Positions 1 to 64,000 of a DNA stretch of 64,000 nucleotides are shown here, piece by piece. The translations under genes and the position numbers were made by a program. The stretch's first letter is position 1; every line of letters begins with the position of its first letter. This DNA comes from an uncultured Gemmatimonadota bacterium (lineage in GTDB: Bacteria; Gemmatimonadota; Gemmatimonadetes; Gemmatimonadales; Gemmatimonadaceae), in the NCBI GenBank assembly GCA_902826615.1, contig CADEFN010000004.1:434001-498000 (forward strand), given 5' to 3'. The notes beneath the pieces were generated by a model that searched no databases, was not told the DNA's origin, and saw nothing but the letters and a program-made list of their open reading frames with translations.

Positions 1-883
1 GAAGCTCCTGTGCCCGCTTGTTGATGCTCTCGAAGACGGGGTGACCGTCTCCTCCTAATTTGATCTCGTCCGTCACATCAACGTATGGCAGTAGGTTCTC
101 CAAGTTGCCAACTTGCACGGTCCGCACCTTGCCCTCGTGCTGAAGCTTGAGCCGGAGCGTGGAGGGCTTGCCGTCCGTCTCGTCTTCGAACTCAAGGGCG
201 CTGGCTATGCCGCGCCGTAGTCGCTTCAACCATTCCTGCTCAATGAAGGGCACTCCGGAGCGGGCTCGAAACTCGATAGTCATTCTCCCCGTGCTGCGCC
301 CCACGTCACCCAAGAAGTGATAGTGGTCCGCGATGTCCGGCGGAACGGAGTAGCTCGTCACCTCAATGGCGATCACGTCGCCTTGGAGGATGGCCCGAAG
401 GAGGGAAGAGGGAACCACGCGCTTCACATCCAGAATTTGGTCCGGATTCGCATCCTCGAACGCCTGGCGCATCGCGGTTTTGAGCGATTGGTAGACACCA
501 TGGGGCCCGAAACGTTGCAGGGCCAACAGCGCAACGTTGCTGTCGTCAGGAGCGTCCACTCGGAAGTAAAAGGGAAGAAGTTCCGCGTCGTCCGTGGAGC
601 GGCGGAATGACTTCTTCATCGTTGTGACGTTTACCCCGTCCGCCGCGTACCCGAACTCGCCAGCCTCGATGGTGCCCCACACGTCCGAGGAATTTGAGCG
701 ACACGTCGAGACGTGCTGCAGAGTCTGCTCATCTGCGGAGACCTGATTGCGACGGCTGGTGAAGAAAGTCTTCAGAAATCGGTGGAAAGACGCCCCGGAA
801 GCGGCATTGCCAAGTGGCAGGAATTCTCGTGAGCGGCGCTCCCGCACGCGAAGAGCGTAAGTAGCGAGCGTTATGCTGGGCAT
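1..883 (-). CDS. Unrecognised protein, cut by the left window edge
   Basis: An open frame runs from ATG at 881-883 on the minus strand to base 1 with no stop, giving at least 294 residues. It opens MPSITLATYALRVRER. I do not recognise the family. I see no signal peptide and no membrane segment; the protein looks soluble, with mixed charge and alternating strands and helices. Its codon use includes ATA, TTA, AAA and CTA, rarer in the other genes here, and the stretch looks less GC-rich than the rest. Together with the recombinase-like remnant next to it, this suggests acquired DNA, possibly the end of an island. The C-terminus lies outside the window, so no function is assigned. Confidence 0.7.
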   Translation of the reverse strand, partial: MPSITLATYALRVRERRSREFLPLGNAASGASFHRFLKTFFTSRRNQVSADEQTLQHVSTCRSNSSDVWGTIEAGEFGYAADGVNVTTMKKSFRRSTDDAELLPFYFRVDAPDDSNVALLALQRFGPHGVYQSLKTAMRQAFEDANPDQILDVKRVVPSSLLRAILQGDVIAIEVTSYSVPPDIADHYHFLGDVGRSTGRMTIEFRARSGVPFIEQEWLKRLRRGIASALEFEDETDGKPSTLRLKLQHEGKVRTVQVGNLENLLPYVDVTDEIKLGGDGHPVFESINKRAQEL

Positions 884-1084
884 CAGGTGCGGTTCCCAAT
901 GGTTGGAGGATACTGGAGTATGAGGGCGCGGCAGAGCGGAGGAAAGGGCAAGACTGGGCGATACATCCAAGCGTTGAGTGCCCGCTGGGAGTCTCAGATT
1001 TCAGTCATCCGCACTATGATGGTGATCGTGATGCGGCCCAACGCCTCGCGCCCCGTCGGATTTGGGATATCCCCCTAGCGCCTA

Positions 1085-1250
1085 GTCATGCCCGTCATCG
1101 TGTTCTTACTAGCTGTGCGATCACGTTATTAGGTAGCCCAGTTCTCAGGCCACGGTGAACTGCGCGTGCCCAAGACCGTGAAGGGGCGGCGACAGCCCGG
1201 CGGCCTCGCGCGCCCCGGCACATCGTGCGCCAATCGCTTGCATCGTGGTG
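1085..1250 (-). pseudogene. Possible decayed tyrosine recombinase C-terminal fragment
   Basis: Read on the minus strand this stretch gives AREAAGLSPPLHGLGHAQFT, which resembles the integrase pattern '..AAGL.P.L..HDLRHTFAT', with HGLGH where an active enzyme has HxLRH. A second frame just beyond gives RTGLPNNVIAQLV, like the following '..aGvp..vVa..LGH' helix, so one frameshift and several stops separate the parts. No intact start, catalytic Arg or Tyr is visible. This is resemblance by eye to a short motif and may be chance; if true it marks an old integration next to the gene at the left edge. The rest of the 884-1274 gap holds only a short unsupported frame. Confidence 0.3.
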
Positions 1251-1274
1251 TTCGTCTGGTCCGATGCTGTGAGG

Positions 1275-2537
1275 TCAGGACATCAGCAGGATGGCCCCAA
1301 GGGACAGCGCCAGCACAATGAGGGCGAGCGACACACGCCGACGGAATGCCCCGCCGCCAGCCACGGCGACAACACCCAGTTTGAACAGGGTGGTGCCAAG
1401 AACGCCGATGACGATGACATCGGGCAGGAGTCCCTGGGCAACACCGGCACCCAGTCCGTTCTGTCTCGCCACGGAGATGGTCAGGGCATCGACGTCGGCC
1501 ATCCCCATCAGAAATCCCGAAGCCAGAAGCCCAGCGTCACCCAGGTAGCGCGTGACGGTGGCAATGGCGTAGATGGCCACCTGATACACCAGCGCCAGCC
1601 TGAGGGCCGCCATGACATTCATGGGATTGCGCCCCGGCTCGTCGGGGACCGCCGCACCAGTGCGCCGGTGTCGCGTGGCGCCTAACGCCAAGAGCACGAC
1701 AAGGAACGGCACCAGAAGCCGCAAGGCCATCGTGCGGCCAAGTGGGGCGTTGAGCACCAGGGCCGTGAGGACAACCCGCGGAAAGAGGACGACATTCGCA
1801 GCAATGGCTCCACTGGCCAGGGCAATGGCGGAGGCCGGTTGTACTCGTGAGAGCCTGGCATACGAGAGCGTCACCGCCGTCGATGACACCAATCCGCCCA
1901 GAAGCCCCGCCACCGTGTATCCCTCCTGCGTACCAACCCGGCGGCGCGCGACGTACCCGGTGAACTCGAGGCCCGTGATGAGCAGCACGATGATCCAGAG
2001 TTCGCGGGGACGGACGCCAGGCGAGGGTCCGTACGGTCCCTCGGGGAGGAGAGGGAGAATGACCGCCGCCATCACCGCGAAGCGAACACCGGAACGGAAC
2101 TCGGCGTCGTCGACGTGAGACACCCAGTCGTGAAGCCGGGTCTTCTCCATGAGCAGAAGGACGGTGGTCGCGATGAGGGCGCTTGCAAAGGCCGCTCGCC
2201 CCATCCCCGACACAAAGCCGGCTGCGAGAACCACCAGTGCCGCCACCTCGGTGGTGCCGTCCACATCACGTCGGCTCGCCCCGACATAGGCCGCTGACAC
2301 GAGAATGCCCGCACTGCCAAGCAGGACCAGCCCCGGCGCGCCGTACCCGGAGCGCCAGAGCCACCCGGCGACGCCACTCAGCAGCCCTAACAATGTGAAG
2401 GTTCGGAGACCGGCGAAGTGCAGATCGGTTCCGTCGGGCGCGACGGCGTGACCCGAGCGCTGCCGCTCGAGCCCTACTGCTCCGCCGCACAGGGTGGCGA
2501 CCATGACCCCTGTGATCGCCCCGAGGTTGCCGTCCAT
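1275..2537 (-). CDS. MgtC/SapB and DUF4010 family membrane protein
   Basis: A 420-residue very hydrophobic protein with about ten to twelve membrane segments. The N-terminal 130 residues match the MgtC/SapB pattern (GGAVGLERQRSG near residue 18, then paired hydrophobic helices with RTFTLLGLL). The C-terminal half is the DUF4010 type, with EFTGYVARRRVG and GLLGGLVSSTAV around residues 190-220. The family sits in the inner membrane; the molecular role is not established, and MgtC relatives are linked to magnesium stress and ATP synthase control. The ATG start is preceded by a purine-rich stretch (aggaggtcc on the coding strand). It stands alone, with no operon partner. Confidence 0.85.
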   Translation of the reverse strand: MDGNLGAITGVMVATLCGGAVGLERQRSGHAVAPDGTDLHFAGLRTFTLLGLLSGVAGWLWRSGYGAPGLVLLGSAGILVSAAYVGASRRDVDGTTEVAALVVLAAGFVSGMGRAAFASALIATTVLLLMEKTRLHDWVSHVDDAEFRSGVRFAVMAAVILPLLPEGPYGPSPGVRPRELWIIVLLITGLEFTGYVARRRVGTQEGYTVAGLLGGLVSSTAVTLSYARLSRVQPASAIALASGAIAANVVLFPRVVLTALVLNAPLGRTMALRLLVPFLVVLLALGATRHRRTGAAVPDEPGRNPMNVMAALRLALVYQVAIYAIATVTRYLGDAGLLASGFLMGMADVDALTISVARQNGLGAGVAQGLLPDVIVIGVLGTTLFKLGVVAVAGGGAFRRRVSLALIVLALSLGAILLMS

Positions 2538-2641
2538 ACCGGACCTCCTCCTGGCAGTATAGCCGAGAGGTCCTCGCGGTGTGTCAGGTGAGCGGGAGCG
2601 CTGTGTGCATCATTCCCCGACGCGCGGGCGTCAGCGCGGAC

Positions 2642-4552
2642 TCAGGGACGGTAATCGCGCAGGTACTCGATGATGCGGAAGCGGGTGCGCTGATCGAGGC
2701 CGGACAACACCATCCGCGTCCCGGGAGCGAATTTGGCCGGGTCCTGCAGAAAGACGTCGAGTCGCTCAGCGGTCCATTCACCCTTCAGCGTATCCAGTGC
2801 CGGCGTGTACCCGAATGCCGTCGAGGCGATCTCGCGTCCCACCACGCCACGCAGCGACGGGCCGGTGGGCGTGCCTTCGAGCGCCGTGCCGTGACAACCC
2901 GCACATGTCGCGTAGAGTTTGGGCCCCTCGAGTTCCATCGGAGCCCGCGACAAGTCCATGAGCACTCCACCATCGAGCCAGAGCACAATGTGGCCATTGC
3001 GAGCCTGCTCGAGATCGCGGACGCGGTACCCGACGGGCACCCGCTCCGTGAAGATGATACGGTCGCCGTGGGTGCGCATGCGGTAGAGACTGCGGTCGCG
3101 CAGCGAGGAGACGAGGAGATCGCCCTGCCACTCGGGAAATCCGCCACCCTCCACTTCGATGAGGTTGGAGATCCCGATCGATGGCACGAACGCCATCGAC
3201 GGTTCTGCAAAGCCCGTGTGGTCGCGACGATCTCCCATCAGCGGCCAGCGATCCTGCCCGTACTGCACACCATATGTAGCCAGTGGCCATCCGTAGTTGG
3301 CGCCTGCCACGACGGCATTGACCTCATCACCACCCTGCGGACCATGTTCAGTGCTCCAGAGTGCGCCCCCGCGTGTGACCGCGAGCCCCTGCGGATTGCG
3401 GTGGCCACGCGAGAGCATGGAGACTCGACCATCGGTGCCCAGACGAAGGATCTTGCCATACGGGCTGGCGGGGTCCTGCGGACCCTCATGTCCGTCCTGA
3501 ATGCCCAACCCATGATCGCCGACCGACAGTGCGAGGGTTTTCGTATCGAGCCACGCGAGCCGCGCGCCGACACCGGCCCGCCGCAATTCGTAGGATGGTG
3601 CGACACAGGGAGAGGTTTCGTAGAGCAGCGTCCAGGCATCGCCACGCGGGGTGGCGGCACTGTCGGGAAGGTCGGCCACCGACACACGGACGGTCTGGCA
3701 GCGCTGCTCCGGATTCCAATAGTTATGCGCGAGGTACACACGCTGGGGCGACACGGTGGTGTCGATCGCGATGTCGGTAGTGCGCACCTCGAACTCCCCA
3801 CCCACGGGGCCAAACACTTCCGCGCCTGCTTCGAAAAGTTTGTCGCGGTTGAACGTGGCGGTGAGCGGCAATCGCCTTGAGACCAGGACGCTGTCCGGGC
3901 CGCCCCAGCCGACACGATAGAACTCTCCCTCTCCTGTCACGAGCAGAAAGCCATCGCCAAAGGCAGCGAGGGCACCGCCATCCACTTGCACTGAGTCGAC
4001 GAGGCCTCGGTACTCCCGTGAGGCGACCGCCTCGCGTTCGGTTGCCAGGACCCGCGCAGGACGGTTCGCGGTCGGCGCTCGTGACACCTCGTTCCCCCCG
4101 GCGAGCGACACCCCGGCCAGGCCGAAGAGGAGCGCAGTCAGGACAAGAAGTCCCCGCTTTCCAATGAATGCGGGCCCCATACTGAGAATGGTCGCCAGCC
4201 CCAAAGCCAACAGCAGGACGGCACGGGATACCGGCACGTCAGAAGAAAACCGCAGGGCGAGCCAAGCGACTCCGAAGCAAACTGCCACTCTGAAGGGCAA
4301 ACTCCAGCGAGGCGCGGCGTCACGGCCGTTTACCACCACCAGAGAGAGGGCAAGGACGAGATACGCGGCCGCCCATGCCCAGAGCTGTAACTGCTCCGGA
4401 GGCGAGAGGAGAGGGAGGGCGCTGCCGAGGTACCATTGTGCCGGCGCGGCCAGAATGAGAAGCGTGGCACCCACATGCCAGAGCACAAGCCACCTCGAAT
4501 TCTGAGAATCCGGGGTAATTGGTGCGCTAAGCCACAGTCTCACTCTGGTCAT
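2642..4552 (-). CDS. Membrane-anchored PQQ-type sugar dehydrogenase fused to cytochrome c
   Basis: A 636-residue protein in three parts. Residues 20-155 hold about four hydrophobic helices. Residues 165-530 are a glucose/sorbosone dehydrogenase-type beta propeller, recognised from GDHGLGIQDG, RGHRNPQGLAV, STEHGPQGGDEVN and NYGWPLATYG, the usual PQQ and calcium site motifs. Residues 545-636 are a class I cytochrome c with haem motif CAGCH and the late Met in PGTRMVL. It should oxidise an aldose at the outer face of the membrane and pass electrons to its own haem, then to the respiratory chain. Substrate and true PQQ dependence cannot be told from sequence. The N-terminal helices are an addition to the common soluble form. 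Confidence 0.85.
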   Translation of the reverse strand: MTRVRLWLSAPITPDSQNSRWLVLWHVGATLLILAAPAQWYLGSALPLLSPPEQLQLWAWAAAYLVLALSLVVVNGRDAAPRWSLPFRVAVCFGVAWLALRFSSDVPVSRAVLLLALGLATILSMGPAFIGKRGLLVLTALLFGLAGVSLAGGNEVSRAPTANRPARVLATEREAVASREYRGLVDSVQVDGGALAAFGDGFLLVTGEGEFYRVGWGGPDSVLVSRRLPLTATFNRDKLFEAGAEVFGPVGGEFEVRTTDIAIDTTVSPQRVYLAHNYWNPEQRCQTVRVSVADLPDSAATPRGDAWTLLYETSPCVAPSYELRRAGVGARLAWLDTKTLALSVGDHGLGIQDGHEGPQDPASPYGKILRLGTDGRVSMLSRGHRNPQGLAVTRGGALWSTEHGPQGGDEVNAVVAGANYGWPLATYGVQYGQDRWPLMGDRRDHTGFAEPSMAFVPSIGISNLIEVEGGGFPEWQGDLLVSSLRDRSLYRMRTHGDRIIFTERVPVGYRVRDLEQARNGHIVLWLDGGVLMDLSRAPMELEGPKLYATCAGCHGTALEGTPTGPSLRGVVGREIASTAFGYTPALDTLKGEWTAERLDVFLQDPAKFAPGTRMVLSGLDQRTRFRIIEYLRDYRP

Positions 4553-4640
4553 AGATCACATACCAGAGCAAATGCAGGGCCACGGCTCCGCTCGCCAGCC
4601 TCACACTCGGACGGAGTCCCCGGCCCCAACCAGAAGCTGA

Positions 4641-5819
4641 CTATCCCGCGGTCGTCGTGATGCCCACCCGTCGTCGACGCAGCCAGGCCCACCAGCGGCG
4701 CCACGCCAAGGCTATCCCGGTCCAGACAAGCAGGGCACCGACCAGTGACGCCAGGGTCGCCACACCCTGTCCAAACACCCCAAAGGCCTCTCCGGTGTGG
4801 CCATACCGTACCCATGCACGGAGCCTTCGGCTGGTACTCAGGTCCCCGTAGGACACACTCCTGATGAGGGCAAGGGACTCCGGCTCGAAATAGAGGGTGC
4901 TGCGTTTGTCCGGCCGAAATGTGTTTCCAGAGGCGACGAGTACCTGGGTGGCGGTGTCAGCGGGACCGGCGAGGCTGACGGTGATGGCCCTCCAGTCGGG
5001 GCGCGCGGTCATCGCCTGCTGCACGGCACTGTTGACGAAAGGCGACACCGCCCTGTTTTTCGGTCTCCCGGTCTGAGGCGTTGTTGCGACGCCCGTTGCG
5101 ACGGCGCGTTCACTGGGCGAGCCGGCGAGCCGATCAAGCCAGCGGCCCGGCCACCGGAATGACATGAAGACAGCGGTCCCTGCCACAAAGGCGATCGGGA
5201 GTGCCAGCCAGAAGCCGAAGGTGGTATGCCAGCTGAAGTCCCTCGGTTTGCCCCGTAGGCGCAGACCGGGAACAAATGACGACCGGAGGATGGCCGCCGT
5301 CCACCGCCGAGGAATCCAGAGGAGAAGCCCGGAGAGCGTCAGCAAAACGAAGCCGAGGTTGGCGATACCGGTAATCCGCCGGGTCACGACGCCGAGTGGT
5401 CCGTCATTGACGCCGAGCACCCGATGTATTGGCCGGAGTGCGGTGAGGATTGGCCGTATGCGCGGCACAGGCCCGGGAAGGGTTTTCCCAGTGTAGGGGT
5501 CGACATACCGGAGCCCGCCGGCGGGGCCACGGACACGCAACTGCACGGGCTGAGACGGTTCGGCGCGGAGCACCAGCTGGCTGACCGCTGACGACGGAAC
5601 ACCCTGCAGGCGCAGGAGCGAATCCACGGCGAGGCGCGGCGCTCCCGCGGCGTTGGCAACAATGGGCTGCCCATCAATCCAGTCCACGAGCTGATGCTCA
5701 AAGCCCAGCATGGCGCCGGTGACCGACATGATCATGATGACCGCACCGGCGGTGAGCCCCATGGCAAGGTGCGTCCAGAAGAGAACGCGACGCAGGAATG
5801 AACCGACAGTTCGAAGCAT
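4641..5819 (-). CDS. PepSY-associated membrane protein
   Basis: A 392-residue inner-membrane protein of the PepSY_TM family. The first helix includes FWTHLAMGLTAGAVIMIMSV near residues 14-33, with the family's early His and a GAMLGFE end; further helices lie near 160-185 (LLLWIPRRW), 205-225 (SWHTTFGFW) and 355-375 (LVGALLVWTGIA). Periplasmic PepSY-like sequence follows helix 1. Family members often accompany TonB-dependent uptake of iron chelates and may act as membrane reductases. Here the nearest TonB receptor (7211-9292) has a thiamine riboswitch, so a link to iron is not supported. It is read in the same direction as the sugar dehydrogenase, 88 bases upstream of it. Confidence 0.8.
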   Translation of the reverse strand: MLRTVGSFLRRVLFWTHLAMGLTAGAVIMIMSVTGAMLGFEHQLVDWIDGQPIVANAAGAPRLAVDSLLRLQGVPSSAVSQLVLRAEPSQPVQLRVRGPAGGLRYVDPYTGKTLPGPVPRIRPILTALRPIHRVLGVNDGPLGVVTRRITGIANLGFVLLTLSGLLLWIPRRWTAAILRSSFVPGLRLRGKPRDFSWHTTFGFWLALPIAFVAGTAVFMSFRWPGRWLDRLAGSPSERAVATGVATTPQTGRPKNRAVSPFVNSAVQQAMTARPDWRAITVSLAGPADTATQVLVASGNTFRPDKRSTLYFEPESLALIRSVSYGDLSTSRRLRAWVRYGHTGEAFGVFGQGVATLASLVGALLVWTGIALAWRRWWAWLRRRRVGITTTAG

Positions 5820-6002
5820 GTGTTGGTGTGCGGAATGACCTGGAGGTCAGGGCGGCCTGGCCGCGTGGCAGTGTACCGGGTGCGCGGGAACTCATCAACC
5901 GTACGCGCCTGGTTGCTGGATTCGTTGTGGTGGCAGGCGTAAGATCAACGATCCCGAGGAATCCACCGCCCTGATGTCAGGTCAGGCCAATCATACGTCT
6001 GC

Positions 6003-7202
6003 ATGCGCAATTCCCTCATCTCACTGGTCATGCTCGCACTGGCCACGCCGCTCATGGCCCAGAGCCGCTTTGCCAACGCGACCACGATCGGCCGTGTGGA
6101 CTCGATCTGGTCGGCGACCTTGAAGGAACAGCGTCCTTACCTGGTGTACACGCCACCATCGTATTCGGACACCACGGCAACTCCGCAGCGCTATCCGGTG
6201 CTGTATCTGCTGGATGGTGACGCCCACTTCCATTCGGTGACTGGGCTGGTGCAGATCCTCGGGACGGGTGTCAACGGCACGTATGTGGTACCCGAGATGA
6301 TTGTTGTGGCGATTCCCAACACCGACCGGATGCGCGACATGTCGCCGACAAAGCCGAAGCTCGGCTTTGACGGCAAACCCGTGGGCCCGGAGATGACGAC
6401 GGCGGGCGGCATGGGAAACTTCCTCTCCTTCATCAAGACGGAGCTGATTCCGCAGGTGGAGTCAAAGTACCGGACGATGCCGTATCGCGTGTTTGTCGGG
6501 CACTCGTTAGGTGGCATTACCGCCATCAACGCCCTGTACACGATGCCGGAGGTGTTCAATGCCTATGTGGCCATTGACCCCAGCCTCTGGTGGGACAACA
6601 GCACGCTGCTCAAGCAGGCCAAGGCGCAGGTGACGAACCAGACGTATTCCGGGCGCGCGCTGTACGTCGCACAGGCCAACACCCTGAGCGCCGATGACTC
6701 GGTGACCAACCCGCACTTCTCTGGCATTACGCAGTTTGACGCGGTCATGAAGACATACAACCGCTCCGGCCTGCGTTATGCGTTCAAGTACTACGAACAG
6801 GACGATCACGGGTCGGTGCCGCTGATTGCGGAGTACGACGCCCTGCGCTTCGTCTTTGCGGGCTACAAGACGGACCTGCTGCAAACGATCGCGTCGCCCC
6901 GGAGCCTGCTGGACCACTATCGCAAGGTATCGGAGCAGCTGGGTGCGCCCTTCGGTCCGTCGGAGGGCGCATTGCGGCTGCTGGGCATGGTCGCCTTGAG
7001 CCGCGACTCGGCGAACGCCCTGGAGTTCCGCCGCATGGCGACGGAACTCTTTCCGGGGAGCTACCGCGCGTGGGACCAGCTTGGCCAGCTCGCGCTGGCG
7101 CGCGGGGACAAAGCCGGCGCCAGAGCCGCGTTCGAACAATCGGTTGCACGGAACCCGTCAGGCAGCGTGGCCCGTGAGGAGCTCAAGAAACTCGCTCGTT
7201 AG
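6003..7202 (+). CDS. Exported Fes-type esterase with a TPR-like tail
   Basis: A 399-residue protein with a signal peptide (MRNSLISLVMLALATPLMAQ). Residues 30-290 are an alpha/beta hydrolase of the putative esterase family related to enterochelin esterase: YPVLYLLDGDAHF, the nucleophile elbow GHSLGG near residue 168, IDPSLWWDN, and a likely catalytic His in QDDHGSV near residue 265. The last 60 residues look like one TPR unit (AWDQLGQLALARGDKAGARAAF). It probably hydrolyses an ester in the periplasm; the substrate is unknown. It converges on the TonB receptor gene, leaving 8 bases between the stops. Confidence 0.85.
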   Translation: MRNSLISLVMLALATPLMAQSRFANATTIGRVDSIWSATLKEQRPYLVYTPPSYSDTTATPQRYPVLYLLDGDAHFHSVTGLVQILGTGVNGTYVVPEMIVVAIPNTDRMRDMSPTKPKLGFDGKPVGPEMTTAGGMGNFLSFIKTELIPQVESKYRTMPYRVFVGHSLGGITAINALYTMPEVFNAYVAIDPSLWWDNSTLLKQAKAQVTNQTYSGRALYVAQANTLSADDSVTNPHFSGITQFDAVMKTYNRSGLRYAFKYYEQDDHGSVPLIAEYDALRFVFAGYKTDLLQTIASPRSLLDHYRKVSEQLGAPFGPSEGALRLLGMVALSRDSANALEFRRMATELFPGSYRAWDQLGQLALARGDKAGARAAFEQSVARNPSGSVAREELKKLAR

Positions 7203-7210
7203 GTGCGTTG

Positions 7211-9292
7211 TTACCAGGTGAGGCCGGCGGTCACAAAAAGTGACCGTGGCGGAAGGACGAAATACCGCACGGTCCCGTCGGCGGACACCGAGCCCGAACC
7301 GAAGGCCTGCCGGTCGGTGATATTGGCGGCACGGAGCGTGACCTCGTACCGGGCAACCGTCATACGGACGGTGGCGTCCGCCACGTAGAACGCCGGGAGC
7401 ACTCGATCTGCACGGCTCGTGTTGTCGAGGAAGGCGCGGGACTGATACCGTCCCTCCACCCCGACGGCGAGACGCGGTGACACCGAGAAGTCGGCCCGCT
7501 GCGTCGACAGCAGGCGCGGTGTCAGGAGGGGGGCAACGTTGCGGCGGGTGGTCGGTGTGGCGCCTGACGAGTCGATGAACGACCGGATGCGATTGGTGCT
7601 CCAGGTGGCATTACCGGCGAGCATGAGCCGGGGCACCCCACGCCACGTGGCATCGACTTCGATTCCTCTCCGGTAGCTGCTTCCGACATTTCGCCGCAGG
7701 ATGGCACCCGACGCCGTGGGTGCCCCGATCCGGGCGATGTCGTTGGTGAAGTCCATGCTGTAGAGATTGGCCGAGAGGTCGACCGAAGGGCGCGTGAGTG
7801 TCAGCCCCACCTCGAGATCGCGCACCCACTCAGGCCGGATCCTCGAGAAGTCGCCCAGCTGACTGGCGTTGGTGCTGTTGAGGTCATCTTCGCCGGCAAA
7901 GAGATCGTTTCGGGCCGGCTCGCGGCTGGTGCGGCCGAGCGACGCAAAGAGACCGAGTGACGGTGTGACCTGATGGGTCACGCCCGCCTTTGGATTGAAG
8001 AAGTGCCATGACTTGCTCCGCGCTTCAATACCGGCCGCAGCATCGGGCTCGTAGTCAAAACGGGCCCACCGACCCTGCAGATCGGCAAACCACCGTGTGC
8101 GCCCCGTCCCGTAGGACACCTTGGCAAAGGCACTGGCGTCGTCCTTGTGCCCGGTGTTGTCATAGAACTGCGTGGAAGGCTCGAGATACGCGCGATGCGA
8201 ACGTTCGTAGGTATTGGCGTTAACGCCGGCATTGAGCTGCCAGGCCCCTCGATCGGCATTCACGGCGCTTGTCACACCGTACCACCAATGCTGGAGGTTG
8301 TAGCGATACCGGTCGGGCAAGGCGAAGAAGTCGTAGCTCCCTGCGGCCGAGTTCCGGTAGACGGTGGTGCTGAGTGAGGTCTCTCCGCTGAAGATGCGCG
8401 TATGTGAGAGCGCTACCAACTGCTGGGTGAAGCGGTCGTCTTCCCCGGGGTCGAGGGGATTGAAACGGCGATCGCTGGCCAGCTCATCGCGCGTGGCTCC
8501 CACGTAGGAGAGGGTATCTGCCAGGAGACCGGCCAGCAGGGTCAGCTTGATGATGTCATGGTCGCCGAACCAGCCGGCGCCAAGCACCGCGCTGCGTCCC
8601 TCGACCCCGCTATGGCGGCGGTACCCGATGGTGCGCAACGCACCCGCCCTCCCGTAGAGGGCAAAGCGCTGATCGGTGAGCCCCGAGTGGAAGGAGGCAC
8701 TGACACGCTGGGAACCGAATGAACCAGCCTGCAACTGCAGATTGCCACCGGCCTGTGCCTGCGCCACGGGCATGGTCTCGAAGTTGATGGACCCGGCAAA
8801 CGATGCCGTGCCTGCGGAACTGGTCCCGACACCCCGCTGCACCTGCACCGACCGCACATTCGACATGAGGTCGGCAAAGTTGGCGAAGTAGAGGACCTGG
8901 TCCTCGGGGTCGTTGAGCGGGACGCCGTCGATGGTGATGTTGATGCGGGTCTGATCCATGCCACGCAGCCGGAGGTACGAATACCCCCAGGGTGTTCCGG
9001 TTTCGGTGTGCGCGATGAGTGAGGGAGTCGCACCCTGGAGGAGGAGTGGGACATCCTGGCCAAAGTGGCGCTGCACAATCGCCGCGCGCTCGATGGTCTT
9101 TTGCGCGATAGGTACGAGCCCGCCGCCGCGGATGGCGCGCACCAGTACACCCTCAACTCGACGCGCAGAATCTGCTTGCGCGGTGGAGTCAGGTTTGACG
9201 GACTGCGCTGTTGCGGTGGAGAAGGCGAAGGCGAGCGGTGCCGCGCTACGCCAGAGGGCGCGCCAAGGGCGCGCGGCCGAGCATGTGAACAT
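7211..9292 (-). CDS. TonB-dependent outer-membrane receptor, probably for thiamine
   Basis: A 693-residue protein: signal peptide (residues 1-30, ending STATAQS), plug domain (about 55-180, with LRLRGMDQTRINITIDGVPLNDP split over the loop and VQRGVGTSSAG), then a 22-strand barrel ending in the aromatic tail FVTAGLTW expected for outer-membrane insertion. TonB-dependent receptors bring scarce ligands across the outer membrane using TonB/ExbBD energy. The ligand is inferred from the TPP riboswitch in its leader, which would lower expression when thiamine pyrophosphate is plentiful. No TonB, ExbB or thiamine synthesis gene lies nearby. Confidence 0.9.
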   Translation of the reverse strand: MFTCSAARPWRALWRSAAPLAFAFSTATAQSVKPDSTAQADSARRVEGVLVRAIRGGGLVPIAQKTIERAAIVQRHFGQDVPLLLQGATPSLIAHTETGTPWGYSYLRLRGMDQTRINITIDGVPLNDPEDQVLYFANFADLMSNVRSVQVQRGVGTSSAGTASFAGSINFETMPVAQAQAGGNLQLQAGSFGSQRVSASFHSGLTDQRFALYGRAGALRTIGYRRHSGVEGRSAVLGAGWFGDHDIIKLTLLAGLLADTLSYVGATRDELASDRRFNPLDPGEDDRFTQQLVALSHTRIFSGETSLSTTVYRNSAAGSYDFFALPDRYRYNLQHWWYGVTSAVNADRGAWQLNAGVNANTYERSHRAYLEPSTQFYDNTGHKDDASAFAKVSYGTGRTRWFADLQGRWARFDYEPDAAAGIEARSKSWHFFNPKAGVTHQVTPSLGLFASLGRTSREPARNDLFAGEDDLNSTNASQLGDFSRIRPEWVRDLEVGLTLTRPSVDLSANLYSMDFTNDIARIGAPTASGAILRRNVGSSYRRGIEVDATWRGVPRLMLAGNATWSTNRIRSFIDSSGATPTTRRNVAPLLTPRLLSTQRADFSVSPRLAVGVEGRYQSRAFLDNTSRADRVLPAFYVADATVRMTVARYEVTLRAANITDRQAFGSGSVSADGTVRYFVLPPRSLFVTAGLTW

Positions 9293-9298
9293 CGTTGG

Positions 9299-9381
9299 AC
9301 TCCCTACGCCGGTACGAACCGGATCAGGTTCTACGGGACTCTCTCAGCCCGCGCACACCAGCGGCGCGGGCACCCCGGTCA
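9299..9381 (-). promoter_or_regulatory. TPP (thiamine pyrophosphate) riboswitch
   Basis: On the minus strand the leader of the TonB receptor gene contains the conserved THI-box pieces in order: GGGGTGC, then GGCTGAGA, then GAACCTGATCCGG, then ACCGGCGTAGGGA just before the start codon. These form the pyrimidine-sensor and pyrophosphate-sensor helices of the TPP aptamer. The aptamer ends only a few bases before the ATG at 9292, so ligand binding most likely blocks translation initiation directly. This is among the most secure calls in the window. Confidence 0.95.
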
Positions 9382-9526
9382 TTGTGAGTGGAAAGCTAGT
9401 GAGTTGAGGCTGAAGGTGGGAGACCTTTCAGATGGCAGAGGTCGGGACTTAGACGGAAGATGGCAGACTTCGGACTTCTGTGCGGCGGGGATGTGGGTTC
9501 GCTCGGAGGAAAGCGCACGAACCGGC

Positions 9527-11071
9527 TCAACGCTGAGGGGAGCTCCTTGGTGCCGGGGAGCAGCGGGGCCATTGTGTGGTCGCGCCGTTAGGCGACACCA
9601 TGACACGCTGGTCGCGCGGGACGCGAACGGGGTCTTCGGACGCCTGGTACGCGAGCATGGCGGCGAGTGTCGCGTTGTTCTTGAGATCGTCGACAATGAT
9701 CTTGTCGTACGTGTCCCGGTTGGTGTGCCAGGTGTACTGACGATAGTCCGGATAGTTGGACTGGAGCCGGAACGACGGAGCACCTGCGCAGAGGAATGAC
9801 ATGTGGTCGCTGCCGCCCGTCTCGGGGACACCGGGGATATCGAGGTCAATGAGGCTTTCGATCTCCGTTGGGATGGCGCTGAGCCAGCGTCCGAAATTCG
9901 AGGCGGCGCCGGTGAGACCCATCATGCGGATGTAGTCGATGCGCCAGGTGCCATTGTCCTGATTGAAGGCGGCCTGGAGTCCGTCGACCACTTCCTTGTG
10001 GTCTTCGGAGAAGGCCCGTGAGCCGATGAGTCCCTGCTCTTCTGCGCCCCAGTGCCCGACAAGAATGGTGCGCTTGGGATTGGGATACGCCGCCTTCAGG
10101 ATTCGCATGGCCTCCATCATCATGACGGTGCCGGTGCCGTTGTCGGTGGAACCACTGGCGCCATCCCACGAGTCGAGGTGAGCGCCCAGCAAGACGTATT
10201 CGTTGGGCTTTTCACTGCCCTTGAGTTCCCCAACGACGTTGAACATCGGTTGTTCGCCAAGGTCTTCTGCCCGGGCGTCGAGCCGCATGCGCGGTCCCTG
10301 GTTGTTGGCGGCGAGACGATGCAGCAATCCATAGTCCTCGCAGCTGAGATCCATCACTGGTACTTTCTTCGTGCTGGCGCTGAAGATCTTGTTCACACCC
10401 CAGCCGGCCGACCAGTTGGTGGTAATGATGCCTGCGACGGCGCTTTCATCGAGCCGCGCGAACGCCGTGGCGTTCGAACCGAGCCGCGCGGCGCGCTGTC
10501 CCCAGGCACGTTTGATGGAGTCACGCGACGCCTTCATGGCGGCCACCGAGGCCGGGCGCGCCAGGCGCTCCCAGTTCTCATCGGGACGGCACGTGGGTTC
10601 GGGTGCCGACAGCAACACGAACTTGCCGCGCACGTTAGGCAGCCAGGCCTGCACGGCCGCAGAGTCGGGCAATTCGGGGATCACGACCACATCACCTTCC
10701 ACGGGCCTGGTGGTGCCCGGGCTCCAGGCGAGAATGAGCCCTTCAAGTGTTCGCTCGCGCGGGGCGATGAGGTCGATGTGCGAGTAGCGTCGGCGCCACC
10801 CACGCCAGCTGCCATAGCGCTCCTTGCGGGCCGGAATCCCCCACTCCGCATAACGAGCGGACACCCAGTCGGTGGCGGCGGAGAAGGCCGGAGACCCCGA
10901 CAATCGCGGGCCAATGGAGTCACTCAGCACCTGAGCGAGACGCGCCACCTGCGACTTGCCGGTCATACCCTCATCCCACATGCGTCGGATGACGGGATCG
11001 CTGGTCGGGTAGGTCTGCGCCTGGACGACGGATGTCGCCACGAGTGCCGCGAGAAGAGCTGAACGAATCAC
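9527..11071 (-). CDS. Exported M28 family zinc peptidase
   Basis: I chose the GTG at 11069-11071, which follows GAGG at good spacing and starts a clean signal peptide (IRSALLAALVATSVVQAQ); the longer frame adds about 60 residues without sense. The 514-residue protein has the M28 dinuclear zinc set: GAHLDSWDG (His, Asp), GSTDNGTG (bridging Asp), GHWGAEEQGL (catalytic and ligand Glu), a later Asp in DLDIPG and the last His in GGSDHMSF. A PA-like insert precedes the catalytic part. It resembles carboxypeptidase Q-type enzymes that trim peptides outside the cytoplasm. The next gene upstream on this strand is a second M28 peptidase. Confidence 0.88.
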   Translation of the reverse strand: MIRSALLAALVATSVVQAQTYPTSDPVIRRMWDEGMTGKSQVARLAQVLSDSIGPRLSGSPAFSAATDWVSARYAEWGIPARKERYGSWRGWRRRYSHIDLIAPRERTLEGLILAWSPGTTRPVEGDVVVIPELPDSAAVQAWLPNVRGKFVLLSAPEPTCRPDENWERLARPASVAAMKASRDSIKRAWGQRAARLGSNATAFARLDESAVAGIITTNWSAGWGVNKIFSASTKKVPVMDLSCEDYGLLHRLAANNQGPRMRLDARAEDLGEQPMFNVVGELKGSEKPNEYVLLGAHLDSWDGASGSTDNGTGTVMMMEAMRILKAAYPNPKRTILVGHWGAEEQGLIGSRAFSEDHKEVVDGLQAAFNQDNGTWRIDYIRMMGLTGAASNFGRWLSAIPTEIESLIDLDIPGVPETGGSDHMSFLCAGAPSFRLQSNYPDYRQYTWHTNRDTYDKIIVDDLKNNATLAAMLAYQASEDPVRVPRDQRVMVSPNGATTQWPRCSPAPRSSPQR

Positions 11072-11159
11072 GGAAGAACCTCGGTTGAACGCCTGATGAT
11101 ACGCGGAGTGTGTGTGCGTGCGATGGCCCCCGCAAGTGCGAGGGCCCTGAAACGACCGG

Positions 11160-12821
11160 TCACTTGCCGAGCGACTTTTCGCGGATGGACCGGAACTCGT
11201 TGCCGACACGCCATTCCGGAAACTTCGGAGCAGCGGCAACGCGATAACCAATGGTGAAAAGGAGGTGCACGTCTTGCACGCCGCCGCTGAGATCCCAGTC
11301 AGCCTTGATCTCGTCCTGCGGTTTGTGGTAGTCGTCGGCGACGTACTGCTCGCGTTTTTTCATGCCGTACTCCGGCGCCTTGCCGATGTACTCCACGCCA
11401 CCCTCGCCGTAGAAGGCCGGCACACCCTGTTTGGCAAAGTTGAAGTGATCGGAGCGGTAGTAGTACCCCTTCTCGGGCTCGGGGTCAGGGCGGAGGGTAC
11501 GTCCCTGAGCGGCTGCGGCTGTCCGCGCGTAGTCATCGAGCTCGGAAGCGCCGAGACCGATCACGGTGAGGTCCGATGTGGGGCCCCATTGGTTGAGTCC
11601 GTCGATATTGATGTTGGCCGCCGTCTTCGCGAGCGGATACAGCGGCGCCACGCTGTAGTACTGCGACCCGAGGAGACCCTGCTCTTCGGCGGTGACTGCG
11701 AGAAAGAGGATGGAGCGTTTGGGGGGTTCCGGGAGCGCCTTGAAGGCCTGCGCGAGGGTGAGCAGCGCTGCGGTTCCGGTCGCGTTGTCGAGCGCGCCAT
11801 TGTAGATGGAGTCGCCGCTGACGGGTTCGCCGACGCCAAAATGATCCCAGTGTGCGGTGTAGACGACCCATTGGTCCTTGAGGGCCGGATCACTGCCGTC
11901 GAGCCGCGCGACGACATTCCGTGACTCGACGTTCCGGAGACGATTGCGCAAGGTGACGCTGGCCTGCACGCCTAACGGGACCGGCGCGAAGTCACGGGTG
12001 ACAGCTCTCGCCTTGAGGCTGTCGAGGTCCTGACCAGCCATGGCAAAGAGGGCGCGCGCCTGGTCGAGGCTCAGCCATCCCTCGATGTCACTACGCGACG
12101 CATTCTTGTCCGGTGTGACGAGGTCAAACTGCTCGGCGGTTTTTCCCTGTACCACCGCAAAGGGATAACCGGCCGGGCCGGTTTCATGGATGATGAGCAC
12201 ACCGGCTGCCTTGTGCTTCATGCCCTGCTCGTATTTGTAGGTCCACCGGCCATAGTAGGTCATGCGCGGACCGCCAAACTGCGACGTGTCCGCCAGGGGT
12301 GGGTCGTTCACGAGCATGACCAGTGTCTTGCCCGCGACATCAACGCCCTTGTAGTCATCCCAGTTGAATTCGGGGGCTTCCACACCGTACCCGACAAACA
12401 CCAGCTCCGAGGCATCAAGGCTCGTAGCGTCGGCGACATGTTTGGTCCAGGCGACGTAGTCATCACGCCAGCGCAGGGTTCGGGTGCTGGCGCCCTTGCG
12501 AAGGGTGAGCGTTGGCGAGCCATCAACGGTGATGCCGACGAGCGGGACCTTCTGAACGTAGGAGCCGTCCGGATTTCCGGGCGCAAGACCGAGGGCCGTG
12601 AATTGGTCGGTGAGATAGGCGACCGTTCGATCCTCGCCGAGCGAGCCAGGGGCGCGTCCGAGCAGGGAGTCGTGCGACAGGACACGGACATGCCGCATGA
12701 TGGCGGCGGTGTCGATGACATTCAGTGCGGCCGGCGGGATATCGGCGGCCGTGGAACCGGGCTTCTCGGCGGTGGCGCAGGCGAGCAGCGCGACGGCGGG
12801 GAGAATGAGGGAGGGGCGCAT
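11160..12821 (-). CDS. M28 family peptidase with PA domain, probable lipoprotein
   Basis: The ATG at 12819-12821 gives a lipoprotein-type signal (MRPSLILPAVALLACATAE, lipobox LLAC), better than the longer frame. The 553-residue protein has a protease-associated domain around residues 130-280 and an M28 core: TAHWDHFG (His, Asp), NGALDNATG (Asp), VTAEEQGLLG (Glu, Glu), NINIDGLNQ (Asp) and RSDHFNFA (His). All zinc ligands are present, so it should be an active aminopeptidase at the outer or inner membrane. It lies 88 bases upstream of the other M28 gene in the same direction and the two may be co-transcribed. Confidence 0.88.
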   Translation of the reverse strand: MRPSLILPAVALLACATAEKPGSTAADIPPAALNVIDTAAIMRHVRVLSHDSLLGRAPGSLGEDRTVAYLTDQFTALGLAPGNPDGSYVQKVPLVGITVDGSPTLTLRKGASTRTLRWRDDYVAWTKHVADATSLDASELVFVGYGVEAPEFNWDDYKGVDVAGKTLVMLVNDPPLADTSQFGGPRMTYYGRWTYKYEQGMKHKAAGVLIIHETGPAGYPFAVVQGKTAEQFDLVTPDKNASRSDIEGWLSLDQARALFAMAGQDLDSLKARAVTRDFAPVPLGVQASVTLRNRLRNVESRNVVARLDGSDPALKDQWVVYTAHWDHFGVGEPVSGDSIYNGALDNATGTAALLTLAQAFKALPEPPKRSILFLAVTAEEQGLLGSQYYSVAPLYPLAKTAANINIDGLNQWGPTSDLTVIGLGASELDDYARTAAAAQGRTLRPDPEPEKGYYYRSDHFNFAKQGVPAFYGEGGVEYIGKAPEYGMKKREQYVADDYHKPQDEIKADWDLSGGVQDVHLLFTIGYRVAAAPKFPEWRVGNEFRSIREKSLGK

Positions 12822-12909
12822 CCAGTGAATATGCGGCTGCGGCCGGGCAGCGTCACGCTCCACCTGCTGGCGAGAGAGAGCGAGACCGTCTATATAGATG
12901 CCTACCGAA

Positions 12910-12983
12910 GCGCCCTTAGCTCAATTGGATAGAGCGTCTGACTTCGGATCAGAAGGTTGGGGGTTCAAGTCCCTCAGGGCGCA
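12910..12983 (+). tRNA. tRNA-Arg (anticodon TCG)
   Basis: A 74-base cloverleaf: acceptor arms GCGCCCT (12910-12916) and AGGGCGC (12976-12982) with discriminator A at 12983; D arm GCTC...GAGC; anticodon stem TCTGA/TCAGA around loop CTTCGGA, anticodon TCG; T loop TTCAAGT. It decodes CGA as arginine. CCA is not encoded. Confidence 0.95.
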
Positions 12984-12985
12984 TT

Positions 12986-13019
12986 GGGGAGGGCAGCGGC
13001 GGCAACGACGGCCCTCCCC
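12986..13019. terminator. Hairpin after tRNA-Arg and after cheX
   Basis: Perfect 9-base arms GGGGAGGGC (12986-12994) and GCCCTCCCC (13011-13019) around a 16-base loop. There is no strong T run on either strand. It lies between the tRNA end and the convergent cheX end and could stop transcription from both sides. Confidence 0.5.
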
Positions 13020-13048
13020 TTCCCTGCCCTCGTTGGTGCGTCAGAGGT

Positions 13049-13504
13049 TCAGTTGGGGGCTGGTCGGATAAACCCCACGCGAGCCCAGCCTCCCTGGACG
13101 GCGAGATGAACCACCTCGGCCACGACGTCTGTCGGCTTGAGGGCCGCCTCCCAGTTGGTAAAGACCGTCGGTGGGGCGAGCAGGTACTCTTCCCGGGTGC
13201 CAGCGATCTCGGGCAGGACGTGCCCGCAGACCACGTTCGCGAGTTCGCCTAACGCGTCGCGCTGCAGGACGAGGTCGGGGGTGTCGTCGGTCCCCAGCAT
13301 GGCGCCGGCCACCACCGCCAGGAGTGGCGCCTCAACCTGGAGCAGGAGGGCGCCTGACGGGACCCCGATGAACTCGATGCGTGCTGTGGGCCCGATGCAT
13401 CCCTCATCGGAGGCATGCGAGGACTGTTCGGCAAAGAGCCATGCCATGTTTTCAAGGGCGCCAATCCCGGCGTCAGCGAGAGCGCCTCTCAGCGTGTCAG
13501 GCAT
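13049..13504 (-). CDS. cheX: CheX-like CheY-P phosphatase
   Basis: About 151 residues of the CheC/CheX/FliY phosphatase fold. The key motif appears as DALGELANVVCGHVLPEI near residues 82-99: the Glu and Asn pair used by CheX to place water on phospho-CheY. The family speeds loss of phosphate from CheY and so resets motor control. The ATG at 13502-13504 overlaps the end of the upstream receiver gene, which suggests that the two work together. It is the last gene of the minus-strand chemotaxis cluster. Confidence 0.75.
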   Translation of the reverse strand: MPDTLRGALADAGIGALENMAWLFAEQSSHASDEGCIGPTARIEFIGVPSGALLLQVEAPLLAVVAGAMLGTDDTPDLVLQRDALGELANVVCGHVLPEIAGTREEYLLAPPTVFTNWEAALKPTDVVAEVVHLAVQGGWARVGFIRPAPN

Positions 13505-13880
13505 CACCTACACCGAGCACGCGCAACACGGCGGTGCGCACTTCCTCTGGTGTGAAGGGTTTCCGAATGAAGACGGCCCCCAGTTCGGTCAGCCGGTCGA
13601 TGCGGGTCTGCGACCCTTCAGTGGAAACGACCACGACGCCGATCCGCGCGAGCGCCTGGTTCTCACGCATCTTCACGAGAAGGGCTTCGCCATCCATGAT
13701 CGGCATGCCGAGGTCAATGAGGGCGAGGTCGATTCCGGTGCGGGCAAGGACCTCGAGGGCTTCCTGGCCATTTCCGGCCTGCTCGACGGTTGTTAGCGGG
13801 AGACCACTCAGGCGCAGGGTTCGAATGAGCATCGAACGCATGACCGCCGAGTCATCGACGACAAGCGTATGGAGGGACAT
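13497..13880 (-). CDS. CheY-like single-domain response regulator
   Basis: A 127-residue stand-alone receiver: acidic pair in VVDDSA (residues 8-10), phosphoacceptor Asp in LALIDLGMP near residue 57, Ser/Thr switch in VVVSTEG near 86, and Lys in FIRKPFTPEE near 107. It has no output domain. Being placed directly before cheX with overlap, it is probably the CheX substrate, while the other receiver, further upstream, is closer to classical CheY. It follows cheZ after only a few bases. Confidence 0.88.
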   Translation of the reverse strand: MSLHTLVVDDSAVMRSMLIRTLRLSGLPLTTVEQAGNGQEALEVLARTGIDLALIDLGMPIMDGEALLVKMRENQALARIGVVVVSTEGSQTRIDRLTELGAVFIRKPFTPEEVRTAVLRVLGVGDA

Positions 13881-13883
13881 GAC

Positions 13884-14549
13884 TCAAGCTCGCGGGCCGG
13901 TGCCGGCCACGATGGCATCAGCGACTGCTTGACGGGTCTCGCGATCGAGGGTCGTGGCCGAGGGATCGAACGCGGCCGCCATCCCCATCTCCGGGACCCC
14001 ACCCTCATCCGTCGCAGCGCCAAAGATCTGTACGAGGTCGCTCAGTCGCACTTCGAGCTCTGACAACACGGCCGAAGCGAATGCCAGCTGCTGACTGGTA
14101 ATGTCCTGGAACTGCATGTGCCCGACGAGGCCAAACAGCTCGTCCCGCAGGCGCGACCGCACTCCGGCGGCAGGTGCAGGCGTGCTGTCCCCATCGAGTG
14201 CATCGAGCTCATCGACCATGGCGGTGGCGCGCTCGAGGCCATCGAGGATATCGGTGGCGGCGGTCTCGGTGGCGGAGCTTACTTCGCGCAGTTTGTCATG
14301 TGTCTGCGCGAGGCGGTCGAGCTCGGACTTCTGCAGCATCGACCGGCTTGCGCGCAGCTGCTGCAGCATGCGGACGAGGGCCTCGTGGCCCTGGGCAACA
14401 ATGGCGTCGGCGTCCTGCGGTGTGCGCGACCGGACCGGGGGCGCAGCCGGTGTTTCCTCAGCGATCCCTGTCATGTCCAGGAGTGCGGAATCGACCAGGC
14501 GGAGGGCAGCCTGCGAGTCGTACAGCACTTCACGCACGTCCTTCATCAT
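13884..14549 (-). CDS. cheZ: CheZ-type protein phosphatase
   Basis: A 221-residue, largely helical protein. The signature is GHMQFQDITSQQL near residues 140-152, equivalent to the CheZ FQDLTGQ motif whose Gln attacks the phospho-Asp of CheY. A long helical hairpin with ATDILDGLERA comes before it, as in CheZ dimers. The C-terminal tail is less conserved. CheZ is found mostly in proteobacteria; here it lies between two receivers and in the same cluster as a CheX, an unusual pairing. Confidence 0.85.
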   Translation of the reverse strand: MMKDVREVLYDSQAALRLVDSALLDMTGIAEETPAAPPVRSRTPQDADAIVAQGHEALVRMLQQLRASRSMLQKSELDRLAQTHDKLREVSSATETAATDILDGLERATAMVDELDALDGDSTPAPAAGVRSRLRDELFGLVGHMQFQDITSQQLAFASAVLSELEVRLSDLVQIFGAATDEGGVPEMGMAAAFDPSATTLDRETRQAVADAIVAGTGPRA

Positions 14550-14552
14550 GAT

Positions 14553-14930
14553 TCAGCCGGTGGTTGCGGGACTCGCGAGAATCGCGTCGATCTTCTCCTT
14601 CAGGACCTGGGGGGTGAAGGGTTTCACGACATAGTTGTTCACCCCGGCTTCCACTGCCGCCACGATATCTTCACGGACACTGCGCGTTGTCACCATGAGG
14701 ATCGGGACGCCGGCCGCGTCGGGCCGCTCGCGCAGGGCGCGGGTGAGGTCGAGTCCCGACATGTTGGGCATGGCCCAATCGGTGATGACAAACTGAATCG
14801 TGCTATCGAACTTCTCGAGCGCTTCCTTGCCATCGCCGGCCTCGACACACTGGGAGTGCCCGATGCGCTGCAGCGAGTTGACCAGGATGCGCCGCATGGT
14901 GGGCGAGTCGTCCACAACGAGAAACTTCAT
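14553..14930 (-). CDS. cheY: Chemotaxis response regulator CheY
   Basis: A 125-residue receiver close to classical CheY: VVDDSPTMRRILVN at the start (acidic pair and the Met-Arg-Arg-Ile), phosphoacceptor Asp in FVITDWAMPNMSG near residue 54, Thr in LMVTTRS and Lys in NYVVKPFTPQ. Phospho-CheY binds FliM, whose N-terminal LSQNEIDALL motif is present at 40.7 kb. A GGAG lies just before the ATG. The gene is next to flgM upstream and cheZ downstream. No CheA, CheW or receptor gene is present in the window. Confidence 0.92.
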   Translation of the reverse strand: MKFLVVDDSPTMRRILVNSLQRIGHSQCVEAGDGKEALEKFDSTIQFVITDWAMPNMSGLDLTRALRERPDAAGVPILMVTTRSVREDIVAAVEAGVNNYVVKPFTPQVLKEKIDAILASPATTG

Positions 14931-14938
14931 GGGATCTC

Positions 14939-15238
14939 CTAGACGTCGCCGCGTTCAAGGATGCGGCGGGCCACTTCCCCCACCACACCGTCGGCATCAT
15001 AGGCGCCCTGCATCACGCGCTGACGAATCTGCGCGAGCCGGTCCACCTGACCCTGCTCCACGGGTTCGACGCGGCCTGCACGGGCACGGCCCGCCGACGA
15101 GATCTCGACGCGATCCAGCCGCTCCACGCGTGAAGGCGTCGGCTTCTGCGAGTTCGCGACCGGAAGCGAAGACGCTCCCTTGGGGTCGCGCGCCCGATCC
15201 GGCCGAATGGGCCCTTGATTGCCGTTGTTGACTTTCAT
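14939..15238 (-). CDS. flgM: Anti-sigma-28 factor FlgM
   Basis: A 99-residue protein with a disordered, charged first half and the FlgM core: RVEISSAGRAR near residue 46, then VDRLAQIRQRVMQGAYDADG near 65-84, ending in a helix (VGEVARRILERGD). FlgM holds FliA inactive until it is exported through the finished hook-basal body. It is preceded by AAGGAGG and by a sigma-28 promoter, so FliA would drive its own inhibitor, as in known systems. cheY, cheZ, a receiver and cheX follow in the same direction. Confidence 0.88.
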   Translation of the reverse strand: MKVNNGNQGPIRPDRARDPKGASSLPVANSQKPTPSRVERLDRVEISSAGRARAGRVEPVEQGQVDRLAQIRQRVMQGAYDADGVVGEVARRILERGDV

Positions 15239-15257
15239 GTGAACCTCCTTGTCCTTC

Positions 15258-15285
15258 GTATCGGCAGTTGCGCGTCCGAACTTGA
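15258..15285 (-). promoter_or_regulatory. Sigma-28 (FliA) promoter of flgM
   Basis: On the minus strand, TCAA, 16 bases, then GCCGATAC; the sigma-28 consensus is TAAA, 15-16 bases, GCCGATAA. The -10 end is 20 bases before the flgM start. The same CCGATAC element occurs before fliC and flgL. Confidence 0.65.
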
Positions 15286-15313
15286 GGCGTCTGTTGGGGT
15301 TGGCCCGCCCATC

Positions 15314-15625
15314 CTACCGCTTGGCGTCCACCTTGCTCGGGACGTCAGGATCGCGCGGGGCCCCTTCGCGTCGCCGCCGCAGGATCTCCTGCAGCACGCC
15401 AGCCCCAAGGACGGGGGCAATGGACCCCACAGGCTGCTGGCTCTGAACGCGCTGCAGCTCCGCTACGGCATGGGACACGAGGTCGGCCACCTCGGCGTCC
15501 ACGACCAGCAGGGTCTCGGGGTCGGCATCGTTGAGCTGTCCCTGGAGCGAGCGCAGGACATCCGCGAGCATGGCGGTGTCTCGCGTGGAGGGACGGTCGA
15601 GGGCCGATTCCCAGCGCCGTGTCAC
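15314..15625 (-). CDS. Small unrecognised protein of the flagellar cluster
   Basis: A 103-residue protein starting at a GTG that lies close to the stop of the previous gene; an ATG at 15569-15571 is an alternative. It is helical and charged, with no signal peptide or membrane segment. The middle (LVVDAEVADLVSHAVAELQRVQ) looks like one amphipathic helix, and the end is basic and probably disordered. I do not recognise the family. Placement after the FliT/FlgN-like gene and before flgM suggests a flagellar role such as chaperone or export regulator, but nothing in the sequence proves it. Confidence 0.55.
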   Translation of the reverse strand: MTRRWESALDRPSTRDTAMLADVLRSLQGQLNDADPETLLVVDAEVADLVSHAVAELQRVQSQQPVGSIAPVLGAGVLQEILRRRREGAPRDPDVPSKVDAKR

Positions 15626-15631
15626 CGCCGG

Positions 15632-16045
15632 CTACCTGAGGGCCCGGTAGGCGCCAGACAAGGGGCGCCTGGGCTCCGCGTACGCCGCACTGGCGCCCAT
15701 CTCCTGCCGGAGCTGATCGATCTGCCTGCCCAGATCCACGCGCAGGTCCTGTGCGCGCTCGAGCAGGAGGGTGTTGGCCGAGGCCGCCTGTGACGCGGCC
15801 CGCTGAATGGCGTCGAGGTGCCTGTCCGCCGAGGCCAAACTCTCGGCAGATGCTCCCGAGCGAAGCGCATCCATTTCCCGGGTCACCTGCTCCACTCGGT
15901 TTGCCACGAGGTCGCGCGCATGCAGCGTCGCCGCCAGCGAGTCGCTGTTGCCGTCAAGACAGTCGCGCACTCCAGCCTCGGAGAGCGAGATGAAGTGCTC
16001 AAGCAGATCGCGGAGCTCCAGGGCCCCACGCTCGAGCGCACTCAT
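15632..16045 (-). CDS. FliT/FlgN-like flagellar export chaperone
   Basis: A 137-residue, almost fully helical protein with three to four amphipathic helices and no membrane segment. Its start overlaps the fliS stop by 4 bases, the usual location of fliT. FliT-type proteins bind the filament cap FliD before export. Sequence identity to known FliT cannot be judged by eye, so the call rests on length, helical pattern and position. A separate FlgN-like gene lies next to flgK (54441-54986), which makes FliT the better guess here. Confidence 0.6.
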   Translation of the reverse strand: MSALERGALELRDLLEHFISLSEAGVRDCLDGNSDSLAATLHARDLVANRVEQVTREMDALRSGASAESLASADRHLDAIQRAASQAASANTLLLERAQDLRVDLGRQIDQLRQEMGASAAYAEPRRPLSGAYRALR

Positions 16046-16452
16046 GACACCGCGCGTGCGGTTTCGGTCCCGGTTACCGACGCCGCTTCGGCAAAGGCAC
16101 CGCGCAGATCGGTGACCATGCGCAGGATGGCGTCGATGCGATCGGGATCGGGCTTGATGCCGAGCACGGAGAGCTCGCCCAGCCAGAAGGTGTAGAGCGA
16201 GCCAAGCTGCCTGGCGAGCGCCCCGCCCTTCTCACGGTCGAGCGTCACCAGCAACTCGGTGACACCGGCACGTGCCCGGTCGAGGGCATCGCTGCGGTTG
16301 GAGCCATCCAGGTCACCGCAGCGCAGGCGCGCGCGGGTGAGATTGACGAGCACGTGGTCGTAAATCGCGACGACGAGCTGGCCGGGGGAAGCAGACATGA
16401 GCTCTGCCTCCTTGTACCGCGTGGCCTGCTTTGAAACGGCAGCGTACGACAT
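16042..16452 (-). CDS. fliS: Flagellin chaperone FliS
   Basis: A 136-residue helical protein with the FliS start (SYAAVSKQATRYKEAELMSASPGQLVVAIYDHVLVNL over residues 2-38, in pieces: YKEAEL, SPGQLV, YDHVL). FliS binds the C-terminal helices of newly made flagellin and delivers it to FlhA; in FliW/CsrA systems it also helps free FliW. It lies 29 bases after fliD in the same direction. Confidence 0.92.
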   Translation of the reverse strand: MSYAAVSKQATRYKEAELMSASPGQLVVAIYDHVLVNLTRARLRCGDLDGSNRSDALDRARAGVTELLVTLDREKGGALARQLGSLYTFWLGELSVLGIKPDPDRIDAILRMVTDLRGAFAEAASVTGTETARAVS

Positions 16453-16481
16453 GGCGCCTCACAACGTGAGAGTGTAGGACG

Positions 16482-19148
16482 CTATGACCGAGCGGCGGCT
16501 TGCATGGAGGTGATGAACGACCCGATGGACGTTCCCTGTGCCTGGATCTGGCTGATCGCCCGCTCCATCTCGACGAACTGCCGTACCAGCGCCTGCCGTC
16601 GCCGATCAAGCGACTGCTGTACAGTATCGGCACGGGTCTGCAGGGTCCGTACTGCTGTTTCGAGGTTTCCGGTCTGGGCGATGAGGGGGCCGTTAGGCTC
16701 GATCAGCAGGTCGGAGGCGTTGGTGAGCATGCCGCTGACACCCAGCGTGAAATTGACGCTGCCGATGGCGCCGAGGGCTGTGCCCGTGTAGGTGAGGGCG
16801 AGCCCCTCGGTGGCACCGAGCTGGTTGCCAGTGAGGATCTGTCCGCTGCCGGTGGCTGGGAGACCGCCAATGGTGCCAGCGACGTCGGTCCCTGCAAAGG
16901 TGCTGGCGGCGATGCCGAGCTGCGCGCTGCCGTCAGTTCCACCGGCGGTGTAGGCCACCGTGAATGACGCCGCACTCCCATAACGAGTGCCGGTGATGAC
17001 CAGCTCGTTGCCACTCTTGGACGCCTGCAGGGTCATGCGGTTGGACCCAAAGGCGGTGTTCAGCTTGGTGACAATGGCGTCGATGGTATCGCCATTGGTC
17101 AGCGCAATGCTCCCGGTGGCGCCACTGGCGGCATCGGTGATCGTCAGCGTGTCGGCGGTTGCATCGTCGGCATAGGTGCCCGAGAAGCCGACGCCAGTGA
17201 CGGAGGCGGTTGTCGCGGCCGCAGTGATGTCTACCGCGTAGTTGCCGGGAAGGGATTTGGCGGTCGAGACGAAATAACTCAGCGAGCCATTGGTGGACGA
17301 TGCCCCGGTGTTGAAGAGCGTGGCCACATCCTGAAAGCTGGTGCTGAGGGCGGTCTTGAGGACAGCTTCATCGAGTTTGAGGGTGCCGTCGGCTTGCAGC
17401 GCCAGGCCGGCCATCCCGGCGCGGGTGAAGCCACCGGTCAGCCCGGAGACGCCCGACAGGAGCTGCCCGGTGAGGTTGGCCTGTGACGCGCGCAGCGTAG
17501 AGTTGTTGCGGAGCGGGGCGTTTTCCTTCTGCTGTTCGGCGCGGAAGGTGAGCAGCTCGTTGTACGCGGTGGCGACATCCTTGAGTTTGGTCGCGATCGC
17601 ATCGCCATCCCGATCAAGGGTGAGGGTGGTCGTGACGCCCGCCTCCACCTGCTGCAGGTTGAGCGTGAGACCGGCAACGGCGTCGGTGATGGTGTTGGTG
17701 CTGCGCTGGACGACGACTCCGTCCACACGGGCCAGGGCGTCGGAGCCTGCCACAACCTCGCGCAAGCGACCAACGGTCGAGGTGAGCTGCCGCCCGAGGT
17801 TCACCGTACTGCCATCAGACGCACGGGTGGCGGTGAGGGAAAGGGCCAGCTGCGAATCACCCGCGGCGCTGTCGGTCAGCACGATTTTGCCGTTGCTGAT
17901 GGATGCTGTGGCGGTACGCGTGCCGGCACCAAAGCCGGTGCTGTTGTTGTTGATGCGGTCGACGAGGGTCTGCAGCGTGTCGGCGGGGCCGATGGTCATG
18001 CTGACGGAGACGGTGGTGCCATCGCCGCGCTTGCCACCGATGGCGATGGTATCGCCGGTGACCAGCCCCAGCGGATTGCCCGACACTTCGAGCGCCGACA
18101 AGGCGGTGCTCCCCGCGGCGTTTCCTCCTCCTGCGACGGTGTAGGTGTTTTCGCTCGCCACCACCTGCGTCACGCCACTCCGCCCATTCTTCATGAAGCC
18201 GAGCACTTCGAGAGTGCGCTGTCCGTCGACCGTGGAGGCTGACACCGTGTCACTGGTGACCAGGCGATGTCCCGTTTTGCCACCCGCGGTTTCACTGGTG
18301 ACGGTGGCGTTTCCACCGGCGGCCGCGATCTTGGCGGCGATGGACGCGAGGGAATCGATGGAGAGGTCGACGGCGATGACACGCCCACCGATTTCGATGG
18401 TGGCCGGTGGCGGCCAGGAGACCCCGAGCATGGTGGCAACCGCGGCGGTTGCCGACGACACCTGGTAGGTCTGGGCGCCGCCGTCGCTGGACAGGTTGAG
18501 GGTCTTTGACGAATCCACGACACCTAACGACTGGAGCACGCCTGTGGCGTCGTCCGTGAGCTCGATGCCACGCGCACCGGTGGAGTCGGCGCTGAGCACG
18601 AGCCGATGTTGTGTGCTCCCCGTGCTCAGGACACTGGCCGTCACACCCGTGGGGGTGCTGCCGGCGTTGAGAGCGTTGATCTTGTCCCGCACCTGGGCCA
18701 GGGTGTCTGCCGCGGTGAGCGTGACCTTCTTGCCATTGACGGAGAACTCGCCAGCGAGCCCGAGTGCGGTGCTGGGACTGGCGACGATGCTCCCGCTCAT
18801 CTTGTTGGCGCGTGCGAGGTCAAGCACCTCGACCGCGTACGTACCCGGGTTGGCTCCCGCGCCCGCGGTGGCAGCGACCAGGGTCCGGCCCGTGTTGGCG
18901 CTTACCCCACCTGACACCTTGAATGCGGCAAACGCCGACGAGTCCCGCAGGGCGCGAGATGCATCGCGGAATTTGGCGACCAGCGTCTGGTACTTCCCCC
19001 ACGCCTCGATGCGAGCCTTGGCGAGGGTCTGCTGGTCCTTGACGGGATTGAGCCGACGCTGCGTGTCGAGCGACATGATCTGATCCACCAGATCACGCCA
19101 CTGCACGCCACTGGACAGCCCACTGAAACTGCCAACCGGGTCTGACAT
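16482..19148 (-). CDS. fliD: Filament cap protein FliD
   Basis: The ATG at 19146-19148 follows AAGGAGG at ideal spacing; the longer frame adds a basic stretch that makes no sense. The 888-residue protein starts MSDPVGSFSGLSSGVQWRDL, the FliD N-terminal coil entry ('i.GLaSGld...li..l'), and ends in a long helix with QSLDRRRQALVRQFVEMERAI and the tail SFITSMQAAARS. The middle is long and rich in Thr, Ser, Ala and Gly; FliD proteins are usually 450-650 residues, so the surface domains D2-D4 are enlarged. FliD caps the filament and folds incoming flagellin. Confidence 0.92.
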   Translation of the reverse strand: MSDPVGSFSGLSSGVQWRDLVDQIMSLDTQRRLNPVKDQQTLAKARIEAWGKYQTLVAKFRDASRALRDSSAFAAFKVSGGVSANTGRTLVAATAGAGANPGTYAVEVLDLARANKMSGSIVASPSTALGLAGEFSVNGKKVTLTAADTLAQVRDKINALNAGSTPTGVTASVLSTGSTQHRLVLSADSTGARGIELTDDATGVLQSLGVVDSSKTLNLSSDGGAQTYQVSSATAAVATMLGVSWPPPATIEIGGRVIAVDLSIDSLASIAAKIAAAGGNATVTSETAGGKTGHRLVTSDTVSASTVDGQRTLEVLGFMKNGRSGVTQVVASENTYTVAGGGNAAGSTALSALEVSGNPLGLVTGDTIAIGGKRGDGTTVSVSMTIGPADTLQTLVDRINNNSTGFGAGTRTATASISNGKIVLTDSAAGDSQLALSLTATRASDGSTVNLGRQLTSTVGRLREVVAGSDALARVDGVVVQRSTNTITDAVAGLTLNLQQVEAGVTTTLTLDRDGDAIATKLKDVATAYNELLTFRAEQQKENAPLRNNSTLRASQANLTGQLLSGVSGLTGGFTRAGMAGLALQADGTLKLDEAVLKTALSTSFQDVATLFNTGASSTNGSLSYFVSTAKSLPGNYAVDITAAATTASVTGVGFSGTYADDATADTLTITDAASGATGSIALTNGDTIDAIVTKLNTAFGSNRMTLQASKSGNELVITGTRYGSAASFTVAYTAGGTDGSAQLGIAASTFAGTDVAGTIGGLPATGSGQILTGNQLGATEGLALTYTGTALGAIGSVNFTLGVSGMLTNASDLLIEPNGPLIAQTGNLETAVRTLQTRADTVQQSLDRRRQALVRQFVEMERAISQIQAQGTSIGSFITSMQAAARS

Positions 19149-19215
19149 CTGAGCCTCCTTGCGCGAAGTCCCGGAGTCGGCAAAGTGCCGTCCCCGGGTC
19201 CTGATCCTTCGAGTG

Positions 19216-19244
19216 AGGCGACGCCGGCGACCGCCGGCGCGCCT
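19216..19244 (-). terminator. Strong hairpin between fliC and fliD
   Basis: AGGCG and CGCCGGCG pair with CGCCGGCG and CGCCT across a 2-base turn, a long GC-rich stem starting 22 bases after the fliC stop. There is no clear T run. It probably ends or attenuates the fliC transcript, so that flagellin message exceeds fliD message. Confidence 0.6.
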
Positions 19245-19266
19245 TTCTCGAGACCTGCCGTCGCGT

Positions 19267-20361
19267 TTATCCGCGGAGCAGGGTGAGCACGCTCTGACCA
19301 GCCGAGTTGGCCTGGGCAAGCATGGCCGTACCGGCCTGCTGCAGGACCTGGTTCTTCGTAAAGCGGGTCATTTCAGCAGCCATGTCGAGGTCACGGATGG
19401 TGCTCTCCGCGGCGCTGAAGTTCTGGATGCTCGTGCGGACGTTCTCTGTGGCGGTTTCGATGCGGCTCTGCAAGGCACCGATGACACCGACGGCGACGTT
19501 CGCGTTGGTGATGGCCGTGTCGATCTGGCTCAGCGCAGTCTGCGCGTTGGCCAGGGTCGTCGGGTCCGTGGACACACCGAGCGAGGTGGAGCTGAGGTTG
19601 AGCGACGAACCCGAGATGGAGATCTGGTCGTTGCCCGAGTACTGACCCGAGGACGAGACGAGGAAGGTACCCGTACCGGCGCCAACCGAGATGTTGCCGG
19701 CGACGCTGGTGGCGGTTACCGCCTGGTTGGTGTCGATCGAGATGCCCAGCGAGGTGAAGTTCAGGGTCTGCTTGGCACCCGCGGTCACACCGAGGGTCTG
19801 CGAGGTGGAACCGTTGGTCAGGGTGACCACGGAGCTGCCCGAGGTCAGTGTGAACGCCCCCGTGCCTGCACCGGTCAATCGAACGTCGTACACACCGGTA
19901 CCAGTGCCGAGCGCGGTCGACGAGGTGTTGATCGTGGCACCGAACGCACCGTTGAGCAGGGTGTTGCCCTGGAACTTCACGGTGGCGACGGTACGGTCGA
20001 TTTCGTTCCGGAGCGCCTGGTACTCCGTGGTGATACGCGAACGACCAGCCGAGTCCACGCTGTCCGACGCGGCCTGTGCGGCCAGTTCCTTCATACGCTC
20101 GAGCATCTTCTGCACGGTACCCGTCGCACCTTCAGCGATGTTGAGCACCGAGTTCGCCTGCTCGGAGTTACGCGCAGCCTGTCCGAGAGCACGAATGTCC
20201 GCACGAAGGACGTTCGCGATACCGAGACCGGCGGCGTCGTCAGCTGCACGCGTGATCCGGAAGCCCGAGGACAACTTGGCCATCGACTTCGAGACGTCCT
20301 CGTTGATGCGGGTCAGGTTTCCGTGGGCGCGCAGGGCGCTGACATTGGTGTTGATTTTCAT
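19267..20361 (-). CDS. fliC: Flagellin FliC
   Basis: A 364-residue flagellin. The N-terminal D0/D1 part reads MKINTNVSALRAHGNLTRI and LSSGFRITRAADDAAGLGIA; the C-terminal helix carries ESTIRDLDMAAEMTRFTKNQ and ends AGQSVLTLLRG. The central variable part (residues 160-290) is rich in Thr and Ser and would be exposed on the filament, so it offers sites for O-glycosylation. There is no signal peptide; it is exported by the flagellar apparatus. A sigma-28 promoter and two likely CsrA sites precede it. It is the only flagellin gene in the window. Confidence 0.97.
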   Translation of the reverse strand: MKINTNVSALRAHGNLTRINEDVSKSMAKLSSGFRITRAADDAAGLGIANVLRADIRALGQAARNSEQANSVLNIAEGATGTVQKMLERMKELAAQAASDSVDSAGRSRITTEYQALRNEIDRTVATVKFQGNTLLNGAFGATINTSSTALGTGTGVYDVRLTGAGTGAFTLTSGSSVVTLTNGSTSQTLGVTAGAKQTLNFTSLGISIDTNQAVTATSVAGNISVGAGTGTFLVSSSGQYSGNDQISISGSSLNLSSTSLGVSTDPTTLANAQTALSQIDTAITNANVAVGVIGALQSRIETATENVRTSIQNFSAAESTIRDLDMAAEMTRFTKNQVLQQAGTAMLAQANSAGQSVLTLLRG

Positions 20362-20366
20362 CTGGA

Positions 20367-20403
20367 CTGCTCCTTGGGTTGTAAGTCGGGGAATCCGTTC
20401 CCC
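20367..20403 (-). promoter_or_regulatory. Two-site CsrA target in the fliC leader
   Basis: On the minus strand the leader has a perfect hairpin GGGGAA-CGGA-TTCCCC (20388-20403), with GGA in the loop as CsrA requires, and downstream the Shine-Dalgarno sequence CAAGGAGC (around 20371-20376), a second GGA site. This matches the layout of the Bacillus hag leader, where CsrA bridges a hairpin site and the ribosome site. csrA and fliW are both in this window. Confidence 0.65.
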
Positions 20404-20444
20404 TCAGGGTGCCCGGCGGGATGCCGTTCACCCTCCAAGTGCGT

Positions 20445-20472
20445 GTATCGGACGGGGGGAGGAAAAGCTTTA
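20445..20472 (-). promoter_or_regulatory. Sigma-28 (FliA) promoter of fliC
   Basis: On the minus strand, TAAA, 16 bases, then TCCGATAC, close to the consensus TAAA-N15-GCCGATAA. The -10 element ends about 84 bases before the fliC ATG, giving a leader long enough to hold the two CsrA sites. Confidence 0.75.
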
Positions 20473-20476
20473 GTAC

Positions 20477-20573
20477 AGAAGCACGAGAAGCACGGGAGGC
20501 ACGGGAAGCACGGTCATGGTTGTGCCTCTCGTGCCTCGCGTGCCTCTCGTTCCTCTCGTTCCTCCCGTGCCTC
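20477..20573. repeat. Inverted arrays of 9-bp tandem repeats
   Basis: Left arm: GCACGAGAA, GCACGGGAG, GCACGGGAA, GCACGG. Right arm: CCTCTCGTG, CCTCGCGTG, CCTCTCGTT (twice), CCTCCCGTG, CCTCC. The arms are complementary, so the region can form a long hairpin. It sits after the FkbM gene stop and upstream of the fliC promoter and may act as a terminator or insulator. A related tandem array lies between flgF and flgG. Confidence 0.75.
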
Positions 20574-20578
20574 CGCCC

Positions 20579-21406
20579 CTACGCCGCCAGTGCGGGTGCC
20601 TCGGGGTGCCGGAAGAGCACATTGAAGACGTAGTTGGTCTCGGGCGACTGATTGGGCTCGAGCTTCTGGATCCACGTCTGTCCCGGCTGAAAGAGATAGG
20701 TCTCGTAACCCAGCTCCGACATCACGCTGCGCAGCATGTTCTCACTCGCTCCCATCGACTCCAGCCCGAAACGGTTCACCTCGGCGATGACAAAGGGGAT
20801 CCGATATTGAGCGATGAGCTTGCGCGCCCCGACCAAAATTGCGAACTCCGCGCCCTCGGCGTCGATCTTGATGGCCTTGAGACGGCTCATGTCCCGGGTG
20901 CCGAAGAACTCGTCGAGTGATGTGATGTAGACTTTTCGTGTGTTGGGCGTCACACGGGAGCGTTCATTGAACGGATGCCGACCCACGTCCCACAAGGCAT
21001 GGCCGCCATCGTTGTCGGCATTGACAAAGAACTCGCCGACGCTGGGCCGAGCACCCACCGCCATGTGGATGGGCCGAATCTGGGTGAAGCTGTTGGCGTC
21101 GATGTGCTCGACGAGATGCAGAAAGTTTGATGGCTCCGGCTCAAACGAGTACACGGTGCCGGTGGGCCCAACGAGGGCCGCGGCCAGCATCGAGAAGTAG
21201 CCGACGTGGGCCCCGATGTCGATGAAGGTGTCACCGGGCTGCAGCAGGGTTCCAATGAAGTTGCTGGTTTCGGACTCGTAGAGCCGGCCTGCCGCGAAGT
21301 CCTCGAGCATCGCCCGCTGGCTCATCTGCGCCGGGTCCAGGAGATAGCTGAGTTTGTGGACGCCGTTGGGCGCGGTAAGCGTGAAGGAAAATTCCTGGCG
21401 AGACAT
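20579..21406 (-). CDS. FkbM family methyltransferase
   Basis: Start chosen at the ATG at 21404-21406; the longer frame only overlaps the neighbouring gene. The 275-residue protein has an AdoMet fold: IDIGAHVGYFSMLAA near residues 64-78 (motif I), YSFEPEPSN near 88-96, and the FkbM pattern LKAIKIDAEGAEFAILVGA near 187-205. The family O-methylates sugars or small molecules. It is 22 bases downstream of the giant glycosyltransferase gene and next to fliC, so methylation of a flagellin glycan is the likely job; this is inference from position. Confidence 0.85.
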   Translation of the reverse strand: MSRQEFSFTLTAPNGVHKLSYLLDPAQMSQRAMLEDFAAGRLYESETSNFIGTLLQPGDTFIDIGAHVGYFSMLAAALVGPTGTVYSFEPEPSNFLHLVEHIDANSFTQIRPIHMAVGARPSVGEFFVNADNDGGHALWDVGRHPFNERSRVTPNTRKVYITSLDEFFGTRDMSRLKAIKIDAEGAEFAILVGARKLIAQYRIPFVIAEVNRFGLESMGASENMLRSVMSELGYETYLFQPGQTWIQKLEPNQSPETNYVFNVLFRHPEAPALAA

Positions 21407-21428
21407 GGTCGGCGGGTGAGGCGTTGGA

Positions 21429-24400
21429 CTACCAGAGGGGAGCGAGGATTTCAAGGAGCCGGGCCGTCTGTGCACGCCAGGTGAGCGGCGCCATGGCGAC
21501 CGCTCCGGCAACACCAAGGGCTCGGCGCCCTGCACTGTCGGTGTAGAGTGTTTCGAGGGCGGCCACCATCTCGTCGACCGAGGACTCACCCCAGCCGTCG
21601 TGACCACGGAAGAAGTGCGTGGGTGGCACCACTCCGCGCTGCGTGGGCAGTGGAAGGCACCCCTGCATCGCCACGAGGTCGAGATGTCCGGTATTGGCCG
21701 AAACGATCGTGGGCACACCGCTGGCCATGCACTCCATGGCCACCAGGTTGGTGCCTCCCTCACAGCGGTTGGGGAAGAGGGCGACGTCGGCTTCGCGAAT
21801 GACCTGCGCCATGAAGGCGTTGGGTTGCGGGCCCACATCGACATGCGACGCAGCCGGAATGCCGTTGGCGGCAAGCCAGGGCGTCAGCTGCAACTGCCCA
21901 TTCACCACATCGGGACGCCCCTGCACGTGACCTGCCAGGTCGAGATCGACCAGGAGCTGGGGCCAGGCGTTGTGCCAGGCCGTCACCAGTACGGCGTCGG
22001 GGTGTGTGGTGACAAAACGACGAAAGGCGGCAATGACCAGATCCTGCCCCTTGCGATACTCGAGTTTGCCGCCGGAGAAGATGACAAAACGCCCGGGGAA
22101 GAGCCCGCGTCCGGGAGCGGGGTGGAAGATGGATGGATCGACCCCCTGCAGCAGCGTGGTGACGTTGTGAATACCGCCACTGCGCAACACTTCGGTGTTC
22201 CAGGTGGAGCCGGCCACGATCAGGTCGAAGGCCTGCGCACGTGCACGCATCTCGCCATCGCAGGCAGTGTCTTCCAAAAAGACCACACCCACGTTGCGCC
22301 GCGCGGGCGTGTGGCTTTCGCTCCCGTTGCCGGCGAGCCGGTTCCCCAGACCACGCAGCATCATTCCATTGGAGACCGCACGTCGCGCGCCGTCACCGGT
22401 GAGCAACACGTCCTCGGAGCCGCCAAAGCGGCCCGCCAGACGCGAGACCATCAACGGAGGGAGTGTCGTCAGGTTGGCCGTGACAACCGCCGGACATACC
22501 TGGCCGCCCAGCATGAGTTCGAGAGCGAGGTTGGCGCCGTAGACGCCCCAACCCGTATCGCCGCGCAACTCCCAGTCGATGCCTAACGTGTTGTGCTCCA
22601 CCTTGGCATGCGACTCGCCCGCTTGGTCTGCCGGTTGGCCCGTCAGGTCGCGCAACACATGCGGCAACAGGAGCACGACGGACTGTGCAACGCTGGCGTC
22701 GTCCACGGGATCGAGCGTGACTTCCTGGCTCCAGCCGAGTGCGAGGAGGTGATACCCGACGCTCACTCCCCACTGCGCGAGTGGGGAGCTGGCGGGCACC
22801 ACGTTGTCGATGACCACCACGTCGGGCCGACGCAGTCCATCGGGCCAGGCGCCGTGGTCGGGCGCGGCATGAACAATCAACCGGCTGCCGGCATCGAGCG
22901 AATAATTTGACAGCGTGTCCGTCACGTCCACGCGAACGGCGGGTGCACGGCGCTGCGTCATCCCCCGGATTCGGTCACCATCAGCAGGAGCGCCCACTAT
23001 GGTCATGTGCATCGGGGCGCTGGGAGCGAGCGCGACTTCCATGCTCACGAGGCCAAGACCGGGCCGCATCTCGACAAAGTGGTCACCCGGCCGCACGATC
23101 TCGGCAAGAAATTCGCGGAGCGCGAGATGTGCCCCTCGCCCGATCAGCTCTGCCTCATACTCGGCAAACACATCAGCGCGGGCCAGCAGTGCCAGCGGAG
23201 CCCAGACATCAAAACGCGATCGTCCGTCGGGAGTGCGCGTGACTGAGGGCAGCGTGATTACATCCTCGACCACTTCGGAGTCGCCCGCCTGACCGGCACG
23301 TGCGGCCAGTGCGTCCGCCACCTGCGCAAACACCGTCGCCCAGTCGCCAGGTACCGGCTGCCGGAAGAGGCGCATGGTGGGATACCAGGGCGAGTCGGTG
23401 CGGTCGAGCATCCAGCGAAAGTCGGGGACATGCGGGAGCAGCAGCCAGGTTTCCCTGCCTAACGCCCCCGCCAGGTGTGCGACTGAGGTATCGACAGTGA
23501 CGACGAGGTCGAGGGCATGGATCGCGGCGGCGGTATCCCGAAAGTCGGTCAGCTCGGGGGCAAGGTCGGTGATCCCCGAGTCGCCAAGCGATCGCAGCGC
23601 CTCTTCCGGGGCATCGCCCTTCTGGAGCGAGAACGCCACGACACCGGGGATGCGTGCCAGCGCCGCCATGGCATCGAGCGGTGCGGAACGCATGACGTCA
23701 CGCGCATGGATGGGGTTCCCTGCCCACACCACGCCGACACGCAAACCACTCGCAGCAGCAACCGATGCCGCCACGGGCCGCGGTTCGACGGGCAGATACG
23801 GAACCCGGGACGGGATGGTGTGGAGCGTGGTCTGCGCGAGCCACGGCAACGACATCAGACTGCAATGGAGATCGTAATGCGGGAGTGGCGCGCCCCTGGC
23901 TATCGCCTCGTCCACGCCATCAGCGCCCGCGAGCAAGGGCACCACCGGCCACGGGGCCTCGACGATCACCCGCCCTGATCCGTGCTCCTTGAGCCATGCT
24001 GCGTACCGCACAAACTGGAAGACGTCGCCAACCCCCTGCTCGGCGTGGAGCAGAATCGTGCGGCCATCGAGCGCATCACCGGTCCACTCGCCGGGACCGT
24101 AGTCGTGATGATCAAGGACTGCCGACACCAGGCGTTTGCGCCACTCAAACTGCCGCCAGCCGCGCTCGAAGTCGCCGCGCAGCAACCAGAGCAGGGCCAG
24201 ATTCCAGTTGGTGTTCCTGTTGTCGGGGTCGCGAGAGAGGGCCTCCTGGTAGAGGGCCTCGCATGCGTCGTAGTCGCCGCGTTCCATGGCCACATTGGCC
24301 AGGAGGTTGAACGCTTCGGCGTAGTCGGGGTCGGCGTCGAGGGCGCGGCGTGCCCAATGCTCGACCATCGCATGGTTCATTTCGCGCTCGTACACAGACG

Positions 24401-25070
24401 CACAATTGCCGAGGATGACCGGATCGTGCGGTGCCAGTTCCACGGCCCGTACGAACGCGCGATGGGCGTCGGCAAACCGGCGTTCTTCCTTGTAGAGTGT
24501 GCCGAGGTTGCTGAGAGCGTTGAGATGCGATGGCGCCAGTGTCAGCGCCCGTTCAAGTGAGGCAATGGCTGCGGCGGGCTCGCGCAAACCGCGGAGAGCG
24601 AGCCCCCGATTACTCCAGAAGTCGGCCGCCTCGGGGTCGAGGGCAATGGCCCGGTCATATGCTTCCACCGCCTCACGGCAGCGGAACATCTCCAGGAGCA
24701 CGTTGGCGTGGTTGTTCTGCCAGCCAGCGCGCCCGGGTTCGAGTGCTGTCGCTCGCGCAAAGCAGAGCTCCGCGCGCGTGTTGTCGCCACGCTGAGCGGC
24801 GATGAGCCCCAGGTTGTTCCAGGCTTCGCCGTAGGCCGCATCTGCCTCAACCGCGCGTTGCAGCAACGGGAGTGCGTCATCGGTTCTGCCGGCGGCGTGA
24901 AGGAGGGCTCCGAGATTGTTGAGGGCCACGGCATGCGCCGGCTCCCGGGTGAGCACCTTGCGATACCACCGCTCCGCTTCGGCCGTCTGGCCGGCGAGAT
25001 GTGCGCGGACCGCCAGGGCGATATCGCCGGAGGCGGTGTGCGCGCGCGAAGGAGCAACCGTGGGTGTCAG
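21429..25070 (-). CDS. Large TPR protein with two glycosyltransferase domains
   Basis: About 1213 residues if read from the CTG at 25068-25070; the first usual start is GTG at 24956 (1175 residues). I prefer the CTG because the extra 38 residues complete a TPR unit (AVRAHLAGQTAEAERWYRK), GAGGAG lies 8 bases before it, and it overlaps the fliW stop. Order, counted from the GTG: TPR units 1-270 (such as EAWNNLGLIAAQRGD); a GT9/TPR-linked domain 285-570 (HAEQGVGDVFQFVRY, VVWAGNPIHARD, VTVDTSVAHLAGALG); a degraded methyltransferase-like part 590-740; and a GT-B domain 800-1175 with FSGGKLEYRKGQD and EGGTNLVAMECMASG. It probably builds a flagellin glycan in the cytoplasm. Confidence 0.82.
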   Translation of the reverse strand: MTPTVAPSRAHTASGDIALAVRAHLAGQTAEAERWYRKVLTREPAHAVALNNLGALLHAAGRTDDALPLLQRAVEADAAYGEAWNNLGLIAAQRGDNTRAELCFARATALEPGRAGWQNNHANVLLEMFRCREAVEAYDRAIALDPEAADFWSNRGLALRGLREPAAAIASLERALTLAPSHLNALSNLGTLYKEERRFADAHRAFVRAVELAPHDPVILGNCASVYEREMNHAMVEHWARRALDADPDYAEAFNLLANVAMERGDYDACEALYQEALSRDPDNRNTNWNLALLWLLRGDFERGWRQFEWRKRLVSAVLDHHDYGPGEWTGDALDGRTILLHAEQGVGDVFQFVRYAAWLKEHGSGRVIVEAPWPVVPLLAGADGVDEAIARGAPLPHYDLHCSLMSLPWLAQTTLHTIPSRVPYLPVEPRPVAASVAAASGLRVGVVWAGNPIHARDVMRSAPLDAMAALARIPGVVAFSLQKGDAPEEALRSLGDSGITDLAPELTDFRDTAAAIHALDLVVTVDTSVAHLAGALGRETWLLLPHVPDFRWMLDRTDSPWYPTMRLFRQPVPGDWATVFAQVADALAARAGQAGDSEVVEDVITLPSVTRTPDGRSRFDVWAPLALLARADVFAEYEAELIGRGAHLALREFLAEIVRPGDHFVEMRPGLGLVSMEVALAPSAPMHMTIVGAPADGDRIRGMTQRRAPAVRVDVTDTLSNYSLDAGSRLIVHAAPDHGAWPDGLRRPDVVVIDNVVPASSPLAQWGVSVGYHLLALGWSQEVTLDPVDDASVAQSVVLLLPHVLRDLTGQPADQAGESHAKVEHNTLGIDWELRGDTGWGVYGANLALELMLGGQVCPAVVTANLTTLPPLMVSRLAGRFGGSEDVLLTGDGARRAVSNGMMLRGLGNRLAGNGSESHTPARRNVGVVFLEDTACDGEMRARAQAFDLIVAGSTWNTEVLRSGGIHNVTTLLQGVDPSIFHPAPGRGLFPGRFVIFSGGKLEYRKGQDLVIAAFRRFVTTHPDAVLVTAWHNAWPQLLVDLDLAGHVQGRPDVVNGQLQLTPWLAANGIPAASHVDVGPQPNAFMAQVIREADVALFPNRCEGGTNLVAMECMASGVPTIVSANTGHLDLVAMQGCLPLPTQRGVVPPTHFFRGHDGWGESSVDEMVAALETLYTDSAGRRALGVAGAVAMAPLTWRAQTARLLEILAPLW

Positions 25071-25522
25071 AGGGTGAACTCCTCGCGAATCCCGAAGGCG
25101 TCATCGGGGCGGATACTCTGGTAGCCCTGACCCGCGCGTGCATTGAACATGAGCGGGGCATGGAGATTGGCCGTGCAGGGCTGCGAGGGCTCAGGCGGCA
25201 TCGTCACGATCGAGAGCACCAGGATGTCTTCGGCGTTCGCCGTGCCTAACCGTGCCTTGTCGGACTCCGTCAGCTCGATGTGGAACTTCGGGAAGACCAT
25301 GAAGGGGTCGACGAGCAGAAAGACGAGGGCGGAGAACTCGATGGATTGCAGCCAGAACACGCCATCGCGTGGCGTGGGCAGGAGCGCAAAACGGGTGGCG
25401 CCCGGAAAGCCGTACAGTCCTTCGGCGAAGGCGACGATCTGGTCCGGGGCGACGGGAATGGGCCCCAGCACTTCCGACGCAACCGTGATGGGCGCGGCGG
25501 TTTCGGCAGTCACAGCGGTCAT
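25067..25522 (-). CDS. fliW: Flagellar assembly factor FliW
   Basis: A 151-residue beta-rich protein with the FliW pattern: IVAFAEGLYGFPGATRFALL near residues 28-47 (in pieces FAEGLYGFP), WLQSIEFSALVFLLVDP, and LVLSIVTMP. FliW binds both flagellin and CsrA: when flagellin builds up FliW leaves CsrA, which then blocks fliC translation. Its ATG overlaps the flgL stop by 4 bases. csrA is not adjacent but lies at 56.5 kb, after flgK. Confidence 0.92.
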   Translation of the reverse strand: MTAVTAETAAPITVASEVLGPIPVAPDQIVAFAEGLYGFPGATRFALLPTPRDGVFWLQSIEFSALVFLLVDPFMVFPKFHIELTESDKARLGTANAEDILVLSIVTMPPEPSQPCTANLHAPLMFNARAGQGYQSIRPDDAFGIREEFTL

Positions 25523-26400
25523 CGGAGATAGTCGGCGAGAGACATACCCATGATGCGAGAGGTCGAGAGCATGGCGGCCTGGTACACGGTCTGCCGCGAG
25601 ACCAGCTCCGTCACCGCCTTTTCCAGATCAGCGTCCTGCAAGTTCGATTTGAACGCCCGCAGTGACGTATCGAGCGCGCCGAGGTTGGCATCGGCAATTT
25701 CGAGTTGTGCGGTTTGCGCGCCCACCTCGCCCAGCATCACCTGCATGCTGGAATGCGCACCGTCGATGGTGTCGATGGAGGTGAGAATTGCCGGCACGTC
25801 ATCGGCGCCTAACGCGGCCGAGAGTTCGTCGAAGGCGGCAAGGACATTGGATGTCAGAAAGACATCGGTGGCGTTATGGCCCGCCCGCACCCGGAGCGCA
25901 GACGAGACTTCGGCCAAACGATTGCCCGTTGGTGGCGCCGCGGAAAATGGGGGCGTGGGACTGCTGAGTGGCGCGGTGTCGGACTGATCGCCACCAAAGA
26001 GAAACTCACCCTGATGCTGCTGGTTGCCGATCTGCACGGCGGCGAGCGCGAGCTGATCGATTTCAGCCTTGGCCGTGAGTCGTGTCTGGGCGCTGGCCGT
26101 GGCTGTGCCCTGACTGATGGCCAGCTCCTTCGCGCGCTCGAGCAGCTGCGTCACGGCAGTGAGGGCCTGCTCTTCCACCCCAAGTCGCGCGGTGGCGGAG
26201 TTGATGTTGCGCTGGTACTGCTCGATCGCGCGCAGTGAGGAGCCGGTCTTCACGATGGCCGACGCCGCCGACGGATCGTCCGAGGCAACTTCAACGCGCA
26301 AACCACTGGAGGCACGACGCTGAGCCTCGTCCACCCGGCGCAGCGACTCCTGCAGAGTGTTCAGGGCGTTGCGGGTGGTGATGTTATTGGTGATCCGCAT
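25519..26400 (-). CDS. flgL: Hook-filament junction protein FlgL
   Basis: A 293-residue protein of the flagellin superfamily: MRITNNITTRNALNTLQESL and SSGLRVEVASDDPSAAS at the N-terminus, and the C-terminal helix with LEKAVTELVSRQTVYQAAM followed by GMSLADYLR. GNQQHQGEFLFGG near residue 130 is typical of FlgL. It forms the last ring between hook and filament. It starts the minus-strand operon flgL-fliW-glycosyltransferase-fkbM, while its partner FlgK is encoded 29 kb away. Confidence 0.93.
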   Translation of the reverse strand: MRITNNITTRNALNTLQESLRRVDEAQRRASSGLRVEVASDDPSAASAIVKTGSSLRAIEQYQRNINSATARLGVEEQALTAVTQLLERAKELAISQGTATASAQTRLTAKAEIDQLALAAVQIGNQQHQGEFLFGGDQSDTAPLSSPTPPFSAAPPTGNRLAEVSSALRVRAGHNATDVFLTSNVLAAFDELSAALGADDVPAILTSIDTIDGAHSSMQVMLGEVGAQTAQLEIADANLGALDTSLRAFKSNLQDADLEKAVTELVSRQTVYQAAMLSTSRIMGMSLADYLR

Positions 26401-26479
26401 CTCAATTCATGAGGGGGAGACCGACAGAAATGGCCGGGCGGAAGAAGTTGCCTATGCCCTGCCGGAGCGTCTTGGGGGA

Positions 26480-26506
26480 GTATCGGCCGGTTCTGCCGGT
26501 CCTGAA
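26480..26506 (-). promoter_or_regulatory. Sigma-28 (FliA) promoter of flgL
   Basis: On the minus strand, TTCA, 15 bases, then GCCGATAC, with the -10 end 80 bases before the flgL start. The -10 is strong and identical to that of flgM; the -35 is weak. It would drive the whole flgL-fliW-glycosyltransferase-fkbM unit. Confidence 0.55.
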
Positions 26507-26526
26507 CCCACTCTCTGCGGCACCGC

Positions 26527-27951
26527 ATGGCCACGATTCTGTACGTCGACGACGAACCATCCGTCGGGCTGGTCCTTGAAGACACACTGACGCGCGCGGG
26601 ACATCGCGCCCTCGGAGCCCACAATGTCGTCGAGGCGCTGCAGATCCTGTCGCGGGAGACGATCGACCTGATTCTGTCCGACTACCGGATGCCGGGGCTG
26701 ACCGGGCTCGAATTCCTGGCCCTGCTGCAGCGAGAGGGATATGACATCCCGCTCATCATGGTCACGGGATACGCCTCTATTGAACACGCAGTGTCGGCCA
26801 TCAAGGCCGGCGCGATTGACTACATCACCAAGCCCATCCGCACGCAGCAGCTCGAGCTGGCGGTTGAACAGGCGCTGGAGTACGTCAAACTCCGCCGCGA
26901 GAACGAATCACTGCGTCGCGAAGTGATGGAGTTCCGCAACGAACGGGTGATCGTGGGTGAAGCGCTGGCCATTCGTCGTATTCAGCAAACGGTCGCCACC
27001 GTCGCCCCGACCCGCGCCACCATTCTGCTGCAGGGTGAAAGCGGAACAGGCAAAGAGTTGTTTGCGCGTGCCATTCACGATCAGTCCGATCGCCGTGACC
27101 GGACATTTATCAAGCTGAATTGCGCCGCACTCCCCGAAGGTCTCATTGAAAGTGCGCTCTTCGGCCACGAACGCGGCGCCTTCACCGGCGCGGTGAAGCG
27201 CGTGGAAGGGGCCTTTGAACGCGCCAATGGCGGCACACTGCTGCTGGACGAAATCTCGGAAATGAAACTCGAGCTCCAGGCCAAACTGCTGCGGGTGCTG
27301 CAGGAGCAGGAGTTCGAGCGCGTGGGTGGTACGAGCCCCATCCGTGTCGATGTGCGCGTGATCGCCACGACCAATCGCAACCTCGCCGACTATGCGGCCG
27401 CTGGGGCCTTCCGGCAGGACCTCTACTATAGACTGAGCGTGGTACCGATCGATATCCCACCGCTGCGCGAGCGGCGGGAGGATATTCCGATGCTGGCCTA
27501 CCGATTTGCGCAGCGCACCGCCACCGACGTGGGCAAGGAGATCGCGGGGATCGCCCCCGATGCACTGCAGATCCTGCAGTCGTATCCGTGGCCAGGCAAT
27601 GTCCGGGAGCTGCAGCACGCCGTTGAACGAGCGGTCATTCTGACGCACGACCCGATGCTGCAGGCGCATCTGTTTGATCAGCAACGCGGGGGCAGTATCC
27701 AGTCGCTGGTGCAGCAGGTGCTGTCGCGCGCGACACCCTCCACGCTGGCGGCGCTGAACGTGGGTTCGTCCGCACCACCAAACGGCATCGTGCTTTCGTC
27801 GCTCAACGTGGACGAAGCTGAGCAGGCGCTCATCAAGCGCGCGCTCGAAATGACAGGCGGCAACCGTACACGTACCGCGGAGCTGCTGGGGATCTCGGTG
27901 CGCACGCTGCGCAACAAGCTCAATGGTCCGGCCCGCGCCGAGGTGAGCTGA
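26527..27951 (+). CDS. NtrC-family sigma-54 activator, FlrC/FleR type
   Basis: A 474-residue regulator with three parts. Receiver 1-120: YVDDEPS, phosphoacceptor Asp in LILSDYRMPG near 54, Lys in DYITKPIRT. AAA+ domain 140-375: GESGTGKE (Walker A), GAFTGA (sigma-54 contact), GGTLLLDEI (Walker B), and the arginine-finger region RQDLYYRLSV. DNA-binding Fis-type helix-turn-helix 425-470: GGNRTRTAELLGISVRTLRN. It is read divergently from flgL and directly upstream of the flgB operon, whose promoter region has a sigma-54 match. It most likely turns on basal-body and hook genes. Its partner kinase is not in this window. Confidence 0.93.
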   Translation: MATILYVDDEPSVGLVLEDTLTRAGHRALGAHNVVEALQILSRETIDLILSDYRMPGLTGLEFLALLQREGYDIPLIMVTGYASIEHAVSAIKAGAIDYITKPIRTQQLELAVEQALEYVKLRRENESLRREVMEFRNERVIVGEALAIRRIQQTVATVAPTRATILLQGESGTGKELFARAIHDQSDRRDRTFIKLNCAALPEGLIESALFGHERGAFTGAVKRVEGAFERANGGTLLLDEISEMKLELQAKLLRVLQEQEFERVGGTSPIRVDVRVIATTNRNLADYAAAGAFRQDLYYRLSVVPIDIPPLRERREDIPMLAYRFAQRTATDVGKEIAGIAPDALQILQSYPWPGNVRELQHAVERAVILTHDPMLQAHLFDQQRGGSIQSLVQQVLSRATPSTLAALNVGSSAPPNGIVLSSLNVDEAEQALIKRALEMTGGNRTRTAELLGISVRTLRNKLNGPARAEVS

Positions 27952-28002
27952 GCCTGGAGGCACTTCCCGCCTATCAGGCGGCGGCAATCTCTTCCGGGAT
28001 GG

Positions 28003-28029
28003 TAAAAGCTGCGCGTGGTCTGCCGACCA
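28003..28029 (+). promoter_or_regulatory. Possible sigma-28 promoter before flgB
   Basis: TAAA, exactly 15 bases, then GCCGACCA (consensus GCCGATAA). It lies 207 bases before the flgB start, further than the sigma-54 match at 28160, and the -10 lacks the TA step. It may give extra late expression, or may be chance. Confidence 0.35.
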
Positions 28030-28159
28030 GATTGCCGGCGATACCGATCGTCGCAAGGCCTGGTCGATGACGCTGCAGCTCCAGATGCCACAACAACTTA
28101 GGTCGTTCCTGACGCGCTCCGGATTACCGGGGCGCGTCTCTGTTTGGTGCAGTTCGGCG

Positions 28160-28175
28160 AGTGGTCCACCCATTG
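28160..28175 (+). promoter_or_regulatory. Sigma-54 promoter before flgB
   Basis: TGGTCC-ACCCA-TTGC, with GG and GC exactly 10 bases apart as required; consensus TGGCAC-N5-TTGC. Transcription would start near 28186, about 50 bases before flgB. The activator gene just upstream carries GAFTGA. No enhancer palindrome was identified. Confidence 0.6.
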
Positions 28176-28235
28176 CCATTACAGGGTGCAGAAGCTCCAC
28201 GGGTCGTCTCACTCCCCTTGCCGGGTTGAACGCCA

Positions 28236-28520
28236 ATGATGTTCGGATTTTTTGGACGTGTTTCCGCCGCTCCGCGCCTGATCGAGGCGCTGGACGCGAG
28301 TGCGCAGCGCCGCGACATGATCTCGCAGCGCATCGCGGCGGCGTCGGCACGTAATCAGTCGGGGTTTGCCCTGCCCCTCGAGGCAGCGGCGGCTCCCGAA
28401 GTCATCGATACCGAAGCCGAGATGACGCGGCTGGCGAACGAAGACCTCAACAACCAGGCACTGACGAAGATGCTGCAAAGCACCTACGCCAGCTTGCGTT
28501 CGGTCATCCGGGATCGCTGA
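28236..28520 (+). CDS. flgB: Proximal rod protein FlgB (short form)
   Basis: A 94-residue protein; FlgB is usually 110-140. The C-terminal part is typical (DTEAEMTRLANEDLNNQALTKML, then STYASLRSVI). The N-terminal half lacks the 'NiANa.TPGY' motif of rod proteins, replaced by ISQRIAAASARNQSG. It overlaps flgC by one base (TGATG). The shortened front may reflect altered packing at the start of the rod. Identity rests on position and the C-terminal motif. Confidence 0.85.
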   Translation: MMFGFFGRVSAAPRLIEALDASAQRRDMISQRIAAASARNQSGFALPLEAAAAPEVIDTEAEMTRLANEDLNNQALTKMLQSTYASLRSVIRDR

Positions 28521-29029
28521 TGACTACGCCCATTCGCCTGCTCCCGTTCGCCGGTCAAGCGGACCCCGCCACTCGGCCGAATCTCTTTCGTCCGCTGGAC
28601 ATTGCGAAGGGTGGCATGTCGGTCCAGCGCATGCGCATCGAAACGGCGGTGACCAACATCGCCAATGCCGAAACGACGCGCACGGCTGGTGGCGGTCCCT
28701 ATCAGCGCCGCGTGGTGCGGATCGAAGAAGTGCCACGCCAGGCCGCGCCCCTGCCCCCGCTTCCGGGGGCGGAGCAAGGCATCGCCCCATCGCCCTCCGA
28801 CGCCTTGTCGGGTGTGGAGGTGGTGGCCATCGAAGAAGACCCCACGGAAGGTCCGCTGGTCTACGAGCCCGGGCATCCGGACGCGGACACCAACGGTTAT
28901 GTGCGCATGCCCAACGTGCGTGTGACCGACGAACTCGTTGAGCTGCAGGAGGCCAAGCGCCTCTATGAAGCCAATGCCACGGTGTTCCAGGCGGCCCGGC
29001 AGATGCTGCGTCGCGCTCTCGAGATTTAG
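28520..29029 (+). CDS. flgC: Proximal rod protein FlgC
   Basis: A 169-residue rod protein. The N-terminal coil is LDIAKGGMSVQRMRIETAVTNIANAET in pieces, with VTNIANAETTRT as the conserved turn; the C-terminal part has DTNGYVRMPNVR and LVELQEAKRLYEANATVFQA, both characteristic of FlgC. It starts about 25 residues later than usual, with a Pro-rich lead. It forms the rod just above the MS ring with FlgB, FlgF and FliE. Confidence 0.93.
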   Translation: MTTPIRLLPFAGQADPATRPNLFRPLDIAKGGMSVQRMRIETAVTNIANAETTRTAGGGPYQRRVVRIEEVPRQAAPLPPLPGAEQGIAPSPSDALSGVEVVAIEEDPTEGPLVYEPGHPDADTNGYVRMPNVRVTDELVELQEAKRLYEANATVFQAARQMLRRALEI

Positions 29030-29046
29030 CCCACTCCATCAGGCCC

Positions 29047-29379
29047 ATGAGCATCAACGGCATTCGTTCTCCCTACGGCACCGTACCGCCGCAGCCGGCC
29101 AGCACGCAGCGGCCCGGTCAGGCCCGTGGGGCACAGCCCGCACCCGCCACACGCACGCAGACGCCGGCGCAGGCACCCCAGGGTGCAACGCCAGCTGGGT
29201 CCATGCAGCCGCCGCCGGGCACCGATCCCGAACTGTGGAGTGTGCTCACGCAGGATGAGCGGGCCTTCTTTGCCAAACTTGGCGCGATGGGTCCCCTCAC
29301 CTACGGCCGTGTGCTCTCGGGTCAGATGTCGCCGCCCTCGCCGGTATCGCGTGGTGGCCGTCTGGACGTGAAGGCGTAA
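29047..29379 (+). CDS. Small Pro-rich protein between flgC and fliE, unrecognised
   Basis: A 110-residue protein. Residues 1-60 are Pro, Gln, Ala and Thr rich and disordered. Residues 60-92 form a compact segment (DPELWSVLTQDERAFFAKLG, then MGPLTYGRVL) that looks conserved and structured. There is no signal peptide or membrane segment. It is 17 bases after flgC and 2 bases before fliE, so it is co-translated with rod genes. Such a gene is absent from the classic flgB-flgC-fliE order. It could be a rod adaptor, an export chaperone or a regulator; I do not recognise the family. Confidence 0.7.
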   Translation: MSINGIRSPYGTVPPQPASTQRPGQARGAQPAPATRTQTPAQAPQGATPAGSMQPPPGTDPELWSVLTQDERAFFAKLGAMGPLTYGRVLSGQMSPPSPVSRGGRLDVKA

Positions 29380-29381
29380 GC

Positions 29382-29792
29382 ATGAGCGATCCCATCGGCG
29401 CGTTGCGTGGCGGTCTCGGCTCTGCGAACTCCCTTGGCTCCGGCCTTGGCGGATCACTGCAGGCTGCCTTTGACACGTTGTCAAAGGAAGCCAACGCCGC
29501 CGGGCGTGCCCTCGGCAGCGATGGCGAGAAGACCTACTCGGTGGACATCGGCAAGGGCGATCCCTCCCTTGGCCCGTCCTTTGGTGACACCATCAACGGA
29601 TTCGTCAATCAGGTGTCGGACGCCCAGGAGCAGGCCGGCAAGCTGCGCGACGCGTTTCTGAACGGCGAACCCGTGGAGTTGCACCGCGTCACCACCGCCG
29701 CCGCCGAAGCCGGGATTGCCCTCGACCTGATGGTGGAATTGCGCAACAAGGTGCTTGAGGCCTATCGCACCCTCATCACCATGCAGAGTTAG
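29382..29792 (+). CDS. fliE: Hook-basal body protein FliE
   Basis: A 136-residue protein; the last 70 residues are FliE: FVNQVSDAQEQAGKL, LNGEPVELHRVTTAAAEAGIA and LMVELRNKVLEAYRTLITM in pieces. FliE links the MS ring to the rod and is the first protein exported. The N-terminal 55 residues are Gly and Ser rich and longer than in enterics. It is followed by fliF after 15 bases. Confidence 0.92.
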   Translation: MSDPIGALRGGLGSANSLGSGLGGSLQAAFDTLSKEANAAGRALGSDGEKTYSVDIGKGDPSLGPSFGDTINGFVNQVSDAQEQAGKLRDAFLNGEPVELHRVTTAAAEAGIALDLMVELRNKVLEAYRTLITMQS

Positions 29793-29807
29793 GAGCCGTA
29801 GCCGCTG

Positions 29808-31379
29808 ATGCCCCCCGCACTGGACAACCTGTTCGCCCGCTTTGGTGGGACCCGCCGTGTCATGACGTTAGGCATCGGGGTCCTGGCCATTGCCCTGATC
29901 TTTGGTGTGTCCCGCTGGGCCACGCGCCCGATGATGGTCCCCATCGTCAGCGGCGCCCCTCTGGAAACCATCGATCCCCTCACGCAGCGACTCACCCAGG
30001 AGGGGATCATCTGGGAGCTCGGGCGTGGCGGGTCGGATGTGCTGGTACAGACCGTCGACCTGCCCCGTGCGCGCGTCGCACTGGCCAAGGAAGGGATGCC
30101 GTCGTCGGGCCGGCGCGGTCTCGAAATCTTCGATGATCCGTCGTACACCATGACGGACTTCACGCAGCGCATCAACTATCGTCGCGGTCTCGAGGGAGAA
30201 CTCGAGCGCACCATCGGGCAGATGCGCGGCGTGGCATCGGCCAAGGTGCATCTCGCCATTCAGGAAACCGCCACCTTCCGCCGCAACGATTCTCCATCGA
30301 CGGCGAGTGTCACGCTCTCGCTGCAGGGCAATGAAGAGCCGGGGGCCGATGTGGTCCGCGGCGTCTCGCATCTGGTGGCCTCGAGTGTTGGCATGGGACT
30401 CGACGCCGAGCATGTCTCGGTGCTCGACGCCTCGGGGCGTTTGCTCACCCGACCGGCCGACGAAACACCAACCGGACTCACCAGCCGTCAGCTCGAAGTC
30501 CAGCGCGACTACGAGACCCATCTGCAGAAGAAGGCCTCCGACCTGGTGAGCCAGGTGGTTGGTCCCGCCAACGCACGCGTGGAAGTGGCGGCTGCCATGA
30601 ACTTTGATCGCCTCGAGCGCACGACACAAACTGTCGATCCCGAGCGGCAAGTCACGGCGCAGGAACAGAAGTCGGAGATCGTGCCGGGCGCACAGGGCGG
30701 CGCCGGCTCGACCCAGCAGGCCATTGCCTACGAAAACAGCAAGAGCACGGAATCGTTTGCACAAGCGGTTGGCAACCTGCGTCGGCTGACGGTCTCGGTG
30801 CTGGTGAACGAGCGCCAGATCGGCACCGGAGACAGCGCGCGGTTCGTCGCGCGGACCGGACAGGAGCTGGCACAGCTCGACTCCCTGGTGCGCACCGCCG
30901 TCGGTTTTGACTCAACCCGCGGCGACCGCGTGAACGTGATCTCGGTGGCCTTCCCGCGGCCCGAAGCACAAATCGAGGTCCCGGAACCCGCGCCAACGAT
31001 CATCCAGCGCGTGCAGGGCAATCAGAACCTCATCTTCAATACGGCGGCCATGGTGTTCGCCTTCGTGATCGGGTTCCTCGCCCTGCGGTCCATCAAGTCG
31101 GCCGCGCCCGGCACCCCCGCACTGGCCGCTGCTGGTGCCGGAACGGCTCTGGTCCCGGCCGGATCGTTCCCCGGGCAGGGTTTCGACGCCCCGTCTCGCT
31201 TTGATGTCGCAGCGCTCCCCGCCGCGCCGGAGCCCGAGGCGCCACGTCAGCTCAGCATGACCCCCGAGCTGGCCGCGCTCCAGGCCAACCAGGAATCGAA
31301 GAATCGCGTGATGGCCACGGTCGATCAGCAACCCGAAATCGCGGCGAAGATGATTCGTGCGTGGATGAAGGAGTCCTGA
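29808..31379 (+). CDS. fliF: MS-ring protein FliF
   Basis: A 523-residue inner-membrane protein with a helix at residues 20-40 (VMTLGIGVLAIALIFGVSRW) and a second near 405-425 (NTAAMVFAFVIGFLALRSI). Between them lie the ring-building domains with RVALAKEGMPSSGRRGLEIFDD and YRRGLEGELERTI. The C-terminal tail (after 470) holds the FliG-binding segment with a late QQPEIAAKMIRAWMKES. FliF forms the base on which the switch, rod and export gate assemble. Confidence 0.95.
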   Translation: MPPALDNLFARFGGTRRVMTLGIGVLAIALIFGVSRWATRPMMVPIVSGAPLETIDPLTQRLTQEGIIWELGRGGSDVLVQTVDLPRARVALAKEGMPSSGRRGLEIFDDPSYTMTDFTQRINYRRGLEGELERTIGQMRGVASAKVHLAIQETATFRRNDSPSTASVTLSLQGNEEPGADVVRGVSHLVASSVGMGLDAEHVSVLDASGRLLTRPADETPTGLTSRQLEVQRDYETHLQKKASDLVSQVVGPANARVEVAAAMNFDRLERTTQTVDPERQVTAQEQKSEIVPGAQGGAGSTQQAIAYENSKSTESFAQAVGNLRRLTVSVLVNERQIGTGDSARFVARTGQELAQLDSLVRTAVGFDSTRGDRVNVISVAFPRPEAQIEVPEPAPTIIQRVQGNQNLIFNTAAMVFAFVIGFLALRSIKSAAPGTPALAAAGAGTALVPAGSFPGQGFDAPSRFDVAALPAAPEPEAPRQLSMTPELAALQANQESKNRVMATVDQQPEIAAKMIRAWMKES

Positions 31380-31380
31380 G

Positions 31381-32430
31381 ATGGGGACCGCACTCGCCAC
31401 ACGCTCCACCGGGATTGACATAGTCGACCCGACCGCGATGTCGGGACGCCAGAAGGCGGCCATTCTCTGCTTGGCGTTAGGCACGGATGGTGCCGCCAAG
31501 GTGACGCAGAAGCTGCAACCCGACGAGGTTGACGCCCTGTCATTCGAGATTGCCCGCGTCGAGCAGGTGTCGCCCGAGGTGGTCGATTCGGTCCTCGACG
31601 AGTGGCTGACCCGCATCCGCGTGGCCGACTCGCTGGCGCAGGGTGGTATCGACGCCGCACGCGAGATTCTCGAGAAGGCCTTTGGCTCGCGCAAAGCGAC
31701 CCAGGTGCTCGAACGCATCCAGGGGCAGCTGCAGAACACGATTGGTCTGCATCGGCTGCGGAATGCCGACCCGCAGCAGCTCGGACAGATGCTGGGGGGA
31801 GAACACCCGCAGACCATCGCCGTGATCCTGTCGCACCTCGAACCGCAGCATACGGCGGCGATCCTCAAGGAACTCGAGTCGAGCACGGGCTCCGAAGTGG
31901 TCTATCGCATGGCCAAGATGGAGAAGGTCTCGCCCGAGCTGATCATGCTCATCGAGCGGACCCTCAGCGCGGATGCGGACCTCACATCGGCAGCCGGCAT
32001 GAGTTCATCCGGTGGACCAGCGGCTGTGGCATCGGTCCTCAACTACGTCACGGCGTCGCTCGAGAAGGTGCTGCTCGATGGCGTCAGCACCATGGACCAG
32101 GGGCTCTGCGACCAGATCAAGAACCTGATGTTCGTGTTCGAGGATCTCTCCGGCCTCGATGCGCGCGCCCTGCAGCGGTTGCTGCGCGACGTGGACTCCA
32201 AGGAACTGGCTCTCGCCCTCAAGGCGGCGTCGGTCGATCTCAGGGGCAAGATCACGGGGGCGATGTCGCAGCGTGCGGTGCAGGCACTCAACGACGAGAT
32301 GGAAATGATGGGCCCGGTGCGCATGAAGGACGTGGAAGGTGCCCAGGCCAACATCGTGGCGATGGTGCGCAAGCTCGAAGAAGCAGGCGAAATCGTGTTA
32401 GGCGGTGGAGATGATGACGTTGTCCTCTAA
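31381..32430 (+). CDS. fliG: Flagellar motor switch protein FliG
   Basis: A 349-residue protein with the three FliG domains: N-terminal (MSGRQKAAILCLALG), middle (GGEHPQTIAVILSHLEP, the EHPQ motif) and C-terminal torque helix (DQGLCDQIKNLMFVFEDL, then DVDSKELALALK). The charged residues that meet MotA are present on the torque helix. FliG sits on FliF and turns ion flow into rotation. It starts one base after the fliF stop. Confidence 0.96.
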   Translation: MGTALATRSTGIDIVDPTAMSGRQKAAILCLALGTDGAAKVTQKLQPDEVDALSFEIARVEQVSPEVVDSVLDEWLTRIRVADSLAQGGIDAAREILEKAFGSRKATQVLERIQGQLQNTIGLHRLRNADPQQLGQMLGGEHPQTIAVILSHLEPQHTAAILKELESSTGSEVVYRMAKMEKVSPELIMLIERTLSADADLTSAAGMSSSGGPAAVASVLNYVTASLEKVLLDGVSTMDQGLCDQIKNLMFVFEDLSGLDARALQRLLRDVDSKELALALKAASVDLRGKITGAMSQRAVQALNDEMEMMGPVRMKDVEGAQANIVAMVRKLEEAGEIVLGGGDDDVVL

Positions 32431-33061
32431 GCCGGGACGGATACCGCCCCGGCCTGACGCGCCGGTCCCCACGTTGTGGGCCCTCGAAGAACTCGCGGGC
32501 CCGCGAGCGGCATCGCTGCCCTTCGAATCGCGCGCTGACGCACCGCCGGCGATCGATCTCGACGCCATCCAGCGCGAAGCCTATTCGCGCGGATACCAGG
32601 ACGGCCAGCTGGCTGGCGTGAGCAGTGAAGCGGCCCGGCTGCGTGCGGCGCTAAGTGCGATTGACGACGCGCTGGTGGCGCTGCAGAACGAAGCATCCGC
32701 CTGGCTCGGCAATGCCCGCGAGAATGTGTGCGCGATTGCCGTGGCCGTGGCGCGCCAGATCGTCGGGCGCGAATTGCTCTCTAATGAATCGACGGTGACC
32801 GAGCTGGTGCAGCGTGCCCTCGCCGAGGTGCCCGTGGATCAGGCGGTGGTGGTGCGGCTCAACCCGGCCGACCTCGCCGTGCTCACCTCGCTGCCTGACG
32901 AGGAGAATGGCGTACGCTCTCGCCCTGATGTGCAGTGGGTGTCTGACGCTCGCGTCGCCCCAGGCGGGTGTCTCCTCGAAGGACGCGATCGCATCATCGA
33001 TGGGCGTATCGATACCGCGCTCGAGCGTTTGTACCGCCGACTGAGTGGCATCGATGCATGA
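32411..33061 (+). CDS. fliH: Flagellar export regulator FliH
   Basis: About 216 residues. The start is one of GTG 32405, ATG 32411 or ATG 32414, all inside the fliG end; a GGAG overlaps this stretch. The central part has the FliH GxxxG-like helix (AYSRGYQDGQLAGVSSEAARL) and the C-terminal part has RQIVGRELLSNEST and LNPADLAVL, shared with ATP synthase stator subunits. FliH holds the FliI ATPase. The N-terminal Trp motif (TLWALEELAG) may contact FlhA or the C ring. Confidence 0.88.
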   Translation: MMTLSSKPGRIPPRPDAPVPTLWALEELAGPRAASLPFESRADAPPAIDLDAIQREAYSRGYQDGQLAGVSSEAARLRAALSAIDDALVALQNEASAWLGNARENVCAIAVAVARQIVGRELLSNESTVTELVQRALAEVPVDQAVVVRLNPADLAVLTSLPDEENGVRSRPDVQWVSDARVAPGGCLLEGRDRIIDGRIDTALERLYRRLSGIDA

Positions 33062-34382
33062 GGCCCTGCTGCACAGCGTGGAAGGCGAGGCCCGCTTTGC
33101 ACGGTATGGACGAGTCACGCGCGTCGTGGGACTGGTCATCGAAGCCATCGGCCTCGATGTCGGCGTAGGAGAGCTGTGCCGGATCAACTCCCTCACATCG
33201 GAGCACTCGGTGCTCGCCGAAGTGGTGGGATTCCATGAACGGGGCGTGCTGCTCATGCCGTTAGGCGATCTCTCCGGACTGCATCCCGGCAGCAGCGTGG
33301 TCGCGCTTGGCCGCTCCTTTGGAGTGGACGTCGGTCCCGACATGCTCGGCCGTGTGCTCAACGGGCTTGGCCATCCGATCGATGGACTGGGCAAACTGCA
33401 CGCACGAGAGCGTGTTCCGCTGGCTGGCGAACCACCTCATCCGCTCGAGCGCCAAACCATCAGCTCGCCCATGGCCACCAGTGTGCGTGCCATCGACGGC
33501 CCGCTGACCATGGGACGCGGACAGCGCGTGGGCATCTTTGCCGGCTCGGGTGTGGGCAAGAGTACGCTGCTGGGCATGATTGCACGTCAGGCCACGGCCG
33601 ATGTGAATGTGATTGCACTGCTTGGCGAACGTGGGCGCGAAGTGCGCGACTTCATCGACAACGCGTTAGGCCCCGAGGGGCTCGCGCGCTCGGTGCTCAT
33701 CGTGGCCACCGGCGACCAGGCGGCTCTCGTACGGGCGCGTGGTGCCCTCGTGGCGACGTCGATCGCCGAGTACTTCCGCGATCAGGGCAAGCAGGTGCTG
33801 CTGATGGTGGACTCAGTGACTCGGGTGGCGATGGCGTGGCGCGAGATCGGGCTGGCCGTTGGGGAACCGCCGACCACCAAGGGATATCCGCCCTCCGTGT
33901 TTGCGCATCTCCCGCGTTTGCTGGAACGCGCGGGCAACGGTGCACGGGGTGGGATCACGGGCATCTACACGGTGCTTGTTGATGGCGACGACTTCAACGA
34001 ACCCGTGGCCGACGCCGCCCGCTCCATTCTCGACGGGCACATCGTCCTCACACGCCGCCTTGCCAGCGCGGGACACTTCCCGGCTATCGACATTCTCGAA
34101 AGCAAGAGCCGTGTGCGCGATCAGATCATCGATGAGCCGCAGCGCGCCGCGGCCGGCATGCTCATGCGGCAGGAAGCAGCCTACCGAGAGAAAGAAGACC
34201 TGATCCTCGTCGGCGCATACCAGAAAGGCAGTGATCCGATGGTGGACGCTGCCATGCGCACACGCGAAAGAGCACTCGCCTTCCTGCAGCAGCGCCCGGA
34301 CGAACCGACGCCGTACGCCGAAACTCGTCAGGCACTGCTTGGCATGTACCCACGACAGGGCGCCACCGCCGGAGCCGCATGA
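33054..34382 (+). CDS. fliI: Flagellum-specific ATPase FliI
   Basis: About 442 residues, ATG at 33054 (GTG at 33045 is possible). F1-type ATPase: Walker A GIFAGSGVGKSTLLG near residue 158, then LIGERGRE-like LLGERGREVRDF, Walker B LLMVDSVTRVAMA, and the Arg-finger region near LDGHIVLTRRLA. FliI forms a hexamer under the export gate with FliH and FliJ and helps unfold substrates. It overlaps fliH and fliJ by a few bases. Confidence 0.96.
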   Translation: MHEALLHSVEGEARFARYGRVTRVVGLVIEAIGLDVGVGELCRINSLTSEHSVLAEVVGFHERGVLLMPLGDLSGLHPGSSVVALGRSFGVDVGPDMLGRVLNGLGHPIDGLGKLHARERVPLAGEPPHPLERQTISSPMATSVRAIDGPLTMGRGQRVGIFAGSGVGKSTLLGMIARQATADVNVIALLGERGREVRDFIDNALGPEGLARSVLIVATGDQAALVRARGALVATSIAEYFRDQGKQVLLMVDSVTRVAMAWREIGLAVGEPPTTKGYPPSVFAHLPRLLERAGNGARGGITGIYTVLVDGDDFNEPVADAARSILDGHIVLTRRLASAGHFPAIDILESKSRVRDQIIDEPQRAAAGMLMRQEAAYREKEDLILVGAYQKGSDPMVDAAMRTRERALAFLQQRPDEPTPYAETRQALLGMYPRQGATAGAA

Positions 34383-34852
34383 AATTCAAATTCCCGTTGC
34401 AGCGGCTGCTCGATCTCAAGGAAAAGCGCGAGCAGGAATTGGCCCGCCAGCTGGCAGCGGCACGCCGCGAAGCCAGTGCCGAAGCCGAACAACGCGACGC
34501 GCTCAGCGCGTTGCAGGCCGAAGGCGCAGCGCATGTGGCGGCGCAGTCTGCCGGTCAGGCGTCAGTTGGGGAGATCGCTTCGCTGTCTTACGCCGTGTCG
34601 CAAATGGCCGAGCAGGTCGAACTCGCGGGGCAACGTACCGAAGCCGCCGAACTGGTGGTGAATCAGCGCAGCGATGCGCTTTCGGGCGCGGTGCAGGATC
34701 GCCAGGTGCTCGATCGCCTGCGCGACCGCCGCCTGGAACAGCACCGCGCCACCGACCAGCAGGAAGAACGCGCCCGCATGGATGCCGTGGCGCTCTCCCG
34801 ATTTGCCGCACGCCGCAGCGGCGCCAACGATTCACAACAGGATCCGTCATGA
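34379..34852 (+). CDS. fliJ: FliI-associated stalk protein FliJ
   Basis: A 157-residue coiled coil with MKFKFPLQRLLDLKEKREQEL at the start, the typical FliJ opening, and heptads throughout. FliJ is the central stalk of the export ATPase and links it to FlhA. Its ATG overlaps the fliI stop (ATGA), and the next gene overlaps it in the same way. Confidence 0.92.
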   Translation: MKFKFPLQRLLDLKEKREQELARQLAAARREASAEAEQRDALSALQAEGAAHVAAQSAGQASVGEIASLSYAVSQMAEQVELAGQRTEAAELVVNQRSDALSGAVQDRQVLDRLRDRRLEQHRATDQQEERARMDAVALSRFAARRSGANDSQQDPS

Positions 34853-35460
34853 TCAAGCTCGTCATCTTTGGGGTACTCGGCCTCGCCCTGGGTCTTGGTG
34901 GGGGGTCGGCCATGTCGGTGATGAAGGCCAAGAAGACCTTCGCCGCCTGGGAGGCCAAAAAGGCCAAGGCGGTCGCCGACTCGCTGGCCGAGGCGGAGTC
35001 ACACCCGGTGGCCAAACCGGCTGCCGAAGCGCATGACTCGTCAGGCACGGACTCCACGGCAACCGATGGCCATGGCGAAACTCCCAAGGCCGACACACAC
35101 GCACCGGCGGATTCACACGCCACACCGGCCCCCGCGCCGAAAAAGCCGGCGCCAAAACCGGCGCCACAGCAGGTGGCAACCGTGGAGTCGCATGGCAGCG
35201 CCAAGGCCAGCGGAAAGCCGGTGGTGCCAGTGCCCCCGCTTCCGGTTCCGGCTGCCAATCCGGTGACGCAAAAGATGGGAAAGATCTTCGGAGCCATGCC
35301 GGCGAAGGACGCGGCCAAGGTGATGGAGCAGCTCGACGATGCCGAAGTGCGCGCCATCCTGACGGGACTGACTGACAAGCAGGCGGCAGGAGTGCTGCAG
35401 AATCTTCCCGCCGCGCGTGCGGCGGCCATCAGCAAGCTGCTGCTCAAGGGAGCGCAGTGA
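34849..35460 (+). CDS. MotE/YlxF-like membrane protein
   Basis: A 203-residue protein starting at ATG 34849, overlapping the fliJ stop. One membrane helix (residues 2-23), a short coil, a Pro/Ala/Lys-rich linker (50-120), and a C-terminal MgtE_N/FliG-middle-like helical domain (QKMGKIFGAMPAKDAAKVME, then LTDKQAAGVLQNL). It has the architecture and the place (fliJ to fliK) of Bacillus YlxF and relates to MotE, a chaperone for MotC in rhizobia. No MotC gene is seen. It probably works in the periplasm near the motor or rod; the exact role is unknown. Confidence 0.8.
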   Translation: MIKLVIFGVLGLALGLGGGSAMSVMKAKKTFAAWEAKKAKAVADSLAEAESHPVAKPAAEAHDSSGTDSTATDGHGETPKADTHAPADSHATPAPAPKKPAPKPAPQQVATVESHGSAKASGKPVVPVPPLPVPAANPVTQKMGKIFGAMPAKDAAKVMEQLDDAEVRAILTGLTDKQAAGVLQNLPAARAAAISKLLLKGAQ

Positions 35461-37772
35461 TGACCACACCCATCATGCCCGGGCTGGGCGCCGTCGACAC
35501 CACCTCAGCGGTCGCACCGCAGAGCACCACACCGTCCGAGGCCGAGTCCGCGACCATCGCCGCCGAGTTCCGCACAGCGTTGTCCGCAGCGCTTGGCACC
35601 ACCATCCGGTCACGCCGCGTGCGCGCGGAAGGGTCGCCGGAAGTTGTTGTCACGCCTGCCAAAGGCAGGGAGCCGCGAGGCGCCACCACCCGCACGTTCA
35701 CCGCACCGGTGTTCGCCGCCCTGGCACCCGCGGGTCCTGACGTCATGGCCGCCCCGAAAGACGGCGATCTGCTGAGTGACGCCTTTGTGGACATGCCGTT
35801 AGGCGCCCCGGCGAGCGAGAGTACACTCCTCGCGGAAGGCGAGCCGGTCAACACAGAAGAACCAGCAGGTCGCTCCACAGATGAAGGGTCCCGCGAGCAA
35901 CGCGAGCCCGGTGCGCCGGTCACGGTCACCGCACCCACGCCAGTGATTGCCGGTGCGGCGGCCCAGGGCGCGCCCGCTCCCATCGCCGCCCCCGCGTCGC
36001 GCGAGTCCGGCGACACCGGTGCCGTCACAACGCCGGCGCTTCGCCCAGACGCACGCGACGTCACCGCATCGACGGCATCGCTGCTCAACCGGCTCGACGC
36101 TCGTGCCGTTGTCCGCGATCGCTCCCTCCTGCAGCCCGAGTTTGACAACCGGCTGGGCCGGGTGCTCGAACGGATGCAGTCCGAGTTTGGCTACACCGTG
36201 GAAGTCGTCGAGACCCACCGCACACAGGAGCGCCAGGATACCCTCTTTGCACAGGGGCGCACCGCACCGGGCCCCGTGGTGACGTGGACGCGCAACTCGA
36301 ATCACTCCGAAGGACTGGCCGCTGACGTCACGGTGAATGGCGGCTGGAGCGACCGCGCCGGGTTCGAGCGGCTGGCTCGTGTGGCGAAGGAAGAAGGACT
36401 TCGCACGTTGTGGCCGCGCGATCCGGGACACATCGAGCTCGCCGCCCAGCCAGTCGAGGCACGACGTGTTCCCGCGCCCATGCCTGTGGGGGTACCGCGT
36501 GAGGCGATGACACTTCCGATGACGCCGGGCGAGATCCGCACGCTCCCGATGCCTGACGAGTCCATGCGAACGCTGCCCGTCCGCGATGGAGTGGCGCGCA
36601 CGCTGCCGGTGGCGCCGGGTGAAGTGACCACCATGCCGATGCCCCGCGCCGGGGAGGAGCGGCGTGCCAGCGAGGCGCGGTTACGCGCGCTGGCCGAGTC
36701 GCTGCTGCCGCAGGATGGCGCGCAGACGCTTGGCGAGCCGCGCCTCACCGACAACACCGACGTGGATCTGGTGCGTGATGTGACACCGCGTCCCCTGATG
36801 GCTGGTGACCGCACACGAGAGCCGGCTGCCGCCCGCGGGGTGGCGACGGTTGCCCGCGTCGCAGAGGTCGCGACCGTGGCATCGGTGGCGGCAGTGGCAC
36901 AGGTCGCCCGTCCGGGGAGTGGTGTGACACGTCCTGCTGACACCGAATCCCCAAAGCGCCGAGAGCAGGTCGGGCGCCGGACACCCTTCGATGAACTCTC
37001 GAACGTGCTGACGGCGCTGGTTCGCGGAAGCGACGACCGGCCGGAACTCGCGAGCCGGGAGATCAGCACCACCACCACGTCCCGTCCCCTTGCGACACAT
37101 GTCGCGGCGACGTCGCGGGCTCCGGGTGAGAGCAGCGAGCAGTCCCTCGCGGTATTCGAACGCGAGCTCGAAACAGCGGCGGCACCGGAGCTGGTGGCCG
37201 ACACGATGATCGAACGTCCCACCACGCCCTTTACTCCCGAAGCAGGCGAACAACGCGGCGAGACGCGCGCGCAAGGGATGGACGCGGTCACCCGCACCGA
37301 CGCGACCGAGCGGATTGCCCGTGCCCTCAAGCTGCAGGACGCACAGGCCGATCTCCCCGTGTCGTCGATGACCTTGCGCCTCGATCATCCCGAGGGTGGC
37401 GAGGATCGCATTCGCATCGACCTCCGTGGCAGCACGATCGGCACACGACTCGACATTTCCGACCCGGTGGCCGCCGAACATGTACGTCTGCACACCAGTG
37501 AGCTGCAGCAGGCCCTCGAGTCCCGCGGTCTGGACGGTGACGGCATCGCCGTGCGCAGCATGGCCAGGGTCGCCGAGCCTAACGTGACTGCCGCGGCCGT
37601 GGCGAGCGGGGAACGTGACGGTCTGCGGACCGCGAACGCCCAGAACACCAGCACCGGTTCGCAGGGTCAATCCCGCGACCAGCGTCAGCACTCGCGCAGC
37701 GATGACACCATGCGCGAACACCACCACCCATCGTCGCGTCAGCAGCGCGACCCCCGAGGAAACCGCCGATGA
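35460..37772 (+). CDS. fliK: FliK hook-length protein with internal M15-type peptidase domain
   Basis: A 770-residue protein starting at ATG 35460 (TGATG overlap). Residues 1-215 are a low-complexity export region. Residues about 220-330 are an M15 (VanY/endolysin-type) peptidase: VVETHRTQERQDTLFAQG, then SNHSEGLAADV (zinc His282 and Asp289), and DPGHIEL (Glu or acid partner and His324, Glu326). Residues 340-630 are a Pro/Thr-rich ruler with repeated RTLPM-like units. Residues 635-705 are the FliK C-terminal switch domain (SSMTLRLDHPEGGEDRIRI). The peptidase could cut peptidoglycan stems for rod or hook passage. FlgJ here lacks a hydrolase. Confidence 0.85.
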   Translation: MTTPIMPGLGAVDTTSAVAPQSTTPSEAESATIAAEFRTALSAALGTTIRSRRVRAEGSPEVVVTPAKGREPRGATTRTFTAPVFAALAPAGPDVMAAPKDGDLLSDAFVDMPLGAPASESTLLAEGEPVNTEEPAGRSTDEGSREQREPGAPVTVTAPTPVIAGAAAQGAPAPIAAPASRESGDTGAVTTPALRPDARDVTASTASLLNRLDARAVVRDRSLLQPEFDNRLGRVLERMQSEFGYTVEVVETHRTQERQDTLFAQGRTAPGPVVTWTRNSNHSEGLAADVTVNGGWSDRAGFERLARVAKEEGLRTLWPRDPGHIELAAQPVEARRVPAPMPVGVPREAMTLPMTPGEIRTLPMPDESMRTLPVRDGVARTLPVAPGEVTTMPMPRAGEERRASEARLRALAESLLPQDGAQTLGEPRLTDNTDVDLVRDVTPRPLMAGDRTREPAAARGVATVARVAEVATVASVAAVAQVARPGSGVTRPADTESPKRREQVGRRTPFDELSNVLTALVRGSDDRPELASREISTTTTSRPLATHVAATSRAPGESSEQSLAVFERELETAAAPELVADTMIERPTTPFTPEAGEQRGETRAQGMDAVTRTDATERIARALKLQDAQADLPVSSMTLRLDHPEGGEDRIRIDLRGSTIGTRLDISDPVAAEHVRLHTSELQQALESRGLDGDGIAVRSMARVAEPNVTAAAVASGERDGLRTANAQNTSTGSQGQSRDQRQHSRSDDTMREHHHPSSRQQRDPRGNRR

Positions 37773-38461
37773 TCGTCGACACTGCAGGCTCGCTCACGAA
37801 CGCTGCCCTGGGCGGCACCCGAAACGGCTCAGCGGTCGGACCGGGCGGCAACCTGGGAAAAGACGAATTCCTCAAGCTGCTCACGACGCAGCTCAAGTAT
37901 CAGGATCCCCTCGACCCCATGGACGGCAAGGACATGGCGGCCGACCTCGCGCAGTTCTCCGGGCTGGAGCAGCTGCTCAACATCAACGAACAACTGGAGG
38001 CCCAGCAGGGACAGTTCGAATCTCTCGCCATGGTGATGAACAATGGTGTCGCCATGGGTACGATCGGCAAGACCGTCATGGTCGCCGGTGACAAGGTTAC
38101 GCTGACCAAGGACGCCGACGGCGTCATGGGCGGCGCCCTCACCGCGGACATTTCGGCGAACGGGGTGGCCAAGCTGACCCTGTTCGACAAATCCGGCAAG
38201 GAGGTCGGATCGCGGTCGTTAGGCTACGTGACAGCGGGACGGAAGGAGTTCGCACTCGGCTCGGCCGGGTCGGGCATCGCCACGGAGGGCGAATATTCCT
38301 ATCGCATCACGGTAACCGACGCGAGCGGCAAGGATGTGCCGCAGCAGACTTACACCGTCGGCAAAGTCGACGGGATGACCTATGGCCAGAATGGCGAAGC
38401 CCTCCTCGTGATGGGCCCGTACACGATCGACTTCCGCGCGATCGTGAAGATCCTGGCCTGA
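37769..38461 (+). CDS. flgD: Hook cap protein FlgD
   Basis: A 230-residue protein with the FlgD motif KDEFLKLLTTQLKYQDPLDP near residues 30-49 and FSGLEQLLNINEQL. The C-terminal part forms the FlgD tudor/Ig-like domains (GKEVGSRSLGYV). FlgD caps the growing hook and is lost on completion. It overlaps fliK by 4 bases. Confidence 0.94.
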   Translation: MIVDTAGSLTNAALGGTRNGSAVGPGGNLGKDEFLKLLTTQLKYQDPLDPMDGKDMAADLAQFSGLEQLLNINEQLEAQQGQFESLAMVMNNGVAMGTIGKTVMVAGDKVTLTKDADGVMGGALTADISANGVAKLTLFDKSGKEVGSRSLGYVTAGRKEFALGSAGSGIATEGEYSYRITVTDASGKDVPQQTYTVGKVDGMTYGQNGEALLVMGPYTIDFRAIVKILA

Positions 38462-38491
38462 CGCTCACCTCCTTCTCAAGGATCCACTCCC

Positions 38492-39787
38492 ATGATGCGA
38501 TCACTGTTTGCCGGCGTGTCCGGTCTGCGTAACCACCAGGTGCGCATGGACGTCATCGGCAACAACATTTCGAACGTGAACACCGTCGCCTTCAAGGCCG
38601 GCCGCGTGACCTTCAAGGAAGGTTTTGCGCAGCTCCTGCAGGGCGCCTCTCGCCCGCCCGGTGACCTTGGCGGCACGAACCCGATTCAGATCGGGCTCGG
38701 CATGCAGGTGGGCTCCGTTGACATGGCCTATCAGCAAGGCAACCTCGAGACCACCGGTCTCGCCACCGACCTCGCCATCCAGGGCGACGCGATGTTCGTG
38801 GTCAAGAAGGGCACGCAGAACTATTACACTCGCTCCGGCAACTTCCAGTTGGATGCCAGCGGCAACCTGGTGTCACCGACCAACGGCTTTGTGGTGCAGG
38901 GTCGCATGGCCGACAACGGGGTGTTCCTCGATGGGATCCGCGATATCGTGCTGCCGGTGGGACAGAAGACGGCAGCCCGGGCCACGGACGGTGTGTCGCT
39001 GGCGGGCAACCTCAACGCCGCGGCGCCGGTTTTCACTGGCACCTTCGATGCGACCGGGCGCGCCGACCCGCTCAACAAGAATTCCTGGACCGAGACATCC
39101 ATCACGGTCTATGATTCGTTAGGCAACCAGCACGACCTCAAGCTGCAGTTCTGGAAGACGGCGGCCGACACCTGGTCGTGGCAGGTCGATGGCACCAACC
39201 TGCCCACCGGCTTCACCCCGCCCAACTCCACGCCGCAGACACTGCAGTTCGACTCGCAGGGTATTCTGCTGACGGTTGCCCCAACGGACCCGCCGGTCAT
39301 CGGCTTTACACCGCCGGGCGCCGACCCGGTGGCCGTGACACTCGATCTCGGCAACAATACCGTCAACGGCATCACTGCGTTTGCCGGCACCAGCACGGCG
39401 GTGCTCAAGGATCAGAACGGGTATGCGGCGGGTCAGCTGGAGAACTTCTCCATCGACCGCACCGGCCTGATCACTGGCGCATTTACCAACGGCACGAACG
39501 TGGTGCTGGGCCAGATCGTGCTGGCCGACTTCAACAACCCCGGTGGTCTGCTCCGCGTCGGCGACAACATGTATGCCATCTCGGGTAACTCCGGCGGCGC
39601 CGTGCTCGGCTACGCGCTCGAAGGAATTCAGTCGACGCTGACAAGCGGCGCGCTGGAAATGTCGAACGTCGACCTGGCGCAGGAGTTCACGAACATGATC
39701 GTGACGCAACGTGGCTTTCAGGCGAACAGCCGCGTGATCACGAGCTCCGATGAAATGCTGCAGGAGCTGGTGAACCTCAAGCGGTAG
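38492..39787 (+). CDS. flgE: Hook protein FlgE
   Basis: A 431-residue hook protein: MMRSLFAGVSGLRNHQVRMD and NNISNVNTVAFKAGR at the start, SIDRTGLITGAFTNGTN in the second half, and LSNVDLA-type end (MSNVDLAQEFTNMIVTQRGF). A GGAT-purine stretch precedes the ATG. It is the last gene before the 313-base gap at 39788-40100. Confidence 0.96.
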   Translation: MMRSLFAGVSGLRNHQVRMDVIGNNISNVNTVAFKAGRVTFKEGFAQLLQGASRPPGDLGGTNPIQIGLGMQVGSVDMAYQQGNLETTGLATDLAIQGDAMFVVKKGTQNYYTRSGNFQLDASGNLVSPTNGFVVQGRMADNGVFLDGIRDIVLPVGQKTAARATDGVSLAGNLNAAAPVFTGTFDATGRADPLNKNSWTETSITVYDSLGNQHDLKLQFWKTAADTWSWQVDGTNLPTGFTPPNSTPQTLQFDSQGILLTVAPTDPPVIGFTPPGADPVAVTLDLGNNTVNGITAFAGTSTAVLKDQNGYAAGQLENFSIDRTGLITGAFTNGTNVVLGQIVLADFNNPGGLLRVGDNMYAISGNSGGAVLGYALEGIQSTLTSGALEMSNVDLAQEFTNMIVTQRGFQANSRVITSSDEMLQELVNLKR

Positions 39788-39806
39788 TCGCAGTAGCGGG
39801 ACAAGG

Positions 39807-39871
39807 ACGGCAACGAGGGCAACGTCGTGTAACCGGCACGGCGTTCGCCCCGTTGCTTTCGTTGCTCTCAG
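39807..39871. repeat. Inverted 9-bp-period repeats in the flgE-fliL gap
   Basis: Left arm ACGGCAACG and AGGGCAACG (from 39807); right arm CGTTGCTTT and CGTTGCTCT (39851-39871). The arms can pair into a hairpin, probably a terminator for the flgE transcript. The loop holds the candidate sigma-54 site at 39834-39848. The rest of the 39788-40100 gap shows no gene. Confidence 0.6.
39834..39848 (+). promoter_or_regulatory. Possible sigma-54 promoter before fliL
   Basis: CGGCACG-GCGT-TCGC with GG and GC 10 bases apart; two bases differ from TGGCAC-N5-TTGC. It lies in the loop of the inverted repeat and about 250 bases before fliL. Weaker than the sites before flgB and flgF. Confidence 0.35.
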
Positions 39872-40100
39872 CGCCCCCGCCCCACCCCCGGCAATCCCGT
39901 CCCACCATGCGCCCGGCACTTCCTGCCGCTGCGCCCCGAATTGCCGCGAACGTCGAGCTTGTTGCACCGCCGGCGACAGAGACACAACCCGTTTACTGGC
40001 AACAGCTTACGCGTCCAATGTCGTCGCACACAGGAGCGCTGTGCGTATGGCCCGCCCCGTGCCTTAGGAGAGTGCAGATCCCCTTCCTCTCTCCTGCCTC

Positions 40101-40712
40101 ATGTCTGAAAACGCCGAGCCCGCCGCAGAAGGCGAAGCCCCTGTCAAAAAAGCCGGACCCAAGGGTGTCGTGCTCATTGGGGCACTGGTTGGTGGCCTGG
40201 TCGCTGGAGCCGCGGGCGGACTCTTCGCCGTCGGACCGATGGTGGCCAAGAGCTCTGGTTATGTAGTCACCGCCTCAAAGGAGGGCGAGGACGGCGAAGA
40301 GGGCGGCGATGGCGAGCACGAAGCGGGCGACGAAGAAGGTGGTGAAGGCGAACACGCGCCCGCCGAGGGTGAACACAAGGAAGGGGAAGCTGCGGGTGCG
40401 TCGGCGTTGCACGTGGTGGACAACCTCGTGCTCAATCCGGCTGGCTCCGGTGGCACGCGATTCCTCATGCTCACCACGGCCATCGAGTTTGGCGATGCCA
40501 AGCTGGTGGATCAGTTCAAGGCTCGCGACGCCGAAGTCCGCGACGTGCTGTTGCGGGTGGTGGGCGCCAAGTCGGTGGAGCAGCTCACCGAGATGACCAT
40601 GCGTGACGGTCTTCGCAAGGAGCTCACCGACTCCCTGACCCAGATGCTCCCCAAGAAGCAGCGCAAGAAAGCGATCAGCCGCGTGTTCTTCCCCCAGTTT
40701 GTCATCCAGTAA
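40101..40712 (+). CDS. fliL: Flagellar basal body-associated protein FliL
   Basis: A 203-residue protein with one membrane helix (residues 22-46, GVVLIGALVGGLVAGAAGGL), an unusually acidic linker rich in Glu, Gly and Asp and His (60-98), and the FliL periplasmic domain (HVVDNLVLNPAGSGGTRFLM, then LTDSLTQMLPKKQRKKAI in pieces). FliL rings the stator and supports torque. It starts the fliL-M-N-OP-Q-R-flhB-A-F-G run. Confidence 0.92.
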   Translation: MSENAEPAAEGEAPVKKAGPKGVVLIGALVGGLVAGAAGGLFAVGPMVAKSSGYVVTASKEGEDGEEGGDGEHEAGDEEGGEGEHAPAEGEHKEGEAAGASALHVVDNLVLNPAGSGGTRFLMLTTAIEFGDAKLVDQFKARDAEVRDVLLRVVGAKSVEQLTEMTMRDGLRKELTDSLTQMLPKKQRKKAISRVFFPQFVIQ

Positions 40713-40717
40713 GCGGC

Positions 40718-41743
40718 ATGGCGTCCGAGTCGCTTTCACAGAACGAAATTGACGCGCTCCTCGGGAGCGCGGGCGCACCGGCGGCCACCCGGGGTTCGTC
40801 CACGGCCACGGCGTTGCGGCATGCCAGTACCGAGACGCAGGTCTACGACTTCAAGCGCCCGCACCGCATCTCCAAGGAGAAGCTCCGGTCGCTCGAAGCC
40901 ATCTACGAGCGGTTTGCCAAGTCGCTCGAGAGCTGGCTCCTGGGCCGCGTGCGCGGCGGCATTCAGCTGCAGCTGCAGAGTGTGGAGCACTTCTCGTTTG
41001 GCGAGTTCACGCTGTCGCTCCCCACGCCCTGCGCGTCGTACACCTTCGAGATCGAGAACTCCGGCGGGCAGCACGGGGTGATCGACTTCGGGCACGAGTT
41101 TGCCTACTTCCTCGTCGACCGCCTCTTTGGCGGCAGCGGCGAACCTGCGGTCCCCAGCCGCTCGCTCACCCCCATTGAGCGAATGGCCGTGCGGATGATC
41201 GCCGACCGTGTGCTCAACGTGCTGGTGGAAGTGTGGCAGGACTACATCGGCCTCGAGATGCAACTCGTCGGCTTCGAGTCCATCCCGGAAATCCTCCGGG
41301 TGGCCAGCCGCGAAGATCCGGTGCTGGTGGCCAACATCGAGGTCACCGCCGGTGAGACACGCAGCCTGCTGCTGGTCTGCCTGCCCTTCGGTGTACTCGA
41401 GAAATTCTTCGCTGGTGGTTCCGAAGAACGCGAGGAGGACGCCAACGATACGCGGTCGCACGAAAACCGCATGGTGGTCGAGCACTCCCTGCGCGGCACC
41501 AGAACGTTTGTGTCGGCACGGTTGCCGGTGTTCCAGATCCCGATGCGCGACCTGTTCGCGCTCGCACCGGGTGGGGTGCTCCCCACCGGCATTTCCCGCA
41601 CCGCACCGCTCGACGTCTTTGTCGGCAGCCAGCGGCGGTTTCTCGCCTCGCCCGGCCGCCTCGGCTCCAACCTCGCCATCAAGATCACTGATGGTCTCCT
41701 GGATCCCCCGGAGACCGATGCCATTCCGCTCACCCGCATTTAG
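40718..41743 (+). CDS. fliM: Flagellar motor switch protein FliM
   Basis: A 341-residue switch protein. The N-terminal peptide SLSQNEIDALLGSAG binds phospho-CheY. The middle CheC-like domain includes YDFKRPHRISKEKLRSLEAI in pieces and LGRVRGGIQ; the C-terminal SpoA domain ends near residue 335 (LDVFVGSQRRFLA). It links FliG to FliN in the C ring and senses the cheY product encoded at 14.6-14.9 kb. Confidence 0.95.
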   Translation: MASESLSQNEIDALLGSAGAPAATRGSSTATALRHASTETQVYDFKRPHRISKEKLRSLEAIYERFAKSLESWLLGRVRGGIQLQLQSVEHFSFGEFTLSLPTPCASYTFEIENSGGQHGVIDFGHEFAYFLVDRLFGGSGEPAVPSRSLTPIERMAVRMIADRVLNVLVEVWQDYIGLEMQLVGFESIPEILRVASREDPVLVANIEVTAGETRSLLLVCLPFGVLEKFFAGGSEEREEDANDTRSHENRMVVEHSLRGTRTFVSARLPVFQIPMRDLFALAPGGVLPTGISRTAPLDVFVGSQRRFLASPGRLGSNLAIKITDGLLDPPETDAIPLTRI

Positions 41744-41745
41744 TC

Positions 41746-42081
41746 ATGTCATCCAGCGCCGCGCAGGATCCCATGGAGGCCGCGTTCGAGGAACTCACCC
41801 AGGCGATGGCTGCCGGTGGTGAAGTGCCCCTCGGACTGCTGCTCGATCTCACGCTCCCCGTCTCCATCGAACTGGGTCGCACCTCGATGACGGTGCAGGA
41901 CGTGCTGCGACTCGGGCGCGGCTCGGTGATTCAGCTCGACCGGCTCGCCGGGGAACCGATCGACATCTTCGTCGGCGATCGTCGCTTTGCCGAAGGGGAA
42001 GTGGTGGTGCTCGGTGAGCACTTCGGGGTGCGTCTCACGCGTATCCTCGCCAAGAAGGCGCCGAGCGAGGCAGTCGCGTGA
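41746..42081 (+). CDS. fliN: Flagellar motor switch protein FliN
   Basis: A 111-residue protein, mostly one SpoA domain: LDLTLPVSIELGRTSMTVQD near residues 36-55, LGRGSVIQLDRLAGEPIDIFV in pieces and VLGEHFGVRLTRIL. FliN forms the base of the C ring and docks FliH. It is the simple FliN form, without the CheC domain of FliY. It overlaps the next gene by 4 bases. Confidence 0.95.
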   Translation: MSSSAAQDPMEAAFEELTQAMAAGGEVPLGLLLDLTLPVSIELGRTSMTVQDVLRLGRGSVIQLDRLAGEPIDIFVGDRRFAEGEVVVLGEHFGVRLTRILAKKAPSEAVA

Positions 42082-43301
42082 CCTTGAGCTCGCTGGTCGG
42101 GATCTGTCTCACGCTGGCGTTTGTCCTGGTGCTGGTGGCAGTGACCATGCGGCTGATTCGCCGTGTGGCGCTTGCCCCGCAGCGCCAGGGACGTACACCA
42201 GCCGTACAGCTCGATGTGGTGCAGCGCATCGCGTTAGGCCCTCGTCAGGGCATCGCGGTCATTCGCATCGCCGACCAGCTCGTGGCCGTGAGTGTCGGCG
42301 AAGGGGGCGTGCGCCCCATCGTGGAGATCGACCTCCCGCCCCTCCCCGAACCTGCCGCGGAAGTGGTGCAGCAGCCCGAGCCGGCCGGCTTCGGCCCCGC
42401 CCTGCTCTCCCGTCTGCGATCAGCGGGTGTTCCGCTGCTCTTCCTCCTGGCACTCGGCGCCACGGACCTCGCCGCGCAGGCGACGCCCCCGGCCACTGCG
42501 CCGGCCACACGTCCGGCCACTACGCCAGCAACGCGTCCCGCCACCGCGCCAGCGCGCACCCAGGTGGCGCAACCGGCCACGGTGGCCACCTCGCCGCAAA
42601 CGTCACTCGACAAGGCGCTGGCGCAGGGACTTCCGAGCATCGACCTCAACCTCGGCAAAAACAACGGTGACGGACTCCGCCTGAGCGGATCGGTCGGCAT
42701 CGTGGTGATGATGGGGCTGCTCACGCTGCTCCCGTCGCTCATCCTCATGATGACGAGCTTCACACGCATCCTGATCGTGCTGAACTTCGTCAAGCAGGCG
42801 TTAGGCACGCAGAATGCTCCGCCGGGCCAGCTGGTTGCCGCGTTGTCACTCATCCTCACGGGGTTTGTGATGGCGCCTACCGTGGAGAAGATCAACCAGA
42901 CCGCCATCACCCCGTGGCTCGACAACCGCATCGAGCAGGGGGCGATGATGAAGGCCGCGATCGTACCCATGCGCGACTTCATGCTGCGCCAGACCCGTGA
43001 ACGCGACCTGGCCACCTTCGTGGAGCTGAGCGGCGCGCAGGTCAGCACACCCGAAGAGGTGTCGACCGTGGTGCTGATGTCGGCCTTTGTCACGAGCGAA
43101 CTGCGCACCGCTTTCCAGCTGGGATTTGTGCTGTTCCTGCCCTTCATCGTCATCGACATCGTCGTGTCGTCGGTGTTGATGAGCATGGGCATGTTCATGC
43201 TCCCGCCCGCGATGATTTCCCTCCCGTTCAAGCTGCTCCTCTTTGTCCTCGTCGATGGCTGGACGCTCCTGATCCAGTCCCTCGTGCAGGGCTTTCGCTG
43301 A
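42078..43301 (+). CDS. fliP: FliO-FliP fusion, export gate component
   Basis: A 407-residue protein, starting at GTG 42078. Residues 1-25 are a membrane helix and 35-100 a small FliO-like domain (VQLDVVQRIALGPRQGIAVI). Residues 112-135 look like an internal FliP signal sequence (VPLLFLLALGATDLAAQA), followed by a Thr/Pro linker, then complete FliP from about 180: GLLTLLPSLILMMTSFTRIL, GTQNAPPGQLVAALSLILTG, and MGMFMLPPAMISLPFKLLLF. FliP pentamers build the export pore with FliQ and FliR; FliO helps assembly. No stop or start separates the two parts, so this is a true fusion. Confidence 0.92.
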   Translation: MTLSSLVGICLTLAFVLVLVAVTMRLIRRVALAPQRQGRTPAVQLDVVQRIALGPRQGIAVIRIADQLVAVSVGEGGVRPIVEIDLPPLPEPAAEVVQQPEPAGFGPALLSRLRSAGVPLLFLLALGATDLAAQATPPATAPATRPATTPATRPATAPARTQVAQPATVATSPQTSLDKALAQGLPSIDLNLGKNNGDGLRLSGSVGIVVMMGLLTLLPSLILMMTSFTRILIVLNFVKQALGTQNAPPGQLVAALSLILTGFVMAPTVEKINQTAITPWLDNRIEQGAMMKAAIVPMRDFMLRQTRERDLATFVELSGAQVSTPEEVSTVVLMSAFVTSELRTAFQLGFVLFLPFIVIDIVVSSVLMSMGMFMLPPAMISLPFKLLLFVLVDGWTLLIQSLVQGFR

Positions 43302-43310
43302 GCCACGGTC

Positions 43311-43580
43311 ATGACCTACACCCTCGTCACCGACCTGGCCCGCAACGCCATGCTTGTCACCGCCCTGGTCGCGGCCCCCCTGCTCCTTGTCGCCCTCCTC
43401 ATCGGGTTGCTGGTGAGTGTGTTCCAGACCGTGACACAGATCCAGGAACAGACGCTGTCATTTGTGCCCAAACTCATCGGAGTAGGCCTCACTTTTCTGG
43501 TGGGCCTCCCGTGGATGCTGCAGCTGCTGGTGGAGTACACCACGCGGCTCTTCCGCTCGCTGCCGGGGCTGGTGGGATGA
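43311..43580 (+). CDS. fliQ: Export gate protein FliQ
   Basis: An 89-residue protein with two membrane helices (AMLVTALVAAPLLLVALLIG and LIGVGLTFLVGLPWMLQLL) around VFQTVTQIQEQTLSFVPK, the conserved FliQ turn. Four FliQ copies wrap the FliP/FliR pore. Its stop overlaps the fliR start. Confidence 0.94.
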   Translation: MTYTLVTDLARNAMLVTALVAAPLLLVALLIGLLVSVFQTVTQIQEQTLSFVPKLIGVGLTFLVGLPWMLQLLVEYTTRLFRSLPGLVG

Positions 43581-44362
43581 CCGCCGGTCTCGATCTGTTC
43601 GCGCCGGGAGCCCTGCCACTGCTGCTCCTCTTTGGGGCACGGGTGAGTGGATTGGTGCTGATCGCCCCGCTCTTTTCGGCCCGTCCCATTCCCGGGATGA
43701 TCCGCACCGGAGTGGTCATCCTCATGACCGTGCTGATGGTGCCGGTGCTGCAGCGTCGCGGCTCGCTGGCCGCCGAGGCCACGGTGCCGGCGGTGATCAG
43801 TGAAGCTCTGATCGGCTTCACCATCGGCCTGGGCGCCGCCCTCATCGTGGGTGCAGCGGAGACCGCTGGCGAACTGCTCTCCATCCAGGTCGGTCTTCAG
43901 GGCAGTGCCATCGTCGACCCCATGTCACAGCAGCAGACCACGGCGCTCGGCCAGTTCCTGCAGCTCATGGCCCTCACGCTGCTGCTCACAATGAATGCGC
44001 ATGTGGTCATGCTCGAAGCCCTGCGTTCCAGCGTCGAGCTCATCCCTGTTGGCAATCTTGGCCATCTTCGGGACGGGATGTGGCGGATCGTCACGTTAGG
44101 CAGCACCCTCTTTACGCTGGGGCTTCGGTTTGCGGCACCAATCATTGCCGTCATCCTGCTGCTCAACGTGGCCCTGGCGGTGCTGAGCCGTGCGGCGCCA
44201 CAGCTGAACATTCTCTCGCTCGCCTTCCCCATCCAGATCCTGGGCGGGCTGGCGGCCCTTATCGCGATCATCCCCATCCTTGGCAGCTGGTTCCTGGGCT
44301 GGGAAACGACGTACTCGGACCTTCTTGGCCGCGTGCTCCCGGCCATGGCGGGAGGACGCTAG
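43577..44362 (+). CDS. fliR: Export gate protein FliR
   Basis: Starts at ATG 43577, overlapping the fliQ stop (ATGA); the longer frame reads through fliQ out of phase. 261 residues with about six hydrophobic helices, LFSARPIPGMIRTGVVILMT near the start, PMSQQQTTALGQFLQLMAL in the middle and ISLAFPIQILGGL-like near the end. FliR caps the FliP5 ring with FliQ4. Confidence 0.94.
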   Translation: MTAGLDLFAPGALPLLLLFGARVSGLVLIAPLFSARPIPGMIRTGVVILMTVLMVPVLQRRGSLAAEATVPAVISEALIGFTIGLGAALIVGAAETAGELLSIQVGLQGSAIVDPMSQQQTTALGQFLQLMALTLLLTMNAHVVMLEALRSSVELIPVGNLGHLRDGMWRIVTLGSTLFTLGLRFAAPIIAVILLLNVALAVLSRAAPQLNILSLAFPIQILGGLAALIAIIPILGSWFLGWETTYSDLLGRVLPAMAGGR

Positions 44363-45445
44363 ATGCTGTCCGACCAGGAGAAAACCGAGGCCCCGACTCA
44401 GAAGCGTCGGGACGACGCCAAACTCGAAGGGCGCATCCCGCGGAGTGCCGAACTCACGACTTCGTTTGTGCTACTGGGCAGCGGGATGCTGCTCAACATG
44501 GCCGGGCCCATGGGTGACCAGCTGCTCAACATCTTTGGTGATGGGCTGCGGGCTGTGGGGTCGGCACCGCTCGGGGCCGATTCGGCCGTGGGCCTCATCC
44601 GCTCCCTTGGAGGCCGCACCCTGCTGATGGTGGGGGGCTGGGGCACGGCCCTCCTGCTCATCGGGCTGGCCATCGCCGCGCCACAAGCGCGTGGGGTGCT
44701 CACCACCAAGCCACTCGCGCCCGATTTCAGCCGCCTGAGCCCGATCAAGAACGCGTCGCGTCTGCTCGGGATCCAGGGACTCGCCGACCTCCTCAAGTCA
44801 CTCCTCAAGCTCGGCCTGGTGTCGTTCGCGGTGTACAAGGCGTTAGGCGCAGCCTGGAACGACGTGATGGCGCTGGCGGGCGAACAGGCGTTCTCGTTCG
44901 TCAGTGTCACCCGCATCTATACGGTGAAGCTGCTCACCACGAGTGGCATGTGTTACCTCGCCCTGGCGGCGCTCGACTACGCCTGGCAGCTCTGGCAGCA
45001 CGAGCAGTCGCTCAAGATGAGCCGCGACGATCTGCGCGAGGAAATGAAGCAGTCCGAAGGTGATCCGCTCGTCAAGCAGCGCATGCGCTCCTTTGCCCGT
45101 GCCCTGGCACGCAAGCAAATGATGAAGGCGGTGCCCAAGGCTGACGTCGTGATCACCAACCCGACACACATCGCCATTGCGCTGCAATACGACCCCAGCG
45201 CGGCGCCCGCGCCCATCGTGCTGGCCATGGGACAGCGCAAGGTGGCCGAGCGCATCAAGAAGATCGCGCGCGAGAATGGTGTGCCGTGCATCGAGAACAA
45301 GCCACTGGCGCGCGCCCTGCTCGCGTCGGCCAAACTGGGCCAGATGATTCCGGCCGAGCTCTACATCGCGGTTGCTGAAATTCTCGCCTTCGTCATCCGA
45401 CGCCGCCTCGTGCGAGGCCGTCCGCTCGGGGAGCTCGTGGCATGA
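44363..45445 (+). CDS. flhB: Export substrate-switch protein FlhB
   Basis: A 360-residue protein: EKTEAPTQKRRDDAKLEG at the start, four membrane helices, then the cytoplasmic domain with the self-cleavage site NPTH near residue 266 (DVVITNPTHIAIAL). Cleavage lets FlhB respond to FliK and change export from hook to filament proteins. Residues around it are fully conserved, so the switch should work despite the unusual FliK. Confidence 0.95.
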   Translation: MLSDQEKTEAPTQKRRDDAKLEGRIPRSAELTTSFVLLGSGMLLNMAGPMGDQLLNIFGDGLRAVGSAPLGADSAVGLIRSLGGRTLLMVGGWGTALLLIGLAIAAPQARGVLTTKPLAPDFSRLSPIKNASRLLGIQGLADLLKSLLKLGLVSFAVYKALGAAWNDVMALAGEQAFSFVSVTRIYTVKLLTTSGMCYLALAALDYAWQLWQHEQSLKMSRDDLREEMKQSEGDPLVKQRMRSFARALARKQMMKAVPKADVVITNPTHIAIALQYDPSAAPAPIVLAMGQRKVAERIKKIARENGVPCIENKPLARALLASAKLGQMIPAELYIAVAEILAFVIRRRLVRGRPLGELVA

Positions 45446-47532
45446 GTACCGCCGTAACTCCGCTCCCTGCCACCGATGGCATCCGGCGCAACGCCGAGGT
45501 GGGCCTTGGCATCGCTGTCGTTTTTGTCATCGCGCTCCTCATTGTCCCGCTGCCGGCCTTCCTGCTCGATCTCTTCCTCGCCACCAGCATCGGGCTCTCG
45601 CTCGTGGTGCTGCTCACGGCAATGCAGACGCAGGATGCCCTCGAGTTCTCCTCGTTCCCTGCCCTGCTGCTGCTGCTGACGCTCTTTCGTCTGGCCCTCA
45701 ATGTGGCCAGCACGCGTCTCATTCTCGGCGAAGGACATGCCGGTGATGTCATCCAGGCCTTCGGCAGCTTTGTCATCGGGGGCAACTACGCCGTGGGGCT
45801 GGTGCTCTTCCTCATCCTCATTGGCATCAACTTCATCGTCATTACCAAGGGTGCCGGACGCGTGGCCGAGGTGGCCGCGCGTTTCACCCTCGATGCCATG
45901 CCCGGGCGTCAGATGGCCATCGACGCAGATCTCTCGGCCGGCATCATCGACGAGAGTGAGGCGCGCCGCCGTCGTGAGGAGATCGCTCGTCAGGCGGACT
46001 TCTACGGGGCCATGGATGGTGCATCGAAGTTCGTGAAGGGTGATGCCATCGCGGCACTGCTCATCACGGGCATCAACATCATCGGTGGCATCTTCATCGG
46101 CGTCATCCAGAAGAACCTCCCGATAACTCGCGCGGCGTCACAGTACACCATCCTCACCGTGGGTGAAGGCCTGGTGGCACAGATTCCGGCGCTGATCGTC
46201 TCGACCGCCGCTGGTATCATGGTCACCCGCGCCTCGGGGCAGACCCGCATGGGTGATCAGCTCGCAGGCCAGCTGGCGCAGCGGCCTAACGCGCTCTGGA
46301 TCTCCACCGCGGTCATTGCATCGTTTGGCCTAGTGCCGGGCCTCCCCAAGACGCCGTTCCTCGTATTGGGTGTGGCGATGGCCTTCCTCGCGCGCGCGGC
46401 CTCCGCCGCCGAGAAGAAGCGCATCACTGACGCGCGAACGCTCGCCGATACACCGCCGGTCATGGAGCCGGTGGCCGCAGACCCGGTGCGCGATCTCCTC
46501 CAGCTCGATCCCATTGAACTCGAAGTGGGTTATGCCCTCATCCCGGTGGTCGATGAGCGGCAGGGTGGTGACTTGCTGGAGCGCATCCAGCTCCTGCGCA
46601 AACAGGCAGCTCTCGAGGTGGGCATCCTCATTCCGCCCATCCGGGTTCGCGACGACATTCGCCTGCCGGCCAACGAATACGTGATCAAACTGCGCGGTGC
46701 AGAAATCGCGCGTGCTGAAGTGATGCCCCGATTCCAGCTCGCGCTGGACACGGGCAATGTGGCGTATCCCATCGAGGGGATCGAAACCATCGATCCGGCC
46801 TTCGGGCTCACCGCGCGCTGGATTGCCGCGTCGCGTCGCGTCGAAGCCGAGTCCTCGGGTTATGTGGTGGTCGAGCCGACCACGGTGATCGCGACCCACC
46901 TGATGGAAGCCCTCAAGGCCAACGCCGCAGAACTCCTCGGCCGCCAGGAGGTGCAGCAGATGGTGGAGACACTCAAGCAGTCGCACCCCGCCCTGGTCGA
47001 CGACCTCATCCCAGCCAAGATCTCGCTGGGCCTCCTGCACCGCGTGTTGCAGCGTTTGCTGCGCGAACGCCTCCCGATCCGCGACCTGGTCACGATTCTC
47101 GAAGCGATGGGCGACGGGATCGAACAGACGAAGGACGCCGAGGTGCTCACGGAACACGTGCGGCGCTCCATGTCCAACGTGATTGCGCGCATGTACGCGG
47201 ACGAAACTGGCGCGGTGCGTGGCATCTCGTTAGGTGGGCGCCTGGAAGCCTCGCTGATGTCGCTCTTCTCACCGCGCACGGCCCCCAGTGGCGGGTTGCC
47301 TCTCACGCCCGACGCGCTGGCGTCGTTGCTGCGCGAACTCAACCTGCTCGCTACCACGCACGCGCTCGAAGGGCGGCTCCCGCCGCTGATCACACCTCCG
47401 TCACTGCGTGTGGGCATCCGGCGGCTCGTGGAGCCGGTGCTGTCATCACTTCCTGTCATTTCCCTGGCCGAGTTGCCACCCGCCGCTCGCCTGAACTCCG
47501 TCGCTACCTGGGAGTTGCCTTATGCAGCTTGA
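45442..47532 (+). CDS. flhA: Export gate protein FlhA
   Basis: A 696-residue protein with eight membrane helices (1-310), the FHIPEP-family stretch ARFTLDAMPGRQMAIDADLS near residue 150 and EARRRREEIARQADFYGAMD, and a cytoplasmic ring domain (340-696) with LIPVVDERQGGDLLERI and EAMGDGIEQTKD. FlhA forms the nonamer that takes chaperone-substrate pairs and conducts protons. It overlaps flhB by 4 and flhF by 11 bases. Confidence 0.95.
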   Translation: MSTAVTPLPATDGIRRNAEVGLGIAVVFVIALLIVPLPAFLLDLFLATSIGLSLVVLLTAMQTQDALEFSSFPALLLLLTLFRLALNVASTRLILGEGHAGDVIQAFGSFVIGGNYAVGLVLFLILIGINFIVITKGAGRVAEVAARFTLDAMPGRQMAIDADLSAGIIDESEARRRREEIARQADFYGAMDGASKFVKGDAIAALLITGINIIGGIFIGVIQKNLPITRAASQYTILTVGEGLVAQIPALIVSTAAGIMVTRASGQTRMGDQLAGQLAQRPNALWISTAVIASFGLVPGLPKTPFLVLGVAMAFLARAASAAEKKRITDARTLADTPPVMEPVAADPVRDLLQLDPIELEVGYALIPVVDERQGGDLLERIQLLRKQAALEVGILIPPIRVRDDIRLPANEYVIKLRGAEIARAEVMPRFQLALDTGNVAYPIEGIETIDPAFGLTARWIAASRRVEAESSGYVVVEPTTVIATHLMEALKANAAELLGRQEVQQMVETLKQSHPALVDDLIPAKISLGLLHRVLQRLLRERLPIRDLVTILEAMGDGIEQTKDAEVLTEHVRRSMSNVIARMYADETGAVRGISLGGRLEASLMSLFSPRTAPSGGLPLTPDALASLLRELNLLATTHALEGRLPPLITPPSLRVGIRRLVEPVLSSLPVISLAELPPAARLNSVATWELPYAA

Positions 47533-48361
47533 GACCTTCACGGGATCGGACCTTCGCCTGGTTTTTGACGACGCGCGACGCGCGCTGGGCGAAGACGTAC
47601 TGGTGCTGCGCACCTCGATCAATCGCGACGGGCGACGCACACGAGTCGAACTCGTCGCGGCATCCGCCGAGGCGGTGCACGACCTCCGCAAACGTCTCGA
47701 CCCACCGGCCCCGGTGTATCCGAAGGCCGAAGGTGGTCGCGGACGCAGCGGCCCACTCGTGATCGGGCTTGTTGGTCCCACGGGAGCGGGCAAGACGACC
47801 ACCCTGGCAAAGCTCGCTTTGCATCCCCGGGCCTTCGGGCAGAAGCGGGTGGGCCTGATCACGCTCGACACCTTTCGCGTCGGTGCCATCGAGCAGATCG
47901 CGCAGTACGCCGAGGTGACCAATCTCCCGCTCGAGGTCGTGTACGATGCGCGTGAGATGCCGGCGGTACTCAAGCGGCTCGAGTCGTGTGAGGTGATTCT
48001 CGTCGACACGCCGGGGCGCAGCCCACGCGCGAAGGACGCCAACGCGCAGTGGCAGGCGATGTTCCGCGCCGCCGCGCCTGACGAGGTGCATCTCGTGGTG
48101 CCCGCCACCATGCGTCCCGACAGCATTCCCGCCTTCATGGCGGCGCTGCAGGCCTGCCGCATTACCCACGCCTGCATCACCAAGGTTGACGAACTGGCCG
48201 ATGAGCGAGCCATCGCCGACGTGGCCACACAGCTGACCGTGCCGATTCGCTGGATCACCAGTGGACAGGGCGTCCCCAACGACCTGCACGGCGCCAAGGG
48301 TGTGGTGCTGGGCGCTCTCGGACTTCCGGCGGGCGGTACCCGTCGCGGAGTGGCCGCGTGA
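47522..48361 (+). CDS. flhF: SRP-type GTPase FlhF (short form)
   Basis: A 279-residue protein with the SRP GTPase domain: VGLVGPTGAGKTTTLAKLA (G1) near residues 80-98, LITLDTFRVGAIEQ (G2), VDTPGRSP (G3) and TKVDE (G4). The N-terminal B region is only about 75 residues, shorter than in Vibrio or Bacillus. FlhF recruits early flagellar parts to the pole; with FlhG it sets flagellar place and number, suggesting polar flagella. Confidence 0.92.
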   Translation: MQLETFTGSDLRLVFDDARRALGEDVLVLRTSINRDGRRTRVELVAASAEAVHDLRKRLDPPAPVYPKAEGGRGRSGPLVIGLVGPTGAGKTTTLAKLALHPRAFGQKRVGLITLDTFRVGAIEQIAQYAEVTNLPLEVVYDAREMPAVLKRLESCEVILVDTPGRSPRAKDANAQWQAMFRAAAPDEVHLVVPATMRPDSIPAFMAALQACRITHACITKVDELADERAIADVATQLTVPIRWITSGQGVPNDLHGAKGVVLGALGLPAGGTRRGVAA

Positions 48362-49161
48362 CACGCACCCCGGACGGACTCTCATCCGTGCCACCCCTCC
48401 CGCCCGTCGTGGCGGTGGGCGCCGGCAAGGGTGGTGTAGGCACCTCCACCGTCGCCGCGCTGCTGGCCTGTACGGCGGCAGCCGACGGCACGCGGGTACT
48501 CCTGGTCGACGCAGCCCAGCACTTTGGCGGCCTGGGGTCGATCCTCGGGGTGGAGTCGCCACTCTCACTTGCCGACCTCAAGGGCGGTGCCCGGCATGTG
48601 CAGGAGCTGGTCATTCCGGTGTCCGCCCATCTCTCGCTCATCAATGCGGGACATAGCGGCACCACCACAACGGCCACGGAGCATCAGCTCCTGCTCCGTC
48701 GTCTGCAGGATCTCTTTCGCGCGTACGAACTGGTGATCGTGGACGCCGGGGCGAGTGCCGCCTCGTTGCGTAGTGCAATTCGCTGCGGTGCCACGCGTGT
48801 GCTGGCCATCACGGTCCACGACCGCATTTCGCTTACGGCTACCTACGCGGTCATCAAGCTGCTGCACGCGGAAACGCCGGAGATTCGTGTCGATGTCGTC
48901 GCCAACCGCATTGACGCCGAGGCAGCGGACCGTCTGCACGAATACCTGCATGCCGCCAGCGTGCGCTTTCTCTCTCGCACAGTGCCGTTTGCCGGCACGG
49001 TGCCGGACGATCCCGGGTTCAGCAAGGTCGTGGCCGCCGGTCTTGGCACCGACGAAGCCGCGTTAGGCTCACCGGCCGCTCAGGCGGTCCGCACCATGGG
49101 CGCGCAACTCCTCGCCGAGGCCGCGTCGCCGCCGTTTCTCCGTCTCCTCCGGAAGGGTTGA
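48358..49161 (+). CDS. flhG: MinD-like ATPase FlhG (FleN/YlxH)
   Basis: Starts at GTG 48358 overlapping flhF. 267 residues with the deviant Walker A VGAGKGGVGTSTVAALLA near residue 18, VDAAQHFGGLGSILGV (switch I), and VIVDAGAS (Walker B). FlhG limits flagellar number by acting on FlhF and on the NtrC-type activator in polar flagellates. The Gln in DAAQ replaces the usual DAD, a mild change. Confidence 0.9.
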   Translation: MTRTPDGLSSVPPLPPVVAVGAGKGGVGTSTVAALLACTAAADGTRVLLVDAAQHFGGLGSILGVESPLSLADLKGGARHVQELVIPVSAHLSLINAGHSGTTTTATEHQLLLRRLQDLFRAYELVIVDAGASAASLRSAIRCGATRVLAITVHDRISLTATYAVIKLLHAETPEIRVDVVANRIDAEAADRLHEYLHAASVRFLSRTVPFAGTVPDDPGFSKVVAAGLGTDEAALGSPAAQAVRTMGAQLLAEAASPPFLRLLRKG

Positions 49162-49164
49162 TCG

Positions 49165-49917
49165 ATGTCTACCGAACTCACCTGGCAGGCTTTCGCCCAG
49201 GGCGATCTCGCCGCACGGGACCTCCTGCTGCAGGAGAACCTCAACCTCGTCCATCACGTGGCGCGTCAGCTCTCGCGCGCGCTTGCGGCGCCGGCCGACT
49301 TTGACGAGCTGGTCTCGTGCGGCACGATGGGACTCATGAATGCGCTCTCCGCCTTTGAACCGGCGCGCGGGCTCGCCTTCAGTACCTTCGCCGTCCCGCG
49401 TATCCGCGGCGCCATCCTCGATGAGCTGCGCCGCCAGGATCACGTGCCGCGCTCCATCCGCCGCAAGACACGCGAGATTGCCCACGCACGCGAGACACTC
49501 ACCCGCATCTTTGCCCGCCCGGCCACCGACAACGAGGTCGCCGAACACCTTGGCATCGACCTCGGCACGCTCTGGCGCTGGCAAACCGACGCCGAAAGCG
49601 CGGTGCACGTCTCCCTCAATCATGCGTCGTCCGACGACGACGGACCGGGAATCCCACCGGAGTTCCTCTCCACTGACAGCGAGTCGTCAGCCGAGGATGA
49701 CGTCAATCGCGAGCAGGAGCGCGACATCCTCAAACAAGCCCTGCGCAATCTGAAGGATCAGGAACGGATCGTGCTCACGCTTTACTACTTCGAAGAGCTC
49801 AAGCTCCACGAAATCGCCGACGTCCTGCATCTCACCGAGTCGCGCGTGTCGCAAATCCGCACCAAGGCATTGTCCAGGCTCCGCGTGGAGCTGGCCCATT
49901 TTCGCACCCCTGCCTGA
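49165..49917 (+). CDS. fliA: Flagellar sigma factor FliA (sigma-28)
   Basis: A 250-residue sigma-70 family factor: region 2 with LVHHVARQLSRALA and STFAVPRIRGAILDELRRQD (typical FliA 'yA..RIRGAilDElR..D'), region 3 with AEHLGIDLGTLWRWQ, and region 4 with LTLYYFEELKLHEIADVLHL and TESRVSQIRTKALSRLR. It directs late genes with CCGATAC-type promoters (flgM, fliC, flgL). It starts 3 bases after flhG. Confidence 0.95.
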   Translation: MSTELTWQAFAQGDLAARDLLLQENLNLVHHVARQLSRALAAPADFDELVSCGTMGLMNALSAFEPARGLAFSTFAVPRIRGAILDELRRQDHVPRSIRRKTREIAHARETLTRIFARPATDNEVAEHLGIDLGTLWRWQTDAESAVHVSLNHASSDDDGPGIPPEFLSTDSESSAEDDVNREQERDILKQALRNLKDQERIVLTLYYFEELKLHEIADVLHLTESRVSQIRTKALSRLRVELAHFRTPA

Positions 49918-49925
49918 CGAGTCCC

Positions 49926-50288
49926 ATGACCGCCCTCATCCGCTTCTTCGATCTCATCACCAGCGACGCCGTCACGCTCACGGCGGCCGCCGTCTTCGCG
50001 CTCGCCGTCATCGGCCTGCTCCTGGTGATTTCCTGGCCTTCCAAAGACGCACAGCGCCCCGCGACTTCCACCCGCTCAGCCACGGCGCGCAGCCTGGCGG
50101 CGTCGGGCACATCGGCGCTCGAAATCGCCCGGAAGACCGGGCTCTCCCGCGACGCCGTCGCCCTGATGGCAACCAATGCCGCCCGCTTGACCCGGCAGAA
50201 CCCTCCGGGTGCGGCACGTTCTTCCCTCCTGGCGCGCCTGACCGGTCGCTCACGAGCAACGGTGGTTGGGTCGCAAGTGGTTGCCTGA
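49926..50288 (+). CDS. SwrB-like membrane protein with a helix-turn-helix tail
   Basis: A 120-residue protein with one membrane helix (residues 15-37, AVTLTAAAVFALAVIGLLLV), a short linker and a helix-turn-helix-like segment (SALEIARKTGLSRDAVALM, residues 63-81). It follows fliA by 8 bases, the same place as swrB after sigD in Bacillus, and shares its layout of one helix plus a cytoplasmic tail. SwrB promotes basal-body maturation. Homology is suggested by layout and position only. A basic end follows. Confidence 0.65.
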   Translation: MTALIRFFDLITSDAVTLTAAAVFALAVIGLLLVISWPSKDAQRPATSTRSATARSLAASGTSALEIARKTGLSRDAVALMATNAARLTRQNPPGAARSSLLARLTGRSRATVVGSQVVA

Positions 50289-50316
50289 CAAGCACTTACG
50301 AGACAGCGCGTTTTTC

Positions 50317-50346
50317 AGGGCAACCGGCACATCGGTTGCCCTTTGT
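50317..50346. terminator. Hairpin after the fliA/SwrB-like end
   Basis: Perfect 10-base arms AGGGCAACCG (50317-50326) and CGGTTGCCCT (50333-50342) with a 6-base loop, followed by TTGTGTT. It fits an intrinsic terminator for the long operon. The sigma-54 promoter of flgF lies within it. Confidence 0.7.
50325..50341 (+). promoter_or_regulatory. Sigma-54 promoter of flgF
   Basis: CGGCAC-ATCGG-TTGCC, GG and GC exactly 10 bases apart, matching TGGCAC-N5-TTGC in all but the first base. Transcription would start near 50351, about 26 bases before flgF. It overlaps the hairpin at 50317-50346. Confidence 0.65.
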
Positions 50347-50376
50347 GTTGCCAGACCCAACCCGTTCGAGTGCCCA

Positions 50377-51069
50377 ATGCCCGATGGAATCACAAGCGCT
50401 GCCAGCGCCCTGCGTTACTGGGAACGACGCCAGGAAGTGGCCGCCAATAACCTCGCCAACGCCAACACCGGCGGCTTCAAGGCCGAACGGGTGTTTGCGC
50501 TGCTCGGGGGTGATGACTCGGTGCTACCCGCCGGTCGCACCGACTGGAGCGAAGGCACCCTGAGCCCATCAAACAACCCGCTGGATATCGCGCTCCGCGG
50601 CCGCGACTTCTTTGTCGTGGACACCCCGCAGGGCGAACGCTTCTCGCGCGGCGGCTCGTGGCAGGTGAACGCCGCGGGATTCCTTGCCGACGCCAACGGG
50701 CATGAAGTGTTAGGCGAGCGTGGCCCCATCAAGGTGCAGGGTCGCGACGTGACGATCGATCGCACCGGCCGTGTGGCCGTCGACGACGTCTGGGTCGACC
50801 GGCTCCGCGTAGAGACGGCAGACGCCGACGCCACCCTCACGCACGAAGCCGGTGTGCTCTTTGTGCCGCATGCCTCACGACGGGCCGTAGCACTCGACGC
50901 GCGGGATGTGCGTCAGCGGCACCTCGAAGGCAGCAACGTCCAGCCCATCAGCGAACTGGTGGACATGATCTCGATTCAGCGCAACTACGCGTTTGTCCAG
51001 AAGGGTCTCTCCACGCTGGACGATGTGCGCGCCACGATTGCCAACCAGCTAGCCAAGCCCACCGGCTAA
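50377..51069 (+). CDS. flgF: Distal rod protein FlgF
   Basis: Start at ATG 50377; the upstream frame is antisense to sense. 230 residues with the rod-protein motif ALRYWERRQEVAANNLANAN and TGGFKAERVF, and the FlgF end (LVDMISIQRNYAFVQKGLS). It precedes flgG as usual and, with it, makes the rod from MS ring to L ring. Confidence 0.92.
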   Translation: MPDGITSAASALRYWERRQEVAANNLANANTGGFKAERVFALLGGDDSVLPAGRTDWSEGTLSPSNNPLDIALRGRDFFVVDTPQGERFSRGGSWQVNAAGFLADANGHEVLGERGPIKVQGRDVTIDRTGRVAVDDVWVDRLRVETADADATLTHEAGVLFVPHASRRAVALDARDVRQRHLEGSNVQPISELVDMISIQRNYAFVQKGLSTLDDVRATIANQLAKPTG

Positions 51070-51075
51070 CCCCCC

Positions 51076-51130
51076 CCGTGCCCACCGTGCCCACCGTGCT
51101 TCCCGTGCCTCCCATGCTTCCCGTGCTTCC
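51076..51130 (+). repeat. 9-bp tandem repeat between flgF and flgG
   Basis: About six units: CCGTGCCCA (twice), CCGTGCTTC, CCGTGCCTC, CCATGCTTC, CCGTGCTTC. Same unit family as the array at 20477-20573. It lies 7 bases after flgF and just before flgG. It has no second arm here. Confidence 0.85.
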
Positions 51131-51136
51131 GCTCTC

Positions 51137-51928
51137 ATGAACCCCGCCCTTCGCACCGCCGCTTCCGGCATGATGGCGCAGCAGACGCGCACCGAGGTCA
51201 TTTCCAACAACCTCGCCAACGTCAACACCACCGGCTTCAAGCGCAGCCGCGCCCAGTTTGAGGACCTGCTCTACCAGAACGTGCAGAACCCGGCCATCCT
51301 CGGTACGCCCGATGCCAACAGCAATCCGGCCATCCAGGTGGGACGCGGCACACGCCTCAACGCGGTGCAGCGTGTACATACCGGCGGTTCTCTCGAGCAG
51401 ACCAACCGCCCGCTGGATCTCGCGATGGAAGGCGAGGGCTACTTCCAGGTGCAGCTTGCCAATGGGCAGGTGGCCTACACACGTGATGGATCGTTCAGCA
51501 TCTCCGACACCGGCACCCTGGTGACATCAGGAGGGCAGACCGTGGTCCCGGGGATCAAGTTCCCGACTGATGCGTCGAACATCGCCATCTCGACCAGTGG
51601 CACGGTGTCGATCCAGCAGGGCAACGACGCCACACGAATCGTCGAAATCGGCCGCATCGAGATCGCCCGCTTCATGAACCCCTCGGGGCTCACGGCACTC
51701 GGCGAGAACCTCTACAGCGAAACACCGGCGTCGGGCACACCCATCGTCGGCTTTCCGCAGGACGACGCCTTCGGCCGGATCGTCCAGGGGCATCTCGAAA
51801 GCTCCAACGTCGAAATCGTGCAGGAGATGGTGGACATGATCACCTCCATGCGCGCCTATGAAATCAACTCCAAGGCGATCAAGAACGCCGAGGAGATGAT
51901 GCAGGTGGCCAACAACATGGTTCGTTAG
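51137..51928 (+). CDS. flgG: Distal rod protein FlgG
   Basis: A 263-residue rod protein: MNPALRTAASGMMAQQTRTE, VISNNLANVNTTGFKRSRA and the FlgG hallmark QVGRGTRLNAVQRVHTGGS, with the end EMVDMITSMRAYEINSKAI. It has no upstream SD visible because the repeat array reaches the start. The stop codon is part of CGTTAGGC. Confidence 0.95.
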   Translation: MNPALRTAASGMMAQQTRTEVISNNLANVNTTGFKRSRAQFEDLLYQNVQNPAILGTPDANSNPAIQVGRGTRLNAVQRVHTGGSLEQTNRPLDLAMEGEGYFQVQLANGQVAYTRDGSFSISDTGTLVTSGGQTVVPGIKFPTDASNIAISTSGTVSIQQGNDATRIVEIGRIEIARFMNPSGLTALGENLYSETPASGTPIVGFPQDDAFGRIVQGHLESSNVEIVQEMVDMITSMRAYEINSKAIKNAEEMMQVANNMVR

Positions 51929-51930
51929 GC

Positions 51931-52380
51931 ATGCCAGCGCACGGTGTTGCCCCGCTGCGTGTCCAGGCCCGGGCTCTGCTCGCGGCCCTCGGGCTGCTCC
52001 TGCTCGGCGCCGATCAGGCGCAGGCGCAGGCCGTGGCGGCGCGCCGTATTCCGCGGGGTGCCGTGCTCACGCAGGCCGATATCGTCACCGGCCCCGATTC
52101 CACCAATGTCCAGCCCGGCTGGGTTGCGCGACGGGTGATCAACGCCGGACAGCCGCTGCGTGCTCCCGCCGTTGAGCCACCGCGTCTGGTCACCGCCGGC
52201 CAGATGGTAAACCTGCATGTCGTACAGGACGGTTTTCGCCTCACCGTCCAGGGACGCGCCACCAGCCATGGTGACCTGGGCGACCAGGTGACCGTGCGGC
52301 TCGGACCCAACCGTAGAATTGCCGGCGTCATCACCGGCCCCAATCAGGTCACCGCGCTCGAAGCGCAGAGGTCCTCATGA
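51931..52380 (+). CDS. flgA: P-ring assembly chaperone FlgA
   Basis: A 149-residue protein, short for FlgA, with a signal peptide (ALLAALGLLLLGADQAQAQA) and a SAF domain: AARRIPRGAVLTQADIVTG and VNAGQPL-type VINAGQPLRAPAVEP, then LTVQGRATSHGDLGDQVTVR. FlgA helps FlgI assemble in the periplasm. It starts 2 bases after flgG and overlaps flgH by 4. Confidence 0.88.
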   Translation: MPAHGVAPLRVQARALLAALGLLLLGADQAQAQAVAARRIPRGAVLTQADIVTGPDSTNVQPGWVARRVINAGQPLRAPAVEPPRLVTAGQMVNLHVVQDGFRLTVQGRATSHGDLGDQVTVRLGPNRRIAGVITGPNQVTALEAQRSS

Positions 52381-53105
52381 TCCATCATTGCGATGTCGTT
52401 GTCACCCCACGCCGGGTCACGACCATCCGCGCCGTTCCCGAGCCCAAAGTGCGTCGCTGGCACCCTGCACTCACCGGAATCGCCATCCTGGTCCTGCTGA
52501 GTGTGCTTTCCGCCTGCCTGCAGGCTCAGCCCACGGCCGCTCGCCCGGACAGCACCAAGGCCGCGCCCGCCCGCTCGATCAGCTGGACCAGCGACAAACG
52601 CAATTTTGGCGTCGGCGACATTCTCCAGGTGTACGTCGACGAATACGCGCTGGCTGAGGCCAACAAGGTCAACAGCAACAGCGCTTCGCGCCGCCGTCGC
52701 ATGGACATCGGGGCCAATCCCCCCGTCATGCCTGGTGCCGCTGCTGGTGCCGCCCCGGCGTTAGGCCCCATCGATGCGTCGATCGAAACCGGTGACGGCG
52801 GCGAATCCCGGCAGCGCGGTGTGGCCTCGCGTGACACCCGTTATGTGGGCGATGTGGCGGTGCGAGTCATCGCCGTCACACCTGAAGGACTCCTGCAGGT
52901 GCGTGGGACCAAGACCATCGACGTCGACAAGAACAAGACGGTGCTCACCCTGAGCGGCTTTGTCCGCCCCATCGACGTGGGTGCGCGCGACGTGATCCGC
53001 TCCGAGTCGATTGCCGACGCGCAGATCTCCTATTCGGCAAAGGGCTCGCTCGGCAAGCCGAAGAACGGCATCATCAGCAAGATCCTCGGCCTCTTCTGGC
53101 CATGA
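52377..53105 (+). CDS. flgH: L-ring lipoprotein FlgH
   Basis: A 242-residue protein with a lipoprotein-type signal (ILVLLSVLSACLQAQ, lipobox LSAC, after about 40 residues of lead, so the true start may be later). The mature part has VGDILQVYVDEYALA and VTPEGLLQVRGTKTIDVDKN, FlgH motifs, and ends SKILGLFWP. FlgH forms the ring in the outer membrane; it shows that the cell has one. Confidence 0.9.
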   Translation: MIHHCDVVVTPRRVTTIRAVPEPKVRRWHPALTGIAILVLLSVLSACLQAQPTAARPDSTKAAPARSISWTSDKRNFGVGDILQVYVDEYALAEANKVNSNSASRRRRMDIGANPPVMPGAAAGAAPALGPIDASIETGDGGESRQRGVASRDTRYVGDVAVRVIAVTPEGLLQVRGTKTIDVDKNKTVLTLSGFVRPIDVGARDVIRSESIADAQISYSAKGSLGKPKNGIISKILGLFWP

Positions 53106-54145
53106 CCATGTGGCGTCGTCTCACGCTGGCCTTCGTGCTGGCCCTCCCGCTGCCGGGCTGGGCACAGGGAGTCCCGATCCGCGACCTCGTGGTGGATGAT
53201 CAGGCCGTGCCTACGCGCCTGGTGGGGTATGGGCTCGTGACCGGCTTGTCCGGCACGGGCGATCTGGCGTTTTCGGGCCGCAACGCGCAGCACACGGTGC
53301 AGTCGGTGGCCAACCTGCTGCGCCGCTTTGACATCATCGTGCCCGCCGAGCTGCTGCGCACGCGTAACGTGGCGGCGGTGCTCGTGACCGCCGAGGTGTC
53401 CCCGTATCTGCGTCCCGGCGGACGTTTCGACGTGCAAGTGGCCTCGGTCGGCGACGCGCGTTCGTTGCGCGGTGGCGTGTTGTGGATGACGCCGCTTGTG
53501 GCAGAAGCCGGTGGCAAAGCCCTCGGGACCGCTCAGGGCGAACTGCTCATCGAAGACGCCGACTATGTGCGGCGTCGTGTGGGCTACTCCGGTGCCAGCG
53601 GGCGCATTGCCGCGGGCGGCATTGTCGAAACCGACCTGCCCCGCCCGGCCTTTGCGCAGTCGTCGCGACTGCTGCTCAAGCAACCCGATATCGGTGTGGC
53701 TGCCCGGATTGCGGCCCTCGTCGATTCGGTCGTCGGGAAGGAAACGGCCAAGGTCGACGATCCGGGTTCGATCACCTTGACGTTAGGCGACAGTGGTGGC
53801 GGTCAGGCGGCACAGCTGGCCCGCATTCGCGATCTCAAGATCGAGGCGGGGCGCGTGGCGCGGATCATCATCGATCAGCGCACGGGCACGGTGGTCGCCG
53901 GTGGCGATCTTGCCCTCGGTCCCGGCATGGTAAGTGTCGCCGGGTTGTCGCTCTCCATCGGTGGTGCTGCACCGGCCGATTCGGCGCCGCCGGCGGCCGG
54001 TCAGGTGCGAGTGCCCAGTGGTGCGACGGTCCAGCAGCTCGCCGCCGCGCTCCACGCCGTCAAGACACCACCACAGCAGGTGGCGATGGTTTTCGAGGCG
54101 CTGCGGTCCGTGGGCGCCCTCAACGCTGACATTGTGGCACGCTGA
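53102..54145 (+). CDS. flgI: P-ring protein FlgI
   Basis: A 347-residue protein with signal peptide (RLTLAFVLALPLPGWAQG), then PIRDLVVDDQAVPTRLVGYG and LSGTGDLAFS, NVAAVLVTAEVSPYLRPGGR, and ADVVARINPRTGTVV-type RIIIDQRTGTVVAGGDLAL. It forms the periplasmic ring at the peptidoglycan. Overlaps flgH by 4 bases and flgJ by one. Confidence 0.95.
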   Translation: MTMWRRLTLAFVLALPLPGWAQGVPIRDLVVDDQAVPTRLVGYGLVTGLSGTGDLAFSGRNAQHTVQSVANLLRRFDIIVPAELLRTRNVAAVLVTAEVSPYLRPGGRFDVQVASVGDARSLRGGVLWMTPLVAEAGGKALGTAQGELLIEDADYVRRRVGYSGASGRIAAGGIVETDLPRPAFAQSSRLLLKQPDIGVAARIAALVDSVVGKETAKVDDPGSITLTLGDSGGGQAAQLARIRDLKIEAGRVARIIIDQRTGTVVAGGDLALGPGMVSVAGLSLSIGGAAPADSAPPAAGQVRVPSGATVQQLAAALHAVKTPPQQVAMVFEALRSVGALNADIVAR

Positions 54146-54444
54146 TGACCATTCCTCCGCTCTCCTCTCTCGGTACACCTGACGTCGGTCGCGATCCGCG
54201 CCTGACCCAGGCTGTGCGTCAACTGCAAGGTGTCTTTGTGGAGCAGCTCTTCAAGGCCATGCGTGAAACAGTGCCCGACGATGGTGTCATCGCCGGCGGC
54301 TCGGGCGAGGCCATGTTCACCGGTCTCATGGACCAGCATCTGGCCGACATCGTCCCCGAGCAATGGTCCACGTCGCTCGGGGAATCCCTGCTGCGCCAGT
54401 TTGTGCAGCCGGCGCCGGTTGCTGTCACCCTGGAGGCCACATGA
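54145..54444 (+). CDS. flgJ: Rod-binding protein FlgJ, without hydrolase domain
   Basis: A 99-residue protein matching only the rod-binding half of FlgJ: VRQLQGVFVEQLFKAMRETV, then GSGEAMFTGLMDQHLADI. Enteric FlgJ has a further glucosaminidase of about 150 residues that opens peptidoglycan; it is absent, and the stop is clean. Single-domain FlgJ is known elsewhere, with a separate hydrolase. The only hydrolase-like domain in this window is inside FliK. Confidence 0.9.
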   Translation: MTIPPLSSLGTPDVGRDPRLTQAVRQLQGVFVEQLFKAMRETVPDDGVIAGGSGEAMFTGLMDQHLADIVPEQWSTSLGESLLRQFVQPAPVAVTLEAT

Positions 54445-54986
54445 CCGCCGCACCACTGTATCCGCTCTCGGTTCCTACGCCGGCCACGGCCGCGCAATGG
54501 AGTTCTCTCGTCAGCGGGCTCACTGACGCACTCACCAGCGAACGCCGCCTCATCGAAGAGCTGGTCGTGGCGATGCACAACCAGCGCGAAGCGGTCGCGG
54601 CCGACGACCTGGCGGCCATCGACGACTCCGTCTTTGCGGTGCAGCGCATTCTGCTCACCCTCGGCGAAGCCCGCAAACGGCGTCGCACCCTGAATGCACG
54701 GCTCGGTCAGCCCGAAGATCTGCCCCTGCGGGAGATTCTCGAACGCCTCGGCCCACACGCCACCGACACGCTGCGCATTGCCCGCGACGAACTCCAGCGG
54801 TCCGCCCAGCGTCTGGCCCGTGACGTGGCCACCAACCGCCAGCTGCTACGTGAGGCCCTCGCCACCAGTGAGGAGATGGTGCGCACCCTGGCCGGTGTGC
54901 CGCCCGATCGGGTGGGGTATGGCGACAGCGTCAAGCGTCAGCCCTCGTCGGGACACAGTTCGTATCTCGTGAACCGGAGGGCCTGA
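54441..54986 (+). CDS. flgN: FlgN-like export chaperone
   Basis: Starts at ATG 54441 overlapping flgJ (ATGA). 181 residues, helical, with the FlgN pattern LTDALTSERRLIEELVVAM, REAVAADDLAAIDDSV and a helix with LARDVATNRQLLREAL. FlgN guards FlgK and FlgL until export; flgK follows 3 bases later. The C-terminal 25 residues are disordered. Confidence 0.82.
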   Translation: MTAAPLYPLSVPTPATAAQWSSLVSGLTDALTSERRLIEELVVAMHNQREAVAADDLAAIDDSVFAVQRILLTLGEARKRRRTLNARLGQPEDLPLREILERLGPHATDTLRIARDELQRSAQRLARDVATNRQLLREALATSEEMVRTLAGVPPDRVGYGDSVKRQPSSGHSSYLVNRRA

Positions 54987-54989
54987 GCC

Positions 54990-56450
54990 GTGTCCACGTT
55001 CGGCAGCATCCTGAGTATTGCCCGCACCGCCATCGCCGCGCATCAGACGGCCATGCAGACCGTCTCGCACAACCTGGCGAATGCTGAAACACCCGGGTAC
55101 TCGCGGCAGCGTGCCGAACTCACGGCCAAGTGGCCGCAGTCGTTCGGCTTTGGCAACGTCGGCACTGGCGCCACCGTGTCCAACATCGTCCGCCTGCGCG
55201 ACGAATTGCTCGACAACTCCTACCGACGTGAGGCCGGCAATCGCGAATCGTTCCTCATGCGGCGCGATGTGCTCTCGGAGGCCGAAGGCATTCTTGGCGA
55301 GCCCGGCGACTCCGGGCTTGCCCCGACCCTCGATGCCTTCTGGAATGCCTGGAGTGACCTCTCCAACAACCCGTCGAATGCCAGCGCGCGCAACGTCGTG
55401 CGTCAGCGCGGGATCCAGGTCACTTCGGCGCTCAACTCGTATTCCCTGCGTCTGGGTGATCTGGCCAATCGCACCCGCGAGCGGTTGTCGACCACGGTGG
55501 ATGAAATCAACATCATGGCCGGGCAGGTAGCCGATCTCAATCGCCAGATCACGGCGTCCGAGGTGAGTGGCTTGCAGGCGCCCGATCTTCGCGACGCCCG
55601 CGACCGGATCGCCGACAAGCTCGCCGAACTGGCCGGCGCGCGTACCGAAATCCAGTCCAACGGTACGTTAGGCGTGTACATCCGGTCCATCATGCTGGTG
55701 GATGCCACCAACGCCCGTACCCTCGAGGTGCGGGGCGGCACCCAGATCTCGCTCGGAATGAAGGGCGACCCCGACCCGCTCATCGGCATTGCGGGCCCCA
55801 TCGCCCAGATGGTGGATCTGGTGAACACCGATCTCCCGGCCATCACCGCGCGTCTCGACGAATTTGCCCGTGGCCTCGTGAATGGCGTCAACGAATATCA
55901 CATGTCGGGCTGGACCGCGGCGGGCGACGCGTTAGGCGGCGCCAACTGGAATCCACTCCTCGGACCCACCGGTTCGCGCGTGGCCTTCTTTGATCCGGCC
56001 TGGACCACCGCCGGCGGTATTCGCATCTCCGCGGAAGTGACCGCCGACGTGAACGTCATTGCGGCCGGCGATGTGCAGAATGCGCCCGGCAACAACAATA
56101 CCTCGCTGGCCCTTGCGGCTCTGCGCGACGACAACGGGATGGACGCGCTCCGCACGCGCATGGGGGCGAACTTCGCCACCCAGATCGGCTTTGCCACCGG
56201 CACCACCTACATGGAGCACCACGCCTCGACCATCACCGACGTCGGCGTGAGTGTGGCCGACGCCGGGCATGAATACGAGGTCTACAACACCCTGTCCCGG
56301 CAGGCCGATGGCCGTCGCGCCAGTGTGAACGGCGTTTCGATTGACGAAGAACTCACCCTGATGATGCGTCACCAACAAGCCTATGCCGCCGCCACCCGCA
56401 TTGTGAATGCGGCTGATGAGATGGCGCAGGCCCTGCTTTCGATGGTCTGA
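54990..56450 (+). CDS. flgK: Hook-filament junction protein FlgK
   Basis: Starts at GTG 54990. 486 residues: FGSILSIARTAIAAHQTAM, SHNLANAETPGYSRQR at the N-terminus, NPSNASARNVVRQRGIQ, and the C-terminal YNTLSRQADGRRASVNGVS, then MRHQQAYAAATRIVNAADEM in pieces. FlgK makes the first junction ring above the hook. FlgL is encoded in the minus-strand operon. Confidence 0.95.
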   Translation: MSTFGSILSIARTAIAAHQTAMQTVSHNLANAETPGYSRQRAELTAKWPQSFGFGNVGTGATVSNIVRLRDELLDNSYRREAGNRESFLMRRDVLSEAEGILGEPGDSGLAPTLDAFWNAWSDLSNNPSNASARNVVRQRGIQVTSALNSYSLRLGDLANRTRERLSTTVDEINIMAGQVADLNRQITASEVSGLQAPDLRDARDRIADKLAELAGARTEIQSNGTLGVYIRSIMLVDATNARTLEVRGGTQISLGMKGDPDPLIGIAGPIAQMVDLVNTDLPAITARLDEFARGLVNGVNEYHMSGWTAAGDALGGANWNPLLGPTGSRVAFFDPAWTTAGGIRISAEVTADVNVIAAGDVQNAPGNNNTSLALAALRDDNGMDALRTRMGANFATQIGFATGTTYMEHHASTITDVGVSVADAGHEYEVYNTLSRQADGRRASVNGVSIDEELTLMMRHQQAYAAATRIVNAADEMAQALLSMV

Positions 56451-56452
56451 TC

Positions 56453-56692
56453 ATGCTGATTCTCAGCCGGAAACCCGGCGACGCCATCATCATTGAAGGC
56501 GGTATTCGCATTGTCGTGCTGGCATCCGACCGGCGCGGTGTGCGGCTGGGCATCGACGCCCCGCCCAGTGTGAGCATTGTGCGCGAGGAAATTGTCAACC
56601 AGGTCGCGGATCAGAATCGCATGGCCGGCGCCAACGCCTCCACGCGTGAACTCATCGGCGGAGTGAAGACCACTCCCCGCGGCACATCGTGA
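56453..56692 (+). CDS. csrA: Translational regulator CsrA
   Basis: A 79-residue protein: MLILSRKPGDAIIIEGGIRI, GVRLGIDAPPSVSIVREEI, the classic CsrA strands with the RNA-contact residues Leu4 and Arg44-equivalent (VREE). The tail after residue 55 is a disordered add-on. CsrA blocks fliC translation and is countered by FliW. It starts 2 bases after flgK. Confidence 0.95.
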   Translation: MLILSRKPGDAIIIEGGIRIVVLASDRRGVRLGIDAPPSVSIVREEIVNQVADQNRMAGANASTRELIGGVKTTPRGTS

Positions 56693-56722
56693 GCACACTC
56701 CGTCACGTCCGCCGTCCGCACC

Positions 56723-56750
56723 TCATGCTTCACCGCCCACCCGTCGATAC
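56723..56750 (+). promoter_or_regulatory. Weak sigma-28 promoter candidate before motA
   Basis: TCAT, 16 bases, GTCGATAC; the -10 core CGATAC is shared with the fliC, flgL and flgM promoters, but the -35 is poor. It is 47 bases before motA. The 105-base gap shows no sigma-54 site. Confidence 0.35.
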
Positions 56751-56797
56751 TTCAAAGAGCCACCCCCGTTTTCTGACCACCGACTGACGCCGAAGCC

Positions 56798-57655
56798 GTG
56801 TTCCAAATCATAGGTCTTGTTGTGGTGCTCGGCTCCGTCATCGCGGGCTATGTGCTCCACCATGGAAAGATGGGTGTGCTGTGGCAGCCCACCGAATTCA
56901 TCATCATCGGTGGCGCAGGCATCGGCGCGTTCATCATGGCCAACCCTCCCACGGTGATCAAGGGTGCGCTTGCCGCATCGCTCGGCGTACTCAAGCCCAA
57001 CCCCTTCACCAAGAAGGCGTACGGCGAATTGCTGCAGGTCTTGTTCGAAGTGTTTCAGACCGCGCGAAAGGACGGGCTCATCGCGCTCGAATCGCATATC
57101 GAGGATCCGAAGAAGAGCGCGATCTTCTCCAAGTATCACGGGTTCCTGCATCATCATCATGCGGTCGTCTTTCTCTGCGATACACTCAAGGTGCTGCTGA
57201 CCGGTGCGGTGGAAGACCATCACCTCGCCGAAATTCTCGATCTCGACCTCGAGCGTCATCACGAGGAAGAACACCAGATTCCCGCCGCCATCACCAACAC
57301 GGGCGACGCCATGCCGGGCTTTGGCATCGTGGCCGCCGTGTTAGGCGTCGTGATCACCATGGGTTCCATTGGTGGGGCGGCATCGGAAATCGGTAACAAG
57401 GTGGCAGCGGCCCTCGTCGGAACGTTCCTGGGCATTCTCCTCGCGTACGGCATGATCGGGCCCTTCGCCAAGTCGATCGAGGCACGGCAGCGCGCCGAGG
57501 GACAATACATGGCATGCATCCGGACCGCTCTGCTCTCCTTTGCCAGAGGCGACGCCCCCATGACCTGTGTGGAGTTCGCGCGACGCAATGTCGAGCCAGC
57601 GGATCGACCGACCTTTGCCGAACTCGAAGGCCTGACACGCAAGAAGGCAGCGTAA
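56798..57655 (+). CDS. motA: Stator protein MotA
   Basis: Starts at GTG 56798. 285 residues with four membrane helices: IIGLVVVLGSVIAGYVLHHG, TEFIIIGGAGIGAFIMANPP, and later MPGFGIVAAVLGVVITMGSI and ALVGTFLGILLAYGMIGPFA, the paired Pro-containing helices of proton-type MotA. The cytoplasmic loop has charged residues for FliG and an odd HHHH near residue 124. It forms the stator with MotB. Confidence 0.94.
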   Translation: MFQIIGLVVVLGSVIAGYVLHHGKMGVLWQPTEFIIIGGAGIGAFIMANPPTVIKGALAASLGVLKPNPFTKKAYGELLQVLFEVFQTARKDGLIALESHIEDPKKSAIFSKYHGFLHHHHAVVFLCDTLKVLLTGAVEDHHLAEILDLDLERHHEEEHQIPAAITNTGDAMPGFGIVAAVLGVVITMGSIGGAASEIGNKVAAALVGTFLGILLAYGMIGPFAKSIEARQRAEGQYMACIRTALLSFARGDAPMTCVEFARRNVEPADRPTFAELEGLTRKKAA

Positions 57656-57656
57656 C

Positions 57657-58496
57657 GTGGCCAAGGGCGGCGGCAAGGTTGTCATCATCAAGAAGATCAA
57701 GAAGGGAGGCCACGGACATCACGGTGGCTCCTGGAAGGTGGCCTACGCCGACTTCGTGACCGCCATGATGGCCTTCTTCATGGTGATGTGGATCCTCGGC
57801 ATGGACGAGAACACGCGCAAAGCCATCGAGGGTTACTTCTCCAATCCCATCGGATTCAAGAAGGGGTATTCGTCCGGCTCGAGCCCACTCGCCAGCGGCG
57901 CCTCACCCGCTCAGGTGCAGCGTGACGCCATGCAGCTGGCGCTCCGGTCGCTGCAGCAGCGTCGCTTTGAGGAAGTGAAGAAACTGCTGACGGGCAAGAT
58001 GGACTCGCTCCACACACAGGGACTGCTCAGCTCCAAGATCGAAGTGACGATCACCAACGCAGGTCTGCGCATCGAGCTGCTGGAAAGCGAGACTGGCAAC
58101 ACCTGGTTTGACTTCGGCTCGCACGACATGAAGGAGCAGGGGAAGGTGGCGCTCCGCATCATTGCCGACGAACTGAACAATCTCGACAACCCCGTGGCCA
58201 TCGAAGGGCACACGGACGCCGTGCAATACTCGAGGCGCGACTACACCAACTGGGAACTCTCCGCCGACCGCGCCAACGCGGCGCGCCGGCTGCTGGAGGG
58301 CATGGGGATCCCCCCGGAACGCATTGTGTCTGTGAACGGCCTCGCCGACAAGCAGCTCAAGTTCCCCTTCGATCCCAAGAACCCGGCCAACCGGCGCATC
58401 ACGATTTTGCTGCCCTTTCTCACTGCGCCTGAACCGGCGACGATCGATGCGCTCAAGGAGCGCCTCGCCGCCAGCACACCGCCGGCCGGCCCGTAG
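57657..58496 (+). CDS. motB: Stator protein MotB
   Basis: Starts at GTG 57657, 1 base after motA. 279 residues: basic cytoplasmic start, membrane helix with the proton-carrying Asp in WKVAYADFVTAMMAFFMVMW (Asp near residue 32), plug segment, and an OmpA-type peptidoglycan-binding domain (140-260) with FDFGSHDM, AIEGHTDAV and NWELSADRANAARRLL. It anchors the stator to the wall. The proton-type YADF motif argues against sodium. Confidence 0.95.
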   Translation: MAKGGGKVVIIKKIKKGGHGHHGGSWKVAYADFVTAMMAFFMVMWILGMDENTRKAIEGYFSNPIGFKKGYSSGSSPLASGASPAQVQRDAMQLALRSLQQRRFEEVKKLLTGKMDSLHTQGLLSSKIEVTITNAGLRIELLESETGNTWFDFGSHDMKEQGKVALRIIADELNNLDNPVAIEGHTDAVQYSRRDYTNWELSADRANAARRLLEGMGIPPERIVSVNGLADKQLKFPFDPKNPANRRITILLPFLTAPEPATIDALKERLAASTPPAGP

Positions 58497-58502
58497 GACG
58501 CG

Positions 58503-58532
58503 TCTCGCGACCTCTGGCGGTCCGTCGCGAGA
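58503..58532. terminator. Hairpin between motB and the esterase gene
   Basis: 9-base arms TCTCGCGAC (58503-58511) and GTCGCGAGA (58524-58532) with a 12-base loop, lying between two convergent stops. No T run. Probably a two-way terminator. Confidence 0.55.
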
Positions 58533-58554
58533 GGTCAGGTGTGCGAGTACCGAG

Positions 58555-59508
58555 TCAGCGGGTGGCCTGCATCGCCGCCATCCGCGCCTCGGCCTCCCGG
58601 CGAATCTCGTCGTCGTGCACGCCTGGACGCATGCAGTGCACCGAACGCAGTCCTGCGGCGATTCCACGCGCCTGAATGGAGGCGTGATCCTCATTGTTCA
58701 TCACTTCCCATTGCACGCGCGCGCTGGGCCACCGGCGCACCGCGAACTGCTCCGCAATCCACGTCACTCCGCTTCCAAAGCGGCAGAGCGCGTTGGGTAC
58801 GTTCTGGTCCACCTCTACCTTGCCGCAGCAGGCAAACAGATCAATGTCGAGGTCGCTGTGTGTGTCGGCGAAGGCTGCCTCGGCGGATACGATCTCGCCT
58901 GGCGCGGTGCCGAAGCTGGGGCTGATGGCGATGTAACGACGGAATGGACTCCCCGCATCGAAGAGCGCCCGCAGCACGAAATGCCCGCCTGACGAGTCGC
59001 CAAGAAGTGTGTGGCGTCCTGCAACATCCACCGGGAAACGTTCGGCCAGAGCCGGAAGTAGTTCGTCTCGCAGGAATGACATGAAGCGGTCGTACCCACC
59101 GGCCCGAATTTCGAGTTCCGGACGACCTTCAGCTGCCTTGAGCATGCCGTGGATGTTCAGCAGCAACTGGCCCAGGGGATCGGCCATCTCCCATGGACCG
59201 TGAAAGTCAAAGTTGCGGCGCCCGTACCAGCTCGCCGAGCCCTCATCGGAAGGATACCCCACGCCAACCACTATGGAGGGCGGGAGCGCTGGAGCCTGCA
59301 TGGCAAAGCCGCCGTGGACCTGTGGCTGCACGAGGTCAAAGAGGATGTTGCCGTCGGTGACCAGGATGACAGGATACCTCGTTTCATCGGCACCGGCACC
59401 GTGCGGCAGCGACACATCTATCGTGTAGCGGCCAAGTCCCTCGGCGTGGACCTCAAAACGATGCAGGGGTTGGGACGGTAGCGGCTGTGGCTTGAGGAGG
59501 AGTGGCAT
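58555..59508 (-). CDS. Fes-type alpha/beta hydrolase
   Basis: Start chosen at ATG 59506-59508; the longer frame adds 80 residues of poor quality. About 317 residues, with YPVILVTDGNILFDL, nucleophile motif GDSSGG near residue 180 (Ser), SPSFGTAPGE and a likely His in NNEDHASI near 280. It belongs to the putative esterase family like the gene at 6003-7202 but shows no signal peptide. Substrate unknown. Confidence 0.75.
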   Translation of the reverse strand: MPLLLKPQPLPSQPLHRFEVHAEGLGRYTIDVSLPHGAGADETRYPVILVTDGNILFDLVQPQVHGGFAMQAPALPPSIVVGVGYPSDEGSASWYGRRNFDFHGPWEMADPLGQLLLNIHGMLKAAEGRPELEIRAGGYDRFMSFLRDELLPALAERFPVDVAGRHTLLGDSSGGHFVLRALFDAGSPFRRYIAISPSFGTAPGEIVSAEAAFADTHSDLDIDLFACCGKVEVDQNVPNALCRFGSGVTWIAEQFAVRRWPSARVQWEVMNNEDHASIQARGIAAGLRSVHCMRPGVHDDEIRREAEARMAAMQATR

Positions 59509-59625
59509 GGACGTGTTGACGGCGGTGGCGTGCAATACCTGTGAAAGTGCCGACGTGACGCTGAGGCCGCCATGCCGGCAGCCACTCGGGTACCGCGCCA
59601 GAGGTACCCGTGCCATCTTGCCTGT

Positions 59626-60573
59626 ATGTCGTCGTCCGATCGCCTGTTGACACCGCGTGCCGCATCTCAGCGACGCGATTTCCTGAAGCAGCTGGGCGCG
59701 GCGGCCCTCACCATGCGCCTCCCTGTGAATACGGAACAGCCCGCTTCCGCTCTCCACACCAGTGTGATCCCCGTCTCTGGGGAGCGGGTTCCGCGCGTTG
59801 GTCTGGGCACATGGCAGGGCTTCGATGCGGGGACCAACGCCTCGCGGCGCGCTGAGCTGCAGGAGTGCCTGCGCACCTTCCTCGCGGGGGGTGGGACTGT
59901 CATCGACACGTCGCCGATGTACGGTTCATCCGAACGGGTGCTGGGTGACCTGCTCGCCGCCGAACCGCTGCGTGACCGCGCCTGGCTGGCCACCAAAGTG
60001 TGGACAACAGGAGCCAAAGCAGGGGTCGATCAGATGGAGGAGTCGCTCCGTTTGCTGCGTCGCGAGCGCATACCCCTGATGCAGATTCACAACCTCGTCG
60101 ACTGGCGCACCCATTGGCGCACGTTGCGGACCTGGAAGGACGACGGGCGCATCCGGTACGCGGGCATCACACACTACCAGAACACGTCGATCGCTGATGT
60201 AGAGCAGGTGTTGCGCGCCGAGCGTGTGGACACGGTGCAGCTCAACCTTTCGCTCGACGAGCCCGATGCCGTGCGACTCCTCCCCCTCTGTCAGGAGCGT
60301 GGCGTGGCCTTCATTGCCAATCGTCCCTTCGGCGGTGGTGGCGCGCTTGGACGCGTGCGAGGGAAACCACTCCCGCCATGGTGCGCGGAGCTGGGCATCA
60401 CCAGCTGGGCGCAGTATATGCTCAAGTGGATTCTCTCATACGAGGCCGTGACAGTGGCGATCCCCGGCACCGGCAACGCGCGTCACGTGGCCGACAACCT
60501 GGCCGCTGCCCGAGGCCCCATCCCCGACGCGGCAATGCGCACACGGATGACGACACATTGGCGCTCGCTCTGA
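59626..60573 (+). CDS. Exported aldo/keto reductase with Tat signal
   Basis: ATG at 59626 chosen. 315 residues. The start holds a twin-arginine motif (SQRRDFLKQLGAAALTMRL). The (beta/alpha)8 core has VGLGTWQGFD, IDTSPMYGSSE (Asp, Tyr), ATKVWT (Lys) and QIHNLVDW (His), the full catalytic tetrad, and AIPGTGNARHVADN for cofactor binding. It would reduce a carbonyl with NAD(P)H; export by Tat as a folded protein suggests that the cofactor is bound before export. Confidence 0.85.
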   Translation: MSSSDRLLTPRAASQRRDFLKQLGAAALTMRLPVNTEQPASALHTSVIPVSGERVPRVGLGTWQGFDAGTNASRRAELQECLRTFLAGGGTVIDTSPMYGSSERVLGDLLAAEPLRDRAWLATKVWTTGAKAGVDQMEESLRLLRRERIPLMQIHNLVDWRTHWRTLRTWKDDGRIRYAGITHYQNTSIADVEQVLRAERVDTVQLNLSLDEPDAVRLLPLCQERGVAFIANRPFGGGGALGRVRGKPLPPWCAELGITSWAQYMLKWILSYEAVTVAIPGTGNARHVADNLAAARGPIPDAAMRTRMTTHWRSL

Positions 60574-60598
60574 CCGCGCGTCGCGACTCCCGCAGCGC

Positions 60599-61354
60599 CT
60601 AACGACCGAGCGCGCGCAACGCGCGGGCATAGGTGCGACTGACCGGCACCTGTGTTCCATTCGCCACCTCCGCCACCAACTGCCCCCCGCTCAGCGAACG
60701 GAAGGCCGTGACGTGCGCGAGGTTCACGATGTGCGCCCGGTGAATGCGCACAAAACGGGTCGGGTCCAGGCGCTCCTCCAGACGATGCAGGGCCACGTGC
60801 ACCACATACCGCGACGACGCCGTATGGGCCGTGACATAGTCCCCCCAGGCACTCAGGTGCGTGATGGCTTCGACATCGACCGGGATGACGCTGGCCCCAG
60901 AGCGGACGAAGAGCCTGGTCATGGTCCCCTGGCTCATCACCTCCTGGAGACGGTCAGCCACCGCATCGCGTGGTTCACCCAGCCCTGAACGGATGCGATC
61001 CAGAGCGCGCTGTAACCGTTCGGCGCCAAATGGCTTGAGCAGGTAGTCAACAGCGCCAAGTTCGAAGGCACTCACGGCATGCTGACTGAAGGCCGTCGTG
61101 AAGACCACAAAGGGACGGTGCCGCAGCTGGCGAAAGACCTCGATGCCGTTACCCTCTGGCATCTCGATATCCAGAAAGAGCACATCGGGACGCAGCTGCT
61201 CCACCATCTCACGCGCCGCCGGCCCCGACGCCGCCTCCCCCACACACCGCATCCACGAGACCTCCGAGAGCATGTCGCGCAGTCCGTCGCGCGCCACGGG
61301 TTCGTCGTCCGCAATCACGGCGGTGACGGGAGTCACGTCGCGAGGCGCACTCAC
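60599..61354 (-). CDS. LytTR-family response regulator
   Basis: A 251-residue regulator: receiver (VIADDEPVARDGL, phosphoacceptor Asp in VLFLDIEMPEGNG near residue 58, Lys in YLLKPFGAE) and a LytTR DNA-binding domain (IPVDVEAITHLSAWGDYVTA, then FVRIHRAHIVNLAHV). It overlaps the kinase gene by 4 bases. The target is unknown; LytTR proteins bind promoter repeats. The stop codon lies in CGTTAGGC. Confidence 0.92.
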   Translation of the reverse strand: MSAPRDVTPVTAVIADDEPVARDGLRDMLSEVSWMRCVGEAASGPAAREMVEQLRPDVLFLDIEMPEGNGIEVFRQLRHRPFVVFTTAFSQHAVSAFELGAVDYLLKPFGAERLQRALDRIRSGLGEPRDAVADRLQEVMSQGTMTRLFVRSGASVIPVDVEAITHLSAWGDYVTAHTASSRYVVHVALHRLEERLDPTRFVRIHRAHIVNLAHVTAFRSLSGGQLVAEVANGTQVPVSRTYARALRALGR

Positions 61355-62421
61355 CCGTCGCGCTCCTGCGGCGTGCGCAAGATCGCCGTGACTCCGTCGT
61401 GTCCGGCGTTGAGTGTCAGCGTCGCCGCCCCCTGATACAACACTGTGAGCCGCTCCCGGAGCCTGCGCAGCCCGGTGCCGCTACTCGACTGCAATGCCGA
61501 GTTAGTTGTGCCAACACCGTTGTCCTGCACCGTGACCTCGAGGGTGTCCTGGCCGAGCGAGGCCCGTATGACAATCGTCGTGGCGTCCACGCGTGGAGCC
61601 GCGCCATGACGCACGGCGTTTTCCACCAGCGTCTGCAGGGCAAATGAGGGCAGGAGTGCATCCATCGCTGCGGGCGCGAGGTTGTGCTGCACAATCAGGC
61701 GGTCACCAAACCGGATCCGTTCCATCTCGAGATACCGTTCCACAAAGCGCCACTCGTCCACCAGCGGTACCAGATCTCGCGTCTCCTCCAGTGAGGTCCG
61801 AAGGAGACCGGCAATATCTTCGGCAGCACGGGCCGCGCGATCCGGGGCGCGATGCGTCAGCTGCACGACGGTGTGCAGTGCATTGAAGAGAAAGTGCGGA
61901 TTGAGCTGCCCTCGTAGCGCCGCCAGCTGTGACTGCGCCGCGACCAACTCGGCGCGCGACGCCCGCGTGGTGGCATCGGCAGCGTAGAGTACACCGGCAG
62001 TCATCACGTAGAGCCACACACCAAGGATGACGAACGGCGCCAGGAGATAGCTGACGAACAAGGTCAGTTGCGCGCGTACGACGCTGTCAATGATGCTGTT
62101 CATCAACACCCAGGTGCCCCCGTACGCGGTGGCTGCCACGAGATGCCAGAGCGCGAACGACACACGCATCGGGTGTGGCCATGGCAGCCGCCTGACGACG
62201 CGCGCCACCAGCGGACCAAGTATCGCACCGGCCACCACCATGCGGGTGGCGACCAGGGCCGCCCCCCATACCGACAGCTCCTGATGGGCCGCCGAGAGGA
62301 GCGTGACAAAGAGCGCCCATACCGGAAGCCATCCAATCGCCAGCTGAATCCAGAGCCATCGTCGAGGCATGGCTGAAAGCTCCGATGCCTCACTCGCGCG
62401 CGGAAGGTGCCCCTGACTCAC
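61351..62421 (-). CDS. LytS/YehU-type sensor histidine kinase
   Basis: A 356-residue membrane kinase with four helices in residues 20-145, then the His_kinase domain: LRGQLNPHFLFNALHTVVQL with phospho-His near residue 180, and an HATPase domain with LVENAVRHGAA and DNGVGTTNS. GTG start at 62421; ATG at 62370 is an alternative. No extracytoplasmic sensor domain, so it probably senses the membrane or a partner. Confidence 0.9.
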   Translation of the reverse strand: MSQGHLPRASEASELSAMPRRWLWIQLAIGWLPVWALFVTLLSAAHQELSVWGAALVATRMVVAGAILGPLVARVVRRLPWPHPMRVSFALWHLVAATAYGGTWVLMNSIIDSVVRAQLTLFVSYLLAPFVILGVWLYVMTAGVLYAADATTRASRAELVAAQSQLAALRGQLNPHFLFNALHTVVQLTHRAPDRAARAAEDIAGLLRTSLEETRDLVPLVDEWRFVERYLEMERIRFGDRLIVQHNLAPAAMDALLPSFALQTLVENAVRHGAAPRVDATTIVIRASLGQDTLEVTVQDNGVGTTNSALQSSSGTGLRRLRERLTVLYQGAATLTLNAGHDGVTAILRTPQERDG

Positions 62422-62425
62422 CGGG

Positions 62426-63019
62426 TCAGCGCGGTGCGGCGGTCGCTACACGTTTGGCCTCGATCACCAGCACACCTTCGTCCCAGCTCTTGCCCTCATC
62501 GCTGGACCGGTCCTGCCTGAATCGAAAGGTGGTGGGGGTGATTGCCTGGAATCGCGAGCGAGTCAGCACTGCCTTCCCCGACGGATCGGTCCCACGACCG
62601 GTGAGCTCCATTTCTCCGTTGGCGAAGACGGCTGTCGCGCTGGACACTCGGCCTCGATAGGCATCGGCGGTCGTCACGAGCCAGCGACGTTCGGCGCTGC
62701 TCCAGATCCGCAGGGCATGTGTGAGGGAGCTGGGATTCCCCGAGCCGTCGATGATGCGCAGCTCATCTTCAAGGCCGAGTGCGTCCATTGCCTTCCACGC
62801 TTTCCAGGTTCCGAGCAGGCGAGGTGCACCATGTATTTTGGCCGCCAGCGAATTGACCTTGGGGCGCACGACCAGGTCCCACTGCCCGATGAGAAAGTCG
62901 AACTGCCCGGCCTCAGCAGGGGCGGCCGCGGCGGGCGCCGGCGCGCGCGAGGAGTGCTGCGGCTGCGCGGACACGGCAACACTGGCGAGAGTTGTCACTG
63001 CAGCAATCAGTCGAAACAT
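62426..63019 (-). CDS. Exported DUF1579-like protein
   Basis: ATG at 63017-63019 chosen because it begins a signal peptide (MFRLIAAVTTLASVAVSAQ). 197 residues, with FDFLIGQWDLVVRP near residue 45 and LRIIDGSGNPSSL, then FRFRQDRSSDEGKSWDEG: the calycin-like pattern of DUF1579 proteins ('L.G.W.....'). It is 4 bases before the kinase gene, so it is in the same operon and may be a sensor accessory. Function unknown. Confidence 0.7.
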   Translation of the reverse strand: MFRLIAAVTTLASVAVSAQPQHSSRAPAPAAAAPAEAGQFDFLIGQWDLVVRPKVNSLAAKIHGAPRLLGTWKAWKAMDALGLEDELRIIDGSGNPSSLTHALRIWSSAERRWLVTTADAYRGRVSSATAVFANGEMELTGRGTDPSGKAVLTRSRFQAITPTTFRFRQDRSSDEGKSWDEGVLVIEAKRVATAAPR

Positions 63020-63102
63020 GTCGGTGCGATCCGGATGAAGTCGCATGCATGGTACCGCCCCCGCCCTGGCTCACACATGGGCATTCGCCAAACGGTCGAA
63101 TG

Positions 63103-63891
63103 AAGCCGGTGAACGACGGGCCTCCACGTGGCGCGCGACCAGTCGGTGTCACCAACGTTCGCGCACAGGCTCCCCCAACCCATTCTGCCCTCGTGTCTCC
63201 TCCCGCTGCGTCGCTCCATGGCGTCTCCCGCACCTACCCCGTGGGTGGGACCACCTTTGCCGCCCTTACCGACATCTCGCTCGACATCGCGCCTGGCGAG
63301 TTCACCGTCATTGTCGGCGAATCGGGGAGCGGCAAGTCCACCCTCCTCGGCCTCCTCGCGGGAATCGACCGCCCGTCGTCAGGCCGTGTGACGGTTGGCG
63401 GTGTGGCGCTGGACACCTTGTCCGAAGGTGCACTCTCTCGCTGGCGTGGACGTGCCCTCGGTCTTGTCTTCCAGTTCTTTCAGCTCCTTCCCACGCTCAC
63501 GTCTGCTGAGAACGTGATGCTGCCCATGGATTTTTGCGGCACCTGGCCGGCTCGAGAACGACGCACGAGGGCGCTGGCCCTTCTCGATCAGCTGGGCGTT
63601 GCTGATCAGGCGGACAAACTTCCCTCGCGCTTGTCGGGTGGTCAGCAACAACGCGTGGCCGTGGCGCGCGCACTCGCTAACGATCCGGCACTTCTGCTGG
63701 CCGACGAGCCCACGGGCAATCTCGATTCGCGCACCTCACACACCCTGCTCGACCTCCTCAGCACGCTCGCGCACTCAGGCCGCACCATTGTCATGGTCAC
63801 CCACGACCGCCGGGCCATGACTGCTGCCTCGCGCTCCATTGCCCTGGAAGACGGTCGCATCATCTCGGACACACGACCAGCACATGCCTGA
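63103..63891 (+). CDS. ABC transporter ATP-binding protein, LolD/MacB type
   Basis: About 262 residues from ATG 63103; GTG 63193 is an alternative that still leaves the full domain. Walker A VGESGSGKSTLLGLLAG, Q-loop VFQFFQLLPTLT, signature LSGGQQQRVAVARAL, Walker B LLLADEPTGNLD, H-loop VMVTHDRR. This is the form found with FtsX-type permeases. It overlaps the next gene by 8 bases. Confidence 0.9.
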   Translation, partial: KPVNDGPPRGARPVGVTNVRAQAPPTHSALVSPPAASLHGVSRTYPVGGTTFAALTDISLDIAPGEFTVIVGESGSGKSTLLGLLAGIDRPSSGRVTVGGVALDTLSEGALSRWRGRALGLVFQFFQLLPTLTSAENVMLPMDFCGTWPARERRTRALALLDQLGVADQADKLPSRLSGGQQQRVAVARALANDPALLLADEPTGNLDSRTSHTLLDLLSTLAHSGRTIVMVTHDRRAMTAASRSIALEDGRIISDTRPAHA

Positions 63892-64000
63892 CACTCGCTG
63901 GCAGAAGGTCCGCCGTGACGCCACGCAGCACCTCCCTCGCACGCTCCTTGTTGCGCTCGCCATTGCAGTGGCGTTAGGCGGCGCTGGTATCGTGCTCGTC
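63884..64000 (+). CDS. FtsX-type ABC permease, N-terminal fragment
   Basis: 39 residues visible, cut by the right window edge. Begins MPDTRWQKVRRDATQHLPRT and continues into a hydrophobic helix (LLVALAIAVALGGAGIVLV). Overlap with the ATP-binding gene and the cytoplasmic lead plus first helix fit a MacB/FtsX permease. Confidence 0.7.
   Translation, partial: MPDTRWQKVRRDATQHLPRTLLVALAIAVALGGAGIVLV

Follow-up and report, generated by a model that had tools for sequence, protein, structure and literature searches.

A fliW-fliC locus of the Gemmatimonadaceae encodes a TPR protein with two glycosyltransferase domains and a degenerate but maintained methyltransferase-like domain, a probable flagellin glycosyltransferase

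The window analysed in this study is the whole 64,000-nucleotide stretch from contig CADEFN010000004.1 of an uncultured bacterium of the family Gemmatimonadaceae, and all coordinates refer to it. It carries a flagellar locus in which the genes, reading downstream, are flgL, fliW, a giant gene, fkbM, fliC and fliD. The same order was found at loci L007-L010, L107 and L108, of which L007-L010, from Gemmatimonadaceae/Gemmatimonadetes metagenome-assembled genomes, are the closest named relatives. The features of the locus are as follows:

19267..20361, minus strand: fliC, flagellin, the presumed substrate (Flagellin_N 1.9e-34, Flagellin_C 3.1e-23)
20446..20472, minus strand: sigma28-like fliC promoter, TAAAGCTT-N11-GTCCGATA, 111 nt upstream of the ATG
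20579..21406, minus strand: fkbM, FkbM-family methyltransferase with intact DIGAHVG, FEP and KIDAEG motifs
21429..25070, minus strand: giant TPR-GT9-psMT-GT4 protein, 1213 aa from a CTG start (open frame and Pfam)
21447..22586, minus strand: GT4-type GT-B glycosyltransferase domain (Pfam, VIA-align to BshA, motifs)
22641..23267, minus strand: psMT, a degenerate FkbM-like methyltransferase domain (hhalign with controls, 32-member family)
23304..24185, minus strand: GT9-like GT-B domain with EQGVGDVFQF and DTSVAHLAGA (Glyco_transf_9, own profile, motifs)
24180..25028, minus strand: TPR superhelix of about nine repeats (Pfam TPR families, AlphaFold2 helices with high pLDDT)
25067..25084, minus strand: GAGGAG-N8-CTGA, probable ribosome site, with the CTG start lying over the fliW stop
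25067..25522, minus strand: fliW (FliW 8.9e-29)
25519..26400, minus strand: flgL, hook-filament junction protein (Flagellin_N 4.2e-19, Flagellin_C 6.4e-08), upstream of fliW in relatives

The initial annotation had placed an FkbM methyltransferase and then flagellin after the giant gene, and both assignments held in the Pfam search. The fkbM product matched Methyltransf_21 (PF05050) with an E-value of 8.5e-21 (75.3 bits, cut-off 22.7) and TIGR01444 with 91 bits (cut-off 37.7), and the FkbM motif residues are retained in all 13 aligned FkbM sequences. The fliW product is, judging by its family, presumably a flagellin-binding regulator. The fliC promoter resembles the sigma28 consensus. A similar site 105-112 nt upstream was present in 25 of 63 flagellin upstream regions (G090 being counted twice), where shuffles expect 0.8, and this count is not independent of the window site, which had been seen before the scan pattern was set. 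Sigma70-type promoters were searched for and none was found. Since fliC has its own sigma28-like promoter, the glycosylation genes could share the transcription of flgL and fliW, and we infer that they would be transcribed with these two genes and apart from fliC. A strong long hairpin (20446-20580, minus strand) lies between fkbM and the sigma28-like fliC promoter; it may be a terminator or mark where an mRNA ends or begins.

The frame of the giant is open for 1223 codons from stop to stop, and the limits 21429-25070 of the initial annotation fit a start at a CTG overlapping the stop codon of fliW (CTGA). A GAGGAG lies 8 nt upstream of this CTG; the GAGGAG-N8-CTGA pattern occurs once in the window against 0.13 expected, and since GAGGAG also codes for conserved FliW residues, it is not independent evidence for the CTG start. 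The earliest ATG, GTG or TTG, at 24956, is already within the first TPR. The CTG with its upstream GAGGAG was found in the window, L007 and L010 (three of the four species of the genus), and none of these three has an ATG, GTG or TTG between the CTG and the first TPR. The fourth species (L107) has an ATG at the equivalent position.

The initial annotation had described a single chain of TPRs, a GT9-like domain, a methyltransferase-like part and a GT-B domain, and had proposed a domain search and a structure prediction. This chain was confirmed, and the same architecture occurs in eight genomes. The best Pfam TPR match was TPR_1 (2.8e-36). Glyco_transf_9 (PF01075) scored 22.4 bits, barely above its cut-off of 22.0 and over the C-terminal part of the domain only, while the GT4 domain was matched by Glycos_transf_1 (35.0 bits, cut-off 26.4) and Glyco_trans_1_4 (33.9 bits, cut-off 27.0). 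Pfam gave no match over residues 600-800, between the two GT domains. The AlphaFold2 model of the giant (1200 residues, 16 sequences, mean pLDDT 81.6) contains about nine TPRs, an alpha/beta region corresponding to GT9, a low-confidence alpha/beta domain and the GT4 domain. When the full model was compared by VIA-align, the matches covered residues 811-1200 only, and there the GT4 part was aligned to BshA, a solved GT4 enzyme, with a Z-score of 32.6 (rmsd 2.8 Å, 325 residues). Both glycosyltransferase domains keep their family motifs: among 13 giants with or without psMT, the GT4 motifs are intact in all 13 and each of the two GT9 motifs in 11. Among the 25 NCBIfam families listed for the giant, no equivalog scored above cut-off. 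A search of its own genome returned, besides the giant itself, short TPR matches only, which indicates a single copy.

To characterize the domain between the two glycosyltransferases, we searched 395 genomes of the phylum with a psMT profile. It found 32 members, each the only copy in its genome, at E-values no higher than 4e-32; all of these genomes belong to the family of the window and have flagellin (32/32). The single extra match in the phylum (G116) is PrmA, a true methyltransferase, and was dropped from the family count. The best solved chain for the profile was a release-factor (glutamine-N5) methyltransferase (E 0.0027). An hhalign comparison of the 32-sequence profile with FkbM covered 57 columns and scored 41.0 (E 2.4e-5). 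The controls were lower: none of six other family profiles exceeded 19.9, the highest score among 60 column shuffles was 20.9, and reversing the profile gave 11.8. The resemblance lies in the N-terminal half, the C-terminal half being poorly conserved, and one single psMT sequence (L089) matches the FkbM protein of the window directly (E 9e-4). The first glycine of motif I (D-x-G in FkbM) is present in 13/13 FkbM sequences and absent from 32/32 psMT sequences, so that psMT lacks an intact D-x-G-x-x-x-G. Its loop reads D-x-x-P-[GA]-x-G, with the proline and the last glycine invariant and the acid being D in 30 and E in two sequences. The position aligned with the glutamate of the FkbM FEP motif is D or E in 11/32. 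No Pfam methyltransferase model scored above cut-off in the 16 psMT members scanned, and no NCBIfam family was found for two psMT proteins that contain no GT. AlphaFold2 modelled psMT alone (5 sequences) poorly, with a pLDDT of 51. Foldseek on this poor model returned mostly methyltransferases, weakly (best E 0.01), and VIA-align gave a top Z of 5.6 with methyltransferases mixed with eIF2B, pyruvate kinase and dehydrogenases. Because of this mixture of folds, the structural match list was not used as proof.

Of the parts of the giant, psMT diverges fastest, with 31-44% identity vs 53-70% for GT9 and GT4. Its dN/dS was 0.24 for L007/L010, 0.13 for L193/L194, 0.10 for L158/L180, 0.16 for L188/L192 and 0.18 for L158/L159 by the Nei-Gojobori method, values that are rough, as dS exceeds 1 in two of the five pairs; for L007/L010, GT9 gave 0.21 and GT4 0.19. 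Values of about 0.1-0.24 indicate that the domain is maintained. Thus, at the level of sequence, psMT is degenerate yet maintained under purifying selection, and it is apparently inactive as a methyltransferase. The part had been described as a worn-out, degraded methyltransferase. The methyltransferase relationship is real at the profile level, but decay does not describe a conserved family in 32 genomes that is under purifying selection and also exists outside the giant. Eight of the 32 members are within giants, 11 are N-terminal to another GT4, and 13 are in frames without a recognised GT; the domain is fused with or near GT genes. One of the latter frames (L189, 1018 codons) has a weak hydrolase match, under its cut-off. 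psMT and fliC are on one contig in 24 genomes, at a distance of up to 18 kb in 23 and of 62 kb in one, and on different contigs in eight.

To see how the unit is distributed, we scanned the surroundings of flagellin genes with profiles built from the window and the first relatives. Flagellin was matched in 82 of 179 genomes of the family, which need not all be among the 395 phylum genomes of the psMT search, and 62 flagellin loci from these 82 genomes were read. GT9, GT4 or psMT genes were present at 37 of the 62 and absent from 25, a proportion that overstates their frequency, since 22 of the loci entered through GT4 or psMT searches; the 40 loci chosen by flagellin alone (L123-L162) comprised 15 with and 25 without GT genes. 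The flagellin-modification island is therefore variable within the family. Both fliW and fliC were present at 46 loci. GT9, GT4 or psMT genes lie between them in 22, while 23 have an interval of less than 1 kb without such genes, and the remaining one, L148, has an interval of 1450 bp, also without them. The four-domain giants lie between fliW and fliC in 8/8 cases (window, L007-L010, L107-L109). This bears out the compact flagellin-linked unit of the initial annotation, which had named a gene unlinked to fliC in all relatives as the contrary outcome. FkbM follows the giant in seven of these eight loci, the exception being L109, and is absent beside the giants of L109, L112 and L114. A single GT9-GT4 frame without psMT was found at L110-L112, L114, L115 and L124. 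Flagellin has about 365 residues where the giant is present, vs frames of about 590-660 codons at L143, L145 and L147, which have no glycosylation unit at fliC. At L146 (3233-4152) flagellin is in two overlapping frames, perhaps because of a frameshift or an assembly error.

The glycosyltransferase pair itself has a wider distribution. Relatives of the GT4 half with 40-54% identity occur across many phyla. In 76 other loci (L011-L086), GT9-type genes are nearby in many cases, a flagellin gene was found in the examined flanks of 10 only, and a profile scan found no psMT. Some cyanobacteria, organisms not known to have flagella, have GT9-GT4 in a single chain of 955-975 codons, and TPR-GT9-GT4 fusions also occur in them. 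The small number of nearby flagellin genes and the cyanobacterial fusions indicate that the pair is broader than flagellin modification. Azospirillum brasilense (G375, record of L047) gave 56 matches to the TPR-GT9 query, a large expansion, and one cyanobacterial frame of 3296 codons (L011, 280-10167) has five GT9 domains and one GT4.

Among known systems, the closest in plan is FlmG of Caulobacter crescentus. Its TPR half, which bound flagellins in two-hybrid assays, can select flagellin, while its GT-B half glycosylates it (PMC7591256). The giant has the same order of N-terminal TPRs and a C-terminal GT-B domain, and FlmG acts on cytoplasmic flagellin; however, FlmG has 596 aa and one GT and uses pseudaminic acid, and the accessible part of that paper mentions no psMT, second GT or FkbM (PMC7591256). 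The likeness is one of architecture only. A Phenylobacterium TPR-GT9 frame of 589 codons (L198), 35% identical to the giant across both halves, was considered as a stand-in for FlmG and rejected, since its gene adjoins ABC transporter genes. In the type B flagellin locus of C. difficile, GT2 is one protein proposed to add and methylate two sugars, and is likewise encoded beside fliC (PMC5207246). It differs from the giant in that its glycosyltransferase belongs to Pfam 00535 and its methyltransferase to Pfam 08241; the accessible text mentions no TPRs and, unlike for psMT, does not report the methyltransferase as degenerate (PMC5207246). In Pseudomonas syringae, a short flagellin glycan ends in a sugar with a 14-Da group, which is due to the separate methyltransferase VioM, and that terminal sugar is added by the large transferase VioT (1,173 aa) (PMC3927599). 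A separate methyltransferase and a large transferase are also present in the window, but the P. syringae genes are separate members of a viosamine island, with no TPR fusion mentioned in the accessible text (PMC3927599). There are thus precedents both for methylated glycans on flagellin and for a GT fused to a methyltransferase (PMC3927599, PMC5207246). Other flagellin glycosylation islands also carry fkbM inside the island; they lack psMT as far as the accessible main texts go, and neither text contains 'TPR', 'tetratricopeptide' or 'fused' (PMC4875605, PMC5109656). A search by title and start of abstract, mostly outside subscription journals, found no paper on a TPR-GT9-GT4 fusion or a flagellin pseudo-methyltransferase, and a literature search for flagellin glycosylation in the phylum listed nothing beyond a data bank on organisms that swim. 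The unit is of the FlmG kind with added parts: the FlmG plan is known and the psMT family is new.

Taken together, the giant is probably a flagellin O-glycosyltransferase of the FlmG type that acts in the cytoplasm and includes a second GT and a non-catalytic scaffold domain, and the adjacent FkbM would methylate the glycan. It would work like the Caulobacter protein, with more steps in one chain. By analogy with FlmG, the TPR superhelix would bind unfolded or monomeric flagellin before export; the GT9-like domain may put the first sugar on Ser/Thr and the GT4 domain may add the next one. psMT would no longer act as an FkbM-type methyltransferase and could instead have a structural or docking role, holding the growing glycan, flagellin or the neighbouring FkbM enzyme, and the separate FkbM protein would O-methylate the short glycan. 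The sugars, their methylation and the binding of flagellin are predicted from these analogies. The FlmG plan together with the flagellin binding of the FlmG TPR half, the position of all eight four-domain genes between fliW and fliC, and the GT4 and GT9 motifs argue for such a protein. The scheme is also favoured by the restriction of psMT to flagellin-bearing genomes, its proximity to fliC and to GT genes, the lost first glycine, the low dN/dS and the matches of the profile to PrmA and the release-factor enzyme. On the other side, nothing in the GT9-GT4 pair as such ties it to flagellin, and the 25 family loci without the unit, the three giants without FkbM and the poor psMT model with its mixed folds also weigh against the scheme. 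FlmG uses pseudaminic acid, and the NeuB-family match of the window genome (G000), although above the Pfam cut-off, is a single partial one of 37 bits in a 306-codon frame, far below the more than 240 bits of G140, G236 and G123. This too weighs somewhat against the likeness, and with so weak a match a nonulosonic acid would be an unlikely sugar donor in the window genome.

Other explanations of psMT differ in what the domain does. It could be a mere spacer that sets the distance between the GTs and has no partner, as might be suggested by its rapid divergence and by the GT9-GT4 proteins that occupy the same place without it; the 24 members outside the giants are unlike a spacer, and we consider this unlikely. 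Still less probable is that psMT is an enzyme whose D-x-x-P-G-x-G loop holds SAM or some other nucleotide for the methylation of a sugar, which would give the giant a methylation step of its own. The near-invariant acid, proline and last glycine of the loop would fit, as would the union of GT and methyltransferase domains in C. difficile GT2 (PMC5207246), but the first glycine is missing throughout, the FEP glutamate is replaced by a non-acidic residue in most members, the C-terminal half is poorly conserved, and the Pfam models stayed under cut-off in 16/16 members.

The target of the unit and its main role may also be questioned. Modification of something other than flagellin, such as a surface polysaccharide or FlgL, with the flagellar position kept for regulatory reasons, would agree with the related GT9-GT4 sets that have no flagellin gene in the examined flanks at most of those 76 loci. 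This is very unlikely, as within the family psMT is restricted to flagellin-bearing genomes and the four-domain genes lie exactly between fliW and fliC. Alternatively, the giant could be mainly a flagellin regulator or chaperone, with glycosylation secondary, like GmaR of Listeria, which is reportedly a bifunctional flagellin regulator. The overlap of the giant gene with fliW is in line with such a role, but two GT domains with intact motifs and an adjacent methyltransferase point to catalysis, and we give this idea little credence.

An extension of the FlmG-like scheme, which we put forward tentatively and with more doubt than confidence, is that psMT is a new flagellin-dedicated pseudo-methyltransferase family that serves as a docking platform for the GTs, flagellin and the true methyltransferase, the giant being a one-protein assembly line. 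If so, the re-use of psMT in the giant, fused to another GT4 and alone would mark it as the organising part. The psMT family is a new element of the locus and the part worth following: if confirmed, a domain that is both conserved and catalytically degenerate and that occurs solely together with flagellin would add a new, testable part to flagellin-glycosylation systems. Except in a few model bacteria, little is known, to our knowledge, of how GTs recognise flagellin and how multi-step cytoplasmic flagellin glycans are ordered. The locus offers a compact system, whose two genes encode a putative substrate-binding domain, two transferases and a methyltransferase. Related modules vary further at other loci. 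At L116 (9965-13408) and L133 (3-2717), tandem proteins of the TPR-GT9-TPR-GT9 type adjoin fkbM and fliC, so the module multiplies. At L186 (5809-12318), a 2170-codon frame with several GT4 domains, one GT2 and a kinase-like stretch adjoins psMT-GT4 and fliW.
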